A stretch of 64,000 nt of DNA from Pseudomonas mandelii (GTDB lineage: Bacteria > Pseudomonadota > Gammaproteobacteria > Pseudomonadales > Pseudomonadaceae), in NCBI RefSeq assembly GCF_024138395.1, contig NZ_JAMYDU010000002.1, forward strand, positions 248,001-312,000. Direction: 5' to 3'. The notes beneath the pieces are model-generated. The model was not told the DNA's origin, did no database searches, and was given only the letters and a program-made list of their open reading frames with translations. The translations under genes were made by a program, and so were the position numbers. Shown piece after piece: positions 1 to 64,000 of this stretch (the first letter of the stretch is position 1; every line of letters starts with the position of its first letter).

Positions 1-1
1 G

Positions 2-1171
2 GCCTGGCAGGATTACCGCAACGATGCGTGGCTGTCGGCCTGTTCGATACTGGCGCTGGTGGCGGTGGTCGCACCGCTGCTGGTGCTGTTCGGCTTGAAA
101 TTCGGCCTGGTCAGCAATTTGACCGAGCGCTTGGAAAACGACCCGGCCACCCGGGAAATCATTCCCTTGGGTGGCGGCCGGTTCAATGCCGCGGTTATCG
201 AGCAATTGAGCCGGCGCAGCGACGTGGCTTTCGCCTTGCCGCGCACCCGGCAGATTGCCGCGACGGCGGATCTGAGCGCTGGCGCTTCGACGGTGACAGT
301 CGAAATGATCCCCACCGCCGCCCACGACCCCTTGCTCGGCAGTCTGCCGGTGCCCCAAGGGCTGGATCAGGTGCTACTCAGCCAGACCGCCGCCGAAAAA
401 CTCGGGGCCAAGGCCGGTGATTGGCTGGAGGCCAGTTTTGGCCGGCAGGTGGCTGGTCGTGGCGAGGCGCAGCGCACTCGCGTCCGGGTGTTGCACGTTC
501 TGCCGCTGGAAGCCTTCGCCCGGGACGGATTGTTCGCGCCATTGACGTTACTGGAAGCGGCTGAAGATTACCGGGACGGTCGCGCCGTGCCAGCGTTCGG
601 TTGGCCAGGTGACGCGGTGGGCGTGACGGAGCAGCGGGTGTATCCGGCGTTTCGCCTGTACGCCCGCAGCCTCAAGGATGTCGAGCCGCTGCGTCAGTAC
701 TTCGCTGCACAGAATCTACTGGTCTCGACCCAGGCCCAGACCATCGCCCAGGTCCAATCGCTGAGCCGCAACCTGTCGATCGTGTTCTGGATCATCGCCG
801 GATTGGCCTTGGCGGGAGCGTTCGCGGCGATTTTTGCCGGCGCGCTGGCGGCGGTCGAACGCAAGCGCCGAGAGTTGTCGGTGTTGCGCCTGCTGGGGTT
901 TTCCACGGCGGCGTTGCTGTTGTTTGTGGTGGTGCAGGCGCTGTACAGCGCCGGCCTTGCCGCCCTGTTGAGTGCCGGACTGTATGGCCTGGCGCAATCG
1001 GGCCTGAACCATTTATTTGCGCAGATGCCGGGCGAGTACGCCAGCCATCTGCTGGCGCGTCACTACGCGTTGGCCCTGGCGGCCGTGCTCGGCGTCAGCG
1101 CCGTGGCGGCAGTTTGTGGTGGCTGGCGAGTGGCGCGAATCCAGGCGTGTGAAGGAATCCGAGATGTATAA
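2..1171 (+). CDS. tagS: TagS-like ABC transporter permease (5' end outside window)
   Basis: The reading frame is already open at the first bases, so the N-terminus lies upstream. The visible part is a FtsX/MacB-type permease: one membrane segment near the start, a soluble extracytoplasmic domain of about 200 residues, then three hydrophobic segments (around nt 770-850, 890-990 and 1055-1130). In P. aeruginosa TagS and the ATPase TagT form an inner-membrane ABC transporter that works with TagQ and TagR to switch on type VI secretion through threonine phosphorylation. The stop codon overlaps the next start by 8 bp, which indicates translational coupling with tagR. The assignment rests on context plus fold; a generic lipoprotein-release permease is the alternative. 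Confidence 0.75.
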   Translation, partial: AWQDYRNDAWLSACSILALVAVVAPLLVLFGLKFGLVSNLTERLENDPATREIIPLGGGRFNAAVIEQLSRRSDVAFALPRTRQIAATADLSAGASTVTVEMIPTAAHDPLLGSLPVPQGLDQVLLSQTAAEKLGAKAGDWLEASFGRQVAGRGEAQRTRVRVLHVLPLEAFARDGLFAPLTLLEAAEDYRDGRAVPAFGWPGDAVGVTEQRVYPAFRLYARSLKDVEPLRQYFAAQNLLVSTQAQTIAQVQSLSRNLSIVFWIIAGLALAGAFAAIFAGALAAVERKRRELSVLRLLGFSTAALLLFVVVQALYSAGLAALLSAGLYGLAQSGLNHLFAQMPGEYASHLLARHYALALAAVLGVSAVAAVCGGWRVARIQACEGIRDV

Positions 1172-2906
1172 GTTACTGTGCGCCGCCGTGGCGCTGAGCC
1201 TGGCCAGCATGGGCGTGGCTAGTCTGGTGAGCGGCGATGAAAGCACCGACAAACTGGACAACCCCAAGCCGCTGGCCGACGACGTCAGCCTGCCGCTGCC
1301 GTGCGAAGGGCAGATGGTGTTCCGTTACGTCTACATCCTGGCGCAAGGCACTCTGGACGACCGCGAGATCAGCCTCGGCTATCCATTCAGCGAGGGCGAG
1401 ACCGGTTATCAACAGTCGTTCATCTCCGGTTACCGCCGGGACTTTATCAACGGCCAGTTCACCCTCAAGGATCTGCCCAAGGATTGGGGCAAGACCATCA
1501 CGCCGTTGATGCCCAAGACTGACACCGAGACCCCACTCAAACCGATGCTCTATTTCATCGGCAAATACGAAGTCACGGCTCGCCAATACGCCCAGGTCAT
1601 GGCCCAGGCGCAATCGTTGGCCAGCGGCGAGCCGGCGCCGGCCTGCGAGGCCTTGCAAGCCGAGGCGCCGCAAGGCATGGCCGGGCGTTTGCCCAAGGTG
1701 AAATTGTCGCGATTCGAGGCCGAACGCTTCTCGGCGGTGTATAGCGCCTGGCTGATGAAATACCACAAGGATCTGCTGCCGGTAAGTGGTCGTGGTGCCT
1801 CGGCGGAAGAGGGCGGGCTGGGTTTTGTGCGCTTGCCGACCGAGGTCGAATGGGAATTTGCTGCCCGTGGCGGGCAAGCCATTAGCCGTCAGGACCTGGA
1901 AGGGCGTCTGTTTCCCCGGCGTCTGGAAGGCAGCGAAAGCGACGGACCACTGGCGGACTGGGCCGTCTTCAATCAGGTCGCCGGTGGCACCGGCCAGGCT
2001 GCGCGTCTGATGCCGATCGGTACCAAACTGCCAAACCCCATCGGCCTGTTCGACGTGATCGGCAACGCCGCCGAGATGGTCCAGGAGTCCTTCCAGCTCG
2101 TGCACGCCGGACGCCGCCAAGGCACCTATGGCGGCTTCGTGGTCAAGGGCGGCAATTACCTGGAAGGCGAGGGCACCTTGTTCACCGGGATGCGCCGCGA
2201 GTACCCGCTGTTCGCCGCCGATGGCACCGAACAAAGCAACGAAACCACCGGGTTCCGGGTCGCGATTGGCGCGTTGTCGGCGCCGCGTTCGCGCTACAAG
2301 GAACTGTTTGCCCAATGGCAGAAAGAAGGTCGGCTGGCTTCGCTGACCGATGCCATCGACGACGCCCAGGACCCGACCAAACGCCTGGACAGCATCATTG
2401 CTGCCAGCGTCGACCCGCGCCTGCAAGCCGAGTTGGGGCTGGTCAACGAAGAGCTCAAACGCAACGTCTCGCTCATCGCCCAGCAGCGCGAGGAAGCGGC
2501 CGGCAACCTGATCCAGTCGGCGGCCCTGGTGGCTGAGACCATCAACAACTACAACATTCGCCTGACCAATTTGCACAAGAGTCGCCAGCAGGCCGTGGAC
2601 GCCAAGGACGAGGCCAGCGCCAAGCTGTTCGCTACCGCCATCGACAATGGCCGCAGCGCGCTGGATGGCGCGGTGGCGATCTACATCGACAACCTGGCGA
2701 CCGGCACGCGCTACACCGATGCCGTCATCCAGGCGCAGTTTCAACGCATCAAGGAAGAGTTGGAGCGCAAGCCGGTACTGGGCAAGAGCCTGGTAACGCG
2801 CGCAACGTTATTCGTTCGCCATGTTGGTGATTATCGTCAGCAACGACGAGCCGACCCGGCGGCGATATTGAAGGAATTGCTCGCATCGAACGCCCAGCGG
2901 TCTTGA
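1164..2906 (+). CDS. tagR: TagR-like formylglycine-generating-enzyme (SUMF1) family protein
   Basis: Predicted 580 residues. I chose the ATG at 1164 because GAAGGA sits 7-8 nt upstream and the protein then begins with a signal-like hydrophobic stretch (YKLLCAAVALSLASMGVA). The middle third is an FGE-sulfatase/SUMF1 fold: YFIGKYEVTARQYAQV, LPTEVEWEFAARGG, GLFDVIGNAAEMVQ, and a closing ETTGFRVAIG. After about residue 380 there is a long charged, probably helical C-terminal extension. TagR is periplasmic in P. aeruginosa and stimulates the kinase PpkA. The gene lies between tagS and tagQ. The kinase in this window (28096-29127) has no periplasmic part, so the partner of this TagR is not evident here. 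Confidence 0.8.
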   Translation: MYKLLCAAVALSLASMGVASLVSGDESTDKLDNPKPLADDVSLPLPCEGQMVFRYVYILAQGTLDDREISLGYPFSEGETGYQQSFISGYRRDFINGQFTLKDLPKDWGKTITPLMPKTDTETPLKPMLYFIGKYEVTARQYAQVMAQAQSLASGEPAPACEALQAEAPQGMAGRLPKVKLSRFEAERFSAVYSAWLMKYHKDLLPVSGRGASAEEGGLGFVRLPTEVEWEFAARGGQAISRQDLEGRLFPRRLEGSESDGPLADWAVFNQVAGGTGQAARLMPIGTKLPNPIGLFDVIGNAAEMVQESFQLVHAGRRQGTYGGFVVKGGNYLEGEGTLFTGMRREYPLFAADGTEQSNETTGFRVAIGALSAPRSRYKELFAQWQKEGRLASLTDAIDDAQDPTKRLDSIIAASVDPRLQAELGLVNEELKRNVSLIAQQREEAAGNLIQSAALVAETINNYNIRLTNLHKSRQQAVDAKDEASAKLFATAIDNGRSALDGAVAIYIDNLATGTRYTDAVIQAQFQRIKEELERKPVLGKSLVTRATLFVRHVGDYRQQRRADPAAILKELLASNAQRS

Positions 2907-2990
2907 TCGTTCGTTGTACAGCGAGCTTGGAAGGGACTCAGGCGGCGGTGGGCCGTGCTGAGCTGGTCAAACTTAAAAGAGAACACAACT

Positions 2991-3920
2991 ATGCTTTCTT
3001 CTCGTAAACCTTTTGCTTCGCTTTCCAAGCGTCACTTGCTGCTGATGGCCGTCGGCTTCAGCACCGTACTGACCGGCTGCGCCACGTCGCCGACCTCCAA
3101 GGTCGCCTCGAGCACCAAGGTCGAGTACTACCCAAACTGCTACGAGCCGGTGCAGCACCTGCGTGCCACCGATTCGAACATGACCAAGTCAGTGGTCACC
3201 GGCGCGGCCGTCGGCGCTGTCGGCGGTGCACTGCTGGGTGCCCTGGTCGATTCCGAGAACCGTGGCCGCAACGCCGCCATCGGTGCAGCGGGCGGTGCCC
3301 TGGCCGGAGGCGCGACCGGTTATTACACCGAGCGTCAGAAGCAGATCGCCGATGACAACCAGCGCATCGCGTCCTATGCCTCCGACGTCAACAAAAGCAC
3401 CGCCGACATCGACCGCAGCACCGCGTACGCCAAGACTTCGCAGCAGTGCTACCAGAACGCGTTCAGCAAACTGGTCGCCGACCGCAAGGCCAAGACCGTC
3501 AACGACGCCGAAGGCCGCAAGCGCCTGGCAGAAATCGTCTCGGGCCTCAAAGAGTCCAACGACCTGATCGTCGCGGTTAACGGTAAAGCCAGCGAAGACC
3601 TGAACAACTACACCCAGGCCTACGAAAAAGACCTGCAGCAAGTAGGTGTGCAGCGCACCGACGTGGTCACGGTGGCAACCGCCGACACCACGCCAGTCGT
3701 GGCGCCGACCAAGAGCAAAAAAGCGGTGAAACCGGCGAAAAAACCGGTGCTGCCAACCGTGCCGAAAGAAGCGGTCACCACCGAGAAAACCCTGCAGACC
3801 GCACAAGCCAAACAGGCGGAAAGCAAGCAAGTCGCCAGCGCCGGCACCACTCAGGTCAACAGCATGTGCAAGAACCCGGACCTGGGCGACTGGGCACCGG
3901 TGCCTTGCCCGAATGTCTGA
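2991..3920 (+). CDS. tagQ: TagQ-like outer-membrane lipoprotein with glycine zipper
   Basis: Predicted 309 residues. The start at 2991 follows AAAAGAG and gives a lipoprotein signal peptide ending in the lipobox LTGC (Cys about residue 26). A glycine-zipper region follows (VVTGAAVGAVGGALLGALV and GAAGGALAGGATGYY), then a helical region rich in Asn/Asp/Lys and a Lys/Pro/Thr-rich tail with two late cysteines. In P. aeruginosa TagQ anchors TagR at the outer membrane. It is the last gene of the tag group; a hairpin 20 bp after the stop may end the transcript. Confidence 0.75.
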   Translation: MLSSRKPFASLSKRHLLLMAVGFSTVLTGCATSPTSKVASSTKVEYYPNCYEPVQHLRATDSNMTKSVVTGAAVGAVGGALLGALVDSENRGRNAAIGAAGGALAGGATGYYTERQKQIADDNQRIASYASDVNKSTADIDRSTAYAKTSQQCYQNAFSKLVADRKAKTVNDAEGRKRLAEIVSGLKESNDLIVAVNGKASEDLNNYTQAYEKDLQQVGVQRTDVVTVATADTTPVVAPTKSKKAVKPAKKPVLPTVPKEAVTTEKTLQTAQAKQAESKQVASAGTTQVNSMCKNPDLGDWAPVPCPNV

Positions 3921-3939
3921 TTGAGTTTCCGTAGGTCTT

Positions 3940-3970
3940 GATCATTCCCATGCGTTGCGTGGGAATGATC
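3940..3970. repeat. REP-like palindrome downstream of tagQ
   Basis: Perfect 11-bp arms GATCATTCCCA / TGGGAATGATC separated by 9 nt. The arm sequence matches a Pseudomonas REP type (CATTCCCA-loop-TGGGAATG) as I know it. There is no T-run, so it is a palindromic repeat that might also stop transcription weakly after tagQ. Confidence 0.7.
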
Positions 3971-3994
3971 TGTACTGGATGGGCCTTGGCGCTA

Positions 3995-4110
3995 TGCGCC
4001 GCCACCTCCTGCGCTTGCGAATGATCCAGCGCTCGCTCCGCCACTGCACGTCATCCGACATTCTGCAAAGCGCCAACCTCCCGCACCCCCCGGAATACCC
4101 GCTCCTGGAT
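3995..4110 (-). pseudogene. Degenerate DUF6124 remnant
   Basis: On the minus strand the bases aligned to ALSRLADGVQ and ERALDH of the intact DUF6124 gene (38175-38555) are still recognisable as ALCRMSDDVQ and ERALDH. They now lie in different frames, with a small deletion between them and a stop upstream. The shared nucleotides (gagcgagcgctggatcat) make this a decayed copy rather than chance. No function expected. Confidence 0.5.
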
Positions 4111-4784
4111 AGCCACCACATCCGCCGTTTCAATCCAGACCTTCATATAGCAGGCGCTGAAAAAACCAGAAACGAGGGGTAGGAACGAGGGTAACTCTTT
4201 ATAAAACACATCAGAGTTTTCCGCGTTTCAGAATGTTGCCTCAGCAATGTGCGAAGGGCTTTCGTTATTTCTGTACGCAGGTAATGAAGTTTGGGGCGAG
4301 CGGAGGGCACATTTAAAAGAAAATGGGCGAAGACGCAGTGCCATCATTATGATGTCACTGTGTTTATTGTCGTTCATCGCTATGTCCATGGGTAACTGTA
4401 ACTTTCAGAAAGCTCCTACATTCATATTTTTTTATTCTTGTCATGCTTCATGCCTGCTTCAGGAGCCGAATTTCCGATGCGGCGCGCAGGCTTGATGAAC
4501 CGCTCTAGCTCGTGGGTTTCTGGGGGGAATCGGAGTTCCTGACAATTGTTCAGATTTAGGGATATCCCTTTCTGATATAAGGAAATCCCCTATGAGCAAT
4601 AGGGAGTACGTTCTGTTGTTATTGTTTAATCAGGTGCTTGCTAATGGCCATCATAGTGATTAGGATGCGCGCCTTGAAAGAGCACGAACTCAATTGGATG
4701 AGACTCATCGCAGCTCTTTGATACTGTCCGGCACCATTGCAACTCCAATGGCCGTATGACCGTAATCCTAATTAAAGGCCATGG
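4111..4784. other. Intergenic region upstream of tssA
   Basis: No convincing gene. The stretch is AT-richer than its surroundings, contains a perfect 12-bp palindrome AGGGATATCCCT at 4558-4569, and presumably holds the tssA promoter and regulatory sites. I looked for a sigma-54 -24/-12 element because the cluster encodes a sigma-54 activator. The nearest candidate (ccggcaccattgcaac, around 4728-4743) has the GG and GC too close together, so I do not call one. Confidence 0.5.
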
Positions 4785-6341
4785 ATGTCCTACTCAAGCA
4801 AACTTTCCGCTCATTACCTTGAACTCGCAAAAGCCTCTGTTTCCAAAGAGAATTTCGCGGGCGAGGACGTTCGCTTTTCGAGCGAATATGAGGCGTTGGA
4901 AAGCGAGCTGGGCAAAGCCTCGTCCATGCATGAAAGCGGTCAGATCGACTGGCTGAAAATCCGCGAAAACAGTGAAAACCTGCTGCGCACTCAATCCAAG
5001 GATTTGCGTGTCGGCGCGTGGCTGACCTGGGCGCTGTACCAGCGCGAATCTTTCCAGGGGCTGCTGGCCGGCCTCGGTTTGTTGCACTACCTCTGTGAAA
5101 ACCATTGGGCCGAGGTTCACCCGAACAAGGCCCGCACTCGCTCCGCTGCCATCAGTTGGTTGGTGCCGCGTCTTGAGCAGGTGCTGACCGAAAACGTCGC
5201 GATCAAAGAGCAGTTGCCGATGTTCCGGCGGCTGGTCGAACACCTTGAAGGCCTCGATGCCGCGTGCACCGAGCACCTGGGCGATGACGCGCCGTTGCTG
5301 CTGCCGATCTCCCGTCGCTTGAAAAACATGGTCCAGCGCGCCGCCGACAATCAGCCGGAACCCGGTGTGGTGGGCGCCGCGGTGGCTCAGGTCAAGCAGG
5401 CCGCAACCCAGCTGTTCACCCCCGGCGCACCGATCGACAACGAGAAAGAAGCCCACAAAGCCCTGCGTGCCCAGCAGGAAAGTGCTCGTCCGTTGTGTGC
5501 CTGGTGGCTCAAGCAGAAGGCTACTGATCTGCGTGCCCTGCGCCTCAATCGCACGCTGTTGTGGCTGCCCATTGACGCAGTGCCCGAGCGCAACGCTGAA
5601 CAGATCACCGTTCTGCGCGGTCTGCCTGCCGACAAGCTCAAGTCCTATCAGGACCGCTACGACCAGGGGAAATACGCTGATCTGCTAGTAGAGCTGGAGG
5701 CGAGCCTGGCGAAGGCGCCGTTCTGGTTCGATGGCCAGCGAATGGTCTGGGAATGCCTTCAGGGGCTGAACGCCGAGATGGCAATGCGCGAAGTGGAAAT
5801 CCACTTCGCGCTGTTGGTTCAGCGCCTGCCCGGCATCATCGAATTGCGTTTCCATGACGGCGCGCCATTCGCCGACCCGGCCACCCGCGCCTGGATCGGC
5901 GCTCACGTCATGCCGCACCTGCAAAGCGCCAGTGTGCCGCGCAAGGTCGAAGTCGCCGATACCCAGCCGGCCTGGGAAGTGGCCCTGGAAGAGGTCTTGC
6001 CGATTCTGCGCAAGGACGGCCTCAAGGCCGCCGTGCAGATCCTCAAGCAGGGCTTGCAAAGTGCCCACGGCGGGCGGGTCCGATTCTTCTGGCAGTTCGC
6101 CCTCGCGCGGCTGTGTTTCATGGCCAAGAAATACGAACTGGCCAAGACCCAACTCGAAACCCTCGACCAAACATTACAGGACTCAGGCCTGCACGCCTGG
6201 GAGCCCGATCTTGCGCTGCAAGTGCTGCATTTGCTGCATAGCTGCTGCGAGTTGCTACCGCAGAACCATGCAGTGCGTGAACGCAAGGAAGAGATTTATC
6301 GCAGGCTGTGCCACCTCGATCTTGAAGTGGTACTCGAATAG
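4785..6341 (+). CDS. tssA: Type VI secretion protein TssA (ImpA family)
   Basis: 518 residues, the usual length for the class. The N-terminal ImpA_N region (about residues 10-130) contains DVRFSSEYEALESELGKAS and WLTWALYQRESFQGLLAGL. A variable middle is followed by a C-terminal domain of helical repeats. TssA caps and primes the sheath and coordinates its assembly at the baseplate. The start at 4785 follows AAAGG. It is the first gene of the structural operon, 32 bp before tssB. Confidence 0.93.
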   Translation: MSYSSKLSAHYLELAKASVSKENFAGEDVRFSSEYEALESELGKASSMHESGQIDWLKIRENSENLLRTQSKDLRVGAWLTWALYQRESFQGLLAGLGLLHYLCENHWAEVHPNKARTRSAAISWLVPRLEQVLTENVAIKEQLPMFRRLVEHLEGLDAACTEHLGDDAPLLLPISRRLKNMVQRAADNQPEPGVVGAAVAQVKQAATQLFTPGAPIDNEKEAHKALRAQQESARPLCAWWLKQKATDLRALRLNRTLLWLPIDAVPERNAEQITVLRGLPADKLKSYQDRYDQGKYADLLVELEASLAKAPFWFDGQRMVWECLQGLNAEMAMREVEIHFALLVQRLPGIIELRFHDGAPFADPATRAWIGAHVMPHLQSASVPRKVEVADTQPAWEVALEEVLPILRKDGLKAAVQILKQGLQSAHGGRVRFFWQFALARLCFMAKKYELAKTQLETLDQTLQDSGLHAWEPDLALQVLHLLHSCCELLPQNHAVRERKEEIYRRLCHLDLEVVLE

Positions 6342-6373
6342 GCCCCCGGGCCACAACCGCAAGGAGAAAAGCC

Positions 6374-6877
6374 ATGGCCAAAGAAGGCTCGGTAGCCCCC
6401 AAGGAACGCATCAACGTCACCTTCAAACCCGCCACCGGCGGTGCTCAGGAAGAGATTGAACTGCCGCTGAAACTACTGGCAATCGGTGACTACACCCACC
6501 GCAAGGACGAACGCAAAGTCGAAGATCGCAAGCCGATCAGCATCGACAAAATGACTTTCGACGAAGTGCTGGCCAAGCAAGAGCTGAGCCTGACGCTGAG
6601 CGTGCCGAACCGTCTTCAGGAAGAAGGCGACACTGAAGAATTGGCCGTGCAACTGCGCGTCAACTCGATGAAGGACTTCAACCCGGCCTCGCTGGTCGAG
6701 CAAGTGCCTGAGCTGAAAAAACTGATGGAACTGCGCGACGCGCTGGTGGCCCTCAAAGGCCCGCTGGGTAACGCGCCTGCGTTCCGCAAAGCCATCGAAG
6801 GCGTGCTCGCCGACGACGAATCCCGCGGTCGCGTACTGGGTGAACTGGGCCTGAACGCCGCAGCCCAGGACGCCTGA
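6374..6877 (+). CDS. tssB: Type VI contractile sheath small subunit TssB
   Basis: 167 residues, typical of TssB/VipA. Family hallmarks are visible: ERINVTFKPATGGAQEEIELP near the start, LLAIGDYT, and NSMKDFNPASLVEQVPEL. It pairs with TssC to form the cytoplasmic contractile sheath that drives the Hcp/VgrG spike out of the cell. A strong AAGGAG ribosome site lies 9 nt before the ATG. Codon use is that of a highly expressed gene. Confidence 0.96.
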   Translation: MAKEGSVAPKERINVTFKPATGGAQEEIELPLKLLAIGDYTHRKDERKVEDRKPISIDKMTFDEVLAKQELSLTLSVPNRLQEEGDTEELAVQLRVNSMKDFNPASLVEQVPELKKLMELRDALVALKGPLGNAPAFRKAIEGVLADDESRGRVLGELGLNAAAQDA

Positions 6878-6905
6878 GCCCCTATCAGCCAAGGAAGCCA
6901 ACACA

Positions 6906-8381
6906 ATGAGCACTAGCGCAGCACAGCAAAAGAGCAACGAGAACGGCGAATACAGCATTCTCGACAGCATCATCGCCGAAACCCGCCTGACCCCGGACGA
7001 CGAAGCCTACGACATCGCCAAACGCGGTGTATCGGCGTTCATCGAAGAGCTGCTCAAGCCGCAGAACAACGGTGAACCGGTCAAGAAGGCCATGGTCGAT
7101 CGCATGATCGCCGAGATCGATGCCAAGCTCAGCCGTCAGATGGACGAAATCCTCCACCATCCGGACTTCCAGTCCCTGGAATCGTCGTGGCGTGGCCTGC
7201 AGTTGCTGGTCGACCGCACCAACTTCCGCGAAAACATCAAGATCGAAATCCTCAACGTCTCTAAGGACGACCTGCTGGACGACTTCGAAGATTCGCCGGA
7301 AGTGATGCAATCGGGCCTGTACAAGCACATCTACACCGCTGAATACGGTCAGTTCGGTGGTCAGCCAGTCGGCGCGATCATCGCTAACTACTTCATGTCC
7401 CCAAGCTCGCCGGACGTGAAACTGATGCAGTACGTGTCCAGCGTTGCCTGCATGTCGCACGCACCGTTCATCGCGGCTGCGGGCCCGAAATTTTTCGGCC
7501 TGGAAAGCTTCACCGGTCTGCCGGACCTGAAAGATCTGAAAGATCACTTCGAAGGCCCGCAATTCGCCAAATGGCAGAGCTTCCGTCAGTCGGAAGACTC
7601 CCGTTACGTTGGCCTGACCGTGCCGCGTTTCCTGCTGCGTAACCCGTACGACCCGGAAGAAAACCCGGTGAAATCGTTCGTGTACAAAGAAACCGTCGCC
7701 AACAGCCACGAACACTACCTGTGGGGCAACACTGCCTACGCGTTCGGCACCAAGCTGACCGACAGCTTCGCCAAATTCCGCTGGTGCCCGAACATCATCG
7801 GCCCGCAAAGCGGTGGCGCGGTTGAAGACCTGCCGTTGCACCACTTCGAAAGCATGGGCGAAATCGAAACCAAGATTCCGACCGAAGTACTGGTCAGCGA
7901 CCGTCGTGAGTACGAACTGGCCGAGGAAGGTTTCATCTCCCTGACCATGCGTAAAGGCTCCGACAACGCGGCGTTCTTCTCCGCGAGCTCGGTGCAGAAG
8001 CCAAAGTTCTTCGGCATCAGCGCAGAAGGCAAGGCTGCAGAGCTGAACTACAAGCTCGGCACCCAATTGCCGTACATGATGATCGTCAACCGCCTGGCTC
8101 ACTACTTGAAAGTGCTGCAGCGCGAGCAACTCGGTTCGTGGAAAGAACGTACCGACCTCGAGCTGGAACTCAACAAGTGGATCCGCCAGTACGTGGCCGA
8201 CCAGGAAAACCCAAGCGCCGAAGTCCGTGGCCGTCGTCCACTGCGTGCAGCCCAAATCATCGTCAGCGATGTTGAAGGCGAGCCTGGCTGGTACCGCGTC
8301 AGCCTGAACGTGCGCCCGCACTTCAAGTACATGGGTGCCGACTTCACCCTGTCGCTGGTTGGCAAGCTGGACAAAGAGTAA
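6906..8381 (+). CDS. tssC: Type VI contractile sheath large subunit TssC
   Basis: 491 residues, full length for TssC/VipB. Recognisable stretches include SWRGLQLLVDRT near residue 95, AEYGQFGGQPVGAII, and the C-terminal RPHFKYMGADFTLSLVGKLDKE. It forms the bulk of the sheath together with TssB, the gene 28 bp upstream. A ribosome site AAGGA precedes the start. No defects seen. Confidence 0.96.
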   Translation: MSTSAAQQKSNENGEYSILDSIIAETRLTPDDEAYDIAKRGVSAFIEELLKPQNNGEPVKKAMVDRMIAEIDAKLSRQMDEILHHPDFQSLESSWRGLQLLVDRTNFRENIKIEILNVSKDDLLDDFEDSPEVMQSGLYKHIYTAEYGQFGGQPVGAIIANYFMSPSSPDVKLMQYVSSVACMSHAPFIAAAGPKFFGLESFTGLPDLKDLKDHFEGPQFAKWQSFRQSEDSRYVGLTVPRFLLRNPYDPEENPVKSFVYKETVANSHEHYLWGNTAYAFGTKLTDSFAKFRWCPNIIGPQSGGAVEDLPLHHFESMGEIETKIPTEVLVSDRREYELAEEGFISLTMRKGSDNAAFFSASSVQKPKFFGISAEGKAAELNYKLGTQLPYMMIVNRLAHYLKVLQREQLGSWKERTDLELELNKWIRQYVADQENPSAEVRGRRPLRAAQIIVSDVEGEPGWYRVSLNVRPHFKYMGADFTLSLVGKLDKE

Positions 8382-8393
8382 ACGGAGCGACTC

Positions 8394-8801
8394 ATGACTG
8401 GATACGGCAGCCTTTTCGAACGCCTGGGTGGCGACGCGGACAAACGCGTCGGCTGGAGCCGCGAGGTTTCCGCCATGGCGTCGGTGGCTGCCCATCTGGC
8501 CAAGATGCTCAGCACCCGTGCGGGCAGCGTGCAAACGCTGTCCGATTACGGGCTACCCGATCTCAATGACATGCGCCTGAGCCTGCACGACTCCCTGAGT
8601 CAGGCCCGTCTGGCCATCGAAAATTTCATCGAAGCCTACGAGCCACGCCTGAGCAATGTGCGTGTCATCTCCCTGCCGCGTGACAACGATCAGCTTCGCC
8701 TGTCCTTCAGCATCGAAGGCCTGCTGGAAGTTGATGGTTTCAAGCGCCAGGTCAGTTTCGCCGCGCGCCTGGATGGCAGCGGTCAAGTCAAGGTCAATTA
8801 A
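8394..8801 (+). CDS. tssE: Type VI baseplate protein TssE (gp25-like)
   Basis: 135 residues with the GPW/gp25 fold of TssE: SLFERLG at the N-terminus, SVQTLSDYGLPDLND in the centre, and IENFIEAYEPRLSNVRV followed by paired beta strands. TssE is part of the baseplate wedge. In the comparable P. aeruginosa H2 cluster tssF follows directly; here about 3.9 kb of accessory genes separate the two. The spacing to tssC is 12 bp. Confidence 0.93.
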   Translation: MTGYGSLFERLGGDADKRVGWSREVSAMASVAAHLAKMLSTRAGSVQTLSDYGLPDLNDMRLSLHDSLSQARLAIENFIEAYEPRLSNVRVISLPRDNDQLRLSFSIEGLLEVDGFKRQVSFAARLDGSGQVKVN

Positions 8802-8811
8802 GGAGACTCCG

Positions 8812-9315
8812 ATGTCCGGCAAACCCGCAGCACGCGTCACCGACCCCACCGCTTGCCCGCTCCCCGGCCACGGCACCAACCCGATCGCCGCCGGTTCCGG
8901 CGACGTATTCTTCGACGGCCTCGCGGCCGCCCGCCAAGGCGATGCCTCGGCGTGTGGTGGTGCGTTGGTTGGCGATCTTGCGACTACCGTTTTGATCAAT
9001 GGAAAACCAGCGGCAACGGTGGGTTCTGTTGGTACTCATGGCAATAAGGTTACGGCTGGGTCTTCGACGGTGATTATCGGGAACTCGCATACGCCGGTGC
9101 CGTTTGTGGCGCCGTTGCCGGTGATTATTCCCGGAATCTTCAATCGTGTTTTTGCGTTTAAAACTGCCAGTGGGAAAACGGTCGAGGGACTGAATTATAA
9201 AATAATTTCCGAAAGTGGAATCGAGAAGTTTGGTACCGCGGTAGCTGGAACGTCTGCCTGTTTCTCTACGGGGCAGAAACCTGAGTCCGTCTCGATTTTT
9301 GTAACTTCGGAGTAA
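8812..9315 (+). CDS. PAAR-repeat spike tip with TTR-like C-terminal extension
   Basis: 167 residues from the ATG at 8812, which follows AAGGAG by 6 nt. Residues 1-85 are a PAAR domain (ARVTDPTACPLPGHGTNPIAAGSGDV ... NGKPAATVGSVGTHGNKV). A Pro-rich linker (PFVAPLPVIIPG) leads to about 65 residues with the pattern FKTASGKTVEGLNYKIISESG...STGQKPESVSIFV. This resembles the transthyretin-like (TTR) tails that recruit cargo effectors on VgrG and PAAR proteins. The base composition drops sharply inside the gene, from GC-rich in the PAAR part to AT-rich in the extension, which indicates a recombination joint. I infer that it docks the next gene product on the spike. Confidence 0.85.
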   Translation: MSGKPAARVTDPTACPLPGHGTNPIAAGSGDVFFDGLAAARQGDASACGGALVGDLATTVLINGKPAATVGSVGTHGNKVTAGSSTVIIGNSHTPVPFVAPLPVIIPGIFNRVFAFKTASGKTVEGLNYKIISESGIEKFGTAVAGTSACFSTGQKPESVSIFVTSE

Positions 9316-9321
9316 TATATC

Positions 9322-10173
9322 TTGGAAACGGTTGTTGAAATTGGCGGTGTGCCTTATACCTTTGTTACCGAAGACGGTGCTACCGCATTAAGGCTTGATG
9401 ATAAGACGACCGCCAGCAACGATACGGATTTGGGGACTTTGAATCTCCCTGAAGTTTGGTTGGTGACTCGTTCTAATGGCGTACCTCTATTCGCTGTAAA
9501 ACCCGATATCTGTGATAAGCCTTTTCGAATTCTAAGCGCTGAAAAGCTATACGCTGAGAAGATTCAATGGTTTGAACCATTGGCCGGCTTCTATCGCGAA
9601 CGCTTATGGGTAAACCCCGAAAGCAATGTAGAAGGGTCGGAAGTGTATGGAGCTTATCGACAGCATACATGGCAATCGATTATTGATTTTGCAATCGTGG
9701 ACAGGCCATCGCTTGTTTACTATAGAAATCTTCCCGGAGATTGGAAAAAACAACCTGAAGGTGGTGCCAAGTATCTTCTTTGTCTCGTTGAAGGGGATCC
9801 TTACTGGACAGATGGACTGGGGCAAATTCCATTCGCAGTGGATACCTTCCGAAAGTATTGGGAGGAAACCCACGAGGTTGATTCCGCGATCAGGAAGACT
9901 GGCCAAACCGGCCTAGACTGGGCAGACGGAACGCTCGGCGGCAGCGACGATGGCAGTAAGAATGTCTATGACAACTTCATAATCATCAGGGCCTGTTTGT
10001 GGGCTTCTGAGAACTTTGAGCTGGTGCTCGAGAAAAGAGCCATGAGCGGTCAAAGATTTGGGATCGACGGTGCGACAGTCGCAAGCACTGTGTTCAAACC
10101 CGCCTCTAATGTACGGCTCAAGACGTCGATTGACGCAGGCCTGTTGGCAAAATACAAAACATGGGAAGCGTGA
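9322..10173 (+). CDS. Unrecognised probable T6SS cargo effector
   Basis: 283 residues. The start is a TTG at 9322, preceded by CGGAGT; no in-frame ATG fits better. I do not recognise a family. The protein is soluble, without signal peptide or membrane segment, and rich in aromatic residues (YYRNLPGDWKKQP, PYWTDGLGQIPF, DTFRKYWEETHEV, YDNFIIIRACLWASENF). It lies 6 bp after the PAAR-TTR gene and overlaps by 13 bp a small membrane protein gene. PAAR-TTR, cargo and then immunity is a common T6SS arrangement, so effector is the best inference. AT-rich codon use differs from the tss genes. Confidence 0.6.
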   Translation: METVVEIGGVPYTFVTEDGATALRLDDKTTASNDTDLGTLNLPEVWLVTRSNGVPLFAVKPDICDKPFRILSAEKLYAEKIQWFEPLAGFYRERLWVNPESNVEGSEVYGAYRQHTWQSIIDFAIVDRPSLVYYRNLPGDWKKQPEGGAKYLLCLVEGDPYWTDGLGQIPFAVDTFRKYWEETHEVDSAIRKTGQTGLDWADGTLGGSDDGSKNVYDNFIIIRACLWASENFELVLEKRAMSGQRFGIDGATVASTVFKPASNVRLKTSIDAGLLAKYKTWEA

Positions 10174-10541
10174 TTTTGAAAGTTTTCGTTGGTTTCGTTA
10201 TTTATTTACTCGTCGGTGTCTTGTATTTCTACGTGCATGATATTGGTGTTGTTTACTACAAGTCGCATGTGGGCTTCACAGACAGGGGGGCCGCAATAGG
10301 TGGTACTGCAGAGCTGACGTTTTACTTTTTTATTTTGGCTAATTTTATCGTTTTCTTTGTGCCTAAGGTTTTGTTGAAGTTACTTGTGATAGCGGTGATG
10401 CTGAGTGTTGTGCTGTTTTATTTTTTGCCAGATAACCCGGTCCGAGCATTCGCCTATGGTGGTCTTACTACCAGTATGAGTCTGTTGGCGCTTGTATTGC
10501 GCTTGATAATTGAGCGGTGGCGCTCTAAAAGTTTCGTTTGA
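10161..10541 (+). CDS. Four-TM putative immunity protein, copy 1
   Basis: 126 residues with four hydrophobic segments (about residues 7-27, 47-67, 71-90 and 95-115). It shares with the genes at 11102 and 11845 the signature G[FL]T[DS]RG..I, a FYFF...N segment, and LP..P.RA..YG near residue 90. It overlaps the end of the putative effector gene by 13 bp and has the same AT-rich composition. That makes it the likeliest cognate immunity protein, sitting in the inner membrane. Function is inferred from position. Confidence 0.6.
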   Translation: MGSVILKVFVGFVIYLLVGVLYFYVHDIGVVYYKSHVGFTDRGAAIGGTAELTFYFFILANFIVFFVPKVLLKLLVIAVMLSVVLFYFLPDNPVRAFAYGGLTTSMSLLALVLRLIIERWRSKSFV

Positions 10542-10553
10542 ACGGGCAGCAAC

Positions 10554-10688
10554 ATGAACGAAGTTGGAGTGGTGTTTATATCCATGGATAGGCAAGCCAG
10601 GAAGTTTTCAACGGGTGTGACGCTTGAATCTGATGATTACACTCGTCAACAATACGCCCTTCGCATACACGGCGGAATCTTGAGATGA
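10554..10688 (+). other. Possible 44-codon ORF or gene remnant
   Basis: An ATG-to-TGA frame of 44 codons fills most of the 190-bp gap between two small membrane-protein genes. It encodes a soluble, charged peptide (SMDRQARKFSTGVTLESDD then TRQQYALRIHGGILR). No strong ribosome site is visible. It may be the tail of a lost effector or immunity gene; I cannot name it. Confidence 0.3.
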
Positions 10689-10731
10689 CTCGTCTCTTGC
10701 GCCCCTATCCGTTCGCCTGGACTGTGTCGAA

Positions 10732-11109
10732 ATGATTTGGCTACAGCGCTTCCTCATGGCGATGGGTGCGCTCGCCTGCGTGGCGCTCGTGGTGATCGTT
10801 TCCTACATGGACTTTTCGAAAGATCAGCCTCGCGTGTTGAGCGAGTACCCGAATGCGAAATGGCGTGGCGGTGCTGAGGATGGCCAGTTCGTCGAAATCA
10901 CCAAATCTGAACGGCCCTATTATTTCGTTCAGATCAGAAATGATGATGGATCATTGTGGGATCAAGGTTGGCTGAAATCTGGAGAAGAAAACACTGAGCC
11001 ATTCACTGTCGATAACGTGATGTTCTTCGCCGGCGAGGGCGTTATCTATCTTCAGCAACGCCAGATTCTGAGTGCCGATAGAGCCATGACCGGGACTGAG
11101 CATGAATAG
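10732..11109 (+). CDS. Small membrane-anchored protein, possible immunity factor
   Basis: 125 residues: one N-terminal hydrophobic segment (about residues 5-25) acting as a signal anchor, then a soluble domain of about 95 residues (KWRGGAEDGQFVEITK, YYFVQIRNDDGSLWDQGW) expected in the periplasm. I do not recognise the family. Its stop overlaps the next start by 8 bp. It sits in the alternating series of small membrane proteins behind the PAAR effector, so immunity is a positional guess only. Confidence 0.55.
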   Translation: MIWLQRFLMAMGALACVALVVIVSYMDFSKDQPRVLSEYPNAKWRGGAEDGQFVEITKSERPYYFVQIRNDDGSLWDQGWLKSGEENTEPFTVDNVMFFAGEGVIYLQQRQILSADRAMTGTEHE

Positions 11110-11497
11110 CCGTCGAGTCATCAGTCTGATCGTGCATGCGCTGGTCTGCGTGCTCTACATCGTGCTCAATAACTTTGCAGTGCCTATCTACAAACAGCTC
11201 GCCGGCGGCCTGACCTCACGTGGCGTGGCCATCGGCATGGGCATGTACCTGGTTTTTTACTTTTTTGTTTTCCTCAATGTTGCTCTGGTCTTAATCAATC
11301 GCCTGGCCATCAAGTTTGGCGTGACGGTCTTCATGATGCTGGCGATCCTGTTTTACCTGCTACCGCAATACCCCGTTCGCGCCATGGCGTATTGCGCGTT
11401 GGCGGGTGGTTTGACGATGTTGGCGATTGTGCTGAGCCATGTCATGAACGCAGCCTTTGTCCGCTTGCGCGGGAAACAGGGAGCGGCCCAGTCGTGA
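11102..11497 (+). CDS. Four-TM putative immunity protein, copy 2
   Basis: 131 residues, four hydrophobic segments. A paralogue of the genes at 10161 and 11845: it shows GGLTSRGVAIG, YFFVFLNVALVLI and LPQYPVRAMAYCAL at the same positions. Its GC content is higher than that of copy 1 and closer to the tss genes. This suggests it has been resident longer or came from a different source. There is no toxin gene next to it, so it may be an orphan immunity gene kept after its effector was replaced. Confidence 0.6.
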   Translation: MNSRRVISLIVHALVCVLYIVLNNFAVPIYKQLAGGLTSRGVAIGMGMYLVFYFFVFLNVALVLINRLAIKFGVTVFMMLAILFYLLPQYPVRAMAYCALAGGLTMLAIVLSHVMNAAFVRLRGKQGAAQS

Positions 11498-11629
11498 TGC
11501 GCAACCGTCGAACAATATCGCCCGTTGCGTTGATTGCGATCCCTGATCGGCGCGGCCGTGCTCCGTCAAACGCGAGCGCGAGGATCTTCAGCGCAGTTGG
11601 ACCCTCAAGGATGGAGCCTTTTGCCCATG
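11497..11629 (+). pseudogene. Possible frameshifted remnant of a small exported protein
   Basis: In the gap before the next small gene, coding-like pieces occur in three different frames: MRNRRTISPVALIA, then SLIGAAVLRQTRA, then REREDLQRSWTLKDGAF. Joined, they would give a short protein with one hydrophobic segment. The pattern suggests a broken gene, but the stretch is short and could be chance. Confidence 0.3.
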
Positions 11630-11848
11630 ATTGACGTATCAGACGAGATGCGCATGTACCTGATGTTCATCGCCGACAGCAATCTGTTCGGCGGCACCGC
11701 GATCTTGAGTTTTCTGCTGATTGTCACGGCGATCAGCAAGCGACTGCGCCAGTCATGGCTGCATCGCGCGCTGACTTTCATGGTCCTGATTTCGTTGGTG
11801 GCCATCGAAATCGCCGGCAGTTGCTACTCATCGGTGCCTCCCGCATGA
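11627..11848 (+). CDS. Small two-TM membrane protein
   Basis: 73 residues from the ATG at 11627, with two hydrophobic segments (FGGTAILSFLLIVTAI and LTFMVLISLVAIEIAGS). The TGA overlaps the following ATG (ATGA), so it is translationally coupled to the third four-TM paralogue. No known family recognised. The in-frame extension upstream to 11534 looks non-coding, so I use the internal ATG. Confidence 0.5.
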   Translation: MIDVSDEMRMYLMFIADSNLFGGTAILSFLLIVTAISKRLRQSWLHRALTFMVLISLVAIEIAGSCYSSVPPA

Positions 11849-12267
11849 ACATGCCGGCGCGCATCATCTGCTGCCTGTTGATCCACAGTGTTTTCTGTGT
11901 GGGTTACACGTTTCTGAATAACTTCGCGGCCGAGTGGTACATCTCGACCTACGGCGGCTTGACCTCCCGTGGCGTGAACATTCGTCTTACCAGCAAATTC
12001 CTCTACGAGTTCTTTTTCGTCTTCAACGCGGTGCTGGTGCTGATTCCTGTGCTACGTGTGAAGTTGATCCTATGGGCGATCTGGGTGGGGCTGATTCTTT
12101 TGTGGATGCTGCCGGATCATCCGCTGCGGGCGCTGCTCTATGGCATTGGCCAAGGGACATTCACCTTGACGGCGATCCTTCTCAGCACAGGGCTGGATAG
12201 CTGGTACAAGCGCAAATTTGCAGGCGCCAAAGCCTCGAAGCTCGCGTTGGGGGCCGACCATGCTTAG
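11845..12267 (+). CDS. Four-TM putative immunity protein, copy 3
   Basis: 140 residues, four hydrophobic segments. Carries the same landmarks as the genes at 10161 and 11102: GGLTSRGVNI near residue 37, FFFVFNAVLVLIPVL, LPDHPLRALLYGIGQG. It differs by a longer charged C-terminal tail (YKRKFAGAKASKLALGADHA). It overlaps its neighbours on both sides (4 and 8 bp). The start at 11845 aligns with those of the other two copies. Confidence 0.6.
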   Translation: MNMPARIICCLLIHSVFCVGYTFLNNFAAEWYISTYGGLTSRGVNIRLTSKFLYEFFFVFNAVLVLIPVLRVKLILWAIWVGLILLWMLPDHPLRALLYGIGQGTFTLTAILLSTGLDSWYKRKFAGAKASKLALGADHA

Positions 12268-12685
12268 CCGCGCGCAACTGAGTTTCTTCATGGTTGCCTT
12301 GTGGTGGCCATTGCTTGGTGTGCTGATGATCTCTTCCTATCAGCTGTGGATTGGCGAGTACACGACGTACGATTCATCCCACACCCATTGGGAGTACCTG
12401 TTGTGGTGGGGCATTCCAGGGCTTTTGGGATTTTCGTTGTGGATGTCCCGATCCGCGAAGAGCCGAAACGAGCAACAAGCGCTGCGAATGGTCTGGTGGG
12501 CGCCGCTGAAGTTCATCCCTTTTTACATCGTGCCATGGGTGATTTATGGCGTGTGTTGTTTGATCGCCGGGCAGTCTCAGGACGCTTACATGGCGTTCGG
12601 CTCGATCATGCTTGTGCCTTATCTCCTGATCGGCGGTTACATGTGTGCCGGCGTGACAGTCGCGCTCTACAGGACATTTTTTTGA
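12260..12685 (+). CDS. Multi-spanning small membrane protein
   Basis: 141 residues from the ATG at 12260, with about four hydrophobic segments and many tryptophans (VALWWPLLGVLMISSYQLW, WEYLLWWGIPGLLGFSLWM, FIPFYIVPWVIYGVCCLIA, LVPYLLIGGYMCAGVTVAL). It is not obviously related to the three TSRG paralogues but belongs to the same overlapping gene string. It ends 27 bp before tssF, so the accessory block is co-oriented with the core operon. Confidence 0.55.
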   Translation: MLSRAQLSFFMVALWWPLLGVLMISSYQLWIGEYTTYDSSHTHWEYLLWWGIPGLLGFSLWMSRSAKSRNEQQALRMVWWAPLKFIPFYIVPWVIYGVCCLIAGQSQDAYMAFGSIMLVPYLLIGGYMCAGVTVALYRTFF

Positions 12686-12712
12686 TGAGATCCACTACCA
12701 GGCAGCTACCCC

Positions 12713-14500
12713 ATGTCCTTTAACCACTACTACCAAAGCGAACTCACCGCACTTCGCCAGTTAGGTCGTCGTTTCGCCGAGCGTAGCCCGGCGTTGGCGC
12801 CTTTCCTCGGGCAGGCCGGGCGGGATCCGGACGTGGAGCGGTTGCTGGAGGGCTTCGCGTTCCTGACTGGCCGCCTGCGCCAGAAGCTCGACGACGAGTT
12901 GCCGGAACTCAGCCATTCGCTGATGCAGTTGCTGTGGCCCAACTACATGCGGCCGCTGCCAGCGTTCAGCATTTTGCAGTTCGACCCGTTGAAGCGTTCC
13001 GGGCCTGCGTTGATGGTCGAGCGGGATACGCCGGTGGAGAGTGTGCCGGTCGATGACGTGCGTTGCCGCTTCCGCACGTGCTACCCGACTGAAGTCCAGG
13101 CGCTGGATCTGGCCGCGCTGACTTACTCGGTGAAGGGCGACGGTTCGCTGTTGAGTCTGCGTCTGGAGATGAGCGCGGATGGTCACCTGGGCGAGTTGGA
13201 GCTGAGTCGTCTGCGTCTGCACTTCGCCGGTGAGCGCTACATCAGCCAGATGCTTTACCTGAGCCTGTTGCGCAATCTCGAAGGCATCGAGTTGATTCCG
13301 CTGGACGGTGCCGGCAAGGCCATCAAAGGTGTGAACGGTCAGCCGATGGCGTTCAAGATGCCCGGCGATCGCGTGCAGCCGGTGGGTTTTGCCGAGGAAG
13401 AGGCGTTGATTCCGTATCCGCTGAACACCTTCCGCGGCTATCGCTATTTGCAGGAATACTTCGCCTTCCAGGACAAATTCCTGTTCGTCGATGTCAACGG
13501 TCTGGACCTGCTCAAGGCCTTGCCGGAAGACACGTTGAAGCAGATGCGCGGCCTGGAGTTGCGCTTCGATATTCGCAAGAGCGGCATCATGCGTATGCGT
13601 CCGACCCTGGACAACGTGAAGCTCTACTGCACGCCGATCGTCAACCTGTTCGAGCATGATGCGCTGCCGATTCGCCTCGACGGCAAGCAGGATGAATACC
13701 TGCTGTTGCCGGCCGAATACGACCTGGAAAACTGCGGCGTGTTCTCGGTGGAAACCGTGACCGGCTGGAAGCCCGGCGGCCTTGGTTATCAGGAGTACGT
13801 GCCGTTCGAATCCTTCGAGCACGACCCGAGTTTCGACGTGCCCACCAGTCGTCCGCATTACAGCATTCGCCAGCGTTCGTCCTTGCTGCACGACGGCCTC
13901 GACACCTATCTGAGCTTCGGCATCCGCCACACCGAAGCCCATGAAACCCTGTCGATCGAGCTGATGTGCACCAACCAGAACCTGCCGCGCAAGCTCAAGC
14001 TCGGCGACATCTGCATGGCCTGTGAAGAGACCCCGGAGTTTTTGAGTTTCCGCAACATCACCCCGGCCACTTCGAGTTTCGCGCCGCCGCTGAACCGTGA
14101 CTTCCTCTGGAAGCTGATCAGCAACATGTCGCTCAACTATCTGTCGCTGGCCGACGTCAATGCGTTGAAGGTGATTCTCGAAACCTACGACTTGCCGCGC
14201 TACTACGACCAACACGCGGAAAAAGTCAGTAAACGCCTGCTCGGTGGGCTCAAGTCGATCAAGCACCAGCATGTCGACAGATTGCACCGAGGGCTGCCGG
14301 TACGCGGGTTGCGCACCGAGCTGACCATCGACCCGGAAGGGTATATCGGCGAGGGCGACCTGTTCGTGTTCGCTTCGGTTCTTAACGAGTTTTTCGCGCT
14401 TTACGCCAGTCTCAACTCGTACCACGAGCTGCGGGTAAAAAGCACACAGGGAGAGGTGTACCAATGGACACCACGTATGGGCCTGCAGCCCCTGCTTTAA
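12713..14500 (+). CDS. tssF: Type VI baseplate protein TssF
   Basis: 595 residues, the normal TssF length. The N-terminus is characteristic: YYQSELTALRQLGRRFAERSPALAP, DPDVERLLEGFAFLTGRLRQKLDDELPEL, and LLWPNYMRPLPAFSI. TssF forms the baseplate wedge with TssG and TssE. The gene overlaps tssG by 37 bp. Confidence 0.95.
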   Translation: MSFNHYYQSELTALRQLGRRFAERSPALAPFLGQAGRDPDVERLLEGFAFLTGRLRQKLDDELPELSHSLMQLLWPNYMRPLPAFSILQFDPLKRSGPALMVERDTPVESVPVDDVRCRFRTCYPTEVQALDLAALTYSVKGDGSLLSLRLEMSADGHLGELELSRLRLHFAGERYISQMLYLSLLRNLEGIELIPLDGAGKAIKGVNGQPMAFKMPGDRVQPVGFAEEEALIPYPLNTFRGYRYLQEYFAFQDKFLFVDVNGLDLLKALPEDTLKQMRGLELRFDIRKSGIMRMRPTLDNVKLYCTPIVNLFEHDALPIRLDGKQDEYLLLPAEYDLENCGVFSVETVTGWKPGGLGYQEYVPFESFEHDPSFDVPTSRPHYSIRQRSSLLHDGLDTYLSFGIRHTEAHETLSIELMCTNQNLPRKLKLGDICMACEETPEFLSFRNITPATSSFAPPLNRDFLWKLISNMSLNYLSLADVNALKVILETYDLPRYYDQHAEKVSKRLLGGLKSIKHQHVDRLHRGLPVRGLRTELTIDPEGYIGEGDLFVFASVLNEFFALYASLNSYHELRVKSTQGEVYQWTPRMGLQPLL

Positions 14501-15471
14501 GCGGGCTGACCCGGGTAATACGCGAGTACTCGCTGTTTCAGGCCGTGCTGCTGGTCATTGACCGGCTGCGCGATGCACACCCGTACCTGAGCGAAGACGA
14601 CCTGTACGACCAGCTGGAATTCCAGGCCAACCCGAGCCTGGGTTTCCCTGGCAGCGACGTCGATCGCGTGGAGTTTTTCAAAGAGCACGGACAGATGCGT
14701 GCGCGTCTGCGTTTCAACCTGATCGGCCTGGTCGGTTCCGGTTCGCCGCTGCCGGCGTTCTACGGCGAACAGGCCTTGGGCGACAGCGAAGACGGCAACC
14801 CGACCCGCAACTTCCTCGACCTGTTCCACCATCGCCTGCAACGGCTGATGCTGCCGATCTGGAAAAAATACCGCTACCGCGCCAGTTTTCAGAGTGGCGC
14901 GCTTGATCCGTTTTCGGCGCAGCTGTTTGCGCTGATCGGCCTCGGTGGCGAAGAGATTCGCAAGGCTCAGGAACTGAATTGGAAACGCCTGCTGCCGTAC
15001 CTCGGCCTGCTGAGTTTGCGCGCGCACTCGGCGGCGTTGATCGAAGCGGTGCTGCGTTACTACTTCAAGCACGCCGAACTGACCATCGAGCAATGCATCG
15101 AGCGCCGCGTCGAAATCCTCGACGAGCAACGCAATCGCCTGGGCCGCGACAACAGCCTGCTCGGCGAAGACCTGGTGCTGGGCGAACACGTGCGCGACCG
15201 CAGCGGCAAATTCCGCATTCACATCCGCGAGCTCGACTGGCAACGCTTTCACGAATTCCTGCCGATCGGTTTCGGCTACCAGCCGCTGTGCGCGCTGGTG
15301 CGGTTCACCCTGCGTGACCCGCTCGATTACGACATTCGCCTGGTCTTGCGCCAGGAAGAAATCCGCGAACTGCGCATCGGTGAGCAGAACGCCTGTCGCC
15401 TCGGTTGGACCAGTTGGCTGGGCCGCGAAAAAGCGGACGGCGTGGTGACCCTGGGCAGCAAAATTCATTAA
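14464..15471 (+). CDS. tssG: Type VI baseplate protein TssG
   Basis: 335 residues, TssG/VasB family (DUF1305). Seen are FQANPSLGFPGSDVDRV, VGSGSPLPAFYGEQAL, RNFLDLFHHRLQRLMLPIW and YRYRASFQSGALDPFS. It binds TssF as a 2:1 wedge sub-complex. The start lies inside tssF behind GGGAGAGG, consistent with coupled translation. Confidence 0.95.
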   Translation: MDTTYGPAAPALSGLTRVIREYSLFQAVLLVIDRLRDAHPYLSEDDLYDQLEFQANPSLGFPGSDVDRVEFFKEHGQMRARLRFNLIGLVGSGSPLPAFYGEQALGDSEDGNPTRNFLDLFHHRLQRLMLPIWKKYRYRASFQSGALDPFSAQLFALIGLGGEEIRKAQELNWKRLLPYLGLLSLRAHSAALIEAVLRYYFKHAELTIEQCIERRVEILDEQRNRLGRDNSLLGEDLVLGEHVRDRSGKFRIHIRELDWQRFHEFLPIGFGYQPLCALVRFTLRDPLDYDIRLVLRQEEIRELRIGEQNACRLGWTSWLGREKADGVVTLGSKIH

Positions 15472-15481
15472 GGACGTGAGC

Positions 15482-18133
15482 ATGATCAACGTAGACCTGC
15501 AACAACTCATCCAGGCGCTGGACGCCGAAACCCGCCGTGATCTGGAGCGTTCGGCCGAGCGTTGCGTCGCCCGTGGCGGCAGCAAGATCCTCGTCGAAGA
15601 CTTGATGCTCGGCCTGCTGGAGCGTCCGAACGGCTTACTCGCACGCGCGTTGCAGGACGCCGATGTCGATGCCGGTGAACTCAGCGCCGCGCTGCAATCG
15701 CGGGTCGAACACAGCGCTTCGCGCAACCCGGTGTTCGCCCCGGAACTGGTGCAGTGGCTGCAAGATGCGCTGCTGGTGGCCAACCTCGAACTGGGTCAGA
15801 CCCAGGTTGAAGACGCTGCGCTGATCCTCGCTCTGCTGCGCAATCCGATGCGCTACGCAGGCAGTCGCTATCAGCCGCTGCTCGCCAAGCTGAACATCGA
15901 TCGCCTGAAAGAATTTGCCCTGTCGCAACAGGAGCAACCGGCGGCTAACGGCAAACCGGCGGCGCAGGGCGAATCGCTGTTGCAGCGCTTCACCCACAAC
16001 CTGACCCAACAGGCCCGCGACGGCAAACTCGACCCGGTGCTGTGCCGCGATGGCGCGATCCGGCAGATGGTCGACATCCTCGCCCGTCGCCGCAAGAACA
16101 ACCCGATCGTGGTCGGTGAAGCCGGCGTCGGCAAAACGGCAATCGTCGAAGGCTTGGCGTCGCGCATCGCAGCCGGTGAAGTGCCACAGGTACTCAAAGG
16201 TGTCGAATTGCTGTCGCTGGACATGGGCCTGTTGCAGGCTGGCGCCAGCGTCAAAGGTGAATTCGAACGTCGCCTCAAAGGCGTGATCGACGAAGTCAAA
16301 GCCTCGCCGAAACCAATCATCTTGTTCATCGACGAAGCTCACACCCTGATCGGCGCAGGCGGCAATGCCGGTGGTTCCGACGCGGCCAACTTGCTGAAAC
16401 CGGCCCTGGCCCGTGGCGAGTTGCGCACCATCGCCGCCACCACGTGGGCGGAGTACAAAAAATACTTCGAAAAAGACCCGGCCCTGGCCCGTCGTTTCCA
16501 ACCGGTGCAACTGCACGAACCGACCGTCAGCGAAGCGGTGACCATCCTGCGTGGTCTGGCCCAGGTTTACGAGAAGAGCCACGGCATCTACCTGCGTGAT
16601 GACGCGGTGGTGGCGGCGGCCGAGTTGTCTGCCCGTTACCTGGCAGGTCGTCAGCTGCCGGACAAAGCCGTCGACGTGCTCGACACCGCTTGCGCCCGCG
16701 TGCGCATCAGCCTCGCCGCCGCCCCGGAAAGCCTGGAACGTCTGCGTGGCGAACTGGCCGAAGGTGGTCGTCAACGCCAGGCCCTGCGTCGCGACGCCGA
16801 GGCCGGTCTGCTGATCGATCATGAAGCACTGGATGCTCTGGAAGATCGCCTGGCCGACGCCGAAGACGAAATGGTCGCTCTGGAAACTCTCTGGACCGAG
16901 CAGAAAGCACTGGCCGAGCGCCTGCTGGAGCTGCGTCAGCAACTGGCCAAGGCTCGCGAAGCCGCTGCCGTTGAACCGACCATCACGGTCGAAGAAGACG
17001 CTGAAGGCACCGTGATTGAAACCCTGCCAGTAGACGAAGCACAAAGCGTCGCGTCCCTGGAAACTGCGCTGAACGAAACCCACCGCGCCCTGACCGAAGC
17101 TCAAGTCAAAGAACGTCTGGTCAGCTTCGAAGTCTGCCCGCGTCTGGTGGCCGAAGTGATCAGCGCCTGGACCGGCGTGCCATTGGCCCAACTGGCTCGG
17201 GAACACAATGCCAAGGTCGCGAGCTTCGCCACCGACCTGCGCACCCGTATTCGTGGTCAGGAGCAAGCGGTTCATGCCCTTGACCGTTCGATGCGCGCCA
17301 CTGCCGCTGGCCTAAACAAACCCGATGCTCCGGTCGGCGTGTTCCTGCTGGTTGGTCCAAGCGGTGTCGGCAAGACCGAAACCGCCCTGGCCCTGGCCGA
17401 CTTGCTCTACGGCGGTGATCGCTTCATCACCACTATCAACATGTCCGAGTTCCAGGAGAAGCACACCGTCTCCCGTCTGATCGGTGCGCCACCGGGCTAC
17501 GTCGGTTACGGCGAGGGCGGGATGCTCACCGAAGCCGTGCGCCAGAAGCCGTACTCGGTGGTGCTGCTCGATGAAGTCGAGAAAGCAGACCCGGACGTGC
17601 TCAACCTGTTCTACCAAATCTTCGACAAAGGCGTGGCCAACGACGGGGAAGGTCGCGAGATCGACTTCCGCAACACGCTGATCCTGATGACCTCGAACCT
17701 GGGCAGCGACCGCATCAGCGAACTCTGCGAAAACGGTGCGCGGCCGACTGCCGAAGTCCTCGAAGAAACCATTCGCCCAGTGCTCAGCAAGCATTTCAAA
17801 CCGGCGCTGCTGGCGCGGATGCGTGTGGTGCCTTACTACCCGGTCGGCGGCCCGGTGCTGCGCGAGCTGATCGAAATCAAACTGGGTCGTTTGGGCGAAC
17901 GCCTGAACCGTCGTCAGCTGGATTTCACTTACTCCCAGGATCTCGTCGATCACTTGGCCGAACGCTGCACCCAAAGCGACAGCGGCGCGCGCCTGATCGA
18001 CCACTTGCTCGACCTGCACGTGCTGCCGCTGGTGGCTGACCGTTTGCTCGACGCCATGGCCACTGGTGAAAGCCTCAAGCGCGTGCATGCGACGCTCGAC
18101 GGCAATGCCAGCGTGATGTGCGAGTTCGCCTGA
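15482..18133 (+). CDS. clpV: T6SS sheath-disassembly ATPase ClpV (TssH)
   Basis: 883 residues. I prefer the ATG at 15482 (AAGGA 7 nt upstream) over a GTG at 15476, which would sit directly on the ribosome site. Domains: N-domain that binds TssC (1-160), AAA+ module 1 with Walker A GEAGVGKT (about 212) and Walker B ILFIDEAH, a coiled-coil middle domain, and AAA+ module 2 with GPSGVGKT (about 625) and VVLLDEVEKAD. It recycles contracted TssB/TssC sheaths. The position after tssG matches the P. aeruginosa H2 cluster. Confidence 0.95.
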   Translation: MINVDLQQLIQALDAETRRDLERSAERCVARGGSKILVEDLMLGLLERPNGLLARALQDADVDAGELSAALQSRVEHSASRNPVFAPELVQWLQDALLVANLELGQTQVEDAALILALLRNPMRYAGSRYQPLLAKLNIDRLKEFALSQQEQPAANGKPAAQGESLLQRFTHNLTQQARDGKLDPVLCRDGAIRQMVDILARRRKNNPIVVGEAGVGKTAIVEGLASRIAAGEVPQVLKGVELLSLDMGLLQAGASVKGEFERRLKGVIDEVKASPKPIILFIDEAHTLIGAGGNAGGSDAANLLKPALARGELRTIAATTWAEYKKYFEKDPALARRFQPVQLHEPTVSEAVTILRGLAQVYEKSHGIYLRDDAVVAAAELSARYLAGRQLPDKAVDVLDTACARVRISLAAAPESLERLRGELAEGGRQRQALRRDAEAGLLIDHEALDALEDRLADAEDEMVALETLWTEQKALAERLLELRQQLAKAREAAAVEPTITVEEDAEGTVIETLPVDEAQSVASLETALNETHRALTEAQVKERLVSFEVCPRLVAEVISAWTGVPLAQLAREHNAKVASFATDLRTRIRGQEQAVHALDRSMRATAAGLNKPDAPVGVFLLVGPSGVGKTETALALADLLYGGDRFITTINMSEFQEKHTVSRLIGAPPGYVGYGEGGMLTEAVRQKPYSVVLLDEVEKADPDVLNLFYQIFDKGVANDGEGREIDFRNTLILMTSNLGSDRISELCENGARPTAEVLEETIRPVLSKHFKPALLARMRVVPYYPVGGPVLRELIEIKLGRLGERLNRRQLDFTYSQDLVDHLAERCTQSDSGARLIDHLLDLHVLPLVADRLLDAMATGESLKRVHATLDGNASVMCEFA

Positions 18134-18143
18134 GGTGGGTGTG

Positions 18144-19664
18144 ATGTTCACTCAAGTGCCGCAACCGCTGGTCTATGCCGAAGCCTTGCTGGCGCAGTTC
18201 GCCAGCCTGTCGCGCGCGGCGGACGGTGCTGCGTTGCTGGGTGACTTCGTGCGCGGGTTGGCCGAGCTCAGCGGTTGCGAATTGACGCAACTGTATCTGC
18301 TGGACGCGACCCACACCTGTCTGGGGATGAACGCCGAGTGCCTGAATGGCATTCTGCAACCCCGGGAAGGGGCGAGCCTGCCGGCGGATTACAACGGTGA
18401 ACAATTGCTGCAGTTCGCCCTGTGCCAGAACCGCGTGGTGTGCCTCAGCGAGCTGAGCGGCAGCCTGCACGAAACCAGCTTTCTGCCGCTCCAGGCCACG
18501 CCTTGGCAGTCGCTGTTGTGCGTGCCGTTGGTCAATCAACAAAAGGCTGTCGAAGGTTTGTTGCTGTGCGCCAGTCGCCGGCAGATCGACCTGCAAGGCT
18601 TTGCCGATTCCCTCAGTCAACTGGGCTCGTTCGTGCTCGGTCAACTGCACTTGCTGCAGCGTTTGCGTCAGCCGAGCGGCGATGTTCGACCGGCGCCGGT
18701 CAATGTCCCGAGCGCCAGCGGTTATGGCTTGATCGGCAAGAGCGCGGCGATGCGCCAGACCTATTCGCTGATCAGCAAAGTTTTGCACAGCCCGTACACC
18801 GTGCTGTTGCGCGGCGAGACCGGCACCGGCAAGGAAGTGGTCGCGCGGGCGATTCACGATTGCGGCCCGCGACGTTCCCAGGCGTTCATCGTGCAGAACT
18901 GCGCGGCGTTCCCCGAGAACCTGCTGGAAAGCGAACTGTTCGGCTACCGCAAAGGTGCCTTCACCGGCGCCGACCGCGACCGTGCCGGGCTGTTTGACGC
19001 GGCCAATGGCGGCACCTTATTGCTCGATGAAATCGGCGACATGCCGTTGTCGCTGCAAGCCAAGTTGTTGCGCGTGTTGCAGGAAGGCGAGATCCGCCCG
19101 TTGGGTTCCAACGATACCCACAAAATCGACGTGCGCATCATCGCCGCGACGCACCGGGATTTGTCGGTGCTGGTCAGCGAAGGCAAGTTCCGCGAGGACT
19201 TGTACTACCGCCTCGCGCAATTCCCGATCGAGTTGCCGGCCCTGCGTCAGCGCGAAGGCGACATCCTCGACCTGGCCCGGCACTTCGCCGACAAGGCGTG
19301 CGCGTTTCTGCAACGGGATGCGGTGCGTTGGTCCGACGCGGCGCTGGATCACCTGTCCGGTTATGCCTTCCCCGGCAACGTGCGTGAACTCAAAGGTCTG
19401 GTCGAGCGCGCGGTATTGCTGTGCGAAGGCGGCGAGTTGCTGGCCGAGCATTTCTCCCTGCGCATGGAAGCCATGCCGGAAGACAACAGCGGCCTGAACC
19501 TGCGCGAACGCCTGGAACAGGTCGAGCGCAGTTTGCTGCTCGACTGCCTGCGCAAAAACGACGGCAACCAGACCCTCGCCGCCCGCGAACTCGGGTTGCC
19601 ACGGCGCACGCTGCTGTATCGCCTCGGGCGCCTGAATATCAATTTGGGTGATTTCGATGGGTAG
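18144..19664 (+). CDS. sfa2: Sigma-54-dependent activator (Sfa2-like)
   Basis: 506 residues from the ATG at 18144. An N-terminal GAF-like sensor (about 1-170) is followed by an AAA+ domain with Walker A GETGTGKE (about 224), an intact GAFTGA loop (about 271) that contacts sigma-54, and GTLLLDEIGDMPL as Walker B. A C-terminal Fis-type helix-turn-helix ends the protein (NQTLAARELGLPRRTLLYRLG). In P. aeruginosa H2 and H3 clusters Sfa proteins sit at this place after clpV. The signal sensed is unknown. I could not find a clear sigma-54 promoter in the window, so its targets may lie elsewhere. Confidence 0.9.
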   Translation: MFTQVPQPLVYAEALLAQFASLSRAADGAALLGDFVRGLAELSGCELTQLYLLDATHTCLGMNAECLNGILQPREGASLPADYNGEQLLQFALCQNRVVCLSELSGSLHETSFLPLQATPWQSLLCVPLVNQQKAVEGLLLCASRRQIDLQGFADSLSQLGSFVLGQLHLLQRLRQPSGDVRPAPVNVPSASGYGLIGKSAAMRQTYSLISKVLHSPYTVLLRGETGTGKEVVARAIHDCGPRRSQAFIVQNCAAFPENLLESELFGYRKGAFTGADRDRAGLFDAANGGTLLLDEIGDMPLSLQAKLLRVLQEGEIRPLGSNDTHKIDVRIIAATHRDLSVLVSEGKFREDLYYRLAQFPIELPALRQREGDILDLARHFADKACAFLQRDAVRWSDAALDHLSGYAFPGNVRELKGLVERAVLLCEGGELLAEHFSLRMEAMPEDNSGLNLRERLEQVERSLLLDCLRKNDGNQTLAARELGLPRRTLLYRLGRLNINLGDFDG

Positions 19665-19701
19665 GCAAAAGACCGTCGATTTCACCTCATTCGCTTCTGA
19701 T

Positions 19702-19726
19702 AGCGCCGCCCAAACGGGTCGGCGCT
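19702..19726 (+). terminator. Hairpin after sfa
   Basis: Stem AGCGCCG / CGGCGCT with an 11-nt loop, followed by TTGTGCTTTGTC. It may separate the first half of the operon from the orfX-fha half; the T-run is interrupted, so termination may be partial. Confidence 0.5.
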
Positions 19727-19757
19727 TTGTGCTTTGTCTACCCCTGGAGACCCTCTG

Positions 19758-19898
19758 ATGTCTGTTCGTCACTGGCAAGCCGTCCTGCTGGCCCTCGTCG
19801 TTCTATGCGGCCTCGGCGGCTGTAGCGGCAATTACAAATACAACGACAACACCTATCGCCCATTGGGTGATCCGCAGGCGGTCAATCGCGGCAAGTGA
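19758..19898 (+). CDS. Small T6SS-linked lipoprotein (OrfX-like)
   Basis: 46 residues. A signal peptide ends in the lipobox GLGGC (Cys about residue 22), leaving a mature peptide of about 25 residues (SGNYKYNDNTYRPLGDPQ and a short basic tail). This matches in position and form the orfX gene (PA1664) between sfa2 and fha2 in the P. aeruginosa H2 cluster. It is preceded by CTGGAGA and followed after 17 bp by fha. Function unknown; being a lipoprotein beside TssJ it may act in the envelope complex. Confidence 0.75.
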   Translation: MSVRHWQAVLLALVVLCGLGGCSGNYKYNDNTYRPLGDPQAVNRGK

Positions 19899-19915
19899 CC
19901 GCAAGGAGTATCACC

Positions 19916-21112
19916 ATGGAACTGGTTTTCGAAATGCTGAACACCAAGCAGTTCGTGCCCACGGATTTGTGCCAGAAGACCTTCAAGCAGGCCGGTGGCG
20001 TGATCGGCCGGGGCGAGGATTGCGACTGGATCATTCCCGACCGCAAGCGTCACCTGTCCAACCACCACGCGGTGATCAGCTACCGCGAAGGCACGTTTTT
20101 CCTGACAGATACCAGCAGCAACGGTATCCAGGACAGCGACAGCGGCGCGCGCCTGCGCAAGGGCGAGCCGATGCGCATCGAGCACGGCAGCGTGTATGTG
20201 CTGGGTGACTTTGAGATCCGCGCGCGTCTGGTGCGCGACCCGGCGACGTTCGACGTTGAAGTCGGTCGTCCGCAGGCCGCGGGCAGCATCATTCCGGACG
20301 ATGCGTTCCTCGATCTCGACCCACTGAATGCCCTCGACCAGCAAGAGCGCGTGTACTCGGAAATCGATGAACTGATTTCCCCGAGCACCACGATCGAAGA
20401 CACCCGTCAGCGTGCCGACTATGCGCGCATCGACATGGAAAGCCTGATGGTCCCGGAGCTGATCGATGCCCCGGCAGAGCCCGCACCGGCGCCTCCGCCG
20501 AAAGCGGTCGAACGTCAGAGCGAAGGGTTCTGGGAACACTTCGGTGCCGCCCTCGGCGTGGATCTCAAAGGCCTCGACCACGACGCCCGCGAAGCCCTGG
20601 CGCTGAACGCCGCGCGCTTGCTCAAGCAAAGCGTCGGCGGTTTGCAGCAGAGCCTGCGCACCCGCAGTGAACTGAAAAACGAACTGCGCCTGGCCCAGAC
20701 CACCGTGCAAGGCACTCACAAGAACCCGCTGAAATTCGCCGTCGATGCCGGCGAAGCGCTGGGCATTCTGTTGCAGGGCAACAAGCCGGGTCAGTTGCCG
20801 GCGGAGCAAGCGATCTCCCGCGCGTTCCGCGATTTGCAAGCGCATCAGGTCGCATTGCTGACCGCCAGCCGCGCCGCCGTTCGCGGCACCCTGGAGCACT
20901 TCTCGCCGCAACAGCTGACCCTGCGTTTCGAGCGTGACAACAAGCCGTTGCTCGCGACCTCCGGCAGTCGCTGGAGGGCTTACGGCCGTTATCACCAGGC
21001 CCTGCGTCAGGACGATGACTGGAGCGAGCGACTGTTGGCCCGCGACTTCGCTCAGGCCTACGAAGAACAGATCCGCCTGATTTCCACCCTACACACCGAC
21101 CACCAAGGATGA
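19916..21112 (+). CDS. fha2: FHA-domain T6SS regulator (Fha2/TagH-like)
   Basis: 398 residues from the ATG at 19916, which follows AAGGAG. The N-terminal FHA domain (about residues 15-100) has the expected GVIGRGEDCDW, RHLSNHHAVI and DTSSNGIQ. The second half (from about 200) is a helical TagH C-terminal region (EGFWEHFGAALGVDLKGL). FHA proteins bind phosphothreonine, so this is the expected reader of the kinase/phosphatase pair encoded at 27371-29127. The stop overlaps the start region of tssJ. Confidence 0.9.
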   Translation: MELVFEMLNTKQFVPTDLCQKTFKQAGGVIGRGEDCDWIIPDRKRHLSNHHAVISYREGTFFLTDTSSNGIQDSDSGARLRKGEPMRIEHGSVYVLGDFEIRARLVRDPATFDVEVGRPQAAGSIIPDDAFLDLDPLNALDQQERVYSEIDELISPSTTIEDTRQRADYARIDMESLMVPELIDAPAEPAPAPPPKAVERQSEGFWEHFGAALGVDLKGLDHDAREALALNAARLLKQSVGGLQQSLRTRSELKNELRLAQTTVQGTHKNPLKFAVDAGEALGILLQGNKPGQLPAEQAISRAFRDLQAHQVALLTASRAAVRGTLEHFSPQQLTLRFERDNKPLLATSGSRWRAYGRYHQALRQDDDWSERLLARDFAQAYEEQIRLISTLHTDHQG

Positions 21113-21117
21113 TGCGC

Positions 21118-21618
21118 ATGTCTCGCTGCTCGACCGCTTTTTTCAAGACGCTGACTGCGCTCACTGCCCTCGTGCTGCTGGCCGGTTGCTCGTCGCTATC
21201 GCCGTATTCCACCGTGACCAAACTCAACCTGAAGCTGACCGCCAGCGATCAGTTGAACCCCGACCTCAACGGTCGTCCGTCGCCGATTGTCGTGCGCCTG
21301 TTGGAGCTCAAGCACCCGGTGACGTTCGAGAACGCTGATTTCTTCAGCCTCTACGAACGCGCCAAGGAATCCCTGGTCCCGGACCTGGTGGCCAGCGAAG
21401 AACTCGAACTGCGTCCGGGTGAAACCATCGAACTCAAGCTCAGTGTGGAAGAGGGTAGCCGTTACGTCGGCGTGCTCGCGGCTTACCGCGACCTGCCGGA
21501 AACCAAATGGCGCTACACCGTGCAAATCACTCCGCTGGAAGTCACCGTGGCTGACCTGACCCTCGATCAGGCCGGCATCCGAAATACCCATGAAACGCTC
21601 GCCAAGGCAGATGACTGA
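21118..21618 (+). CDS. tssJ: T6SS outer-membrane lipoprotein TssJ
   Basis: 166 residues from the ATG at 21118, the one with proper spacing (8 nt) from AAGGA; two ATGs at 21109 and 21112 overlap that site. The lipobox is LLAGC. The mature part has the TssJ transthyretin-like beta fold (KLNLKLTASDQLNPDLNGRP, SPIVVRLLELK, ADFFSLYERAKESL). TssJ anchors the TssL/TssM membrane complex to the outer membrane. Confidence 0.92.
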   Translation: MSRCSTAFFKTLTALTALVLLAGCSSLSPYSTVTKLNLKLTASDQLNPDLNGRPSPIVVRLLELKHPVTFENADFFSLYERAKESLVPDLVASEELELRPGETIELKLSVEEGSRYVGVLAAYRDLPETKWRYTVQITPLEVTVADLTLDQAGIRNTHETLAKADD

Positions 21619-21620
21619 AC

Positions 21621-22952
21621 ATGAATGCGCATAAAGTCATTTGGCAGGAAGGCATGCTGCTGCGCCCGCAGCACTTCCAGCACAACGATCGTTACTACGA
21701 CCACCAGATGAAGACCCGCACCCAGTTGCTGGGCAGTTACACCTGGGGCTTCCTCAACCTGGAAATCGACTTGCAGTTCCTCAACATGGGCAAACTGGTG
21801 ATCAGCCAGGCCTCGGGGATTCTGCCGGACGGCAGCCTGTTCGAACTGGGTGGCAACACCGAGCCGCTGGCCCTGGACGTGCCGCCGAACACTGGCAACA
21901 CGCCAATCTATCTGGCGCTGCCACTGGTGACCGGTAACCACATCGAGTCTCGCCGTCCGGAGCAATCCGACGTGCTGGCGCGCTACACCGCGTACGACGC
22001 GGAAGTCGCCGACTCCAACGCCGGCGACGACTCCGCCAGCCAGGTCAGCTGCGGTCGTCCGGACTTCAAACTGTTGCTCGGCGAGCAGCAGAGCGACCAG
22101 GCCTACGTGAAGCTGAAGATCTGCGAAGTGCTCGACACCACGCCCGACGGCGTGATCAGCCTCGATCCGGACTTCGTGCCGACCTACATTCAGGCGCATT
22201 CGTCCAGCTACCTGCTGTCGTGCCTCAAAGAAGTCATCAGCATGCTCGGCCACCGGGGCGACACCATCGCCGAGCGGATTCGCTCCAACGGTAAGGTCGG
22301 TGGCGCGGAAGTCGGCGACTTCATGATGCTGCAACTGATCAACCGCACCGAGCTGTTGCTGCGCCATTACCTCGGCCTGGAACAGGTTCACCCGGAAGAG
22401 TTGTACCGCACGCTGCTGACCATGCTCGGTGATCTGGCGACGTTTTCCAGCGAGAGCAAACGCCCGCGTCTGGACAGCCGTTACCAGCACAGCGACCAGG
22501 GCGCCAGCTTCCGCAAACTGATGGAAGCGATTCGTCAGGTGCTGTCGATGGTGCTCGAACAGCACGCCATCGAACTGGTGCTGCAAGCGCGTCAGTACGG
22601 GATCATCGTGTCGCCATTGCACGACCACAAACTGTTGGGCTCGGCCTCGTTCGTGCTCGCGGCCAGTGCCAACTGCGACTCCGAAGAACTGCGTCATCGC
22701 TTGCCGGCGCACCTCAAGGTCGGCCCGGTGGAGCGCATCCGCCAACTGGTCAACCTGCATCTGCCGGGCATCAAGGTCAAACCGTTGCCGGTGGCCCCAC
22801 GGCAGATCGCGTTCCACTCCAACAAAACCTATTTCATCCTCGAACTCAGTTCCGAAGACCTGGCGCAACTGGAGCGCTCCGGCGGCTTCGCGTTCCACGT
22901 GTCCGGCGAATTCGCCGAGCTTGAACTGAAATTCTGGGCCATCAGGAACTGA
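21621..22952 (+). CDS. tssK: T6SS baseplate-membrane connector TssK
   Basis: 443 residues, standard length. Starts with the TssK signature KVIWQEGMLLRPQHFQHNDRY and carries HSSSYLLSCLKEVISMLGHRG and a C-terminal domain (IAFHSNKTYFILELSSEDL). TssK links the baseplate to TssL and TssM. The gene begins 3 bp after the tssJ stop. Confidence 0.96.
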   Translation: MNAHKVIWQEGMLLRPQHFQHNDRYYDHQMKTRTQLLGSYTWGFLNLEIDLQFLNMGKLVISQASGILPDGSLFELGGNTEPLALDVPPNTGNTPIYLALPLVTGNHIESRRPEQSDVLARYTAYDAEVADSNAGDDSASQVSCGRPDFKLLLGEQQSDQAYVKLKICEVLDTTPDGVISLDPDFVPTYIQAHSSSYLLSCLKEVISMLGHRGDTIAERIRSNGKVGGAEVGDFMMLQLINRTELLLRHYLGLEQVHPEELYRTLLTMLGDLATFSSESKRPRLDSRYQHSDQGASFRKLMEAIRQVLSMVLEQHAIELVLQARQYGIIVSPLHDHKLLGSASFVLAASANCDSEELRHRLPAHLKVGPVERIRQLVNLHLPGIKVKPLPVAPRQIAFHSNKTYFILELSSEDLAQLERSGGFAFHVSGEFAELELKFWAIRN

Positions 22953-22957
22953 CCGAC

Positions 22958-23833
22958 ATGATCAAGGACATGGAATACAACCAGGACGACAAAACCGTCC
23001 TGCTCGACCGTCAGGGCCACGGCCCGGCGTCGAGTCCGCTGACTGACTTCGCTGCACCGCCGCGTTTCGAACAGCTGGAAGAACGGATGATCTACGCCGC
23101 ACGCCTGCGTCCGGCCGAAGCGTTCAACATCAGCCTCAATTCGCTGGTGGCCGCTGCGTCCGAACTGTTGTCGGAAGTGGTTCGCCTGAAGCACAGCGAC
23201 ACCCGCGAAGACCTGTACGCGCTCAACGAGCGACTGACCGCCGGGCTGAAGCTGTTTGAAGTACGCGCGCTGCACAACGGCGCCGAAAGCAGCCAGGTAA
23301 TGGCCGCGCGTTATGTGCTCTGCACCGTGGTCGACGAAGCTGTCGTCACCACGCCGTGGGGCAACGAAAGCGAGTGGTCGCAGATGAGCTTGCTCAGCAG
23401 CTTCCACAACGAAACCTTCGGTGGCGAGAAGTTCTTCCAGCTGCTGGATCGCTTGTCGAAAAACCCGGTCAAGCACCTGCCGATGCTGGAGCTGATGTAC
23501 CTGTGCCTGTCCCTCGGTTTCGAAGGCAAGTATCGGGTACAAGCGCGCGGCATGCTCGAACTCGAAGGCATCCGCGACGCCTTGTATCGACAGATTCGTC
23601 AACTGCGCGGTGACGTGCCGCGTGAGCTGTCGCCGCATTGGGAAGGCTTGAACGATCAACGCCGCAGCCTGGTGCGCATCGTGCCGGCGTGGATGGTGGT
23701 GCTGTTCACCGTGGTCTGCCTGGTGGTGATGTATTCGGGCTTCGCTTGGGTGCTGGGCGAGCAACGCGAAACCGTTCTGCAACCTTATCAGCCGCTAGAT
23801 TCGGCCGCGGTCCAGCCGCAGTCGAAGCCGTAA
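22958..23833 (+). CDS. tssL: T6SS inner-membrane protein TssL (DotU/IcmH family)
   Basis: 291 residues. A cytoplasmic DotU domain with VLCTVVDEAVVTTPWGNES and FHNETFGGEKFFQLL, followed by one C-terminal membrane segment (MVVLFTVVCLVVMYSGFAWVL) and a short periplasmic tail. No OmpA-type peptidoglycan-binding domain is fused. It forms the envelope complex with TssM and TssJ. Confidence 0.94.
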   Translation: MIKDMEYNQDDKTVLLDRQGHGPASSPLTDFAAPPRFEQLEERMIYAARLRPAEAFNISLNSLVAAASELLSEVVRLKHSDTREDLYALNERLTAGLKLFEVRALHNGAESSQVMAARYVLCTVVDEAVVTTPWGNESEWSQMSLLSSFHNETFGGEKFFQLLDRLSKNPVKHLPMLELMYLCLSLGFEGKYRVQARGMLELEGIRDALYRQIRQLRGDVPRELSPHWEGLNDQRRSLVRIVPAWMVVLFTVVCLVVMYSGFAWVLGEQRETVLQPYQPLDSAAVQPQSKP

Positions 23834-23846
23834 ACAGGGACGTGTG

Positions 23847-26800
23847 ATGAAAAAGTTTTTCAAGAAAGTCGGCGCATTCCTGCGCCAGACCTGGGTCTGG
23901 ACCCTGCTGCTGGTGCTGTTCGTCGCGCTGCTGGTGTGGTTCGTCGGGCCGCTGCTGGCGGTCAATGACTACAAGTTCTGGGAAGGTTCGACCTCCCGCC
24001 TGCTGACCATCAGTGTGCTGTTCCTGATCTGGGGCCTGACCATGGTCTTCGTCAGCTGGCGCGCCGGTGTGCGCAAAAAAGCCATCGAAGAAACCGAAGA
24101 CGGTCAGGACCGTATCCGCCGCGAAGAGCTGATCGACGAAGAGCAAAAAGAGTTGAAGGCGCGTTTCAAGGACGCCCTGAAAACCCTGAAGACCTCGAGC
24201 CTGTATCGCGGCCGCAGCGAGCGCTGGCGCAGTGATTTGCCGTGGTACTTGCTGATCGGCCCGCAGGGCAGCGGCAAGACCAGCCTGCTGGACTTCTCGG
24301 GCCTTGAGTTTCCGATCAACAAGATCGACCGCAAACTCACCCGCGACACCCTCGGCACTCGGCATTGCGACTGGTACTTCGCCGATCACGGCGTGCTGAT
24401 CGACACCGCCGGGCGCTACCTGACCCAACCGGATGCCGAAGTCGATGGCAGCGCCTGGAGCACCTTGCTCGACCTGCTGCGCAAGCGTCGCCGCAATCGC
24501 CCGTTGAACGGCGTGCTGGTGACCATTCCGGTGGAAACCCTCACCGGTGGCAGCGAGCAGGATATTGACACTCTGGCCCGTCAGGTGCGCGCGCGTCTGC
24601 AAGACGTGCATCAGAAACTGCACGTCGACGTGCCGATTTATCTGGTGCTGAGCAAGGCCGATCGCCTGCTCGGTTTCGACGAGTTCTTCGACCAGCTGAC
24701 CCGCGAAGAAAGCGATCAGGTACTCGGCACCAGCTTCCGCAAAGAGCAGAGCGGTACTGACGTGGCCGTGCTGCGCGCCGAGTTCGAAGAGCTGCTGCGT
24801 CGCCTGAACAGCCAAGTGATCATGCGCATGCACCAGGAGCGCGACACCCAGCGCCGTGGTCGCATCCTCGACTTCCCGCATCAACTGGGGCAGATCGGCG
24901 AGCGTCTGTGCCTGTTCGTCGACATGGCGTTCACCGGCAACCGCTACCAGCGTGTCAGCCAGTTGCGTGGTTTCTACCTGACCAGCGCACCGCACCTGAC
25001 CGAACAGATGGACTCGACCACCGCCGGTATCGGCGCCAGCCTGGGCATGAACGCCGGTATGCTGCCGACCCTGCGCAGCGGCCGTTCCCGGTTTATTCAC
25101 CATTTGCTCAGCCGGGTGATTTTCCCCGAGGCCGATCTGGCCGGTCTGGACAAGCGCGAACGCAGCCGCATTCATTGGGGTCAACGTGCGCTGTACGTGG
25201 GCGCACTGGCGGCACTGGCGCTGTTCGGCATGCTGTGGGCTGGTGGTTTCTCGGCCAACTATGAGCGTCTGGAAAACCTGCGTAACCTGGCACAAAACTG
25301 GAATCAGCAACGCTCGGCCCTGACGGCGCGTGATGACTCGATGGCGGTGCTCAAGACCCTCGACACCAGTTACGCAGCGACTCAGGTTTTCCCGAACAAA
25401 GGTGACGTGTCGTACCATGAGCGTGGCGGCCTGTACCAAGGTGAAGATGCCAATCCGGTGGTCAAGAGTGCCTACGAGCGTGAGCTCGAAGCGCAACTGT
25501 TGCCACGGGTCGCGACGCTGCTGGAAGGGCAGATCCGCGCCAACATGAAGGACCGCGAACGCCTGCTCAACAGCCTGCGTGCGTACCTGATGCTGAACAT
25601 GAAAGATCGCCGCGATGCCGCGTGGCTCAAGGATTGGGTCGCCACTGACTGGTCCCTGCGTTATGCCGGCAACACAGCGGTGCAGAACGGTTTGAACACC
25701 CACTTTGAGCGTTTGCTCAAGCAGCCGTTTATCTACCCGCTGAACGAGCAACTGGTGGCGCAGGCGCGTCAGGTGCTGCGCAGCGAGTCGTTGGCCAACG
25801 TGGTTTACCGGATGCTGCGCGAGCAGGCTCGCAATCTGCCGGAATACCGTTTCAGCCAACACTTGGGCCCACAGGGTGCGCTGTTTGTCGGCACCGATTA
25901 CGTGATTCCGGGGTTCTACACCCAACAGGGTTATCAGCAGTATTTTTCGGTCCAGGGCACTGCACTGGTTACCGACATTCTGCGTGACAACTGGGTACTG
26001 GGCGAAGGCTCGGGCATCAGCGGCATGGACTTGCGTCGCCTGATGGTCGAACTGGAGCAGCTGTACTTCCGCGATTACGCCAACTTCTGGAGCGAAGCGG
26101 TCGGCCAGGTGGCATTGCCACCGATCAACGACGCCGGTGAAGGCGCCGAGCAACTGGCGGGCCTGACTTCCGCCAACTCGCCAGTGCTGCAATTGCTGGT
26201 GGAAGTGCGCGAAAACACCCGTTTCCAGGTCATCGCAGACAGCGCCGATGAAGCCGCCGAAGCGGCTGACAAGCTGGGCGATAAGGGCGGCAAGTTGGGT
26301 AAACTCGCTGCCGCCGCCGCGGACAAAGCGTCGGACATGGCGAAGAACTTGCCGGACACCGCGAAGAAATCCCTGCAACGTCGCTTCGAACCGCTGCACC
26401 GTTTGCTGGATGACAACAACGGCCCGGCCGCTGATCTCACCCCGGCCCTGACAGCACTCAACGACCTGCAACTGCAACTGGCAAGCCTGGCCCGTGCCAG
26501 CGCGCCGGATCAGGCCGCGTTCGAAATGGCCAAGACCCGCATGAGCGGCCAGCGTGATGCGCTGAGCAACTTGCGCAACGCGTCGAACCGTCTGCCGCGT
26601 CCGGTGAGCGTGTGGTTCAACGTGCTAGCCGAAGATACCTGGCGTCTGGTGCTCAACGATTCCTACCAGTACCTGAACCAGCGTTATCAGAGCGAGCTGT
26701 ACAGTTTCTACGGCAAGGCGATCAACAAGCGTTACCCATTCAGCGCCCACAGCACCAGCGACGTTGCGATCAGCGACTTCCGCGAGTTCTTCAAGGCCCA

Positions 26801-27371
26801 GGGCATCGCCGATCGCTTCTTCGAGAACTACATGCGTCCGTTCGTGAGTGGCGATCCAGGCAACTACCGCCTGCGCAGCGTTGACGGTCACAGCATGCCG
26901 ATCTCCAAGGTCTACCTCGACCAGATGGCCGCGGCACAAGTGATCCGCCAGAGCTTCTTCTCGATCAACCCGGCCGAGCCGCAAGTGCAGTTCAAACTGG
27001 AGCCGTACACCCTCGACCCGGCCGTCAGCCGTTCCGAGTTCAAGTTTGGCGACAAGACCATTGAATACCGTCACGGCCCGATCGTGCCGGTGTCGTTCAA
27101 ATGGCCGACCGACGCCGAAGACGGTCGCACCAGCCTGGTCCTCGACAAAATGGCCGGCCGCCCGATCGGCATCGAGAAGAACACCGGCCCATGGTCGCTG
27201 TTCCGTCTGTTCGACCTGATGCAGACCGAGTACCTGACCGGTCGCGACGTGCTGGTACTCAAGGCTGACGTGGGTGGCCTGCGCGCCAACTACTTGCTGT
27301 CGAGCCAGCGCACGCCGAACCCGTTCGACATGGGCGTGCTGCGTACTTTCCGTATGCCGGTGCAGCTCTGA
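23847..27371 (+). CDS. tssM: T6SS envelope protein TssM (IcmF family)
   Basis: 1174 residues from the ATG at 23847. Two N-terminal membrane segments, a cytoplasmic domain with an intact Walker A GPQGSGKTS (about residue 138), a third membrane segment (about 445-465), and a large periplasmic region ending in the TssJ-binding C-terminus. An Ala/Lys/Asp-rich helix (nt about 26230-26390) is a local feature. The presence of the P-loop fits the ATP-binding IcmF subgroup. The last base of the stop is the first base of the next ATG. Confidence 0.95.
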   Translation: MKKFFKKVGAFLRQTWVWTLLLVLFVALLVWFVGPLLAVNDYKFWEGSTSRLLTISVLFLIWGLTMVFVSWRAGVRKKAIEETEDGQDRIRREELIDEEQKELKARFKDALKTLKTSSLYRGRSERWRSDLPWYLLIGPQGSGKTSLLDFSGLEFPINKIDRKLTRDTLGTRHCDWYFADHGVLIDTAGRYLTQPDAEVDGSAWSTLLDLLRKRRRNRPLNGVLVTIPVETLTGGSEQDIDTLARQVRARLQDVHQKLHVDVPIYLVLSKADRLLGFDEFFDQLTREESDQVLGTSFRKEQSGTDVAVLRAEFEELLRRLNSQVIMRMHQERDTQRRGRILDFPHQLGQIGERLCLFVDMAFTGNRYQRVSQLRGFYLTSAPHLTEQMDSTTAGIGASLGMNAGMLPTLRSGRSRFIHHLLSRVIFPEADLAGLDKRERSRIHWGQRALYVGALAALALFGMLWAGGFSANYERLENLRNLAQNWNQQRSALTARDDSMAVLKTLDTSYAATQVFPNKGDVSYHERGGLYQGEDANPVVKSAYERELEAQLLPRVATLLEGQIRANMKDRERLLNSLRAYLMLNMKDRRDAAWLKDWVATDWSLRYAGNTAVQNGLNTHFERLLKQPFIYPLNEQLVAQARQVLRSESLANVVYRMLREQARNLPEYRFSQHLGPQGALFVGTDYVIPGFYTQQGYQQYFSVQGTALVTDILRDNWVLGEGSGISGMDLRRLMVELEQLYFRDYANFWSEAVGQVALPPINDAGEGAEQLAGLTSANSPVLQLLVEVRENTRFQVIADSADEAAEAADKLGDKGGKLGKLAAAAADKASDMAKNLPDTAKKSLQRRFEPLHRLLDDNNGPAADLTPALTALNDLQLQLASLARASAPDQAAFEMAKTRMSGQRDALSNLRNASNRLPRPVSVWFNVLAEDTWRLVLNDSYQYLNQRYQSELYSFYGKAINKRYPFSAHSTSDVAISDFREFFKAQGIADRFFENYMRPFVSGDPGNYRLRSVDGHSMPISKVYLDQMAAAQVIRQSFFSINPAEPQVQFKLEPYTLDPAVSRSEFKFGDKTIEYRHGPIVPVSFKWPTDAEDGRTSLVLDKMAGRPIGIEKNTGPWSLFRLFDLMQTEYLTGRDVLVLKADVGGLRANYLLSSQRTPNPFDMGVLRTFRMPVQL

Positions 27372-28099
27372 TGCTGGTTGCCAGTCCCTGGCGCAGCGCT
27401 GCGCGTACCGATCCGGGCAAGGTTCGGGCGCGCAACGAAGATGCTTTCCTCGACTGTCCACAGCAGGGGCTGTGGGTGGTCGCGGACGGCATGGGCGGTC
27501 ATCAGGGTGGCGACATCGCCAGCCAGTTGATCGTCGCCAGCCTGGCGGACCTGCCGGTGCAGGACGACTTCGACGAACGACTCAAAGGCATTCGCCAGTG
27601 CCTGCACTGGCTCAACCGCCGCTTGGGTCAGGAGTTGACCGTCACCGCCGGGCGTCATGACAGCATCATGGGCAGCACCGTGGTGGCGCTGCTGGTGGAA
27701 GGCAATCGCGCGGCCTGCATCTGGGCCGGCGACAGCCGCTGCTACCTGTGGCGCGGCCAGCGTTTGTATCAACTGTCCAAGGACCATTCGCTGCAACAGC
27801 AACTGATCGACGAGCAACAAATGAGTGTCGAAGACGCTCGTGCGCATCCTGCTGCTCATGCGCTGACCCGTGCGGTCGGCGCTGCCGAGCAGTTGACGCT
27901 GGATGTGTTGGAACTCGAGGTCTACCCCGGCGATGCATTTCTGTTGTGCAGCGACGGTTTGTATCAAGGGCTGACGAGCGATGCCTTGGGCAACGCCCTG
28001 AGCCTGACCGCGCCGCACGTTGCGCTGGAGCGTCTGTTCGACGGCGCTTTGCGTGGCTCGGCCCGGGACAATCTGACTGCCGTGGTGATCCGCCAATGA
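27371..28099 (+). CDS. stp1: PP2C-type Ser/Thr phosphatase (Stp1/PppA-like)
   Basis: 242 residues with the metal-binding PP2C motifs in order: RARNEDAF, VADGMGGHQGGD, GSTVVALLV, WAGDSRCYLW, CSDGLYQGLT and ARDNLTAVVI. It should remove phosphate from the threonine switch read by the FHA protein. It overlaps tssM by 1 bp and the kinase gene by 4 bp, matching the stp1-stk1 pair of the P. aeruginosa H2 cluster. Confidence 0.93.
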   Translation: MLVASPWRSAARTDPGKVRARNEDAFLDCPQQGLWVVADGMGGHQGGDIASQLIVASLADLPVQDDFDERLKGIRQCLHWLNRRLGQELTVTAGRHDSIMGSTVVALLVEGNRAACIWAGDSRCYLWRGQRLYQLSKDHSLQQQLIDEQQMSVEDARAHPAAHALTRAVGAAEQLTLDVLELEVYPGDAFLLCSDGLYQGLTSDALGNALSLTAPHVALERLFDGALRGSARDNLTAVVIRQ

Positions 28100-29127
28100 C
28101 TGAACTCATGCCACCGATCGACGACCTGCTGGTGACCGAGGAAGAAGCCAATAACCTGACTTACTTCGCTTTCGCCAAGCCTTTAAACGGAAAGCCTCTA
28201 AACGGAAAGCCGCATAAGGTTGAGCCTGCACTGGCGCTGACCAAAGCCAGCGTCGGTGAACTGCCGGACGTGCTGGCGGGGCGTTACCGCATCGAGCGCT
28301 TGCTTGGTGCAGGTGGCATGGGCGCGGTTTACCGCGCACGGGACCTGCTGAGCGAACAGTTCGGCGATCCCGACCCTTACATCGCGCTGAAAATCCTCAG
28401 CGAAGAATTTGCCGAATCGCCGGACGCCAGCGCCTTGCTCTACAGCGAGTTCGCCCTGACCCGACGCCTGCGCCACGACAACGTGCTGCGACCGCACACC
28501 TTTGAAGTGGACACCGACTGCCAGCGTGCCTTCATCACCATGGAACTCATGCGTGGGCTGACCCTGGACAAATTACTCTGCGAGCGCCCCTTGGGCCTGC
28601 CGTGGAAAGAGCTGCGTGACATCGCGCTGCCCCTGCTCGACGCGCTGGCCTACGCCCACGTTCGCGGCGTGCTGCACGGCGACATGAAGCCGAGCAACGT
28701 CATGCTCAGCGAAGAAGGCGTGCGCCTGTTCGACTTCGGCCTCGGCCAAGCGGAAGAGGGCATCCTGCCCGGCCTGCCACACCTGAGCCGCAACCGCTTC
28801 AACGCCTGGACCCCCGGCTACGCCGCCCCCGAACTGCTTGAAGGCCAGCCGCTGTCGGCCAGCGCGGACGTTTACGGCGTGGCCTGCGTGATCTACGAAC
28901 TGGCGGGCGGCAAACACCCGTTCCGCCGCTTGCCCTCGACCGAGGCCCGCGACGGACGCCTCGACCGCGAGCTGCACGCACCCCGAAACCTACCCAAACA
29001 CTGCTGGCCAGCCCTGCGAAAGGCGCTGGCTTTCGATGCGGCAGATCGAACGATCACTGCCGCCCAACTGCGTGACGCTATGGGCGCCACATCGTCTTGG
29101 CTGCAACGTCTGCGACTGCGGGCGTAA
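28096..29127 (+). CDS. stk1: Cytoplasmic Ser/Thr protein kinase (Stk1-like)
   Basis: 343 residues. Hanks-type kinase from about residue 58: glycine loop LLGAGGMGAVYRA, catalytic lysine in IALKIL, catalytic loop HGDMKPSNV (D196), DFGLG, and APELLEG. The Arg of the usual HRD is Gly here (HGD), so activation-loop control may differ from RD kinases. There is no membrane segment and no periplasmic domain, unlike PpkA of the H1 system. A short near-repeat KPLNGKPLNGKPHK lies before the kinase fold. Coupled to the phosphatase gene. Confidence 0.92.
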   Translation: MTELMPPIDDLLVTEEEANNLTYFAFAKPLNGKPLNGKPHKVEPALALTKASVGELPDVLAGRYRIERLLGAGGMGAVYRARDLLSEQFGDPDPYIALKILSEEFAESPDASALLYSEFALTRRLRHDNVLRPHTFEVDTDCQRAFITMELMRGLTLDKLLCERPLGLPWKELRDIALPLLDALAYAHVRGVLHGDMKPSNVMLSEEGVRLFDFGLGQAEEGILPGLPHLSRNRFNAWTPGYAAPELLEGQPLSASADVYGVACVIYELAGGKHPFRRLPSTEARDGRLDRELHAPRNLPKHCWPALRKALAFDAADRTITAAQLRDAMGATSSWLQRLRLRA

Positions 29128-29155
29128 CGGATGACTACCGAACAGGGAGCAAGCA

Positions 29156-31198
29156 ATGTTCAACTCAGCTAACGAAACGCACTTCAGCCTCACAGTCGAA
29201 GACTATGCCGGCGACTTGCAAGTGCTGTCGTTCACCGGCACTGAAGGCATCAGCCAGCCGTATCGCTTCGACCTGGAACTGGTCAGCGAAAACCCGGACC
29301 TGGACCTGGAAAAGCTCCTGCACAAGCAGGCGTTCCTCGCATTCGACCCGAAGGGTTCCGGCATCCATGGCCAGATCTACCGCGTCGCCCAAGGCGATGC
29401 CGGTAAACGCCTGACCCGCTACAAAGTCTCCCTGGTGCCGCACCTGCAATACCTGCATCACCGCACCAACCAGCGCATCTACCAGCAGATGTCCGCGCCG
29501 AAAATCATCGCGCTGATCCTGGAAGAACACGGCATCAAAGGCAACGCCTACCGCTTCCAGCTGAGCACCCCGTGCCCGGACCGCGACTACTGCGTGCAAT
29601 ACGATGAAACCGATCTGCACTTCGTCCAGCGACTGTGCGAAGAGGAAGGCATTCACTACCACTTCCAGCACAGTTCCAAAGGTCATCTACTGGTATTCGG
29701 TGACGATCAAACGGTGTTCCCGAAACTCGGCCAGCCCACCGCTTACGTGCAAGGCAGCGGCATGGTCGCCGACGAACCCGTGATCAAAGGCTTCAAACTG
29801 CGCCTGGAAACCCGCACCGGCCGCGTCACCCGCCGCGACTACGACTTCGAAAAACCTCGCCTGAAACTCGAAGCAGCTTATAAACCCGACGGCGAAAGCA
29901 CCGAACCAGACCTCGAAGACTACGACTACCCCGGCCGCTTCCTCGACCGCGCGCGCGGCAAATTCCTCAGCCAGCGCGCCCTCGAACGCCACCGCGCCGA
30001 CTACCAGCAAGCCGAAGGCCATGGCGACCAGACCACCCTCGTCAGCGGCCACTTCCTGGAAATCTCCGACCACCCGCGCACCGAGTGGAACGACCTCTGG
30101 CTGCTCACCGAAGTCATCCACGAAGGCAAACAGCCGCAAGTGCTCGAAGAAGGCGTGACCAGCGACACCACCGACAACAAAGACGACTTCCACCAGGGCT
30201 ACCGCAACCACTTCCTCGCCACCCCATGGGCCGTGTTCTACCGTCCCGCGCTGGAACACCCCAAACCCCGCGTCCTCGGCAGCCAGACCGCCATGGTCAC
30301 CGGCCCCAAAGGCGAAGAAATCCACTGCGACCAATACGGCCGCATCAAAGTGCAATTCCACTGGGACCGCGAAGGGGTGGCGGATGACAAAACCAGCTGC
30401 TGGATGCGCGTCTCTTCGAGTTGGGCGGGTGACCGTTATGGCGCCATCGCTATTCCGCGGATCGGTATGGAAGTGCTCGTCACCTTCCTCGAAGGGGATC
30501 CTGACCAGCCGTTGGTGACTGGTTGCCTGTACCACAAGGAAAACCAGGTTCCCTACGAACTGCCGGCGAACAAGACTCGCACCGTGTTCAAAACCCTCAG
30601 CTCACCGGGGGGCGGTGGGTTCAATGAACTGCGGATTGAAGACAAGAAGGGGGCGGAGCAGATCTTTATTCATGCCCAGCGGGATTGGGATGAAAACATT
30701 GAGCATGACCAGAAGATTCGGGTGGGGAATGAGCGCCACGATACCGTTGAGAAGAACACTTACACCGAGCTGAAGGCTGAGGAGCATCGGACCACGATCG
30801 CGGATCGCAAGAGTGAAGTGCGGATGGATGATCATCTGACGATTGGGCAGAACCAGCATGTGAAGTTGGGGACTGCGCAGCTGACCAGTGCGGGGAAAGA
30901 GATTCACCTCAAGGCTGGGGACAAGATTGTTATCGAGGCTGGGATGGAGCTCACGGTTAAGGCCGGTGGGAGTTTTATCAAGCTCGATGCGGGTGGTGTG
31001 ACGGTTGTTGGGCCGGTGGTGAAGATTAATGCCGGTGGGTCGGCGGGGAGTGGGACCGGGATTGGGATTAAGCCACCGGTGCTGCCGGGGGCTGCGGATA
31101 AGGATAAGGCGGGGAGTTTGATGGATCAGGCGTTGGGGAATTCGCCTGAGGAACAGGTCAAACGCAAACCGAAACGAATGCTCAATTTTTCTGGTTAA
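29156..31198 (+). CDS. vgrG: VgrG spike protein
   Basis: 680 residues. The gp27-like part begins FSLTVEDYAGDLQVLSFTGTEGISQPYRFDLEL; the gp5-like OB region carries YGRIKVQFHWDREG and SCWMRVSSSWAGDRYGAI. The C-terminus forms the beta-helix needle (EEHRTTIADRKSEVRMDDHLTIG). There is no fused enzymatic domain. From about nt 30590 the codon use changes to frequent NNG/NNT codons. The downstream gene encodes its likely cargo. Confidence 0.95.
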   Translation: MFNSANETHFSLTVEDYAGDLQVLSFTGTEGISQPYRFDLELVSENPDLDLEKLLHKQAFLAFDPKGSGIHGQIYRVAQGDAGKRLTRYKVSLVPHLQYLHHRTNQRIYQQMSAPKIIALILEEHGIKGNAYRFQLSTPCPDRDYCVQYDETDLHFVQRLCEEEGIHYHFQHSSKGHLLVFGDDQTVFPKLGQPTAYVQGSGMVADEPVIKGFKLRLETRTGRVTRRDYDFEKPRLKLEAAYKPDGESTEPDLEDYDYPGRFLDRARGKFLSQRALERHRADYQQAEGHGDQTTLVSGHFLEISDHPRTEWNDLWLLTEVIHEGKQPQVLEEGVTSDTTDNKDDFHQGYRNHFLATPWAVFYRPALEHPKPRVLGSQTAMVTGPKGEEIHCDQYGRIKVQFHWDREGVADDKTSCWMRVSSSWAGDRYGAIAIPRIGMEVLVTFLEGDPDQPLVTGCLYHKENQVPYELPANKTRTVFKTLSSPGGGGFNELRIEDKKGAEQIFIHAQRDWDENIEHDQKIRVGNERHDTVEKNTYTELKAEEHRTTIADRKSEVRMDDHLTIGQNQHVKLGTAQLTSAGKEIHLKAGDKIVIEAGMELTVKAGGSFIKLDAGGVTVVGPVVKINAGGSAGSGTGIGIKPPVLPGAADKDKAGSLMDQALGNSPEEQVKRKPKRMLNFSG

Positions 31199-31251
31199 TC
31201 GACATAGACGGCAATCCAAGCCACCAGGGATCAGAATTTAGGTAATTGGTA

Positions 31252-33942
31252 ATGACTGAAACAACAAGCAAAGTAGAGAAATGGTCGTATCCCCTGAAAG
31301 TAGGGTCAGCTGAGGCGACGGATCCACAGAAGTTCTATAAGGCTTTGGCGAAGGCAAAAGACGGCTACTACCCATTGGGGGCTAATGGCCTCTGGCATGG
31401 CGGGGTTCATTTCGACGAAGACACTGGTTTGGTGAATGATCTGACGGAAGTCAGATGCATCGCTGACGGTGAGGTAGTGGCCTATCGCATTGATGAGAAA
31501 TACCCAACATCAGATTTTGGCTCGACGCATTCGGTTTATTCAACAGGGTTTGTGTTGGTTAAGCATCGGCTTGAGTTTCCGGTACCTCCTGCGTCAGCTC
31601 CTGCAGCCGGGCCAAGCCTGACGTTCTTCAGTCTTTATATGCACCTGCTGGATTGGGAGAATTACAAGACGAATCCGACGCTTAAACCACCGGGGTTTTG
31701 GGGGAAAGGCCTTTATGAAGTTAAAGCCAACGCTCCGGACAAGCCTTTAGGCATCCGGATGCGAAGCGGTAACGCCGGACACTTTCCGGTCTTGGCAGTT
31801 TTGCCCCGCGGGACAACCGTGGTTACGCAGCCTGCCCCAGCCAATCAAAATTGGGTGGCAGTTGTTAGCGTCAGCCCAGAGATTGCAGGCTTGCCTGCGA
31901 ATGGATGGGTGTTCAAGGGCCAATTGAAGGACTTGGGTGGCGGAAAGTACTTCGTGGGCAATGAAGCACAAGACCCTATTCCCGGTGGCGCTCAGCACGG
32001 AGCGAATGTTCGTGATGCTCACACTAGCGGCCTACCACTTAGCCATTTACCAGCAGGTACGCGAATACGACTTGGTGAGGACCCGACCCCTAATAACTTT
32101 CGTAAACTTGCCGAAATCGTCAGTGGTCAGGCAACACCCGCCCTGATACCCGGCGCGGATGGGAAACTTCCGGGGTTTATTTGGTCGCAATCACTTACTC
32201 CACAGAGTGAGCCGCATAGCCCGATGGGGGATGTTGTCGTCCTCACTCCGACATACAAGATCAAGGCAGGTGAGGTTCTGGGGCATGTTGGCAAATATCA
32301 GAACCATTCAGATGCTGTTCCGAAGAACCTCCTGCACCTAGAGGTTTTTAGTTGTGAGGATGTGAAGGCGTTTACTGACCAAAGTAAGCCCAAGGGTGTC
32401 AGTTTACCCGCCGCCGAAAAGACGCTGGTCAAGATACCCAAAGGCTCACGGTTGATTACTCATTCGCAAAGTATGAGCGCGACCAATCCACCGAAAGCTG
32501 CTGATCCGAGTAGCGAAGTGGCGTATGACTTTTTCATTCCTGTAGGTTTACTTGAAGGACTGCCGGCGGAGAAGAAGATCAAAGAGTCAGTTGTCATGAA
32601 TGGAACGACCACGACCACTTATTGGTGGCGTTTAGACGGTTTGCTCGGAGACGAACACGGCGATGGCATCGATGGCTGGTTTGCGGAGCCGGATACCACT
32701 CTGTCGCGTCATTCACCCTTTGAGTGGGAAGGCTTTACTTTCATTGACGAAACCGTCAGCAACGCTGACCACTTTGCTGCTTTCCTTCATGCACAGGAAA
32801 GCCTCAATGAGCAGGAGCGTGAAGCATACTTGCCAAGTGTTGAAACTGCGGCGTCGGGTTCGGTCACCGAGACTTTGTACAAAATCCTCGATAGGAATGG
32901 GGATAAAAAATTAGCACCTTCTGAAATAGCTGAAGCGCTGAATAAACCTTGGTTCTCGCAACCGATATCGCAAATGGTTACACGCTATGAAAATGAATGG
33001 AACTATAAAAAAGAAAAATGGGATGCTCTAGACGAAATCATTGGACATAGCGATTCTGATCCGCATAAGTCGTGGGTAGAGGAAAAGTCAAGAATTGAGC
33101 GTCTTAGTTGGTGGTTAAAGTTAATTGGACTTCACGGAATTACGGCTGATGCGATGGTGCAGCATATTCATCCGGTGGGGCTAATTTCGAATTTTGTGAC
33201 GGTAGGCTCTAATAAGTGTAAAAAGTGTGGAAAAAACGTTGCGCTTTCGCATGATTTTATGAAGAGGATCTCAGCTCCATCCGTTACTGACGCATTTATT
33301 GAGGAGTTTGTTAATACCGCTAACGCGTTCTTTTCCAAATACGAGGTCAATTCGTGTTCACAGATAATTCATCTGCTGGGACAAGGTAAGCACGAGACTG
33401 GAAAATTTAAAAAATTCCGAGAAAGCTTGCGATATAGTCGGCAGAGTTATACACCGACCTCTTTATATAATATGGCGCCGACTGTCATAAATGCGGGGTT
33501 TGCAAGGTTGGGCTTGAATTTGACACAGGCTGAGAAAATTCAGTACGTTGACGATCATCTGATCGACAATGATCCGGGTTATGGTCGGCATAGTTTTGGC
33601 GTCAATCAATACCCTCAGAACGACTATCGTGGGCGAGGTTTGCTTCATTTGACGCACTATACTAATTACCATGCTTGCGCTCAAGCGATTGGAGTTTCCA
33701 TTGATGCAAATCCGGAATTAGTCGAGTCCAACACCAAAGTAATAATTGAATCGGGGCTGTGGTTCTGGAAAACGAACAATATTGGCCCCATCGCCGATAA
33801 TGGCTCGCTTTCAATGGATCAAAAAATTCGAGCCGTGACTAAGGTGATTAATCCCGCTTTTAAGGGGTTGGCTGAAAGGGATTCGTTTACGAAGGATATC
33901 GCTAATATTTTTGAAGAGCTTTACGGAGCATGCCCAGTATGA
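31252..33942 (+). CDS. Multidomain GH19 peptidoglycan/chitin-hydrolase T6SS effector
   Basis: 896 residues from the ATG at 31252. Order: a LytM/M23-like fold (about 45-370) with H49/D55, H131 and H362 in the right places but lacking part of the usual HxGxD and HxH sets (HGGVHFD, LYMHLL, LLHLEVF); an SH3-like insert near 175-225; an EF-hand-like loop D547-E558 (DRNGDKKLAPSE); a CxxC pair at 656/659; and a C-terminal GH19 lysozyme/chitinase domain with GKHETG (E715, likely acid) and YRGRGLLHLTHYTNY (about 792). GH19 enzymes cut beta-1,4 glycan. Lying directly after vgrG and overlapping a secreted putative immunity gene, it is most likely delivered into rival periplasms. AT-richer than the tss genes. 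Confidence 0.85.
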   Translation: MTETTSKVEKWSYPLKVGSAEATDPQKFYKALAKAKDGYYPLGANGLWHGGVHFDEDTGLVNDLTEVRCIADGEVVAYRIDEKYPTSDFGSTHSVYSTGFVLVKHRLEFPVPPASAPAAGPSLTFFSLYMHLLDWENYKTNPTLKPPGFWGKGLYEVKANAPDKPLGIRMRSGNAGHFPVLAVLPRGTTVVTQPAPANQNWVAVVSVSPEIAGLPANGWVFKGQLKDLGGGKYFVGNEAQDPIPGGAQHGANVRDAHTSGLPLSHLPAGTRIRLGEDPTPNNFRKLAEIVSGQATPALIPGADGKLPGFIWSQSLTPQSEPHSPMGDVVVLTPTYKIKAGEVLGHVGKYQNHSDAVPKNLLHLEVFSCEDVKAFTDQSKPKGVSLPAAEKTLVKIPKGSRLITHSQSMSATNPPKAADPSSEVAYDFFIPVGLLEGLPAEKKIKESVVMNGTTTTTYWWRLDGLLGDEHGDGIDGWFAEPDTTLSRHSPFEWEGFTFIDETVSNADHFAAFLHAQESLNEQEREAYLPSVETAASGSVTETLYKILDRNGDKKLAPSEIAEALNKPWFSQPISQMVTRYENEWNYKKEKWDALDEIIGHSDSDPHKSWVEEKSRIERLSWWLKLIGLHGITADAMVQHIHPVGLISNFVTVGSNKCKKCGKNVALSHDFMKRISAPSVTDAFIEEFVNTANAFFSKYEVNSCSQIIHLLGQGKHETGKFKKFRESLRYSRQSYTPTSLYNMAPTVINAGFARLGLNLTQAEKIQYVDDHLIDNDPGYGRHSFGVNQYPQNDYRGRGLLHLTHYTNYHACAQAIGVSIDANPELVESNTKVIIESGLWFWKTNNIGPIADNGSLSMDQKIRAVTKVINPAFKGLAERDSFTKDIANIFEELYGACPV

Positions 33943-34709
33943 AAATGATAAAGAGCTTTAAGTTGCTTGCGTTGTTTTTATGTTTGCTTGCAATGAACTC
34001 TTTTGCTTGTGAGTCAGGTAAAAGTGATGCGTTTCCGGCTCTCAAAGCAGAAGATGGTTTCATAGTGTTCAATAATGAACCTTTAGTTGATGAAGGTGGT
34101 CAAGAAACTGAAGATGTTGCCATTGGAGTTGAATTTGTCCCCTGTGTGGGAAATAAAAAACGTATAGCTGGATTACCTTTTTTGGCGGCTACAGGAACCG
34201 TTAAAGCTGCTTTTTTTGAAAACAGCAAAACTGATGGGACGCCTAAGCTTTTTATAATCCATGGTGTCGAGATCAGATCGGATACAGGCGTAAACTATAA
34301 AGGAGACTATTATAGTGTTCATGTCTTTTCTAGGGGGGCGGCGGGTTATGTGAGGGATGATCGGCTATCGAATTATTTTGGTGCGGGGGGGGATATTACA
34401 TCTGAACCCGGCGGCTTGGTGTTAGTTTATAATTTTCCCTATAAAACGGCCGATGAAATAAGCAAAAAAATTAATTCTAATGCATACAAACAGTGGGTCG
34501 ACGGAAATGTTGTTAAGCTCACCATGAATAAAAAAACGCCTATTTATAGTTCGGCAAATTTGTCCGATATCACAAAAATGTACTTGATTAAGGGAGACAT
34601 AGTTTTGCAGGAGGCAGTCGAGGCGGGATGGATACAAATTATGTTTAAGACCGCTAAAGGAAAAGAAATCCGTGGTTGGGTTCAGTGCGTTGACACTAGT
34701 AGTTGTTAA
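33939..34709 (+). CDS. Secreted SH3-containing putative immunity protein
   Basis: 256 residues from the ATG at 33939, which overlaps the effector stop (ATGA) and has GGAG 10 nt upstream. A signal peptide (SFKLLALFLCLLAMNSFA) sends it to the periplasm. The C-terminal 60 residues look like an SH3b domain (NKKTPIYSSANL, EAGWIQIMFKTAKGKEIRGWVQ). Coupling to the GH19 effector and export to the compartment where it acts make it the primary immunity candidate. Strongly AT-rich. Confidence 0.7.
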   Translation: MKMIKSFKLLALFLCLLAMNSFACESGKSDAFPALKAEDGFIVFNNEPLVDEGGQETEDVAIGVEFVPCVGNKKRIAGLPFLAATGTVKAAFFENSKTDGTPKLFIIHGVEIRSDTGVNYKGDYYSVHVFSRGAAGYVRDDRLSNYFGAGGDITSEPGGLVLVYNFPYKTADEISKKINSNAYKQWVDGNVVKLTMNKKTPIYSSANLSDITKMYLIKGDIVLQEAVEAGWIQIMFKTAKGKEIRGWVQCVDTSSC

Positions 34710-34801
34710 GAGCGTAAAGGGAAGGATTTATTTATGAGGTAGATTTAGCTGTCGACAAATGGACTTGTCTTTTCTATGTTTTGCTTAAGTAGGTGTTTGA
34801 G

Positions 34802-35341
34802 GTGCGTAAATTTTGTTTTCTATTATGTATATTTTTATTCTGCCGGGCCGCAGTAGCCCAGGATGCTAGCCTCTACCTATGGGGTGCTGTATTGGAAGGG
34901 CCATATAAAACAAATATTGTTGAAAACGCAGAATTGTCGATTGTGAAAACGGGGAATACAGACTACCCGTTATCTCTGGTCCTCGATGTCAAAAATATCG
35001 ATGGAGTATCGGTTAGGCAGTTAGTTGATAAGTATGATGTGGCTGGTTCATTGCCAAAAATCGAATCAATATTTTTTTATCCGATTCAAGATGTCAAAAG
35101 TGCCTTTGTTTTGGTTTCATGGGAAATTAACCATAGAGGCATTGGCACCTACGGTACTCTCTATCAGGTTTATGCTTATGCGCGACATGGCAGCGGTAAG
35201 TTGATCCCCAATCAGTTAATTCAGGCTAATAGGTACTTAAGCGGGATCGACGGCGTTAGTGACGGTGTGCCCCAGAAATTTGCTTATAAGGACGCCGCCT
35301 CAATAAAGGCATACGTAAAAAAACACCTGAATACGCTATAA
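34802..35341 (+). CDS. Secreted protein of unknown family in the immunity block
   Basis: 179 residues if translation begins at the GTG at 34802 (AGG about 8 nt upstream); a GTG at 34793 is the alternative. The N-terminus is a signal peptide (KFCFLLCIFLFCRAAVAQD). The mature protein is small and beta-rich (SLYLWGAVLEGPYKTNI, TYGTLYQVYAYARHGSGK). I do not recognise it. Position behind the GH19 effector and its immunity gene suggests a second immunity or accessory protein. Confidence 0.5.
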   Translation: MRKFCFLLCIFLFCRAAVAQDASLYLWGAVLEGPYKTNIVENAELSIVKTGNTDYPLSLVLDVKNIDGVSVRQLVDKYDVAGSLPKIESIFFYPIQDVKSAFVLVSWEINHRGIGTYGTLYQVYAYARHGSGKLIPNQLIQANRYLSGIDGVSDGVPQKFAYKDAASIKAYVKKHLNTL

Positions 35342-35413
35342 CGCCGTCTTAAGGGGGCATTAAAAACAGCAAGGATGATTGGATGAATCGCTTTATTAGG
35401 CTCCTTAAGGAAA

Positions 35414-35486
35414 GAAGAAAATGGGACAGATTTACTTGTGGGGGTAGGTTAGCTATCGATAAATTAATCTAACCCCTGTTTTCTCG
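35414..35486. repeat. Short element with imperfect terminal inverted repeats
   Basis: The ends gaagaaaatgggacagattt and (reverse complement of the right end) gagaaaacaggggttagat are imperfect inverted repeats enclosing about 30 bp. The GGGACAGATTTA end resembles the mobile repeat ends scattered through Pseudomonas genomes. There is no coding capacity. Possibly a small non-autonomous element or its relic. Confidence 0.4.
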
Positions 35487-35535
35487 CTTTTCCCTACTTT
35501 GCGAATGCTCCCGATATAATTTTTATGGTTGTCAA

Positions 35536-36671
35536 ATGATGAGATTCAAATTGCTTTCTAGTGGAGTGTCGTTCATTTCGCTTCTGCTACTCAGTTCCTT
35601 TACTTATTCGGCAAGCTTTGACTGCCGCAAAGCCTCAATAGAAGTAGAGAGAAAGATCTGTGGCACCCCGTCTTTATCTGCTCTGGATGAACAGCTAAGC
35701 GCAGTTTTCAAGCCATTAAAAAATATACGTACGTTTCAAATTATTGAAAACGAATGGCTTGAGTCTGAGCGCAATGCCTGTGAATCAACCGAGTGTTTGG
35801 AGGATGCTTACGATCAACAAATTCGTTTTCTAACACTGTTGCCGGAAATCGCTCCTGTCACTGAAAAAGACATCAAGCTTCTGCCAGCGGACAAAATATA
35901 TACGCAAAGTTTTCGGCCTTGGAAAATCGTTGAGCTGTCGGGGCTCCCGAACGAGAAAGACGTCACTGAGCGTTTTCTTCTTTCCGCGGAAACGTTGTCA
36001 GGGATGTTGCATGTCATAGTTTTCGAAGGGCACTACGATACCCAGTTGTCTTCGTATAGAGGGAATTTATATGAGTATGTGGATAGAAATCCAATAGCAC
36101 AGCCCATTATTCATACCATTGCTAAAGATATCGGATTCGATGGCGCGATAAATTTAGGGGGTAACGACGAGGGCAAAAGATTTGCCGGAATTTTAGATGG
36201 GTCTTTTTACTATCGGGAGCAGATAACTAGAAAACAGCAGAAAGGAATGGTTTATAAACTGGGGTCGAATGCACAACCGAAGGAGAGTAGTTTGCTAATT
36301 CAGAAATGGTCAAATGCCACTGAGCACGCCATAAGCGGGTTGCAATTCGGTACCATTGAGATGTTTGGGCCGATAAAGGCGTATTATTCGCATTCCCCTG
36401 GAGAAGAAACTATTGCACCTGTCAATACACCGGGAATGATTGGTATATTTACACTCCCATTTGGAGTAAGTCGCACCCGATTTTTTATTTTAAGAATGGC
36501 AGCAGAACGATCTGGCGTGCCAATATCTTAGATAAGACACTTACAAGGATAGTCAGTGGAACCGATGAAGATTTAATTCAGAACCCTACGCCAGTAGACA
36601 TTAATGGTCGCGAAGCTATCGTGTACCTTCATGGTTATCTTCTGAAGATCGCTATCGCACCAGATGAATGA
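35536..36671 (+). pseudogene. LprI-family lysozyme-inhibitor-like gene, frameshifted
   Basis: The first frame runs 35536-36531 and starts with a signal peptide (SSGVSFISLLLLSSFTYSAS) and an LprI/DUF1311 domain (FDCRKASIEVERKIC, then LDEQLSAVF, ENEWLESERNAC, CLEDAYDQQIRFL). At a run of six T (36481-36486) the frame changes. Restoring a seventh T continues the protein through NGSRTIWRANILDKTL and DEDLIQNPTPVDINGREA to a stop at 36669-36671. The downstream frame is clearly coding-like, so the gene has lost one base or switches by slippage. LprI proteins inhibit lysozyme, which fits the GH19 effector upstream. Confidence 0.7.
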
Positions 36672-36734
36672 GCGTGAATTTTGCATCGGCGATGAAGTGG
36701 GATGTAGATGTTTCTATGGAAGGTTATGGTTTAT

Positions 36735-38105
36735 ATGACTTGTTCGATGACTGATCGTTTTTTTATGATCGCGCTTTGTGCGCTAGCTGTTAATTTTTCA
36801 CCGCTGGCACCCGTTGTGTTTGCGCAGGACGTTTGTGACAAAATAACTACGAGTTCTCAGGGTGAGAGATGCTCCGTAAGTTTGAAGTCAGCTGCTGATT
36901 TTCAGTTAAATATCAGCTATCAGCAACTCATGGTGCGGCTTGAGGGCGGCAATCGGACCGATCCCGTTGTCGCTGCTGGCTATATGGCGAAGGTAAAAGA
37001 GTCTCAACGGGCCTGGATCAAATTGCGTGATACAGATTGCCTGCTCGATGCGTTCGAAGCGGAGCCTGGTTCGTCTGCGTATGTGACAGCCGTGAACAAT
37101 TGCGTTGCGAGTATGAGTCGCGATCGCTCAGTCTTCCTGGACAACATTGCGTCCGACAATGGGAGTGACTCAGTGATTGGGCGTGGATCATGCCCATCCT
37201 CAGACTTCGCGCAGTTTCTGCCAGCGTTTTCCGCTAATGGTGAGTCCCAGAAGCGCCTAACCGCACTGGCGGTAAAAATACTGGTGTTGAAGCGGACCCC
37301 AGACCCTGGTCGCTTTGAACCGCAAATTACTGCTGAGACAGGCTCGAGCTTGGCGTTTCCGTTGATGGCTGCGATGGAAGGCAAGACTGAAGGGGTTGAG
37401 ATCGAAACGGTCGACGACACTCACATGAACGTTGTGGATAAACGGGCCGGTAACAGCAACATCAAGATTTTTAACTTTGCTAAAAAGTCTTGCTGGACGC
37501 TGGTGGGGATTGAGGATTGGTCGATCAGCGAGAAGGAGCTTGTCGCACCCGGTAGACCCGGAATGAGCCGCGCCGAGAACTTCTGTTATCAACGTGCAGA
37601 GGGTTTGGGTGGTTTAGGGGCGCTTGAACAATACCGGTTGACTAAGGAGTTGTTTGAAGCGTCCCTGGAAAACTATGTCTGTGCTGCGGAGTCGGGTGAT
37701 CCACAGGCGAGTCTGTCGGCGGCAAGTTTGAGTCTTTCGCAGATGGCACCTCAATTGGAAACCAGCAAGGTGGAAGCTTTGTTCAAAGCGGCATCGACGA
37801 CACCGAGCGGCGCGCTAGGTTATGCCACTTATTTTTGTAGCGGTAATTCCACCGACTATAACGGCCCTTGCCTGCACCCCGAGCAGGCAGAAAAGGAGGC
37901 TATTCGCGCTATTTCCATGGGATCCACAGAGGCGATCAACTATTTGGGTTCTTCTTTTGAGAGTGGCGAGTTGGGAACGAAGGATATGTCCCGGGCGTTG
38001 GCCTGTTATCAGCTGTCAGCTGACAAAGGTAGCCCGCAGGGTAGCGACGGCGTGAAGCGTTTGGTTTCGCAAGGCTCAGACATAAAGGCCAGTCACTGCC
38101 TGTGA
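36735..38105 (+). CDS. Secreted LprI-like protein with Sel1-type repeats
   Basis: 456 residues from the ATG at 36735 (GGAAGG 11 nt upstream; ATGs at 36708, 36726 and 36747 are alternatives). A signal peptide ends near APVVFAQ. Residues about 35-125 form a second LprI/DUF1311 domain (LNISYQQLMVRLEGG, AKVKESQRAWIKLRDTDC). The C-terminus has helical Sel1-like repeats (NYLGSSFESGELGTKDMS, ALACYQLSADKGSPQGSDGV). A periplasmic role in countering a muramidase is an inference from the domain and its place behind the GH19 effector. Confidence 0.65.
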   Translation: MTCSMTDRFFMIALCALAVNFSPLAPVVFAQDVCDKITTSSQGERCSVSLKSAADFQLNISYQQLMVRLEGGNRTDPVVAAGYMAKVKESQRAWIKLRDTDCLLDAFEAEPGSSAYVTAVNNCVASMSRDRSVFLDNIASDNGSDSVIGRGSCPSSDFAQFLPAFSANGESQKRLTALAVKILVLKRTPDPGRFEPQITAETGSSLAFPLMAAMEGKTEGVEIETVDDTHMNVVDKRAGNSNIKIFNFAKKSCWTLVGIEDWSISEKELVAPGRPGMSRAENFCYQRAEGLGGLGALEQYRLTKELFEASLENYVCAAESGDPQASLSAASLSLSQMAPQLETSKVEALFKAASTTPSGALGYATYFCSGNSTDYNGPCLHPEQAEKEAIRAISMGSTEAINYLGSSFESGELGTKDMSRALACYQLSADKGSPQGSDGVKRLVSQGSDIKASHCL

Positions 38106-38136
38106 ATTTCGCTTTGCAGATATAAACGTTGAAGAA

Positions 38137-38154
38137 GGGGGACGTGAAGCCCCC
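38137..38154 (+). terminator. Weak hairpin at the end of the cargo block
   Basis: GGGGG / CCCCC stem with an 8-nt loop, followed by GTTCTCTATT. It lies about 30 bp after the last gene of the T6SS block. The T content downstream is low, so the call is tentative. Confidence 0.35.
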
Positions 38155-38174
38155 GTTCTCTATTCGCGAAGTTG

Positions 38175-38555
38175 CTACGCCTTAGCCCGATACTCCGCCG
38201 GATTCGGCGAATCAATATGATCCAGCGCTCGCTCCACCATCAACTGCACCCCATCCGCCAATCTGCTGAGCGCCAGGGCGACTGAGCGGCGAGTGCCGTC
38301 GATGTCGTCAGCCAGGTCGGCGGCGATGGCGCTAATGGACTTCAGGTCTTCTGAGGCGTTGGCCAGGAGGGCTTCGGTGTCGATGTCGGGGGAGACGGTG
38401 AAGAGTTTGCCTTTGCGCTTGGGTTTTTCGTTGGGTGGTGGGGCGAAATGGTGGTTGAGGGCGCGTTCGGCGGCTTCGTGGAGTTTTTTTGAATCGAAGG
38501 ATTCGTAGGGGGATGTGGCTTCGTTTTCAGGAGGATTTGGTGTTGGCTTGAACAT
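38175..38555 (-). CDS. DUF6124 family protein
   Basis: 126 residues from the ATG whose complement ends at 38555 (MFKPTPNPPENEATSPYES). I know this as a small soluble family frequent in Pseudomonas, often several copies per genome, without known function. Helical body: KKLHEAAERALNHHF, then DIDTEALLANASEDLKSI, ALALSRLADGVQLMVERALDH. The frame stays open 71 codons further upstream through a palindromic leader, but the MFKPTP start is the conserved one. A decayed relative lies at 3995-4110. Confidence 0.75.
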   Translation of the reverse strand: MFKPTPNPPENEATSPYESFDSKKLHEAAERALNHHFAPPPNEKPKRKGKLFTVSPDIDTEALLANASEDLKSISAIAADLADDIDGTRRSVALALSRLADGVQLMVERALDHIDSPNPAEYRAKA

Positions 38556-38818
38556 AGATGTAATCCCGTACTTAAGGAGCCGACACCGTTTCGCTTGCGC
38601 TTCGAAAGTGGTGGCAGCTGTGCATAGGTGTGCAAGACCGGCGGGATTACCCGGCAGACCCGAAGGTCTCCCATACACAGCAGCCATAACGGTTCGCGAG
38701 CATAGGAAAATGCTCGATGAATTGCCATAACCATTGTGTATCCCGCCGGACTTGCACGTCCGTGTCACCGATTTTGCGGTGACGAACAGAGGTTATCGGT
38801 GCAGCCGAGGGCTGCCTA
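38556..38818 (-). promoter_or_regulatory. Palindrome-rich leader of the DUF6124 gene
   Basis: Read on the minus strand this leader can fold extensively. An 18-bp near-perfect inverted repeat (38630-38647 with 38740-38757, one mismatch) encloses a nested ATACACA/TGTGTAT pair and small hairpins GACC-cgaa-GGTC and GAGCAT-aggaaa-ATGCTC. Outside it are GTCACCG/CGGTGAC and GCAGCC-gag-GGCTGC. Two frames are open through it, which probably reflects conserved structure rather than protein. From memory similar leaders precede DUF6124-type genes in other Pseudomonas; the role is unknown. Confidence 0.55.
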
Positions 38819-38935
38819 GTTCACGAACAGCCCCACGTGTTGAAGGAAATGTCCGATGGAGTCGAGGGTAGAAAGACCAAAATATCTTCGCTTTTAAACA
38901 GCCGTGTTTCGTCAATGACTTGGTAGTCATCAGCG

Positions 38936-38969
38936 TCAAAAAGCGCAGCATCTTCTTCTAACGCTGCGC
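38936..38969 (-). terminator. Minus-strand hairpin with T-run
   Basis: On the minus strand GCGCAGC / GCTGCGC arms with a 13-nt loop are followed by TTTTT. It lies upstream of the DUF6124 leader and would stop minus-strand transcription entering from the SCP2 side. Confidence 0.4.
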
Positions 38970-39038
38970 AATGGTGGCGTTATCGCTTGAAGCCGCTACA
39001 CTGCGCCGGCTGTTCATTTTTCTATTGAGGCTGTGCGC

Positions 39039-39422
39039 ATGAAATTTCGTTTTCTTCTGTGGATGCTGGGTTTGTTGATGGGTAAGGCCAGTCGGACTAA
39101 TCCTGCGTTTCAGCAGCAGTTGGGTGACAAGGAGCTTGTTTTCCAATTACAGACCCTGGATGGGAAAGTGGCGCGGCATTTCTTTGTGAAGGATCAGCGC
39201 ATTACCAGCAAGTCCGGCGTGTATGCCGAGCCTGCGTTTGCGATTGCGTTCAAGGATGCGGCGTATGGCTTTGCCACGATGCAGGCGAAGAACAAGCAGT
39301 TGGCGTTTATGCAGGGGATTCAGGACAAGTCGATTCAGATCAAGGGGAATCCGGCGTTGGTGATCTGGTTTCAGGGGTTGACTAAGTATTTGAAGCCTAG
39401 GAAAGCTAAGCCTAAGGCTTGA
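39039..39422 (+). CDS. SCP2-like sterol/lipid-binding domain protein
   Basis: 127 residues from the ATG at 39039 (GAGG 9 nt upstream). SCP2-like fold: ELVFQLQTLDGKVARHFFV, KSGVYAEPAFAIAFKDAAYG, KGNPALVIWFQGLTKYLKP, basic C-terminus. The short hydrophobic start may be a membrane-associating helix. A second, 5'-truncated copy of the last two thirds lies at 43284-43534 on the far side of the phosphoesterase-NTPase gene, so this copy may be a mosaic of old and incoming sequence. Confidence 0.7.
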   Translation: MKFRFLLWMLGLLMGKASRTNPAFQQQLGDKELVFQLQTLDGKVARHFFVKDQRITSKSGVYAEPAFAIAFKDAAYGFATMQAKNKQLAFMQGIQDKSIQIKGNPALVIWFQGLTKYLKPRKAKPKA

Positions 39423-39512
39423 GATCTTTCAGTTAGATTGGCGGGTGATTCTTCGAACGAGCCCATTTGAGTCGTGCGCAGAAATTAGACTGAGGATGGG
39501 AGCGGATTTTTT

Positions 39513-39576
39513 ATGCCTTACTGATTTGCGAAGTCAGTTTGTGCAGCAGGGCTTCGCTGGTAGTTTCACCACCATT
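39513..39576 (-). pseudogene. Remnant of the 3' end of an HDOD gene
   Basis: The minus strand encodes SEALLHKLTSQISKA followed by a stop, matching EVLLRELASQFSQA-stop at the end of the intact HDOD gene (44038). The nucleotides are alignable around ttgcgaagtcagtttgtgcag. Only the tail is present. It shows that the DNA left of the phosphoesterase gene duplicates the native region right of it. Confidence 0.6.
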
Positions 39577-39642
39577 GGTGTTTTGAGAAAAATCTTAGGA
39601 GCTCAGGATTGCCCTTCCGTTAAGAACAGCGGCATTGGCAAA

Positions 39643-39667
39643 AGGGACAGTTTGCGCAGTTGTCCCC
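39643..39667. repeat. GGGACA/TGTCCC palindrome
   Basis: GGGACA (39644-39649) and TGTCCC (39661-39666) enclose 11 nt, just downstream of the phosphoesterase-NTPase gene stop. It may act as its terminator or be a mobile-repeat end similar to that at 35414. Confidence 0.35.
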
Positions 39668-39695
39668 TTATGCCCATTCATGGTGATTCTAGTGG

Positions 39696-42600
39696 CTAGG
39701 TGATGTCGTGCTCTTCGAGATTGGTTGCGCGCTTTTCATCTATATGCTGTAGAAATTTTCCTTTCAACATTGATCGTTCATTATTCGACGATCCACGGAG
39801 AACGTTAAATGCATCCCCTATACAGTCCCTTATCGCATCTAATGAACTAGTTGGTGCTTCAAAATAGTACAAGCTCAAGAGTCTGATAAAGATTGCTTGC
39901 GTGACAATATTGTTGCTTCCAGATTCTTTAAGTAGTTTTCGTATCGCTTGTATGCTGTGCTTGTTTAAGTTTTCTATAGTCAGCATTGTGGAAAGGAAGC
40001 TAATACATTGGCTTGAATTTTTCGTTTCAGTTAAAATGAAAGTTTCAAGTTTTGGAGTGGCTAAAGATTCCGCCATTAATGAAGAGATTAATTGCGGGAT
40101 CATTAGTTTTATGAAGTTCTTAAACTGGCCTGGAGTTAGCGATCCAAATTGTGCTGGTAGTTCATCTGGAAACTCTTTCGGATCTGTTTCATGTAGGTAA
40201 TTGGTTGTTGAAACGATGATTTTTGACCAAAGGGTCAACACATCATTTAGACAGGACCTCTTCAGCTCAATGTCATCGATGAGTTCGCTATTTCTTAGTA
40301 TGTTTGAATATGCTTTCAATGCACCAATAAAATGCATATTGGTTGACAGTGGGGCAGCCGGATGCCTTTGTCTCGCATGGTCATGATCAATAGATGCTTT
40401 CGATGGAACCTCTGTTTCTTCAATAAATTTCGTTCTGTCGTTGTCATTAACCGGTATATTTAAAAAGTCGTCCTCAATTTTAGTAAGGGTTTCCTCTTGG
40501 TTAAAAACACCCAGTTCTTTTCCGTGAGTCTCAAATAGCGATATATCAATTTCAAATTCGGATGAGATCAATAATTGATGGCAGCACTCTTTCGCCATAA
40601 TAAGAATGTCTTTTCGATCTCGATGCAGGCCTGTAAGTAAGTCGAGTTCGGTTGTGTATTTTGCGATTGAAATTGGCGTTAGAACCTTTGCTAAGGCCTC
40701 TTTGCTATCTGCAAGTTTATTTGCTAGAAAAAAGGCCCTAAAGCAGTCAAATTTAAAAGTGATTTTTTGATTGCTTTCATACAGCAATCCTTTCCTTAGG
40801 AGTTCCTCCGTAAATCCCCGTGATGGATCAGCGAGACCCCGTTTTTTAAAATAAGATGAAACAAATATCTCAAACTCGTTTGAATTTATCCATTCCACGC
40901 TTACCTCATCCATAGCTGTAGAAAGCTCGGAGAGAAAATGCGATTGGATGTTCGAGTCATAGTTCGAGCGAGATTTTGATTCTGTAAATTTTTCCAATAG
41001 GCCGAAAATTAACGCCTCTATGGCTGATGCTTGATTTATAAGCTTTGCTGAAGGCTGCTGCTCTATTACCCAAAGGAGTATGGAAACCAAAAATGGTGTT
41101 TGTGGTACATTTAATTTGGACAGTAATTTTTTTACAAGAGCAAATTTTTCTTCAGAGTTTTGATCGTGCTCACCGAACCATTTTCGTACCAGTTCTTTAG
41201 TTTGTTTTCTCTTGAATGAGTGTATGTATATAGGGGTCGGGTTTTTGCTTAATGAAGGTAATTTTTCAAGGCTTAGATCATCTTGTACCTCTTCGTTTGT
41301 AGCCAATATATAGCGTGGAGCAGGGTATTTGTCTCTAAATTCTTCAATTATTTTTCGATGTGCTGCATTATGAATGTTGAAGCTGTCAAAGATAACAAGT
41401 GCTTCACCATTCTCTAATAAGCTGATCAAATCCCTCTTGGTAATTTCATTTCCTATGAACTCAATCGCTTGAGTGAGAATGGCTGCGATAGTTAACTTGG
41501 GAAGTACTGTTATGTCAATTAAGAGGCCTATCCTTGCATTGCCATGAAATTCCATGAAGCGGTTAACAGCAATGTGATTAAGCAAGGTTGATTTGCCTGA
41601 TTCTCTTTTTCCAATAAACATAATGTCTATTTTTTCTTGGGATAAGCTGTGCAGACTTACAAAATCATCGGTGCCATTTGTATCTAAGCTTTCGCTCGCG
41701 GAAAGATTTTTTTCGCTTTTTTTGGCAAGAGGGGGTTCAACAAAGATTGATGATAAATGTTTAGGGGCGATATCAGAAGCTGAAAAAGATAGAAGCTTAG
41801 AGTTAGCTTTTTCTAAAGCTGCATTTATTGCGGTACTAGAAATTGAGGTTTTTGACACGCCATTGTTTTTCGATATGTTAAACTCAAATACGCCATTTTC
41901 AGCGAACCTTGGAGATATATCAAACACATTTCGCTGGCTGTAGTACTCTCGCGCTTCTATTCGCCACGTATTATTTTCATTACAAATATCTATGATGGAG
42001 TAGCCGTTATAGTGATCTCTGCTTTCATAAATGCATCCTGTATTGCTAATAAATAGATTTCCTAGTGTCGACGTTGTGTGGCCTGCATTGTTATCATGGT
42101 TGTGGCCGCATAGTAAAGCGTCGAAGTTCGTGGCTAGCACTCTTTGTATTCTGTTTTTTTCGTCGGGTGCAAGCCAGTCTAAAGTATGGTGCATTAGGGC
42201 AATTTTTATATCGCAATCACGTATTCCCTCTAGTGCGAGCTCAATCTGCCGTTCGCCTACGTATAAATTGTTTCTATCTTTACTTCCTCCGCCGCTGGTC
42301 CGCCAAGTACTGTTTAGTGAAGCTACTCCTATTTTTATAGGATCAATTTTGAAGGCTTTTGTAGTAAAAAGTATATTTTCTTGATACGTTGATGAGTCTA
42401 TTTTTTTTGAGAGCTCGATATAACCATCTAAGTGTCCCCAAATAGCGTTATTGCCTTTATTAAGCAAGTTGTCAACTAGCTTGTTTGCGTCTTCAGAGTT
42501 TTTTACGTTGGAGAATATAGACTCGTATATTTCTTCTCTGGCTTTTAGATTTATGTCGTGATTTCCTGGGCAGCAAAGAAATTCTACTGCCGAGTTGGCT

Positions 42601-42809
42601 GCGTTGAGTATTTTCCTTATTACTGTCTCTTGGGCCTGTATCGCAGTTTTGGAGGTGTCGCCTCTGTTGGCGATATCCCCGGTGCATAATATCGCATCAA
42701 TTTTCTTTTTCTTATTTTCTGCCGTTATATCTTCGCATAACGCCGCTATTGTGCGGGCGTGATCGGCACTGTTAGTTATGTGTAAGTCGGAAATATGTAG
42801 GATTCGCAT
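39696..42809 (-). CDS. Calcineurin-like phosphoesterase fused to STAND/NACHT-like NTPase (probable defence protein)
   Basis: 1037 residues; the ATG at 42809 has AAGGGA 7 nt upstream. Residues 1-290 are a complete metallophosphoesterase: D8-x-H10, G44-D45, GNHD 82-85, H207/H208 and GHNHD 235-239. After a low-complexity linker (about 300-390) a P-loop GKRESGKST (400-408) opens an NTPase with Walker-B-like LVIFDSF (471-477) and a helical region typical of STAND/NACHT proteins. The remaining 450 residues are helical with no recognised repeat and may be the sensor. In bacteria such architectures (nuclease or phosphoesterase effector, NTPase, C-terminal sensor) are characteristic of anti-phage NLR-like proteins. 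AT-rich codon use and flanking duplications mark it as acquired. Confidence 0.8.
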   Translation of the reverse strand: MRILHISDLHITNSADHARTIAALCEDITAENKKKKIDAILCTGDIANRGDTSKTAIQAQETVIRKILNAANSAVEFLCCPGNHDINLKAREEIYESIFSNVKNSEDANKLVDNLLNKGNNAIWGHLDGYIELSKKIDSSTYQENILFTTKAFKIDPIKIGVASLNSTWRTSGGGSKDRNNLYVGERQIELALEGIRDCDIKIALMHHTLDWLAPDEKNRIQRVLATNFDALLCGHNHDNNAGHTTSTLGNLFISNTGCIYESRDHYNGYSIIDICNENNTWRIEAREYYSQRNVFDISPRFAENGVFEFNISKNNGVSKTSISSTAINAALEKANSKLLSFSASDIAPKHLSSIFVEPPLAKKSEKNLSASESLDTNGTDDFVSLHSLSQEKIDIMFIGKRESGKSTLLNHIAVNRFMEFHGNARIGLLIDITVLPKLTIAAILTQAIEFIGNEITKRDLISLLENGEALVIFDSFNIHNAAHRKIIEEFRDKYPAPRYILATNEEVQDDLSLEKLPSLSKNPTPIYIHSFKRKQTKELVRKWFGEHDQNSEEKFALVKKLLSKLNVPQTPFLVSILLWVIEQQPSAKLINQASAIEALIFGLLEKFTESKSRSNYDSNIQSHFLSELSTAMDEVSVEWINSNEFEIFVSSYFKKRGLADPSRGFTEELLRKGLLYESNQKITFKFDCFRAFFLANKLADSKEALAKVLTPISIAKYTTELDLLTGLHRDRKDILIMAKECCHQLLISSEFEIDISLFETHGKELGVFNQEETLTKIEDDFLNIPVNDNDRTKFIEETEVPSKASIDHDHARQRHPAAPLSTNMHFIGALKAYSNILRNSELIDDIELKRSCLNDVLTLWSKIIVSTTNYLHETDPKEFPDELPAQFGSLTPGQFKNFIKLMIPQLISSLMAESLATPKLETFILTETKNSSQCISFLSTMLTIENLNKHSIQAIRKLLKESGSNNIVTQAIFIRLLSLYYFEAPTSSLDAIRDCIGDAFNVLRGSSNNERSMLKGKFLQHIDEKRATNLEEHDIT

Positions 42810-43283
42810 TGTTCTATCCCTTGATTGAAATCCAGATGTGAACTTCTGCTCTGGCTGATATGCAGAAGCTCGTCGGAGCTTGGCAAATCAGTCTGCTGAG
42901 TAGCTGAATCTATGAGTCCATGCTCGAAATGGCGAAAACTCTGAAAATGTAAGCTGTCGAAATCGCAAGCGAAATGTGGAAAATAATTTGTAGAATTCGA
43001 TACGCATAAAATCCCATCCCAATACTTATACAAACTGTCTCGGAATATCGCCGCGTGAGGCGAATTTCCTTTGTTACACAGCGCTAAGCCAGTTGTGAAC
43101 ATCGGCCATCTGCTGCTGGCGCGATGCCAGTATCAGTAGGGTAAATTACCTAACGGATAGTAAATCGCACAAGTATTTATTAGGCGTAGCGCATAGAAGC
43201 AATGATTACAACATCGGTGATGCTTGCCGAATCGTTCGTTGCTGAGCCTGCTGAGAAAGTGAACCGAAAATTTTGACGAAGGT
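42810..43283. other. Non-coding stretch upstream of the phosphoesterase-NTPase gene
   Basis: No gene found on either strand. It should contain the promoter of the 39696-42809 gene. Composition is intermediate. The right edge is the junction with the truncated SCP2 copy at about 43284, i.e. the likely boundary of inserted DNA. Confidence 0.4.
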
Positions 43284-43534
43284 GACGCGCATTTCTTTGT
43301 GCGGGACCACCGCATTACCAGCAAGGCTGGCGTGTATGCGGAGCCGGCGTTTGCGATTGCGTTTAAGGATGCGCGTATGGTTTTGCCACGATGCAGGCGA
43401 AGAACAAGCAGTTGGCGTTTATGACGGGGATTCAGGACAAGTCGATTCAGATCAAGGGCAACCCGGCGCTGGTGATCTGGTTTCAGGGGTTGACCAAGTA
43501 TTTGAAGCCGCGGAAGGCCAAGCCGAAGGCATAG
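43284..43534 (+). pseudogene. 5'-truncated, frameshifted SCP2-like gene copy
   Basis: Aligns closely with 39173-39422: HFFVRDHRITSKAGVYAEPAFAIAFKDA, then a missing G near 43374 shifts the frame, and the rest (MQAKNKQLAFM, KGNPALVIWFQGLTKYLKP) continues in another frame to the stop at 43534. The first 45 codons are absent. Similarity extends about 40 bp past the stop. This is the displaced 3' part of the original gene or a duplicated fragment. Confidence 0.75.
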
Positions 43535-43652
43535 GTCTTTCAGGTAGCTCGCCGGGATTGTTCGAGAGCAAGCTCGCCTTTACAGCCATCCGACTCAGAA
43601 GGTTCGCGGGCGTCGCGTGGCTGGGCCTCTAAGTCGCTGAACGGATCAAGTG

Positions 43653-43892
43653 TCATGCGCTACGTTTCTGCGCGCGCCTCTCCTGCAGATAGCGTCCTTG
43701 CAGCGCCAGGATCTCAGACTTGCTCAGAACGCCTTTTCTCTTGAGATTGACGAGCAACTGTTCGATGCCATCCAACTCAACGAAATCGCCAGCCAAGCGG
43801 GTAATGTTCACGGCCATACGGCTCAGGTCGTCAGGATCAGCAGTAGCCTCGTGATCTTTAGCAAGCTTGCGGATTTGACTTGCAACACTCAT
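43653..43892 (-). CDS. Small conserved hypothetical protein
   Basis: 79 residues from the ATG whose complement ends at 43892 (MSVASQIRKLAKDHEATADPDD). Soluble and helical with a basic end (GVLSKSEILALQGRYLQERRAQKR). I do not recognise a family. It lies between the SCP2 copy and the HDOD gene, and a REP pair precedes it. The longer frame to 44090 reads through that repeat and is not used. Confidence 0.5.
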   Translation of the reverse strand: MSVASQIRKLAKDHEATADPDDLSRMAVNITRLAGDFVELDGIEQLLVNLKRKGVLSKSEILALQGRYLQERRAQKRSA

Positions 43893-43967
43893 CGGAAAGC
43901 CCTCTATTTGCAGTCGAATCATAGCGGGGCTCAGGTTTGAGGTGGTCAGGTAAACCGAGTTGGATTC

Positions 43968-44032
43968 ATCGCGAGCAGGCTCGCTCCCACAGGGATTTAG
44001 GTGATCCTTGTGGGAGCGAGCCTGCTCGCGAT
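43968..44032. repeat. Inverted REP pair
   Basis: Arms atcgcgagcaggctcgctcc... and ...gagcgagcctgctcgcgat form a near-perfect inverted pair of about 26 bp each. This is the common Pseudomonas REP sequence in BIME-like arrangement, located just after the HDOD gene. Confidence 0.85.
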
Positions 44033-44037
44033 GCTTT

Positions 44038-45438
44038 TCAGGCCTGACTGAATTGCGAAGCCAGTTCGCGCAACAGAACTTCAGCCTCAAGCACTTTGCT
44101 GACCACGTCGTTGGCCTTGTCGCGAGTCAGGCCTACGCGTTCCAGCAACGCATCCGGGATGTCTTCATCCGGCCCGGAGCCAATCCCGCGTCCACGCAGC
44201 AATCGCACAGCCAAACACACGAGGTTCGGGTATTCGGCGTAGTCGCCGTCGTAGCTTGGGTCGTGCTGGAAGCGCAGGGCGGTGGCCAGTTCGTCGGGCA
44301 TGTCCCAGTAGCGCATCAGCCACGCGCCGATCTGTTCGCGGCTGATGCCCAGCAGGTGTTGTTCCACGTAGCTGTGGCACAGGTGCGGGTTGACTTCCAG
44401 GTGGCGGCAGATCAGTGAGAAGTGCGGCGGGAATACGTGGGCCAACAGCAAGTAGCCGAAGTTGTGCAGCAGGCCGGCGAGGTAGGTCAGGCCGGCTTCG
44501 GGGCGCCGGGCGCGAGGCATGGCGCGGGTCAGGCCTTCGATGACGGCGGCGGTGTAGATCGATTGCTGCCAATACGGCGTGGTGTGTTGCGGGTGGTCTT
44601 TGGGCAGGCTCAGGGTTTTGCCGAGGGCCAGGCCCAGCGCCAGGTTGATCACCAGATCGAAGCCCAGCACGCGGACGATGGCGTCTTCCACTGAACGAAT
44701 CTTGCCTGGCGAGGCGTAGTACGGCGACGCGGCCCAGCTGACGACTTGTGCGGCCAGGGCCGGGTCGGTTTCGACGACGCCGGTGATGTCGTCGATGGTG
44801 GCGTTAGGGTCGACCCGCAGTTTGATGATTTTTTGAGCGGTCTCGGCCAGCGGTGGAATCTCGATGGTCGCTTCCAGACGCTGCTGGATGCGCCGCGCGG
44901 TGAACGCTTGAACGGCCTGGGTGATTTCCTCGCGGTCATCGTCGGGACGGTCGAGGTTCGGGCGGATGCGGTTCACGGCTTCGCCGAAATTGCCGGCGCT
45001 GGCCTTGGTCAGCATGGTTTTGAAAGCGTCGCTGGAGATTTCCAGCAACACGCCCGGCTCGCCCGAGTTGATCAGCAACGTCGGTTCGCGCAGCAGGCTT
45101 TCTTCATACAGACACGGCGAGCTGGTGAGTGCCGGCAGGCCGGGCAGCAGGCTCAGGTTGTGCTTGCCGAGCATCTTTACCAGGCGTTCGGTGGATACGG
45201 CGGTCAACCGGCGACCGGTGAGTTCGGCGAGGCGGTTGAGGTCGAGCAATTGGCTCTGCGAAAACAGCACCATGAGCGCGCCGACGGCATCGTCCAGCAA
45301 CACTGCCTGCACTTTACGCGCGGCGTTCAGGCCGTGATGATCGAGGACTTCTTCGTAAGCGATGCCCAGTTTGCCGAGCAGCAGCCGAATAACAGACGGA
45401 GCGTGCGGGGTTTCGGGGGCGAGGGCAGCTTCTGTCAT
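44038..45438 (-). CDS. HDOD-domain signalling protein
   Basis: 466 residues. The N-terminal half resembles a YbaK/aminoacyl-tRNA-deacylase-like fold (HAPSVIRLLLGKLGIAYEEV, KVQAVLLDDAVGALMVLF). The second half (about 195-400) is an HDOD domain (IPPLAETAQKIIKLRVDPNA, VVETDPALAAQVVSWA, AGLLHNFGYLLLAHVFP). HDOD domains are HD-like without the full metal site and act in signal transduction. It is followed downstream by a REP pair; a fragment of its tail is duplicated at 39513. Confidence 0.85.
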   Translation of the reverse strand: MTEAALAPETPHAPSVIRLLLGKLGIAYEEVLDHHGLNAARKVQAVLLDDAVGALMVLFSQSQLLDLNRLAELTGRRLTAVSTERLVKMLGKHNLSLLPGLPALTSSPCLYEESLLREPTLLINSGEPGVLLEISSDAFKTMLTKASAGNFGEAVNRIRPNLDRPDDDREEITQAVQAFTARRIQQRLEATIEIPPLAETAQKIIKLRVDPNATIDDITGVVETDPALAAQVVSWAASPYYASPGKIRSVEDAIVRVLGFDLVINLALGLALGKTLSLPKDHPQHTTPYWQQSIYTAAVIEGLTRAMPRARRPEAGLTYLAGLLHNFGYLLLAHVFPPHFSLICRHLEVNPHLCHSYVEQHLLGISREQIGAWLMRYWDMPDELATALRFQHDPSYDGDYAEYPNLVCLAVRLLRGRGIGSGPDEDIPDALLERVGLTRDKANDVVSKVLEAEVLLRELASQFSQA

Positions 45439-45516
45439 GGTCTGTATCCGGTTGCAAACAATTGCAGGAGTATAACCAGCTTGTTTAAAGCCAGGGCCCA
45501 GAAACTGCGACAGTGC

Positions 45517-47592
45517 TCACACTTGTCCGTATTGCTGCCCATGGCGTAGCCAGCGGTCGAGCAGCGGGCTGACGTGATCTGGCCAACGCTCGAGCAGTGC
45601 CTGAGCGGCGTCGCGTACGGCGGGCAATAAATCGGCGTCGCGCATCAGGTCGGCGACCTTGAATTGCAGCAGACCGGTCTGGCGTGTGCCGAGCATTTCA
45701 CCAGGGCCGCGCAGTTCGAGATCTTTTTCGGCGATGACAAAACCGTCGTTGGTTTCGCGCATGATGCCCAGGCGCTGACGGCCGATCTGCGACAGCGGCG
45801 GATGGTAAAGCAGCACGCAATGGCTGACGGCGCTACCCCGGCCGACGCGGCCACGCAGTTGGTGCAGCTGTGCGAGGCCGAGGCGTTCGGGGTTTTCGAT
45901 GATCATCAGACTGGCGTTGGGCACGTCGACGCCGACTTCGATCACCGTGGTGGCGACCAGCAGTTGCAGGTTGCCGGCCTTGAACTCGGCCATGACGGCG
46001 GCTTTCTCGGCGGGTTTCATGCGACCGTGGATCAAACCGACTTTCAACTCGCCGAGGGCGGCGGTGAGGTCTTCGTAAGTGGTTTCGGCGGCCTGACAGG
46101 TCAACTCTTCAGACTCTTCGATCAGCGTGCACACCCAATAGGCTTGTCGCCCTTCGGCACAGGCGCCGCGCACCCGTTCGATCACTTCGACACGACGGGT
46201 GTCGGTGACCAGCACCGTGTTCACCGGCGTGCGGCCGGGCGGCAGTTCGTCGAGGATCGAGGTGTCGAGGTCGGCGTAGGCGCTCATGGCCAGCGTCCGG
46301 GGAATCGGCGTGGCAGTCATGATCAGCTGGTGTGGACACATCCGTCCGCCGACGCCTTTCTGTCGCAATGCCAGACGCTGCTGCACGCCGAAGCGGTGTT
46401 GTTCGTCGATGATTGCCAGCGCCAGGTTCTTGAACTGCACTTCTTCCTGGAACAGCGCATGGGTGCCGACCACCATTGGCGTACCGTTGGCGATTTGCTC
46501 CAGCGCGGCTATGCGGTTTTTACCCTTGAGCTTGCCGGCCAGCCACGCGACTTCGATGCCCAGCGGTTCGAGCCAGCGCTTGAAGGTGATGAAGTGCTGC
46601 TCGGCGAGAATTTCGGTGGGCGCCATCAGTGCGACTTGGTATCCGGCCTCCAGCGCTTGCAGCGCGGCGAGGGCAGCGACCACGGTTTTACCGGCGCCAA
46701 CGTCGCCCTGAATCAGCCGCAACATAGGCTCGTGCTGACTGAGGTCGTAAGCGATTTCGTTGCCGACCCGTTGCTGGGCGCCGGTCGGCGTGAAGCCAAG
46801 GTTGGCCAAATACTGAGCAGGCAGCTTCGTGGCTTTCGGCATCGCCGGGGCACGCAGGGCGCGCATGCTCTCGCGCAGGCGCTGCTGGGACAGTTGATGG
46901 GTCAACAGTTCTTCGAAGGCCAGCCGATGTTGCGCCCAGTGATGACCGAGGGCGAGTTCGTCGACGTCGGCATCGGCGGGCGGGTGATGCAGGTAGCGGA
47001 TCGCATCGGCCAACGGCGCCAGTTGATAGTCCCGGGCCAGCTCTTTCGGTAGCCAGTCGGGCAGGCTGCTGGGGCCGAGCAAAGTCAGGGTTTGCATGCA
47101 CAACTGGCGCAAACGCTGCTGGGTCAGGCCTTCGGTGAGCGGGTAGACCGGGGTCAGGGTTTCATCCACCGGCGGCGGCTCGTCGCCGGTGATGGCGCGG
47201 TATTCCGGGTGGTAGATCTCCAGCCCCGATGCACCGGGCCGTGCTTCGCCGTAGCAGCGAATGCGCGTGCCGCGTTTGAGGCCTTCTTTCTGGGCGTTGC
47301 TGAAATGATAAAAGCGCAGGCTGAGCCCGCCGGTACCGTCCTGCAGACGGACAACCAGGCTGCGGCGTCGGCCCATGACCACGTCGGCGCCGCTGACGGT
47401 GCCTTCGATCACAGCGTCTTGCCCGGGTCGCAAATGGCCTATCGGGACTACGCGAGTGCGGTCCTGATAACGCAACGGCAGGTGAAACAGCACGTCCTGG
47501 AGATTCTCCAGGCCGACCTTGGCCAGTTTCTCGGCCATGGCTTCGCCGACACCCTTGAGTGCCGTCACCGACACTTGCGACAACTCGGTCAT
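45517..47592 (-). CDS. recG: ATP-dependent DNA helicase RecG
   Basis: 691 residues, full length. Wedge/OB domain at the N-terminus, then helicase motifs RLIQGDVGAGKTVVA (I), APTEILAEQH (Ia), IIDEQHRFG (II, DEQH), TATPIPRTLAM (III), and a C-terminal LHQLRGRVGRGS (VI). RecG remodels stalled replication forks and branched DNA. It lies 9 bp after oxyR in the same direction, the oxyR-recG operon known in pseudomonads. Confidence 0.97.
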   Translation of the reverse strand: MTELSQVSVTALKGVGEAMAEKLAKVGLENLQDVLFHLPLRYQDRTRVVPIGHLRPGQDAVIEGTVSGADVVMGRRRSLVVRLQDGTGGLSLRFYHFSNAQKEGLKRGTRIRCYGEARPGASGLEIYHPEYRAITGDEPPPVDETLTPVYPLTEGLTQQRLRQLCMQTLTLLGPSSLPDWLPKELARDYQLAPLADAIRYLHHPPADADVDELALGHHWAQHRLAFEELLTHQLSQQRLRESMRALRAPAMPKATKLPAQYLANLGFTPTGAQQRVGNEIAYDLSQHEPMLRLIQGDVGAGKTVVAALAALQALEAGYQVALMAPTEILAEQHFITFKRWLEPLGIEVAWLAGKLKGKNRIAALEQIANGTPMVVGTHALFQEEVQFKNLALAIIDEQHRFGVQQRLALRQKGVGGRMCPHQLIMTATPIPRTLAMSAYADLDTSILDELPPGRTPVNTVLVTDTRRVEVIERVRGACAEGRQAYWVCTLIEESEELTCQAAETTYEDLTAALGELKVGLIHGRMKPAEKAAVMAEFKAGNLQLLVATTVIEVGVDVPNASLMIIENPERLGLAQLHQLRGRVGRGSAVSHCVLLYHPPLSQIGRQRLGIMRETNDGFVIAEKDLELRGPGEMLGTRQTGLLQFKVADLMRDADLLPAVRDAAQALLERWPDHVSPLLDRWLRHGQQYGQV

Positions 47593-47601
47593 GGCAGCGA
47601 C

Positions 47602-48531
47602 TTAACCGGCCACCACCGGCGCTGGCGGCTTGGCCACCGAGCACAGGCGAATGGAGTCGGCGAGAATTTCAATCGCCTTCGGCCGCGGGAAGCTCGCGCG
47701 CCAGGCGATGGCCACGGTGCGGAATGGTACTGGCGCGCTCAATGGGCGCACTTCGATTACGCCGGGGGCGTAGTGGTGGCTGTCCACCGCTGAGAGCGGC
47801 AGGATCGAAATGCCCAGGCCGGACGCGACCATGTGGCGAATGGTTTCCAGTGAGCTGGATTCCACTGTGGTGTGCTTGGCGCCGTCGTTGCCTTTGGCCA
47901 GGGTCGGGCAGGCTTCCAGCACTTGATCGCGGAAGCAGTGGCCTTCGCCGAGCAGCAGCAGGCTCTTGTCGTTGAGCAGGGCGGCGTCGATGGATTCTTT
48001 TTGGGTCCACGGGTGCTGGGCCGGCATCAAGACGTAGAACGGCTCGTCGTAGAGTTGCAAGGTCAGCACGTCGGCTTCGTTGAACGGCAGGGCGATGATG
48101 ATCGCGTCGAGTTCGCCGTTGCGCAGTTTGTCGCGCAGCACGTGGGTGAAGTTTTCTTCGATGTACAACGGCATCTGCGGGGCGACCCGGTGCAGTTGTG
48201 GAATCAGATGCGGGAACAGGTACGGGCCGACGGTATAGATCGCGCCGACTTTCAGCGGCGCGGTCAGCTGGTTCTTGCCGGCCTGGGCCAGTTCGCGGAT
48301 GCCTTGGGCCTGCTCCAGGACTTTCTGTGCCTGGGCGACAATGCCTTCGCCGACCGGGGTCAGGCGCACGGCGCTCTTGCTGCGCTCGAAAATCAGCACA
48401 CCGAGTTCGTCTTCAAGCTTTTTCACGCCCACCGACAGGGTCGGTTGGCTGACGTGGCAACGCTCAGCCGCATGGCCGAAGTGCTGCTCTTGGGCGAGGG
48501 TAACGATGTAGCGTAATTCTGTCAGAGTCAT
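47602..48531 (-). CDS. oxyR: Hydrogen-peroxide-responsive LysR regulator OxyR
   Basis: 309 residues. N-terminal winged helix (LRYIVTLAQEQHFGHAAERCHVSQPTLSVGVKKLE) and effector domain with both redox cysteines in the classical setting GHCFRDQ and LEACP, 9 residues apart. On oxidation OxyR activates katA, katB, ahpC and related genes. It is the first gene of the oxyR-recG unit. Confidence 0.96.
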   Translation of the reverse strand: MTLTELRYIVTLAQEQHFGHAAERCHVSQPTLSVGVKKLEDELGVLIFERSKSAVRLTPVGEGIVAQAQKVLEQAQGIRELAQAGKNQLTAPLKVGAIYTVGPYLFPHLIPQLHRVAPQMPLYIEENFTHVLRDKLRNGELDAIIIALPFNEADVLTLQLYDEPFYVLMPAQHPWTQKESIDAALLNDKSLLLLGEGHCFRDQVLEACPTLAKGNDGAKHTTVESSSLETIRHMVASGLGISILPLSAVDSHHYAPGVIEVRPLSAPVPFRTVAIAWRASFPRPKAIEILADSIRLCSVAKPPAPVVAG

Positions 48532-48647
48532 AGCAAGCGTCCATGAAGTTGCGGGCCAAGCATACCGGCTGCAATCGATAGACGCACGTTATCAGACTGA
48601 GTGTGTTGAGTGACACAGGGCAATGCGGGTTTGGCGTTTCCGGATAT

Positions 48648-48676
48648 GCAAAAGGCACCTTTCGGTGCCTTTTTGG
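48648..48676 (-). terminator. Bidirectional intrinsic terminator
   Basis: aaaaggcacc-tttc-ggtgcctttt forms a perfect stem with A/T runs on both sides. It lies downstream of tonB and before oxyR, both on the minus strand, so it should end the exbB-exbD-tonB transcript. Confidence 0.8.
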
Positions 48677-48710
48677 CGAGATCGCGGATCTTTCTGAAGT
48701 AAGCATGACC

Positions 48711-48805
48711 CCTGTGGGAGCGGGCTTGCCCGCGATGAGGCCATTCACATCCAACATCTTTGTTGGCTGTTATATCGCTATCGCGGGCAAGCCCGCTCCC
48801 ACAGG
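48711..48805. repeat. Inverted REP pair
   Basis: cctgtgggagcgggcttgcc... and ...ggcaagcccgctcccacagg are perfect inverted arms separated by about 40 bp; Pseudomonas REP in the tonB-oxyR gap. Confidence 0.88.
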
Positions 48806-48820
48806 GTTTTGTATTACTTC

Positions 48821-49567
48821 TTAACGGCGGCGTTCCAGCGAGTAAACAAACGGTGCAACGATTTCGATGGAGCCGTTGTTCAGCATGTCGGCCGGTGGCT
48901 TGGGCAGCGGTTGGGCGCGGCGGATCATTTCCAGGGTAGCCCGGTCCAGATCGGCGTTGCCGGAGCGGCCCACCAGTTCGAACGACAACACATTGCCTTC
49001 AGCATCCACTACGAAGCGCAGACGATTCAAACCTTCCTTGCCCCGCGCCTGTGCACTGGCCGGGTACTTTTTGTACTTGGCCAGGTGCGCGAGCAGGGTG
49101 CCTTGCCAGCTGGCCTTGGCGGCTTGCTGCGCTGGCGATGGACCGGGTGCCGGCTGAGCGGATTTCTCCGTCGGTGCCTGGGTCGGTTGCGCGTCGCTCG
49201 GTTTTTCCTCGGAAGGTTTCTCCTTTGGCGGCTCCGGCTTCTTCTCCACAGGCTTGGGCGGTTGAGGCTTCGGTTTGGGTTTGACCGGCTTCGGCACGGC
49301 AATCTCGGCCTTCGGCGCTTCAGCGAGTTTCGGCAGCGGCAGTTCTTCCACCGGGGCCGGTGGTTGCGGCGGCGTGATCACCTTCGGCGGTGCGGGCGGT
49401 GGTGGGGCTGGAACCGGCGCCAGTTCGACCATCATCGCCTGCGGCGGCAACTCGATCGGCGGGCGCGACGTCCAGTTCAGCGCCAGCGCAATGGCCAGCG
49501 CATGGACGCCCAGCACCACGGCCAGGCTCCCGCTGTAACGCGTCAGCTTTTGGCGCGTGTTGATCAT
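48821..49567 (-). CDS. tonB: Energy-transducing protein TonB
   Basis: 248 residues. One N-terminal membrane anchor (GSLAVVLGVHALAIALALNW), a long Pro/Lys/Glu-rich periplasm-spanning region (residues about 40-145), and a C-terminal TonB domain (YKKYPASAQARGKEGLNRLRF, VDAEGNVLSFELVGRSGN). It passes proton-motive energy to outer-membrane iron and vitamin receptors. It overlaps exbD by 4 bp. Confidence 0.95.
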   Translation of the reverse strand: MINTRQKLTRYSGSLAVVLGVHALAIALALNWTSRPPIELPPQAMMVELAPVPAPPPPAPPKVITPPQPPAPVEELPLPKLAEAPKAEIAVPKPVKPKPKPQPPKPVEKKPEPPKEKPSEEKPSDAQPTQAPTEKSAQPAPGPSPAQQAAKASWQGTLLAHLAKYKKYPASAQARGKEGLNRLRFVVDAEGNVLSFELVGRSGNADLDRATLEMIRRAQPLPKPPADMLNNGSIEIVAPFVYSLERRR

Positions 49568-49992
49568 TTCTTGGCTGCCGTCTCGAGTCCGACTAGGCCG
49601 ACCTTCAGATAACCGGCGGCGCGCAGGGCGTCCATCACGCTCATCAAGTCGCCGTAGTCCACGCCTTTGTCGGCCTGGAAGAAGATCGTCGTGTCTTTCT
49701 TGCCTTTGGTTTTGGCGTCGAGGGTGGCGCCAAGGGTCTCGGCCTTCACTTCGTCTTCGCCGAGGAACAGGCGCTGGTCAGCTTTCACGCTGAGGAACAC
49801 CGGTTTCTCTGGCCGCGGCGCCGGTTTGGCGGTGGAAGCGGGCAGGTCGACCTTGATGTCCACGGTCGCCAGCGGGGCGGCCACCATGAAGATGATCAAC
49901 AGCACCAGCATCACGTCGATGAACGGCGTGACGTTGATTTCGTGGTTCTCGGCCAGATCGTCGTCTGCGCCTTCTTTCAAATGCAGGCCCAT
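49564..49992 (-). CDS. exbD: Biopolymer transport protein ExbD
   Basis: 142 residues. Single N-terminal membrane helix with the proton-path aspartate in NVTPFIDVMLVLLIIFMVAAP, then a periplasmic domain (VFLSVKADQRLFLGEDEV). It forms the TonB motor with ExbB. Six bp separate it from exbB. Confidence 0.96.
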   Translation of the reverse strand: MGLHLKEGADDDLAENHEINVTPFIDVMLVLLIIFMVAAPLATVDIKVDLPASTAKPAPRPEKPVFLSVKADQRLFLGEDEVKAETLGATLDAKTKGKKDTTIFFQADKGVDYGDLMSVMDALRAAGYLKVGLVGLETAAKK

Positions 49993-49998
49993 GGCCGA

Positions 49999-50955
49999 TT
50001 ACCCCACTTTCACCATGTGCGGTTGCGAGCTACTGCGCTCGGCCGGCAGGTGGTCGAGATCACGGCTGACCAGCAGCAGGACTTCTGCCGAGGCGTCAGA
50101 CACTTGCGCCTTGTAACCGGCGATGGAGCGGGCGAAGACGTTGTAGATGACCACCGCAGGAATCGCTGCAACCAGCCCCAGCGCGGTTGCCAGCAGGGCT
50201 TCGGCAATGCCGGGAGCCACGACGGCGAGGTTGGTGGTCTGGGTTTTGGCGATGCCGATGAAGCTGTTCATGATGCCCCACACAGTGCCGAACAGGCCGA
50301 CGAACGGTGCGGTGGAACCGATGGTGGCGAGTACGCCGGTGCCGCTGCTCATGTTGCGACCGCAGGCGGCGACGAGGCGCTCGAGGCGGAAGCTCACGCG
50401 TTCCTTGATGCCTTCCTTCTCGCGGCTATTGGCCGACAGGCGCATTTCTTCCAGCGCGTCGTGGACCAGCAGGTTGGCGAGAGTGCCTTCCTTGGCCGCT
50501 GTCGCGCTGGCTTCTTTAAGGGTGGCGGCTTTTTTCAGGTGGACGATTTCAGTGCGCAGACGACGCTTGGCGCCCATCAGCTCGAAGCCCTTGGCGATCC
50601 AGATGGTCCAGGTGATGATCGAGGCGATGGCCAAGCCGATCATCACGATCTTCACGATGATGTCGGCGTTCTGGTACATGCCCCACGGCGACAAGTCATG
50701 GGCCATGCCCAGGGTGTTATCAGCTTCGAGGACTTCCGGTACGTCAGCGGCGTCTACGGCCTGGACCGGATCGGTCGCGGCCGGTGTCACGGCAGGCGCG
50801 GCGGGTGTTTGAGCGGCAGCAGGCTGTGTGGCCGGCGCTTGTGCATCGGCGAAGGCGGCGGTCGGCGCCAGCATCAGGCTGAGCAGCAGGGCGGCCACCG
50901 CGCTCCAGGCGCGAGGTCGTTTGGTTGGCGAAGCGGGGAATTGATTGGGTGTCAT
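49999..50955 (-). CDS. exbB: TonB-system motor protein ExbB
   Basis: 318 residues from the ATG at 50955. It has the extended N-terminus seen in pseudomonad ExbB: a signal peptide (AVAALLLSLMLAPTAAFAD) and an Ala/Pro-rich segment before the first core helix (IIVKIVMIGLAIASIITWTIW). The two conserved C-terminal helices carry IGSTAPFVGLFGTVWGIM and GIAEALLATALGLVAAIPAV. First gene of exbB-exbD-tonB. Confidence 0.95.
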   Translation of the reverse strand: MTPNQFPASPTKRPRAWSAVAALLLSLMLAPTAAFADAQAPATQPAAAQTPAAPAVTPAATDPVQAVDAADVPEVLEADNTLGMAHDLSPWGMYQNADIIVKIVMIGLAIASIITWTIWIAKGFELMGAKRRLRTEIVHLKKAATLKEASATAAKEGTLANLLVHDALEEMRLSANSREKEGIKERVSFRLERLVAACGRNMSSGTGVLATIGSTAPFVGLFGTVWGIMNSFIGIAKTQTTNLAVVAPGIAEALLATALGLVAAIPAVVIYNVFARSIAGYKAQVSDASAEVLLLVSRDLDHLPAERSSSQPHMVKVG

Positions 50956-51030
50956 GCTGGCCGGACCTGAAAGGAAAAAAACGGTAAATGTTCTTCCAGG
51001 CCTCGTGAGGCCGAGAACAAAAGTGGCGTG

Positions 51031-51056
51031 CATTATTGCAAGTAATTCTTGTTAAC
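51031..51056 (-). promoter_or_regulatory. Weak Fur-box-like site upstream of exbB
   Basis: An AT-rich interrupted palindrome (tgcaagtaattcttgtta) lies about 80 bp upstream of exbB. Iron control by Fur is expected for exbBD-tonB, but the match to the Fur consensus is partial. Confidence 0.35.
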
Positions 51057-51145
51057 AAAAGTAATAGAGTATCTTTTTTTCCTTCATTGCTAGCCGCTCG
51101 TCCCTTGCCGGCGCTAGTCTGTAGCTTTCCGATAGGAGTTTTCTG

Positions 51146-52003
51146 ATGTCCGCGCCTTCTGTTTTGATCGCCGGCTGCGGTGATGTCGGCAGTCGTCTGG
51201 CCACGCAATTGCTGGTTTCGGGGTGGGAGGTTCACGGCTTGCGGCGTGACGTATCACGTCTACCCGAGGGTGTGATTGGCGTTGCCGGCGACTTGTTCAA
51301 TAAAGACTGTCCGGCGACCTGGCCAATCGGTGCGGTGGATTACCTGGTGTATTGCGCGGCCGCGACCGATCACGATGAAACCGGTTACCGCGCCGCCTAT
51401 GTTCAGGGTTTGCGGCATGTGCTGGAGTGGCTGGACGACTATGGCCAGGCGCCTAAACGCCTGCTGTTCGTTTCCAGCAGTAGTGTTTACGGCCAGCAGG
51501 AGGGCGAGTGGATCGACGAGACCTCGCCGGCCGTGGCGGCTGGCTATTCCGGGCGTGTGATGCTCGAAGCCGAGCAGGTTGCTCTCGATAGCGGCATGCC
51601 GGCCAGCATCGTGCGCCTGACCGGTATTTACGGTCCGGGCCGCGAATGGCTGCTGACCCAGGTTCGCCAGGGTTATCGCGTGGCGATCGATCCACCGTTG
51701 TATGCCAACCGCATTCACGTCGATGACGCGGCGGGGTTGCTGGCGTTTCTGCTTGAGGCGGATCAGCGTGGCGTGACGCTGGATGATGTCTATATAGGCG
51801 TCGACGATGCGCCCGCATCATTGGCGGATGTGGTGGGCTGGTTGCGTGAATATCTGGGTGTGACCGAATGGGCCGACGATGCGAGCGTGCGTCGTGCCGG
51901 CAGCAAGCGCTGCAGCAATGCCCGGGCGAAGGCGTTGGGCTGGGTGCCGAAGTATCCGAGCTTCCGCGAAGGTTATGCCGCGATCCTCGAAGGCCGCTGC
52001 TGA
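51146..52003 (+). CDS. NAD(P)-dependent epimerase-like SDR protein
   Basis: 285 residues with a Rossmann N-terminus (VLIAGCGDVGSRLATQL), the extended-SDR motif SSSSVYGQQEGEW, and RLTGIYGPGREW. The catalytic YxxxK reads YSGRV, so the lysine is not in the usual place and the activity may be atypical. The family resembles E. coli YeeZ. Its substrate is unknown. AGGAG precedes the start. Confidence 0.8.
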   Translation: MSAPSVLIAGCGDVGSRLATQLLVSGWEVHGLRRDVSRLPEGVIGVAGDLFNKDCPATWPIGAVDYLVYCAAATDHDETGYRAAYVQGLRHVLEWLDDYGQAPKRLLFVSSSSVYGQQEGEWIDETSPAVAAGYSGRVMLEAEQVALDSGMPASIVRLTGIYGPGREWLLTQVRQGYRVAIDPPLYANRIHVDDAAGLLAFLLEADQRGVTLDDVYIGVDDAPASLADVVGWLREYLGVTEWADDASVRRAGSKRCSNARAKALGWVPKYPSFREGYAAILEGRC

Positions 52004-52023
52004 AATCCAGTCACACACAACAA

Positions 52024-52116
52024 CTGTGGGAGCGGGCTTGCCCGCGATGAGGCCATAACATTCAACATCCAGGTTGACTGTTTCACCGCCATCGCGGGCA
52101 AGCCCACTCCCACAGG
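52024..52116. repeat. Inverted REP pair
   Basis: ctgtgggagcgggcttgccc... and ...gggcaagcccactcccacag, one mismatch between arms, about 45 bp apart; convergent gene ends flank it. Confidence 0.88.
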
Positions 52117-52141
52117 GTTATCTGTTTGCTTCAGATTCGGG

Positions 52142-52882
52142 TTACTGCTTTTCCAGCAACCACTTGCGATCACCCGGCGTAAACGAAGGCATTTCGTCCG
52201 CCAGTGCGGCATTCACGGTTTGGAAAATCTCCAGTTCCTTGCCCTTGCGCGCAAAGATCCAGGTGTTGCCCTGGCCGTTCACCTGCAACCAGATGTTGTC
52301 GTTGCCGCCGCTCATCGACGCGCAATCGCCCGCCAGGCACAGGGCATAACGATCCGCACCGGGCAGGCCGGCAACCTGGCCATCGGGCTGGAACTGCACG
52401 GTGTTGCCTTCGCCGGGGCCGCTGAGGATTTTCCAGCTGCCGCCCATGTAAGCCGAATACAGCGCCCGCTCGAAACTCGCGCCAATCGGTGCGCCTTCCG
52501 GAACCGGGATTGGCGCACGGTCGAAAATTTGTTCCGGCTCGTTGTCGTTGGCGGCCTGGCTAAGTTGCTTGCCATCACGCTTCAGCTCGCTGGCGGAGCT
52601 GCCATAAAAGTCGACTTTCCAGGCGCCGGACTCTTCGCCCAGCAGCTTGCCTTCGACATGTTCAAAACCATTGGTGTAGCGGGCCTGACCGGCTCTGGTG
52701 TTGACGTCCCATTCCAGGTTCGGGCCATAGACCTGGAGCGCTTCCCGCAGGGGGCCGCCTTTGGATGCAGCATCGATCGCCGACTGATTGATCCAGGTGC
52801 CGCTGATATCACGATCGGCAGGGTCGCTGGCACAACCGCCCAAGAGAAGGGCGACCAGCGAGAGAGCTAGCGCTTGGCGCAT
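52142..52882 (-). CDS. Predicted lipoprotein of unknown function
   Basis: 246 residues. Signal peptide with lipobox LLLGGC (Cys about 17), mature part with GTWINQSAIDAASKGGPLREAL, FERALYSAYMGGSWKIL, two cysteines in YALCLAGDCAS. Conserved next to ridA-spoT in Pseudomonas as far as I recall. No function known. Confidence 0.75.
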   Translation of the reverse strand: MRQALALSLVALLLGGCASDPADRDISGTWINQSAIDAASKGGPLREALQVYGPNLEWDVNTRAGQARYTNGFEHVEGKLLGEESGAWKVDFYGSSASELKRDGKQLSQAANDNEPEQIFDRAPIPVPEGAPIGASFERALYSAYMGGSWKILSGPGEGNTVQFQPDGQVAGLPGADRYALCLAGDCASMSGGNDNIWLQVNGQGNTWIFARKGKELEIFQTVNAALADEMPSFTPGDRKWLLEKQ

Positions 52883-52933
52883 GGTGGAATCCTTTCAAAA
52901 CAAGATCGGCGCAGCCAGGCTGCGCCGGACACG

Positions 52934-53314
52934 TTACTCGATGACCAGAATGGCATCCATTTCAACCTGCGCACCCTTTGGCAGGGCTGCTACGCCGATG
53001 GCGGCGCGGGCTGGGTAAGGTTGGTCGAAGTACTTGCCCATGATCTCGTTGACCTTGGCGAAGTGGCTCAGATCGGTGAGGAAGATGTTCAGTTTGACGA
53101 TGTCCTTGAACGAGCCACCGGCTGCTTCAGCCACGGCTTTGAGGTTCTCGAACACCTGGACGGTCTGGGCTTCGAAGCCTTCAACCAGTTCCATGGTTTT
53201 TGGGTCCAGAGGAATCTGACCCGACATGTAAACGGTGTTGCCAGCCTTGATCGCCTGGGAATAAGTACCGATGGCGGCCGGGGCCTTGTCGCTGTTGATA
53301 ACGGTCTTGGTCAT
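52934..53314 (-). CDS. ridA: RidA family enamine/imine deaminase
   Basis: 126 residues, standard length. Motifs [45 protein letters not shown] and a C-terminal [20 protein letters not shown] with the substrate-binding Arg. RidA hydrolyses reactive 2-aminoacrylate. It lies 24 bp after spoT. Confidence 0.95.
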
Positions 53315-53338
53315 GTATGACTCCTTGTAAAGGGTGGG

Positions 53339-55444
53339 CTACGCGCGCATGCGGGTGATGCGGATGACCCCGGTCAGGGCGCGCAGTTTCTTGATCACGC
53401 GGGCCAGGTGCACGCGGTCGTGCACGCTGACCACCAGTTGGACCACGCTGATACGACCGTCGCGTTCATCCATGCTGATTTTTTCGATATTGCCGTCGGC
53501 CGCGTTGACGCTGCTGGCCAGCAGGGCGATCAGGCCGCGCTGGTGTTCCAGTTCGACGCGCAGCTCGACATTGAATTCGCCGGTGACATCCTTGGCCCAC
53601 GAGAGCTGGATGCATTTTTCCGGGTTGTGGCGGATTTCGCTGATGTTGCGGCAGTTGTCCAGGTGCACCACCATGCCTTTGCCCGCGGACAGATGGCCGA
53701 CAATCGGGTCGCCCGGGATCGGCGTGCAGCATTTGGCGTAACTGAGTACCAGGCCTTCGGTACCGCGAATCGCCAGCGGACCTTCCGGGCTCGGCAGCTG
53801 TTCGCCTTCGCCAAGCAGGCGGCGGGCGACCACGTAAGCCATGCGATTGCCCAGGCCGATGTCTTCGAGCAGGTCTTCGATCAGTTCTAGGCGGTATTCG
53901 TGGAGCATCACCTGCACGCGCTCGGCCGGGACTTTTTCCAGGGAGCTGTCGAAGCCGTTGAGCACTTTGTTCAGCAAGCGTTCGCCGAGGCTGATGGACT
54001 CGGAGCGGCGTTGCAGTTTCAGCGCGTGGCGGATGTGTGTCCGCGCCTTGCCGGTGACCACGAAGTTGAGCCATGCCGGGTTCGGCCGCGCGCCGGGGGC
54101 GCTGACGATCTCGACCGTGGAGCCGCTTTGCAGCGGTTCGGACAGCGGCGCGAGACGACGATTGATCCGGCAGGCAATGCAGCTGTTGCCCACGTCGGTG
54201 TGCACCGCGTAAGCGAAGTCGACCGCCGTGGAGCCTTTGGGCAGCTCCATGATCCGGCCTTTAGGCGTGAACACGTAGACCTCGTCCGGGAACAGGTCGA
54301 TCTTCACGCTTTCGATGAATTCCAGCGAGTTGCCGGCGCGTTGCTGCATCTCCAGCACGCCTTTGACCCACTGGCGGGCGCGGGCGTGAGTGCCTTTGGG
54401 CTGCTCGTCGCCGCTGGATTTGTACAGCCAATGGGCGGCGATGCCATTGTTGGCCATCTCTTCCATTTCACGGGTGCGGATCTGGATCTCGATCGGTACA
54501 CCGTGCATGCCGAACAGCGTGGTGTGCAACGACTGATAGCCGTTGGCCTTGGGGATCGCGATGTAATCCTTGAAGCGCCCGGGCAAGGGTTTGTACAAAT
54601 TGTGCACGGCACCCAGCACGCGGTAGCAGGTATCGACCTTGTCGACGATGATGCGGAACGCGTAGACGTCCATGATCTCGTTGAAGGCCCGACGCTTGCC
54701 GCGCATTTTCTTGTAGATGCCGTAGAGGTGTTTCTGACGACCGCTGACCTCGCCCTGGATGCCATCAATGGCCAGACAGTGGCTGAGGGACTCTTCGATC
54801 TTGTTGACGATTTCCTTGCGGTTGCCTCGGGCGCGTTTGACCGCCTGGTTGATCCGCGCGGAACGCATCGGGTGCATGGCCTTGAAGCCGAGGTCTTCGA
54901 ACTCTATGCGGATGGCGTGCATGCCCAGCCGATTGGCGATGGGCGCATAGATTTCCAGGGTTTCCTTGGCGATCCGCCGGCGTTTTTCGCCGGACAGCAC
55001 TTCCAGCGTGCGCATGTTGTGCAGGCGGTCGGCCAGCTTGACCAGGATCACGCGAATGTCGCGCGCCATGGCCATGGCCATTTTCTGGAAGTTTTCGGCC
55101 TGGGCTTCGGCTTTGGTCTCGAAATTCATCTGGGTCAGTTTGCTGACCCCGTCGACCAGTTCGGCCACGGTTTCGCCGAACTGCGCTTGCAGCGCTTCCT
55201 TGGCAATACCGGTGTCTTCAATCACGTCGTGCAGCATGGCCGCCATCAGGCTCTGATGGTCCATATGCATGTCGGCAAGAATATTCGCAACCGCGAGTGG
55301 GTGCGTGACGTACGCCTCACCGCTGCGGCGGCGTTGGCCATCGTGAGCTTGTTCGGCGTAGAAGTACGCTCGGCGGACCAGATTAACCTGGTCCTTGCCG
55401 AGGTAGGTCGATAAGCGATCGGCGAGGGCGTCTATGCTCGGCAT
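53339..55444 (-). CDS. spoT: Bifunctional (p)ppGpp synthetase/hydrolase SpoT
   Basis: 701 residues. N-terminal HD hydrolase (YVTHPLAVANIL, LHDVIEDTG), synthetase domain (RGKRRAFNEIMDVYAFRIIV, KANGYQSLHTTLFG), TGS (VFTPKGRIMELPKGSTAVDFAY), zinc-finger/helical region and C-terminal ACT. The intact HD box indicates hydrolase activity, hence SpoT rather than RelA. Follows rpoZ as in most gammaproteobacteria. Confidence 0.97.
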   Translation of the reverse strand: MPSIDALADRLSTYLGKDQVNLVRRAYFYAEQAHDGQRRRSGEAYVTHPLAVANILADMHMDHQSLMAAMLHDVIEDTGIAKEALQAQFGETVAELVDGVSKLTQMNFETKAEAQAENFQKMAMAMARDIRVILVKLADRLHNMRTLEVLSGEKRRRIAKETLEIYAPIANRLGMHAIRIEFEDLGFKAMHPMRSARINQAVKRARGNRKEIVNKIEESLSHCLAIDGIQGEVSGRQKHLYGIYKKMRGKRRAFNEIMDVYAFRIIVDKVDTCYRVLGAVHNLYKPLPGRFKDYIAIPKANGYQSLHTTLFGMHGVPIEIQIRTREMEEMANNGIAAHWLYKSSGDEQPKGTHARARQWVKGVLEMQQRAGNSLEFIESVKIDLFPDEVYVFTPKGRIMELPKGSTAVDFAYAVHTDVGNSCIACRINRRLAPLSEPLQSGSTVEIVSAPGARPNPAWLNFVVTGKARTHIRHALKLQRRSESISLGERLLNKVLNGFDSSLEKVPAERVQVMLHEYRLELIEDLLEDIGLGNRMAYVVARRLLGEGEQLPSPEGPLAIRGTEGLVLSYAKCCTPIPGDPIVGHLSAGKGMVVHLDNCRNISEIRHNPEKCIQLSWAKDVTGEFNVELRVELEHQRGLIALLASSVNAADGNIEKISMDERDGRISVVQLVVSVHDRVHLARVIKKLRALTGVIRITRMRA

Positions 55445-55501
55445 GATAATTCCTGCCGTTCGTTGTGACCCCGCGCCGTGCTACGTCGACCAGGCATGGA
55501 C

Positions 55502-55765
55502 TTATACTGCCTCGTTGGACTCGTCCTCGAACGCTGCGAACAGCGGTTCGTCTTCGACGATTTCAGCGTTGGCGATGAACTCGTAGCTCATCAGGCCTTC
55601 AGCGATTTCACGCAGCGCTACAACAGTAGGCTTGTCGTTTTCCCACTGAACCAGGGGCTCTTTGCCGCCGGTGGCCAGTTGACGGGCACGCTTGGTAGAG
55701 AGCATGACCAGCTCAAAGCGGTTTTCCACGTGTTCTAGGCAGTCTTCAACGGTTACGCGGGCCAT
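55502..55765 (-). CDS. rpoZ: RNA polymerase omega subunit
   Basis: 87 residues from the ATG at 55765 ([22 protein letters not shown]), preceded by GAGGAAT. Omega helps assemble the beta-prime subunit and contributes to ppGpp response. The upstream frame extension to 55822 is not used. Confidence 0.97.
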
Positions 55766-55828
55766 GGTATTCCTCGGAGCGAATGCAATATGCGCGCTGC
55801 CCGGTTGGGCGAGCGGACTCAACAGTTT

Positions 55829-55866
55829 AAAAAATCACCAGCGATTAGGGAAGCGCTGATTTTTTG
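55829..55866 (-). terminator. Intrinsic terminator between gmk and rpoZ
   Basis: On the minus strand AAAAAATCAGCG pairs with CGCTGGTGATTTTTT (two-base bulge) and ends in a T-run. It would stop gmk transcripts before rpoZ. Confidence 0.65.
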
Positions 55867-55932
55867 ACCAAGCCCTTCAACGCGCTGCAAGTGCCAATGT
55901 AAAGCCCTTGCAACGGTTTTGGGAAGCGCTGT

Positions 55933-56565
<633 letters not shown>

Positions 56566-57429
56566 TTACTCAATATTCTGCACTTGTTCGCGCATCTGCT
56601 CGATCAACACTTTGAGGTTGACCGCCGCTGTCGTGCTGCGCGGGTCGAAGGCTTTGGAGCCCAGTGTGTTGGCTTCGCGGTTGAGTTCCTGCATCAGGAA
56701 GTCCAGGCGCCGACCGGCAGCGCCGCCGGATTTGAGCACCCGGCGAACTTCGATGATGTGAGTGCTCAGGCGATCCAGTTCTTCGGCGACGTCGCTCTTT
56801 TGCGCGAGCATGACCATTTCCTGCTCCAGTCGCTGCGGGTCGAGGTCAGCCTTCATGTCGGTGAAGCGGTCGAGGACTTTCTGGCGTTGGGTGGCGAGCA
56901 TCTGCGGGACCAGCTCACGCAGGATCACCACATCCCCTTCAATAGAGGTCAGGCGCTCGTTGATCAATCGCGCCAGCTCAGTGCCTTCTCGCTCGCGACC
57001 GGCCTTGAGTTCTTTCAGGCCCTGATGGAACAGCGCCAGGGCTTCGGCATTCAGCGCTTGCGGGTCGGCGGCATCGGCCACCAGCACGCCGGGCCAGGCC
57101 AGAACTTCCAGCGGGTTCAGTGCGGCGGGGTTCTTGATCAGGCCGGCGACTGTCTCGGCGGCAGCAACCAATTGCGCGGCGCGCTCGCGGTCCACTTGCA
57201 GCGGTTTGCCGGTGCTTTCTTCGGTAAAGCGCAGGGTGCATTCGAGCTTGCCCCGGGAGAGTTCCTGGCGCAGGGCTTCGCGGACCGCGCCTTCGAGGTC
57301 GCGGAAAGACTCCGGCAAACGCAGGTGCGGTTCCAGGTAGCGACTGTTGACCGAGCGCAACTCCCAGCTCAGGGTGCCCTGGATGCCGGCTTTTTCGACG
57401 CGGGCGAAAGCGGTCATGCTGTGCACCAT
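56566..57429 (-). CDS. yicC: YicC family endoribonuclease-like protein
   Basis: 287 residues from the ATG at 57429 (MVHSMTAFARVEKAG), the conserved family start. C-terminal EVRRVLKSGGAAGRRLDFLMQELNREANTLGSKA is the DUF1732 signature. The protein is linked to RNA degradation in E. coli. It lies upstream of gmk and divergent from rph. Confidence 0.93.
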   Translation of the reverse strand: MVHSMTAFARVEKAGIQGTLSWELRSVNSRYLEPHLRLPESFRDLEGAVREALRQELSRGKLECTLRFTEESTGKPLQVDRERAAQLVAAAETVAGLIKNPAALNPLEVLAWPGVLVADAADPQALNAEALALFHQGLKELKAGREREGTELARLINERLTSIEGDVVILRELVPQMLATQRQKVLDRFTDMKADLDPQRLEQEMVMLAQKSDVAEELDRLSTHIIEVRRVLKSGGAAGRRLDFLMQELNREANTLGSKAFDPRSTTAAVNLKVLIEQMREQVQNIE

Positions 57430-57698
57430 GGAGGTACCTCGCAATGCAGGTCGGCGCGTAACCCATGGTTTCGCGGACCCGCTATCTGTGAATTAAAGCC
57501 GACAGGCAGCAAAGGCGCAGGATTGTAGCGCAGTGGGGCGGATGCGCCCAAACACACGCGGTGACAAAGAGCTGCAGACCGTCGGCTACGCTCTATTCAG
57601 GGCCTTCAATCGTCGGGCGATTTTTTTAGAAGTGCCCACGGGCGGCCCACGGCTCTATAATGCTCGGCAGTTTTCCGTCCCCCGTACAGGTAATCCCT

Positions 57699-58421
57699 AT
57701 GAAACGTCCAAGTGGTCGCGCTGCCGATCAGCTCCGCTCGATCCGCATTACCCGCAACTACACCAAACACGCCGAGGGTTCTGTACTGGTCGAGTTCGGT
57801 GATACCAAAGTCATCTGCACCGTCAGCGTCGAGAATGGCGTGCCACGTTTCCTGAAAGGTCAGGGCCAGGGTTGGTTGACCGCCGAATACGGCATGCTGC
57901 CGCGCGCCACGGGCGAACGTAACCAGCGTGAAGCGAGCCGCGGCAAGCAAGGCGGCCGTACTCTGGAAATCCAGCGTTTGATCGGCCGTTCCCTGCGCGC
58001 TGCGCTGGACATGTCCAAGCTGGGCGACGTCACCCTGTACGTCGACTGCGACGTGATCCAGGCTGACGGCGGTACCCGCACCGCGTCCATTACCGGTGCC
58101 ATGGTTGCACTGATCGACGCCTTGAAAGTGATCAAGAAGCGCGGCGGCCTGAAAGGTGGCGACCCGCTCAAGCAAATGATCGCTGCCGTTTCGGTGGGCA
58201 TGTACCAGGGCGAGCCTGTGCTTGACCTCGACTATCTGGAAGACTCGGCTGCCGAGACTGACCTGAACGTGGTGATGACCAGCACTGGCGGCTTCATCGA
58301 AGTTCAGGGCACTGCCGAAGGCGCGCCGTTCCAGCCTGAAGAGCTGAACGCGATGCTGGCACTGGCGAAGAAAGGCATGAACGAGATTTTCGAACTGCAG
58401 AAGGCTGCATTGGCCGACTGA
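57699..58421 (+). CDS. rph: Ribonuclease PH
   Basis: 240 residues from the ATG at 57699 ([20 protein letters not shown]), with AGG 8 nt upstream. Shows [33 protein letters not shown]-like [16 protein letters not shown], and [19 protein letters not shown]. It trims tRNA 3' ends with phosphate. No truncation, unlike the E. coli K-12 allele. Confidence 0.97.
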
Positions 58422-58450
58422 TCGGACCCGCTTCACGCAAGGAGGACGCC

Positions 58451-58819
58451 ATGAGTGACGAACAACTGCCGCTACCCACACCGAGCCGAGAGGTTCGTCA
58501 GTGGGCGATGTTTTGTCACCTGTCTGCCTTGCTGGGGATCTGGCTGCCGTTCGGCACGCTGATCGGGCCACTGATTCTCTGGCAGATGAAGCGCGAGTCA
58601 GACCCGTTCATCGATGCACAAGGCAAGGAAGCGCTGAACTTTCAGATCACCGTCGCCATTGCCTCCGCCATCTGCTTCCTGCTGATGGTGGTGATCATCG
58701 GGTTCTTCCTGTTTGGTCTGGTCGCGATCGGTGCGCTGGTGTTGACCATCATTGCCGGCGTGAAGGCCAATGAAGGGTTCCCTTACCGGTATCCGTTTAC
58801 CTGGCGACTGGTGAAGTAA
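58451..58819 (+). CDS. DUF4870 (Tic20-like) membrane protein
   Basis: 122 residues, three hydrophobic segments: AMFCHLSALLGIWLPFGTLI, AIASAICFLLMVVIIGFFL and LVAIGALVLTIIAGV. Between the first two lies the family motif DPFIDAQGKEALNFQ. Unknown function. Lies 29 bp after rph with GGAGGA in front, probably cotranscribed. Confidence 0.88.
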   Translation: MSDEQLPLPTPSREVRQWAMFCHLSALLGIWLPFGTLIGPLILWQMKRESDPFIDAQGKEALNFQITVAIASAICFLLMVVIIGFFLFGLVAIGALVLTIIAGVKANEGFPYRYPFTWRLVK

Positions 58820-58837
58820 GGCGTAGCACAGAACCCT

Positions 58838-58928
58838 TGTGGGAGCGGGCTTGCTCGCGAAGGCGTCGTGTCAGGCGACATTAGTATCGACTGATACACC
58901 GCTTTCGCGGGCAAGCCCGCTCCCACAG
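58838..58928. repeat. Inverted REP pair
   Basis: ttgtgggagcgggcttgctc... and ...gggcaagcccgctcccacag, with one variable position, about 45 bp apart, between two convergent genes. Confidence 0.87.
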
Positions 58929-58947
58929 AATGCAAATCATTGCCCAC

Positions 58948-58978
58948 AAAAAAGCCGACAGCGATGTCGGCTTTTTTG
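58948..58978. terminator. Bidirectional terminator between DUF4870 gene and crc
   Basis: AAAAAAGCCGACA-gcga-TGTCGGCTTTTTT: perfect 13-bp stem with A- and T-runs, serving both convergent genes. Confidence 0.9.
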
Positions 58979-58995
58979 CGTCTGCAAAAACACGC

Positions 58996-59775
58996 TTAGA
59001 TCGTCAGCGTCCAGTCATAGTCCACGATCAGCGGTGCATGCTGCGAGAACCGTGGCTGACGTGGCAGGCGTGCGCTGCGTACGAAGCGGCGCAGGCCTGG
59101 GGTCAGCAACTGGTAGTCGAACCGCCAGCCCAGGTTGAGCATCTCCGCCTGTTCGTTGTCCGGCCACCAGCTGTACTGGTCGCCTTCACGGCTGACTTCG
59201 CGCAGGGCATCGACATAGCCCATGTTGCCGACAATCTCGTCCATCCAGGCACGCTCAGGTGCCAGGAAGCCCGGGGATTGCTGGCTGTCGCGCCAGTTCT
59301 TGATATCCAGCTTCTGTTGCGCCACGTACAGCGAGCCACAATAAATGTACTCGCGACGTTTGCGTCGCTGTTTATCCAGATAACGGGCGAAGTCGTCCAT
59401 TAGCTTGAACTTCTGGTTCAAATCTTCATCGCCGTTCTGCCCCGAAGGGAGCAGCAAGGTCGCGATGCTGACCTTGTCGAAATCGGCTTGCAGGTAACGC
59501 CCGTAGCGGTCGGCCGTCTCGAAGCCGAGACCGCTGATGACTGCCTTCGGTTGCAACCGCGAGTACAAAGCCACGCCACCTTGGGCGGGAACTTCAGCTT
59601 CGCAGGCATAAAGGAAGTAGCCATCCAGTTGGAAGGCTGGATCGTCCAGTTCAAAGGCGGAGGCACGGGTGTCCTGCAGGCAGATGACGTCGGCATTCTG
59701 TGCTTGCAGCCAACTGAGCAAACCACGCTCGACTGCAGCCTGAATCCCATTGACGTTCACACTGATGATCCGCAT
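58996..59775 (-). CDS. crc: Catabolite repression control protein Crc
   Basis: 259 residues from the ATG at 59775 (MRIISVNVNGIQAAVERGLL), the length of P. aeruginosa Crc. Endonuclease/exonuclease/phosphatase (ExoIII-like) fold with ADVICLQDTRA and a C-terminal FSQHAPLIVDYDW. Pseudomonas Crc is not a nuclease; it helps Hfq repress catabolic mRNAs. Adjacent, divergent pyrE supports the assignment. Confidence 0.95.
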   Translation of the reverse strand: MRIISVNVNGIQAAVERGLLSWLQAQNADVICLQDTRASAFELDDPAFQLDGYFLYACEAEVPAQGGVALYSRLQPKAVISGLGFETADRYGRYLQADFDKVSIATLLLPSGQNGDEDLNQKFKLMDDFARYLDKQRRKRREYIYCGSLYVAQQKLDIKNWRDSQQSPGFLAPERAWMDEIVGNMGYVDALREVSREGDQYSWWPDNEQAEMLNLGWRFDYQLLTPGLRRFVRSARLPRQPRFSQHAPLIVDYDWTLTI

Positions 59776-59857
59776 AAGTGGCCCCAAAAATCGCGTGCGG
59801 GTATGATACACGGCGTCTACCTAATTAGCTAAATCCGTGGTATTTGGGGTTTTTTTC

Positions 59858-60502
59858 ATGCAAGCGTATCAGCGCGACTTCATTCGTTTTGCCATTGATC
59901 GTGGCGTTTTGCGCTTCGGTGAGTTCACCCTGAAGTCCGGACGCACCAGTCCTTACTTCTTCAATGCCGGCCTGTTCAACTCCGGTTCTGCCCTGGCGCA
60001 GCTGGGTCGTTTCTATGCGGCAGCCATCGTCGAGAGCGGTATTTCGTTCGACGTGCTGTTCGGCCCAGCCTATAAAGGCATCCCGTTGGCGGCGACTACC
60101 GCCGTGGCGCTGGCCGAACATCATGGCCGTGATCTGCCATGGTGCTTCAACCGCAAGGAAGCCAAGGCCCACGGCGAAGGCGGTAGCCTGGTCGGCGCAC
60201 CATTGACCGGCGACGTGCTGATCATCGACGACGTGATCACCGCAGGCACCGCCATCCGTGAAGTGATGCAGATCATCGCTTCCCAGGACGGAGCCAAAGC
60301 CGCGGGCGTATTGATCGCCCTGAACCGTCAGGAACGCGGCAACGGCGAATTGTCGGCCATCCAGGAAGTGGAGCGTGACTTCGGCATCCCGGTGATCAGC
60401 ATTGTTTCGCTGAATCAGGTGCTGGAGTTCCTGGCGGACGATCCGCAACTCAAGCAGCATTTGCCGGCAGTTGAAGCCTACCGCGCTCAGTTCGGCGTCT
60501 AA
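59858..60502 (+). CDS. pyrE: Orotate phosphoribosyltransferase
   Basis: 214 residues from the ATG at 59858 ([21 protein letters not shown]). PRPP-binding motif [18 protein letters not shown]. Pyrimidine synthesis: orotate plus PRPP to OMP. Divergent from crc as usual in Pseudomonas. Confidence 0.97.
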
Positions 60503-60506
60503 AGAA

Positions 60507-60530
60507 AAGGCCCTGTGAGAACAGGGCCTT
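60507..60530 (+). terminator. pyrE terminator
   Basis: AAGGCCCTGT-gaga-ACAGGGCCTT stem right after the pyrE stop, followed by ACTTTG. Strong stem, short T content. Confidence 0.75.
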
Positions 60531-60552
60531 ACTTTGTATGTCCGGGAAGCTG

Positions 60553-61420
60553 TTACTCCCGTAGGTGCAAGGCGCGCAACAAGGCATCAATTTGCCCGAA
60601 GGCGTCCTGTTGCCATTGATCCGGTGTGCGATCCCCAAGGATTTGGCTGTCTTCGACGAAACGTCTTACTGAGGTCGGGCCGTAGCCCTCGGCGATATCA
60701 AACTTTTCGCAGATGAACTGAAAACCCTGTTCGCCACTACCCATTTCAAGTACTGGCCGACACTCATCTGCGAGCGCTTCTATACCTCCAGGATAATTAC
60801 GAACGCAATAGTAGATGTCGTACGCATCCTTCTGTTTATGCCTTCCGTTCAGGGCGTATCCCTTCATCGCAAGCAGTGCGGGGATCGAGCACACAGCGAC
60901 CTCGACACGATTAGTGCCGCCCGTAGGCATGGGGCCCTCAATTGCAACCATCTGATAAAAACGCGTAGCCAAGTCGGCGCCATCAGCGCGTTGAACTGCA
61001 AAGTCATTGAGGATGGGCGGCTTATTTTGGATGATTTCGGCGTCTCGCGGCATTAAGAAGTCCACGATCACATCTATGGCAGCTCCACCATCCTTCACGG
61101 GAACCTGGCGAACGAGTTGGAATCGCCGAAGTTCCCCTCTTTGCTCGTACCCATTACCCATCAGTGCTTCGATCAATGTCGCGTACTCACCATCACCGAG
61201 GGCCTCTGCGTCCAGGCTCAAATCGACATCAAGGGTACCAACATGTTGCATATCGTCATTCGCAAGCAGAAGCCACGGTACCGCTCCACCGATCACTGCA
61301 AACTTGCCTTGAAGGAACCAAGAATTTGACCCATTTCGACTAATACCGCCTTCACTGCAATTGTCGTTCTGTCGTCATAATCCGAAGCAGATTGAGGCTC
61401 TTGAGGACTAGCGGGGCCAT
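60553..61420 (-). pseudogene. AbiEii-like nucleotidyltransferase toxin gene, probably frameshifted
   Basis: The body (60553-61296) encodes 247 residues of an AbiEii/AbiGii-type nucleotidyltransferase: AVIGGAVPWLLLANDD, HVGTLDVDLSLD, VIVDFLMPRDAE, KGYALNGRHKQKDAYDIYY. The N-terminal continuation DDRTTIAVKAVLVEMGQILGSFK lies one frame off, joined near 61305-61312. That frame has no ATG; the ATG that overlaps the upstream gene's end (61420), or one near 61378, needs a further single-base shift. Two one-base losses therefore seem to disable the start. Translation from GTG at 61296 would give a protein lacking about 25-30 residues. Partner of the AbiEi-like gene upstream. Confidence 0.6.
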
Positions 61421-62466
61421 GTCAATTTTTCCTGTCGTAGATACTCGGCGGCTTCCTTTCCGCGCTCTCCTGTAACCGACAGGTCCAGATAGGTCTGGAC
61501 TGGACTGGTGCATATGGCGCCCGGAGCGGCTTCAACGGTGTCCAATAGAAGTCCTTCGTCCTTGGGTAAAGTGATCACTACGTTTTCTCCCTTTGATGCG
61601 GGAACTAACTGTAATGCGTTGACCAATTTTTCCAGACCTTCAATATCCGTATAGAAGTAGTTCGTGCTGACTCGAGCATAGGGAGCGAGCCATTGGGCGG
61701 CAGAAAATGAGGAAAAAAGCGCGTGTCCGTTGCTCCTTTCGCCGATAGCGTTCCGTGCCGCATTTTCCAATGCGCTGCCGTGTAGGGGGGTATAGAACTT
61801 TTTACGGTCCCCTGATGGAAGCTCATACGTTTCGACCCATGCATCCAAAAGGGATTGAGGGTCGGATAGACATACGCCCTCACTTGTTGCTCGTGCCCAT
61901 TCTCGATTCAGCAACGCTGTGCGGACATTACTGACTTGACCCAGACTCGCTCCGGCAGCTTTGGAGAGTTCCATCACCCGCCAGGCACGGTCCGGTTCCC
62001 GAAGCATCATACGAATGATTTGAGCTGACTTTGGTTTGAAGAGAGACTTCAGTTCCCTGTTCTCCGAGGGCGGCTTGTCAGTCACTTGATGGTCAATGAA
62101 TACACCATCGAACGAAACCCAGGAATTACCCTCCAGATCCAGATATCCGACACCTTTTTCCCGACACGCTTGTCTGGCAACGGGCGAAAGATAAGGTGCG
62201 ATCACGATAGGTGTAACACCTATGCCTCGCTCGTTCACATAGTCGCGAAGCTGAAGTATGGCTGCGTTTATGAATCTGGGCTGGCCACTTGCTTTCACCT
62301 CGCAGGCCAGAGAGTGCGATTTCCCTGATGTGTTTATCTCGACAATGAAGTCGGGAGTCCAGGCTTTTGAAAGCGGGGCAGATTTCAGGCTTTTAATCTC
62401 GAGGATCGGTACCTTGCTCAGGAGGTTGTGCAGCGCTTCTCTTGAATGTATTTCGAGCTCTTTCAT
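61408..62466 (-). CDS. AbiEi-like type IV antitoxin
   Basis: 352 residues from the ATG at 62466 (MKELEIHSREALHNLL), with AAGGG 8 nt upstream. Contains a restriction-endonuclease-like stretch (WTPDFIVEINTSGK, LACEVKASGQPRFINAAILQLRDYV, GVGYLDLEGNSWVSFDGVFI) and a winged-helix region (SAQIIRMMLREPDRAWRVMELSKAAGASLGQVSNV). AbiEi-family antitoxins bind DNA and repress their own promoter; palindromes upstream fit this. It belongs with the nucleotidyltransferase downstream. Confidence 0.75.
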   Translation of the reverse strand: MKELEIHSREALHNLLSKVPILEIKSLKSAPLSKAWTPDFIVEINTSGKSHSLACEVKASGQPRFINAAILQLRDYVNERGIGVTPIVIAPYLSPVARQACREKGVGYLDLEGNSWVSFDGVFIDHQVTDKPPSENRELKSLFKPKSAQIIRMMLREPDRAWRVMELSKAAGASLGQVSNVRTALLNREWARATSEGVCLSDPQSLLDAWVETYELPSGDRKKFYTPLHGSALENAARNAIGERSNGHALFSSFSAAQWLAPYARVSTNYFYTDIEGLEKLVNALQLVPASKGENVVITLPKDEGLLLDTVEAAPGAICTSPVQTYLDLSVTGERGKEAAEYLRQEKLTWPR

Positions 62467-62477
62467 TGATTTGACCC

Positions 62478-62497
62478 TTTTCAACGAATGCTGAAAA
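62478..62497 (-). promoter_or_regulatory. Palindrome 1, probable antitoxin operator
   Basis: TTTTCAAC-gaat-GCTGAAAA, one mismatch, ending 12 bp before the AbiEi-like start. Same core as the palindrome at 62544. Confidence 0.5.
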
Positions 62498-62504
62498 TAG
62501 CCAT

Positions 62505-62536
62505 TTGGGTGAAAATTGTCGAGAATTTTCACCCAA
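62505..62536 (-). promoter_or_regulatory. Palindrome 2 in the AbiE promoter
   Basis: Perfect 13-bp arms TTGGGTGAAAATT / AATTTTCACCCAA around gtcgag, lying between the two TTTCAAC palindromes. It could be an operator or a structure in the leader RNA. Confidence 0.5.
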
Positions 62537-62543
62537 TACGATA

Positions 62544-62563
62544 ATTTCAACGACTGTTGAAAT
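62544..62563 (-). promoter_or_regulatory. Palindrome 3, probable antitoxin operator
   Basis: ATTTCAAC-gact-GTTGAAAT, perfect 8-bp arms. With palindrome 1 it defines TTTCAAC-N4-GTTGAAA as a likely recognition site, 66 bp apart centre to centre. Confidence 0.55.
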
Positions 62564-62814
62564 CGAGTAAATACTGAAATGTGAAAACGCGCGTACTGCT
62601 AACCCAGCTTCCGCCATTTGTCGATGAGCCGCACAGCGAGCCATCTATTGATCAGCGCAAATACCAACATCACCTAGACGACCTCACGTAAAGGGAGCGA
62701 TCCACGTCGAAGTATTAAAGGTCCACCTGCTGCCACGAATGATGCTAACGGCGGCCGGTAGGTTGACGTAACAAGTGCCATGAAGGCGCTTGTCAGGGGC
62801 AGGGCGCACCCGAG
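62564..62814. other. Gap between the AbiE-like module and small genes
   Basis: No gene or clear signal recognised beyond the upstream palindromes; it probably contains the outer edge of the acquired module. Confidence 0.4.
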
Positions 62815-62946
62815 TTAAGCATCAAATACCTTTCCTCGGCTGCGTTTTCTCGCTTGCGGGCCTGACTGTTTTTCATCCATCTTGAACATGAAAGTGGTCA
62901 GTGTCAGCAGCGAACCGCTGACCGCGACGATGTCACTGAACGGCAT
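62815..62946 (-). CDS. Possible 43-residue membrane-anchored small protein
   Basis: Minus-strand frame of 43 codons with ATG at 62946 and TAA at 62815. It has one hydrophobic helix (FSDIVAVSGSLLTLTTFMF) followed by a charged tail (KMDEKQSGPQARKRSRGKVF), a plausible single-pass topology. AGGA lies about 11 nt upstream. Too short for confident assignment. Confidence 0.4.
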   Translation of the reverse strand: MPFSDIVAVSGSLLTLTTFMFKMDEKQSGPQARKRSRGKVFDA

Positions 62947-63009
62947 TCAAACCAAGCGTCCTGGGGCGTCGATCATGAACGAAGATCTGCATGGCTCAGT
63001 CCTCCAGGA

Positions 63010-63267
63010 TTATTCTTTGCTGGTGCTACCGAATGTGGCCTTTTTGATCCCGACGGGTTTATTGGCTTTCTCCGGGTACGGATCAATAGCGGCATCGCCC
63101 TGACCGGTCAGAATTTTCCAGGCATGACGGGTATGGGGGGTTTTCCGGATTTGCGGGCACGGTGGCATCGAGGTCTTGGCTTGATTCGAGTATTCGTGAC
63201 CGCAATCGACGCAGGCATAGGTGCCAGGGGAAACATCGCTGCCATAGGGAGCGTAATCTTTTTGCAT
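63010..63267 (-). CDS. Small zinc-ribbon protein
   Basis: 85 residues; the ATG at 63267 follows AGGAGA by 7 nt. A CxxC in TYACVDCGHEY and a later PPCP give three cysteines of a zinc-ribbon or rubredoxin-like fold; HTRHAWKILTGQGDAAIDPYP is a conserved-looking second half. I know it as a common Pseudomonas hypothetical. Function unknown. Confidence 0.7.
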   Translation of the reverse strand: MQKDYAPYGSDVSPGTYACVDCGHEYSNQAKTSMPPCPQIRKTPHTRHAWKILTGQGDAAIDPYPEKANKPVGIKKATFGSTSKE

Positions 63268-63365
63268 GGTAAATCTCCTGTGAAGACAGGGAAGATCCTA
63301 TGCAGATTGCTTCCTTCGCGATGTCGGACGTTTCGCCCAATCAGGTCAGGCGTTTCCTGCGCGCA

Positions 63366-63457
63366 TAAAAAAGATCGCAGACTTCGTCGGTTCCTACAGG
63401 GTTTTCGTACATCCGAAAATCCGCTGTCGTAGGCGCTGTCGAAGGCTGCGATTTTTT
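63366..63457. repeat. REP-type inverted repeat downstream of argB, possible terminator
   Basis: AAAAAAGATCGCAGACTTCG and CGAAGGCTGCGATTTTTT form outer arms (one bulge, one mismatch) enclosing a second REP-like unit (tcctacagg / gtaggcgc). On the minus strand it ends in GATCTTTTTT, so it may terminate argB. Confidence 0.7.
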
Positions 63458-63467
63458 AAGGTTTGAA

Positions 63468-64000
<533 letters not shown>

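Follow-up and report, generated by a model that had tools for sequence, protein, structure and literature searches.

The closest described system is the C4 antisense RNA of phages P1 and P7 (RF01695, immI operon). According to the available portions of PMC5320573, b' of the phage RNA acts over a ribosome-binding site and a' provides specificity. The C4 motif is listed in Weinberg 2010 (PMC2864571, in its available sections), and the same portions of PMC5320573 report 21 chromosomal C4-like RNAs in A. baumannii that are expressed and seem to undergo processing at GG; C4 is thus a known RNA family. Going by these sources as far as they are available, what is known of chromosomal C4s amounts to predictions and, for Acinetobacter, to abundant RNAs whose targets are left open there. 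While the family and its chromosomal expansion in Acinetobacter are already known, neither the assignment of DUF6124 as a target nor a near-orthogonal C4 set was found in open-licence full texts, and neither was any mention of DUF6124. In the available portions of such texts, a link of C4 to DUF6124 or DUF3077 was likewise not found, and DUF3077 appears in one paper, on P. putida resequencing, without mention of C4 there.

Here we describe a C4 unit in the window, which is the whole stretch of 64,000 nucleotides of Pseudomonas mandelii DNA that was analyzed. The leader lies on the minus strand and has the four-site layout of the phage P1/P7 C4. The C4 RNA itself spans 38607–38691 and scores 62.6 bits with the RF01695 covariance model, above the gathering cut-off of 45; an outer stem is followed by a first hairpin, a second hairpin with loop b', and then segment a', and the stems are paired on the 35 paralogues of the window genome. 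Upstream, at 38743–38796, lie the a1/b1 hairpins, the upstream target of C4, which share with the c4-a1b1 motif (RF03163) the arrangement of two hairpins upstream of C4, but score 38.5 bits against a cut-off of 46.7. Complementarity between a1/b1 and C4 extends across 18 nt: the target arm (38740–38757) comprises a1 (38751–38757) and b1 (38740–38749), and the antisense arm facing it within C4 (38630–38647) comprises a' (38630–38636) and part of b'. These arms are 94% complementary and 92 nt apart. Downstream, the a2 region (38587–38607) directly adjoins C4 on the 3' side and forms 5 contiguous pairs with a', and b2 (38560–38568), the Shine–Dalgarno region of the next gene, forms a 9-nt inverted repeat of 100% complementarity with a part of loop b' (38642–38650). 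The gene itself (38178–38555, minus strand, ATG at 38553–38555), the putative target of C4, encodes a DUF6124 protein of 126 aa (PF19619, 92.4 bits, cut-off 27).

The window shares with the P1/P7 system, as described in the available portions of PMC5320573 and as generally understood, the three-stem fold, a' and b', the upstream a1/b1, the placement of a2/b2 on the ribosome-binding site of the following gene, and a GG at the foot of the stem. It differs in the controlled gene, icd/ant in the phages and DUF6124 in the window, so that the locus is not an immunity operon of the P1/P7 type, in which C4 controls ant; it also differs in that the window genome holds tens of copies, most of them own-coded. 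The Group 1 C4-like sRNAs of A. baumannii are likewise chromosomal and multicopy, with variable antisense segments; their targets are open in the available portions of PMC5320573, whereas here matching a2/b2 segments are present in the adjacent gene.

A preliminary description of this leader had noted strong structure, an 18-bp inverted repeat and two frames open throughout, and had proposed a conserved RNA or a palindromic DNA element rather than protein. The strong structure is borne out: the minus strand from 38540 to 38830 folds with -122.2 kcal/mol where shuffles average -91.0 (z -5.8; 0/200 shuffles as good), and the plus strand (38556–38830) folds more weakly (z -3.8; 1/200 shuffles). 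Two frames do stay open in the window copy, reaching 237 and 209 nt upstream of the ATG. The 18-nt repeat also exists, but its arms are the antisense segments (a', b') of C4 and their upstream target (a1, b1), and they constitute neither a hairpin nor a DNA palindrome.

The C4 fold is conserved across the 35 paralogues: 97.3% of cells are paired, both partners have changed in 16 of the 26 pairs, 0 of 500 shuffles attains any of the five measures, and GG occupies the stem base in 35/35 copies. Slid versions of the structure are 35–44% paired, a control biased in favor of the structure because the latter was taken from the same alignment. In named Pseudomonas genomes, C4 precedes 71 of 80 related DUF6124 loci. 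The leader is thus a conserved RNA shared by multicopy DUF6124 genes, as had been suggested, and substitutions preserve pairing both in the stems and in the antisense/target segments. What was found is a known, phage-derived antisense RNA family rather than a new cis-regulatory motif.

The window genome contains 35 C4 matches, all above the cut-off, and 29 DUF6124 domains, 21 with C4 upstream within 900 nt (one decayed unit included) and 8 without. Among the other 14 C4 copies, 3 stand before DUF3077-type genes (2 by Pfam, 1 by alignment) and 9 before small genes without a Pfam family (4 scanned, the rest by alignment). Just one of the 35, L011 (G000:C12:350464-350550), precedes a Bro-N gene, which also matches phage antirepressor families and is a possible link to a phage ancestor. 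In profile comparisons, DUF6124 is related to DUF3077 (84%, E 7.2e-6); the unnamed small genes have a weak link to DUF3077 (10%, E 0.003) and none to DUF6124 (0.3%). Behind the C4 of L009 (G000:C76:217848), the last of the 14, there is a frame of 38 codons from ATG, and behind that of L010 (C23:439053) one of 32 codons from ATG, followed by a DUF3077-like gene, which recalls the icd-ant overlap in P1. In the decayed unit, L032 (G000:C1:658402-658488), C4 leads straight into a DUF6124 remnant.

Pairing of a' and b' with the target segments was compared using a home-made score, the start codons for target segments (own copies, relatives and two further genomes) being set by a rule. Over the 35 copies, the mean self and cross scores were 20.6 and 12.1 for b'-b2, 17.7 and 11.0 for a'-a2, 20.5 and 14.6 for a'-a1, and 20.6 and 15.1 for b'-b1, and own pairing beat shuffled assignments in all four tests (0/10000 each). 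By duplex energy, the own upstream and downstream regions were also better than shuffles (0/10000 each), and on energy alone the own region came first in 20/35 cases upstream and 6/35 downstream. For the sum of a'-a2 and b'-b2, the comparison of own and foreign pairs covered 34 copies, omitting L032: the own target was best for 32/34 C4s, the own C4 was best for 29/34 targets, and 15 of 1122 foreign pairs reached at least 90% of the cognate score. The two further genomes, for which only C4s beside DUF6124 domains were scored and identical loops were merged (35 to 34 in one), gave the own target as best in 33/35 and 29/34 (0/10000 shuffles), with 28/1190 and 25/1122 foreign pairs at or above the same 90% level. 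There are groups of copies that share a' codes, and the C4s of L012 and L043 match several foreign targets. In the window copy, b' pairs with b2 at all 9 of 9 positions across the ribosome-binding site and comes first among 35 in either direction; a'-a2, for which the own target ranks 6 of 35, is its weakest element. Judged by these scores, most copies appear to carry their own a/b code, so that most C4s match well only their own gene, and the C4–target pairs of the window genome form what looks like a nearly orthogonal set.

Four related genomes that share the neighbor gene differ from the window in b', and the targets of b' follow. In relative G005, b' is TCCGATATG, and b1 and b2 both carry CATATCG; in G011 and G019, b' is CCTGGA and CCTGAA, matched by TCCAGG and TTCAGG in b2, while b1 is identical in the two and makes a G-U pair with b' in G011. 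Across the four genomes a' and a1 are constant, and a2 varies slightly without a' following. When the 71 C4-bearing related loci were merged to 56 distinct combinations, own pairing exceeded all 5000 shuffles in each of four tests; it was the best pairing for only 18 to 28 of the 56 combinations because many rows are closely related. Relative G016 of the four-genome comparison and L245 of the 71-locus set seem to be one record. Among the relatives read, some have no C4 unit beside the same SCP2-like gene; for the mobile unit that the preliminary description had also suggested, neither unit ends nor a transposase turned up in a cursory look.

We propose, with considerable confidence, that the leader is a C4-type antisense module from which C4 is excised to repress translation of the DUF6124 gene that it precedes. 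A single transcript would probably begin just before or at a1 and run through a1/b1, C4, a2/b2 and DUF6124, and the C4 hairpin would then be excised, probably by RNase P cutting on the 5' side of the stem-base GG, by analogy with P1/P7. Free C4 would bind the mRNA of its own gene in two places: a' to a2 just 3' of C4, and b' over the Shine–Dalgarno region b2. The latter contact would block translation and perhaps lead to early termination, with a' adding specificity to the action of b'. The a1/b1 hairpins could be a second target, or a decoy that keeps C4 inactive in the uncut precursor. A possible -10 hexamer at 38790–38795 follows a TA...T pattern common to the paralogues just before a1 (anchored alignment, 35 paralogues); this hexamer falls within the 5' end of the RF03163 match, so it may just as well belong to the RNA, and a scan with the sigma-70 consensus returned no promoter site. 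Several classes of shared sequence occur about 40–90 nt before a1 in the 35 own loci, for example GGCTACA...CCTTGCGCC or GGA.ATTTCCTTCAA, which are possibly regulator sites.

More broadly, we lean cautiously towards a reading in which chromosomes of this Pseudomonas group carry a large, nearly orthogonal antisense/target set kin to the phage immunity RNA (about 35 pairs here, and at least 54 C4 matches in another genome), with a small DUF6124- or DUF3077-type gene silenced in the antirepressor slot of most pairs, and loop and targets re-coded jointly as copies diverge. Chromosomal C4 RNAs would then have a concrete candidate target, the adjacent DUF6124-type gene, and the multicopy DUF6124 family would gain a defined mode of regulation and a link to the phage antirepressor slot. 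The near-orthogonal set would represent a natural experiment on how the specificity of an antisense RNA shifts jointly with that of its separate targets and, if the reading is true, a naturally occurring collection of RNA switches insulated from one another.

The DUF6124 protein is retained, as judged by dN/dS values of 0.09–0.20 against 8 close relatives (8 of 10 rows kept, two of them from one genome; L191 and L192 were discarded for a codon indel that put them out of register). An AlphaFold model predicts a helical hairpin with modest confidence (pLDDT 74.3, pTM 0.43, 19 sequences), for which Foldseek returned no PDB match at E ≤ 0.001; DUF6124 gave no match in PADLOC at E ≤ 0.01 and none over a cut-off in NCBIfam. 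Type I toxin–antitoxin systems consist of an antisense RNA beside a small gene and are multicopy, as are the present units; here, in contrast, the C4 antisense lies on the same strand as the gene, upstream and within the leader. We regard it as unlikely that DUF6124 is harmful when made and that C4 serves as its antisense antidote. The C4-controlled genes of P1 do include icd, a host cell division inhibitor (PMC8198154, available portions), and over three genomes (113 copies) an intact-frame test was passed by 82/94 copies with C4 and 8/19 without (Fisher 6.9e-5). However, of the three genomes taken singly, only that of the window shows a clear difference (p 0.0004, against 0.27 and 0.054 in the other two), and the test errs in both groups as judged by eye: copies that fail yet look intact include the C4-less L086 and L318 and several with C4, such as L296, L298, L334 and L338. 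Since plain decay of whole units would produce the pattern too, a toxin is not claimed. Moreover, the DUF6124 frame is open in all nine of the 80 related loci that have no C4 match, three of them in the same arrangement, so C4 is not indispensable. By eye, one of these nine has the 3' half of C4, six have a1b1 alone and two lack both; among the 8 C4-less DUF6124 copies of the window genome, 5 keep an a1b1 match, 3 of them over the cut-off. L086, L287 and L318 are DUF6124 genes without C4 that encode a similar, distinct protein, and a PrrF RNA match adjoins the gene at L086. In G019, pairs of closely spaced DUF6124 domains stand behind a single C4 match (L300/L321, L301/L334, L314/L316 and L297/L338).

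More doubtful is a cis-acting attenuator, in which no free C4 is made and a signal decides, within the same molecule, between the a1b1:C4 helix and the C4 fold. Such a toggle would be consistent with the minimum-energy fold of the window leader, which includes a long a1b1:C4 helix and has a predicted advantage of 11.1 kcal/mol over the fold with the C4 stem forced. Over the 35 copies, however, the median cost of forcing this stem is 1.3 kcal/mol, and the predicted full-leader fold keeps it in 13; the stem covariation and the invariant GG fit an excised C4, and P1/P7 precursors are substrates of RNase P (PMC5320573, available portions). For the proposed excision of C4, the cost of its stem in the window copy and its retention in only 13/35 leader folds mean that C4 might stay locked with a1/b1, and release may need co-transcriptional folding and cleavage; alternatively, the helix with a1/b1 may represent a genuine off-state. 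Work by Hartmann in 1995 is said, by its title, to concern P1/P7 C4 precursors as RNase P substrates.

It is similarly improbable that the chromosomal C4s act mainly as an anti-phage or anti-satellite shield that silences incoming phages with matching targets, DUF6124 being secondary. C4 functions in heteroimmunity and superinfection immunity in P1/P7 (PMC12197685 and PMC5320573, available portions), such a role has been proposed for the Acinetobacter copies (PMC5320573, available portions), and one paralogue (L011) precedes a Bro-N gene; but among the C4s and targets of the window genome the strongest matches found are those of each copy to its own gene, and with the protein of one paralogue as query a DUF6124 relative was found in 1 of 50,697 phage records. 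A query with one paralogue's DUF6124 protein gave no match in plasmid records. One scan of viral contigs yielded 33 loci, 30 with C4 upstream within about 700 nt, and many of these loci are close to contig ends and may be host flanks. Finally, despite the inverted repeats and the two open frames, a palindromic DNA element or an upstream peptide is extremely improbable, as compensatory changes are seen in the stems and in the antisense/target pairs, and the gene frame continues upstream past C4 in 18/35 paralogues and past a1b1 too in 5/35, which indicates, on comparative grounds, a non-coding leader.

Within the genus, C4 exceeds the cut-off in 53 of 59 sampled genomes, with a median of at least 17 and a maximum of at least 54 matches per genome, and DUF6124 is present in 47; the two counts correlate with rho 0.88, the C4 counts being lower bounds. 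C4 occurs in 12/229 genomes of the class and 44/293 of the order, the own genome included in each, copy numbers again being lower bounds. Outside the genus, at least 22 of 40 C4 loci have a listed frame starting 47–58 nt after C4, with two listed frames considered per locus. Ten proteins encoded downstream of these C4s were picked by hand: seven had matches over the cut-off, four of them to Bro-N, two to phage Rha and one to KilA-N; two more matched Bro-N below it, and one had no match. The seven of ten is not a rate, because most of the proteins were picked for their likeness to antirepressors; the matches indicate that elsewhere a phage regulator can occupy the position behind C4, which here mostly goes to DUF6124.

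In the neighborhood of the unit, the interval separating the leader from the SCP2-like gene contains a terminator-like hairpin with a T run (38943–38969, minus strand); the region has 2 such sites against 1.6 expected. Farther upstream, the minus strand at 39699–42809 encodes a calcineurin-like phosphoesterase of 1037 aa with an nSTAND NTPase match, and this product matches the candidate defence model PDC-S60 over nearly its whole length. The 3' part of the SCP2-like gene occurs twice, at 39176–39418 and 43289–43530 (89–92% identical), flanking the candidate defence gene, and the duplication may be the trace of an insertion that carried a copy of the gene end with it.
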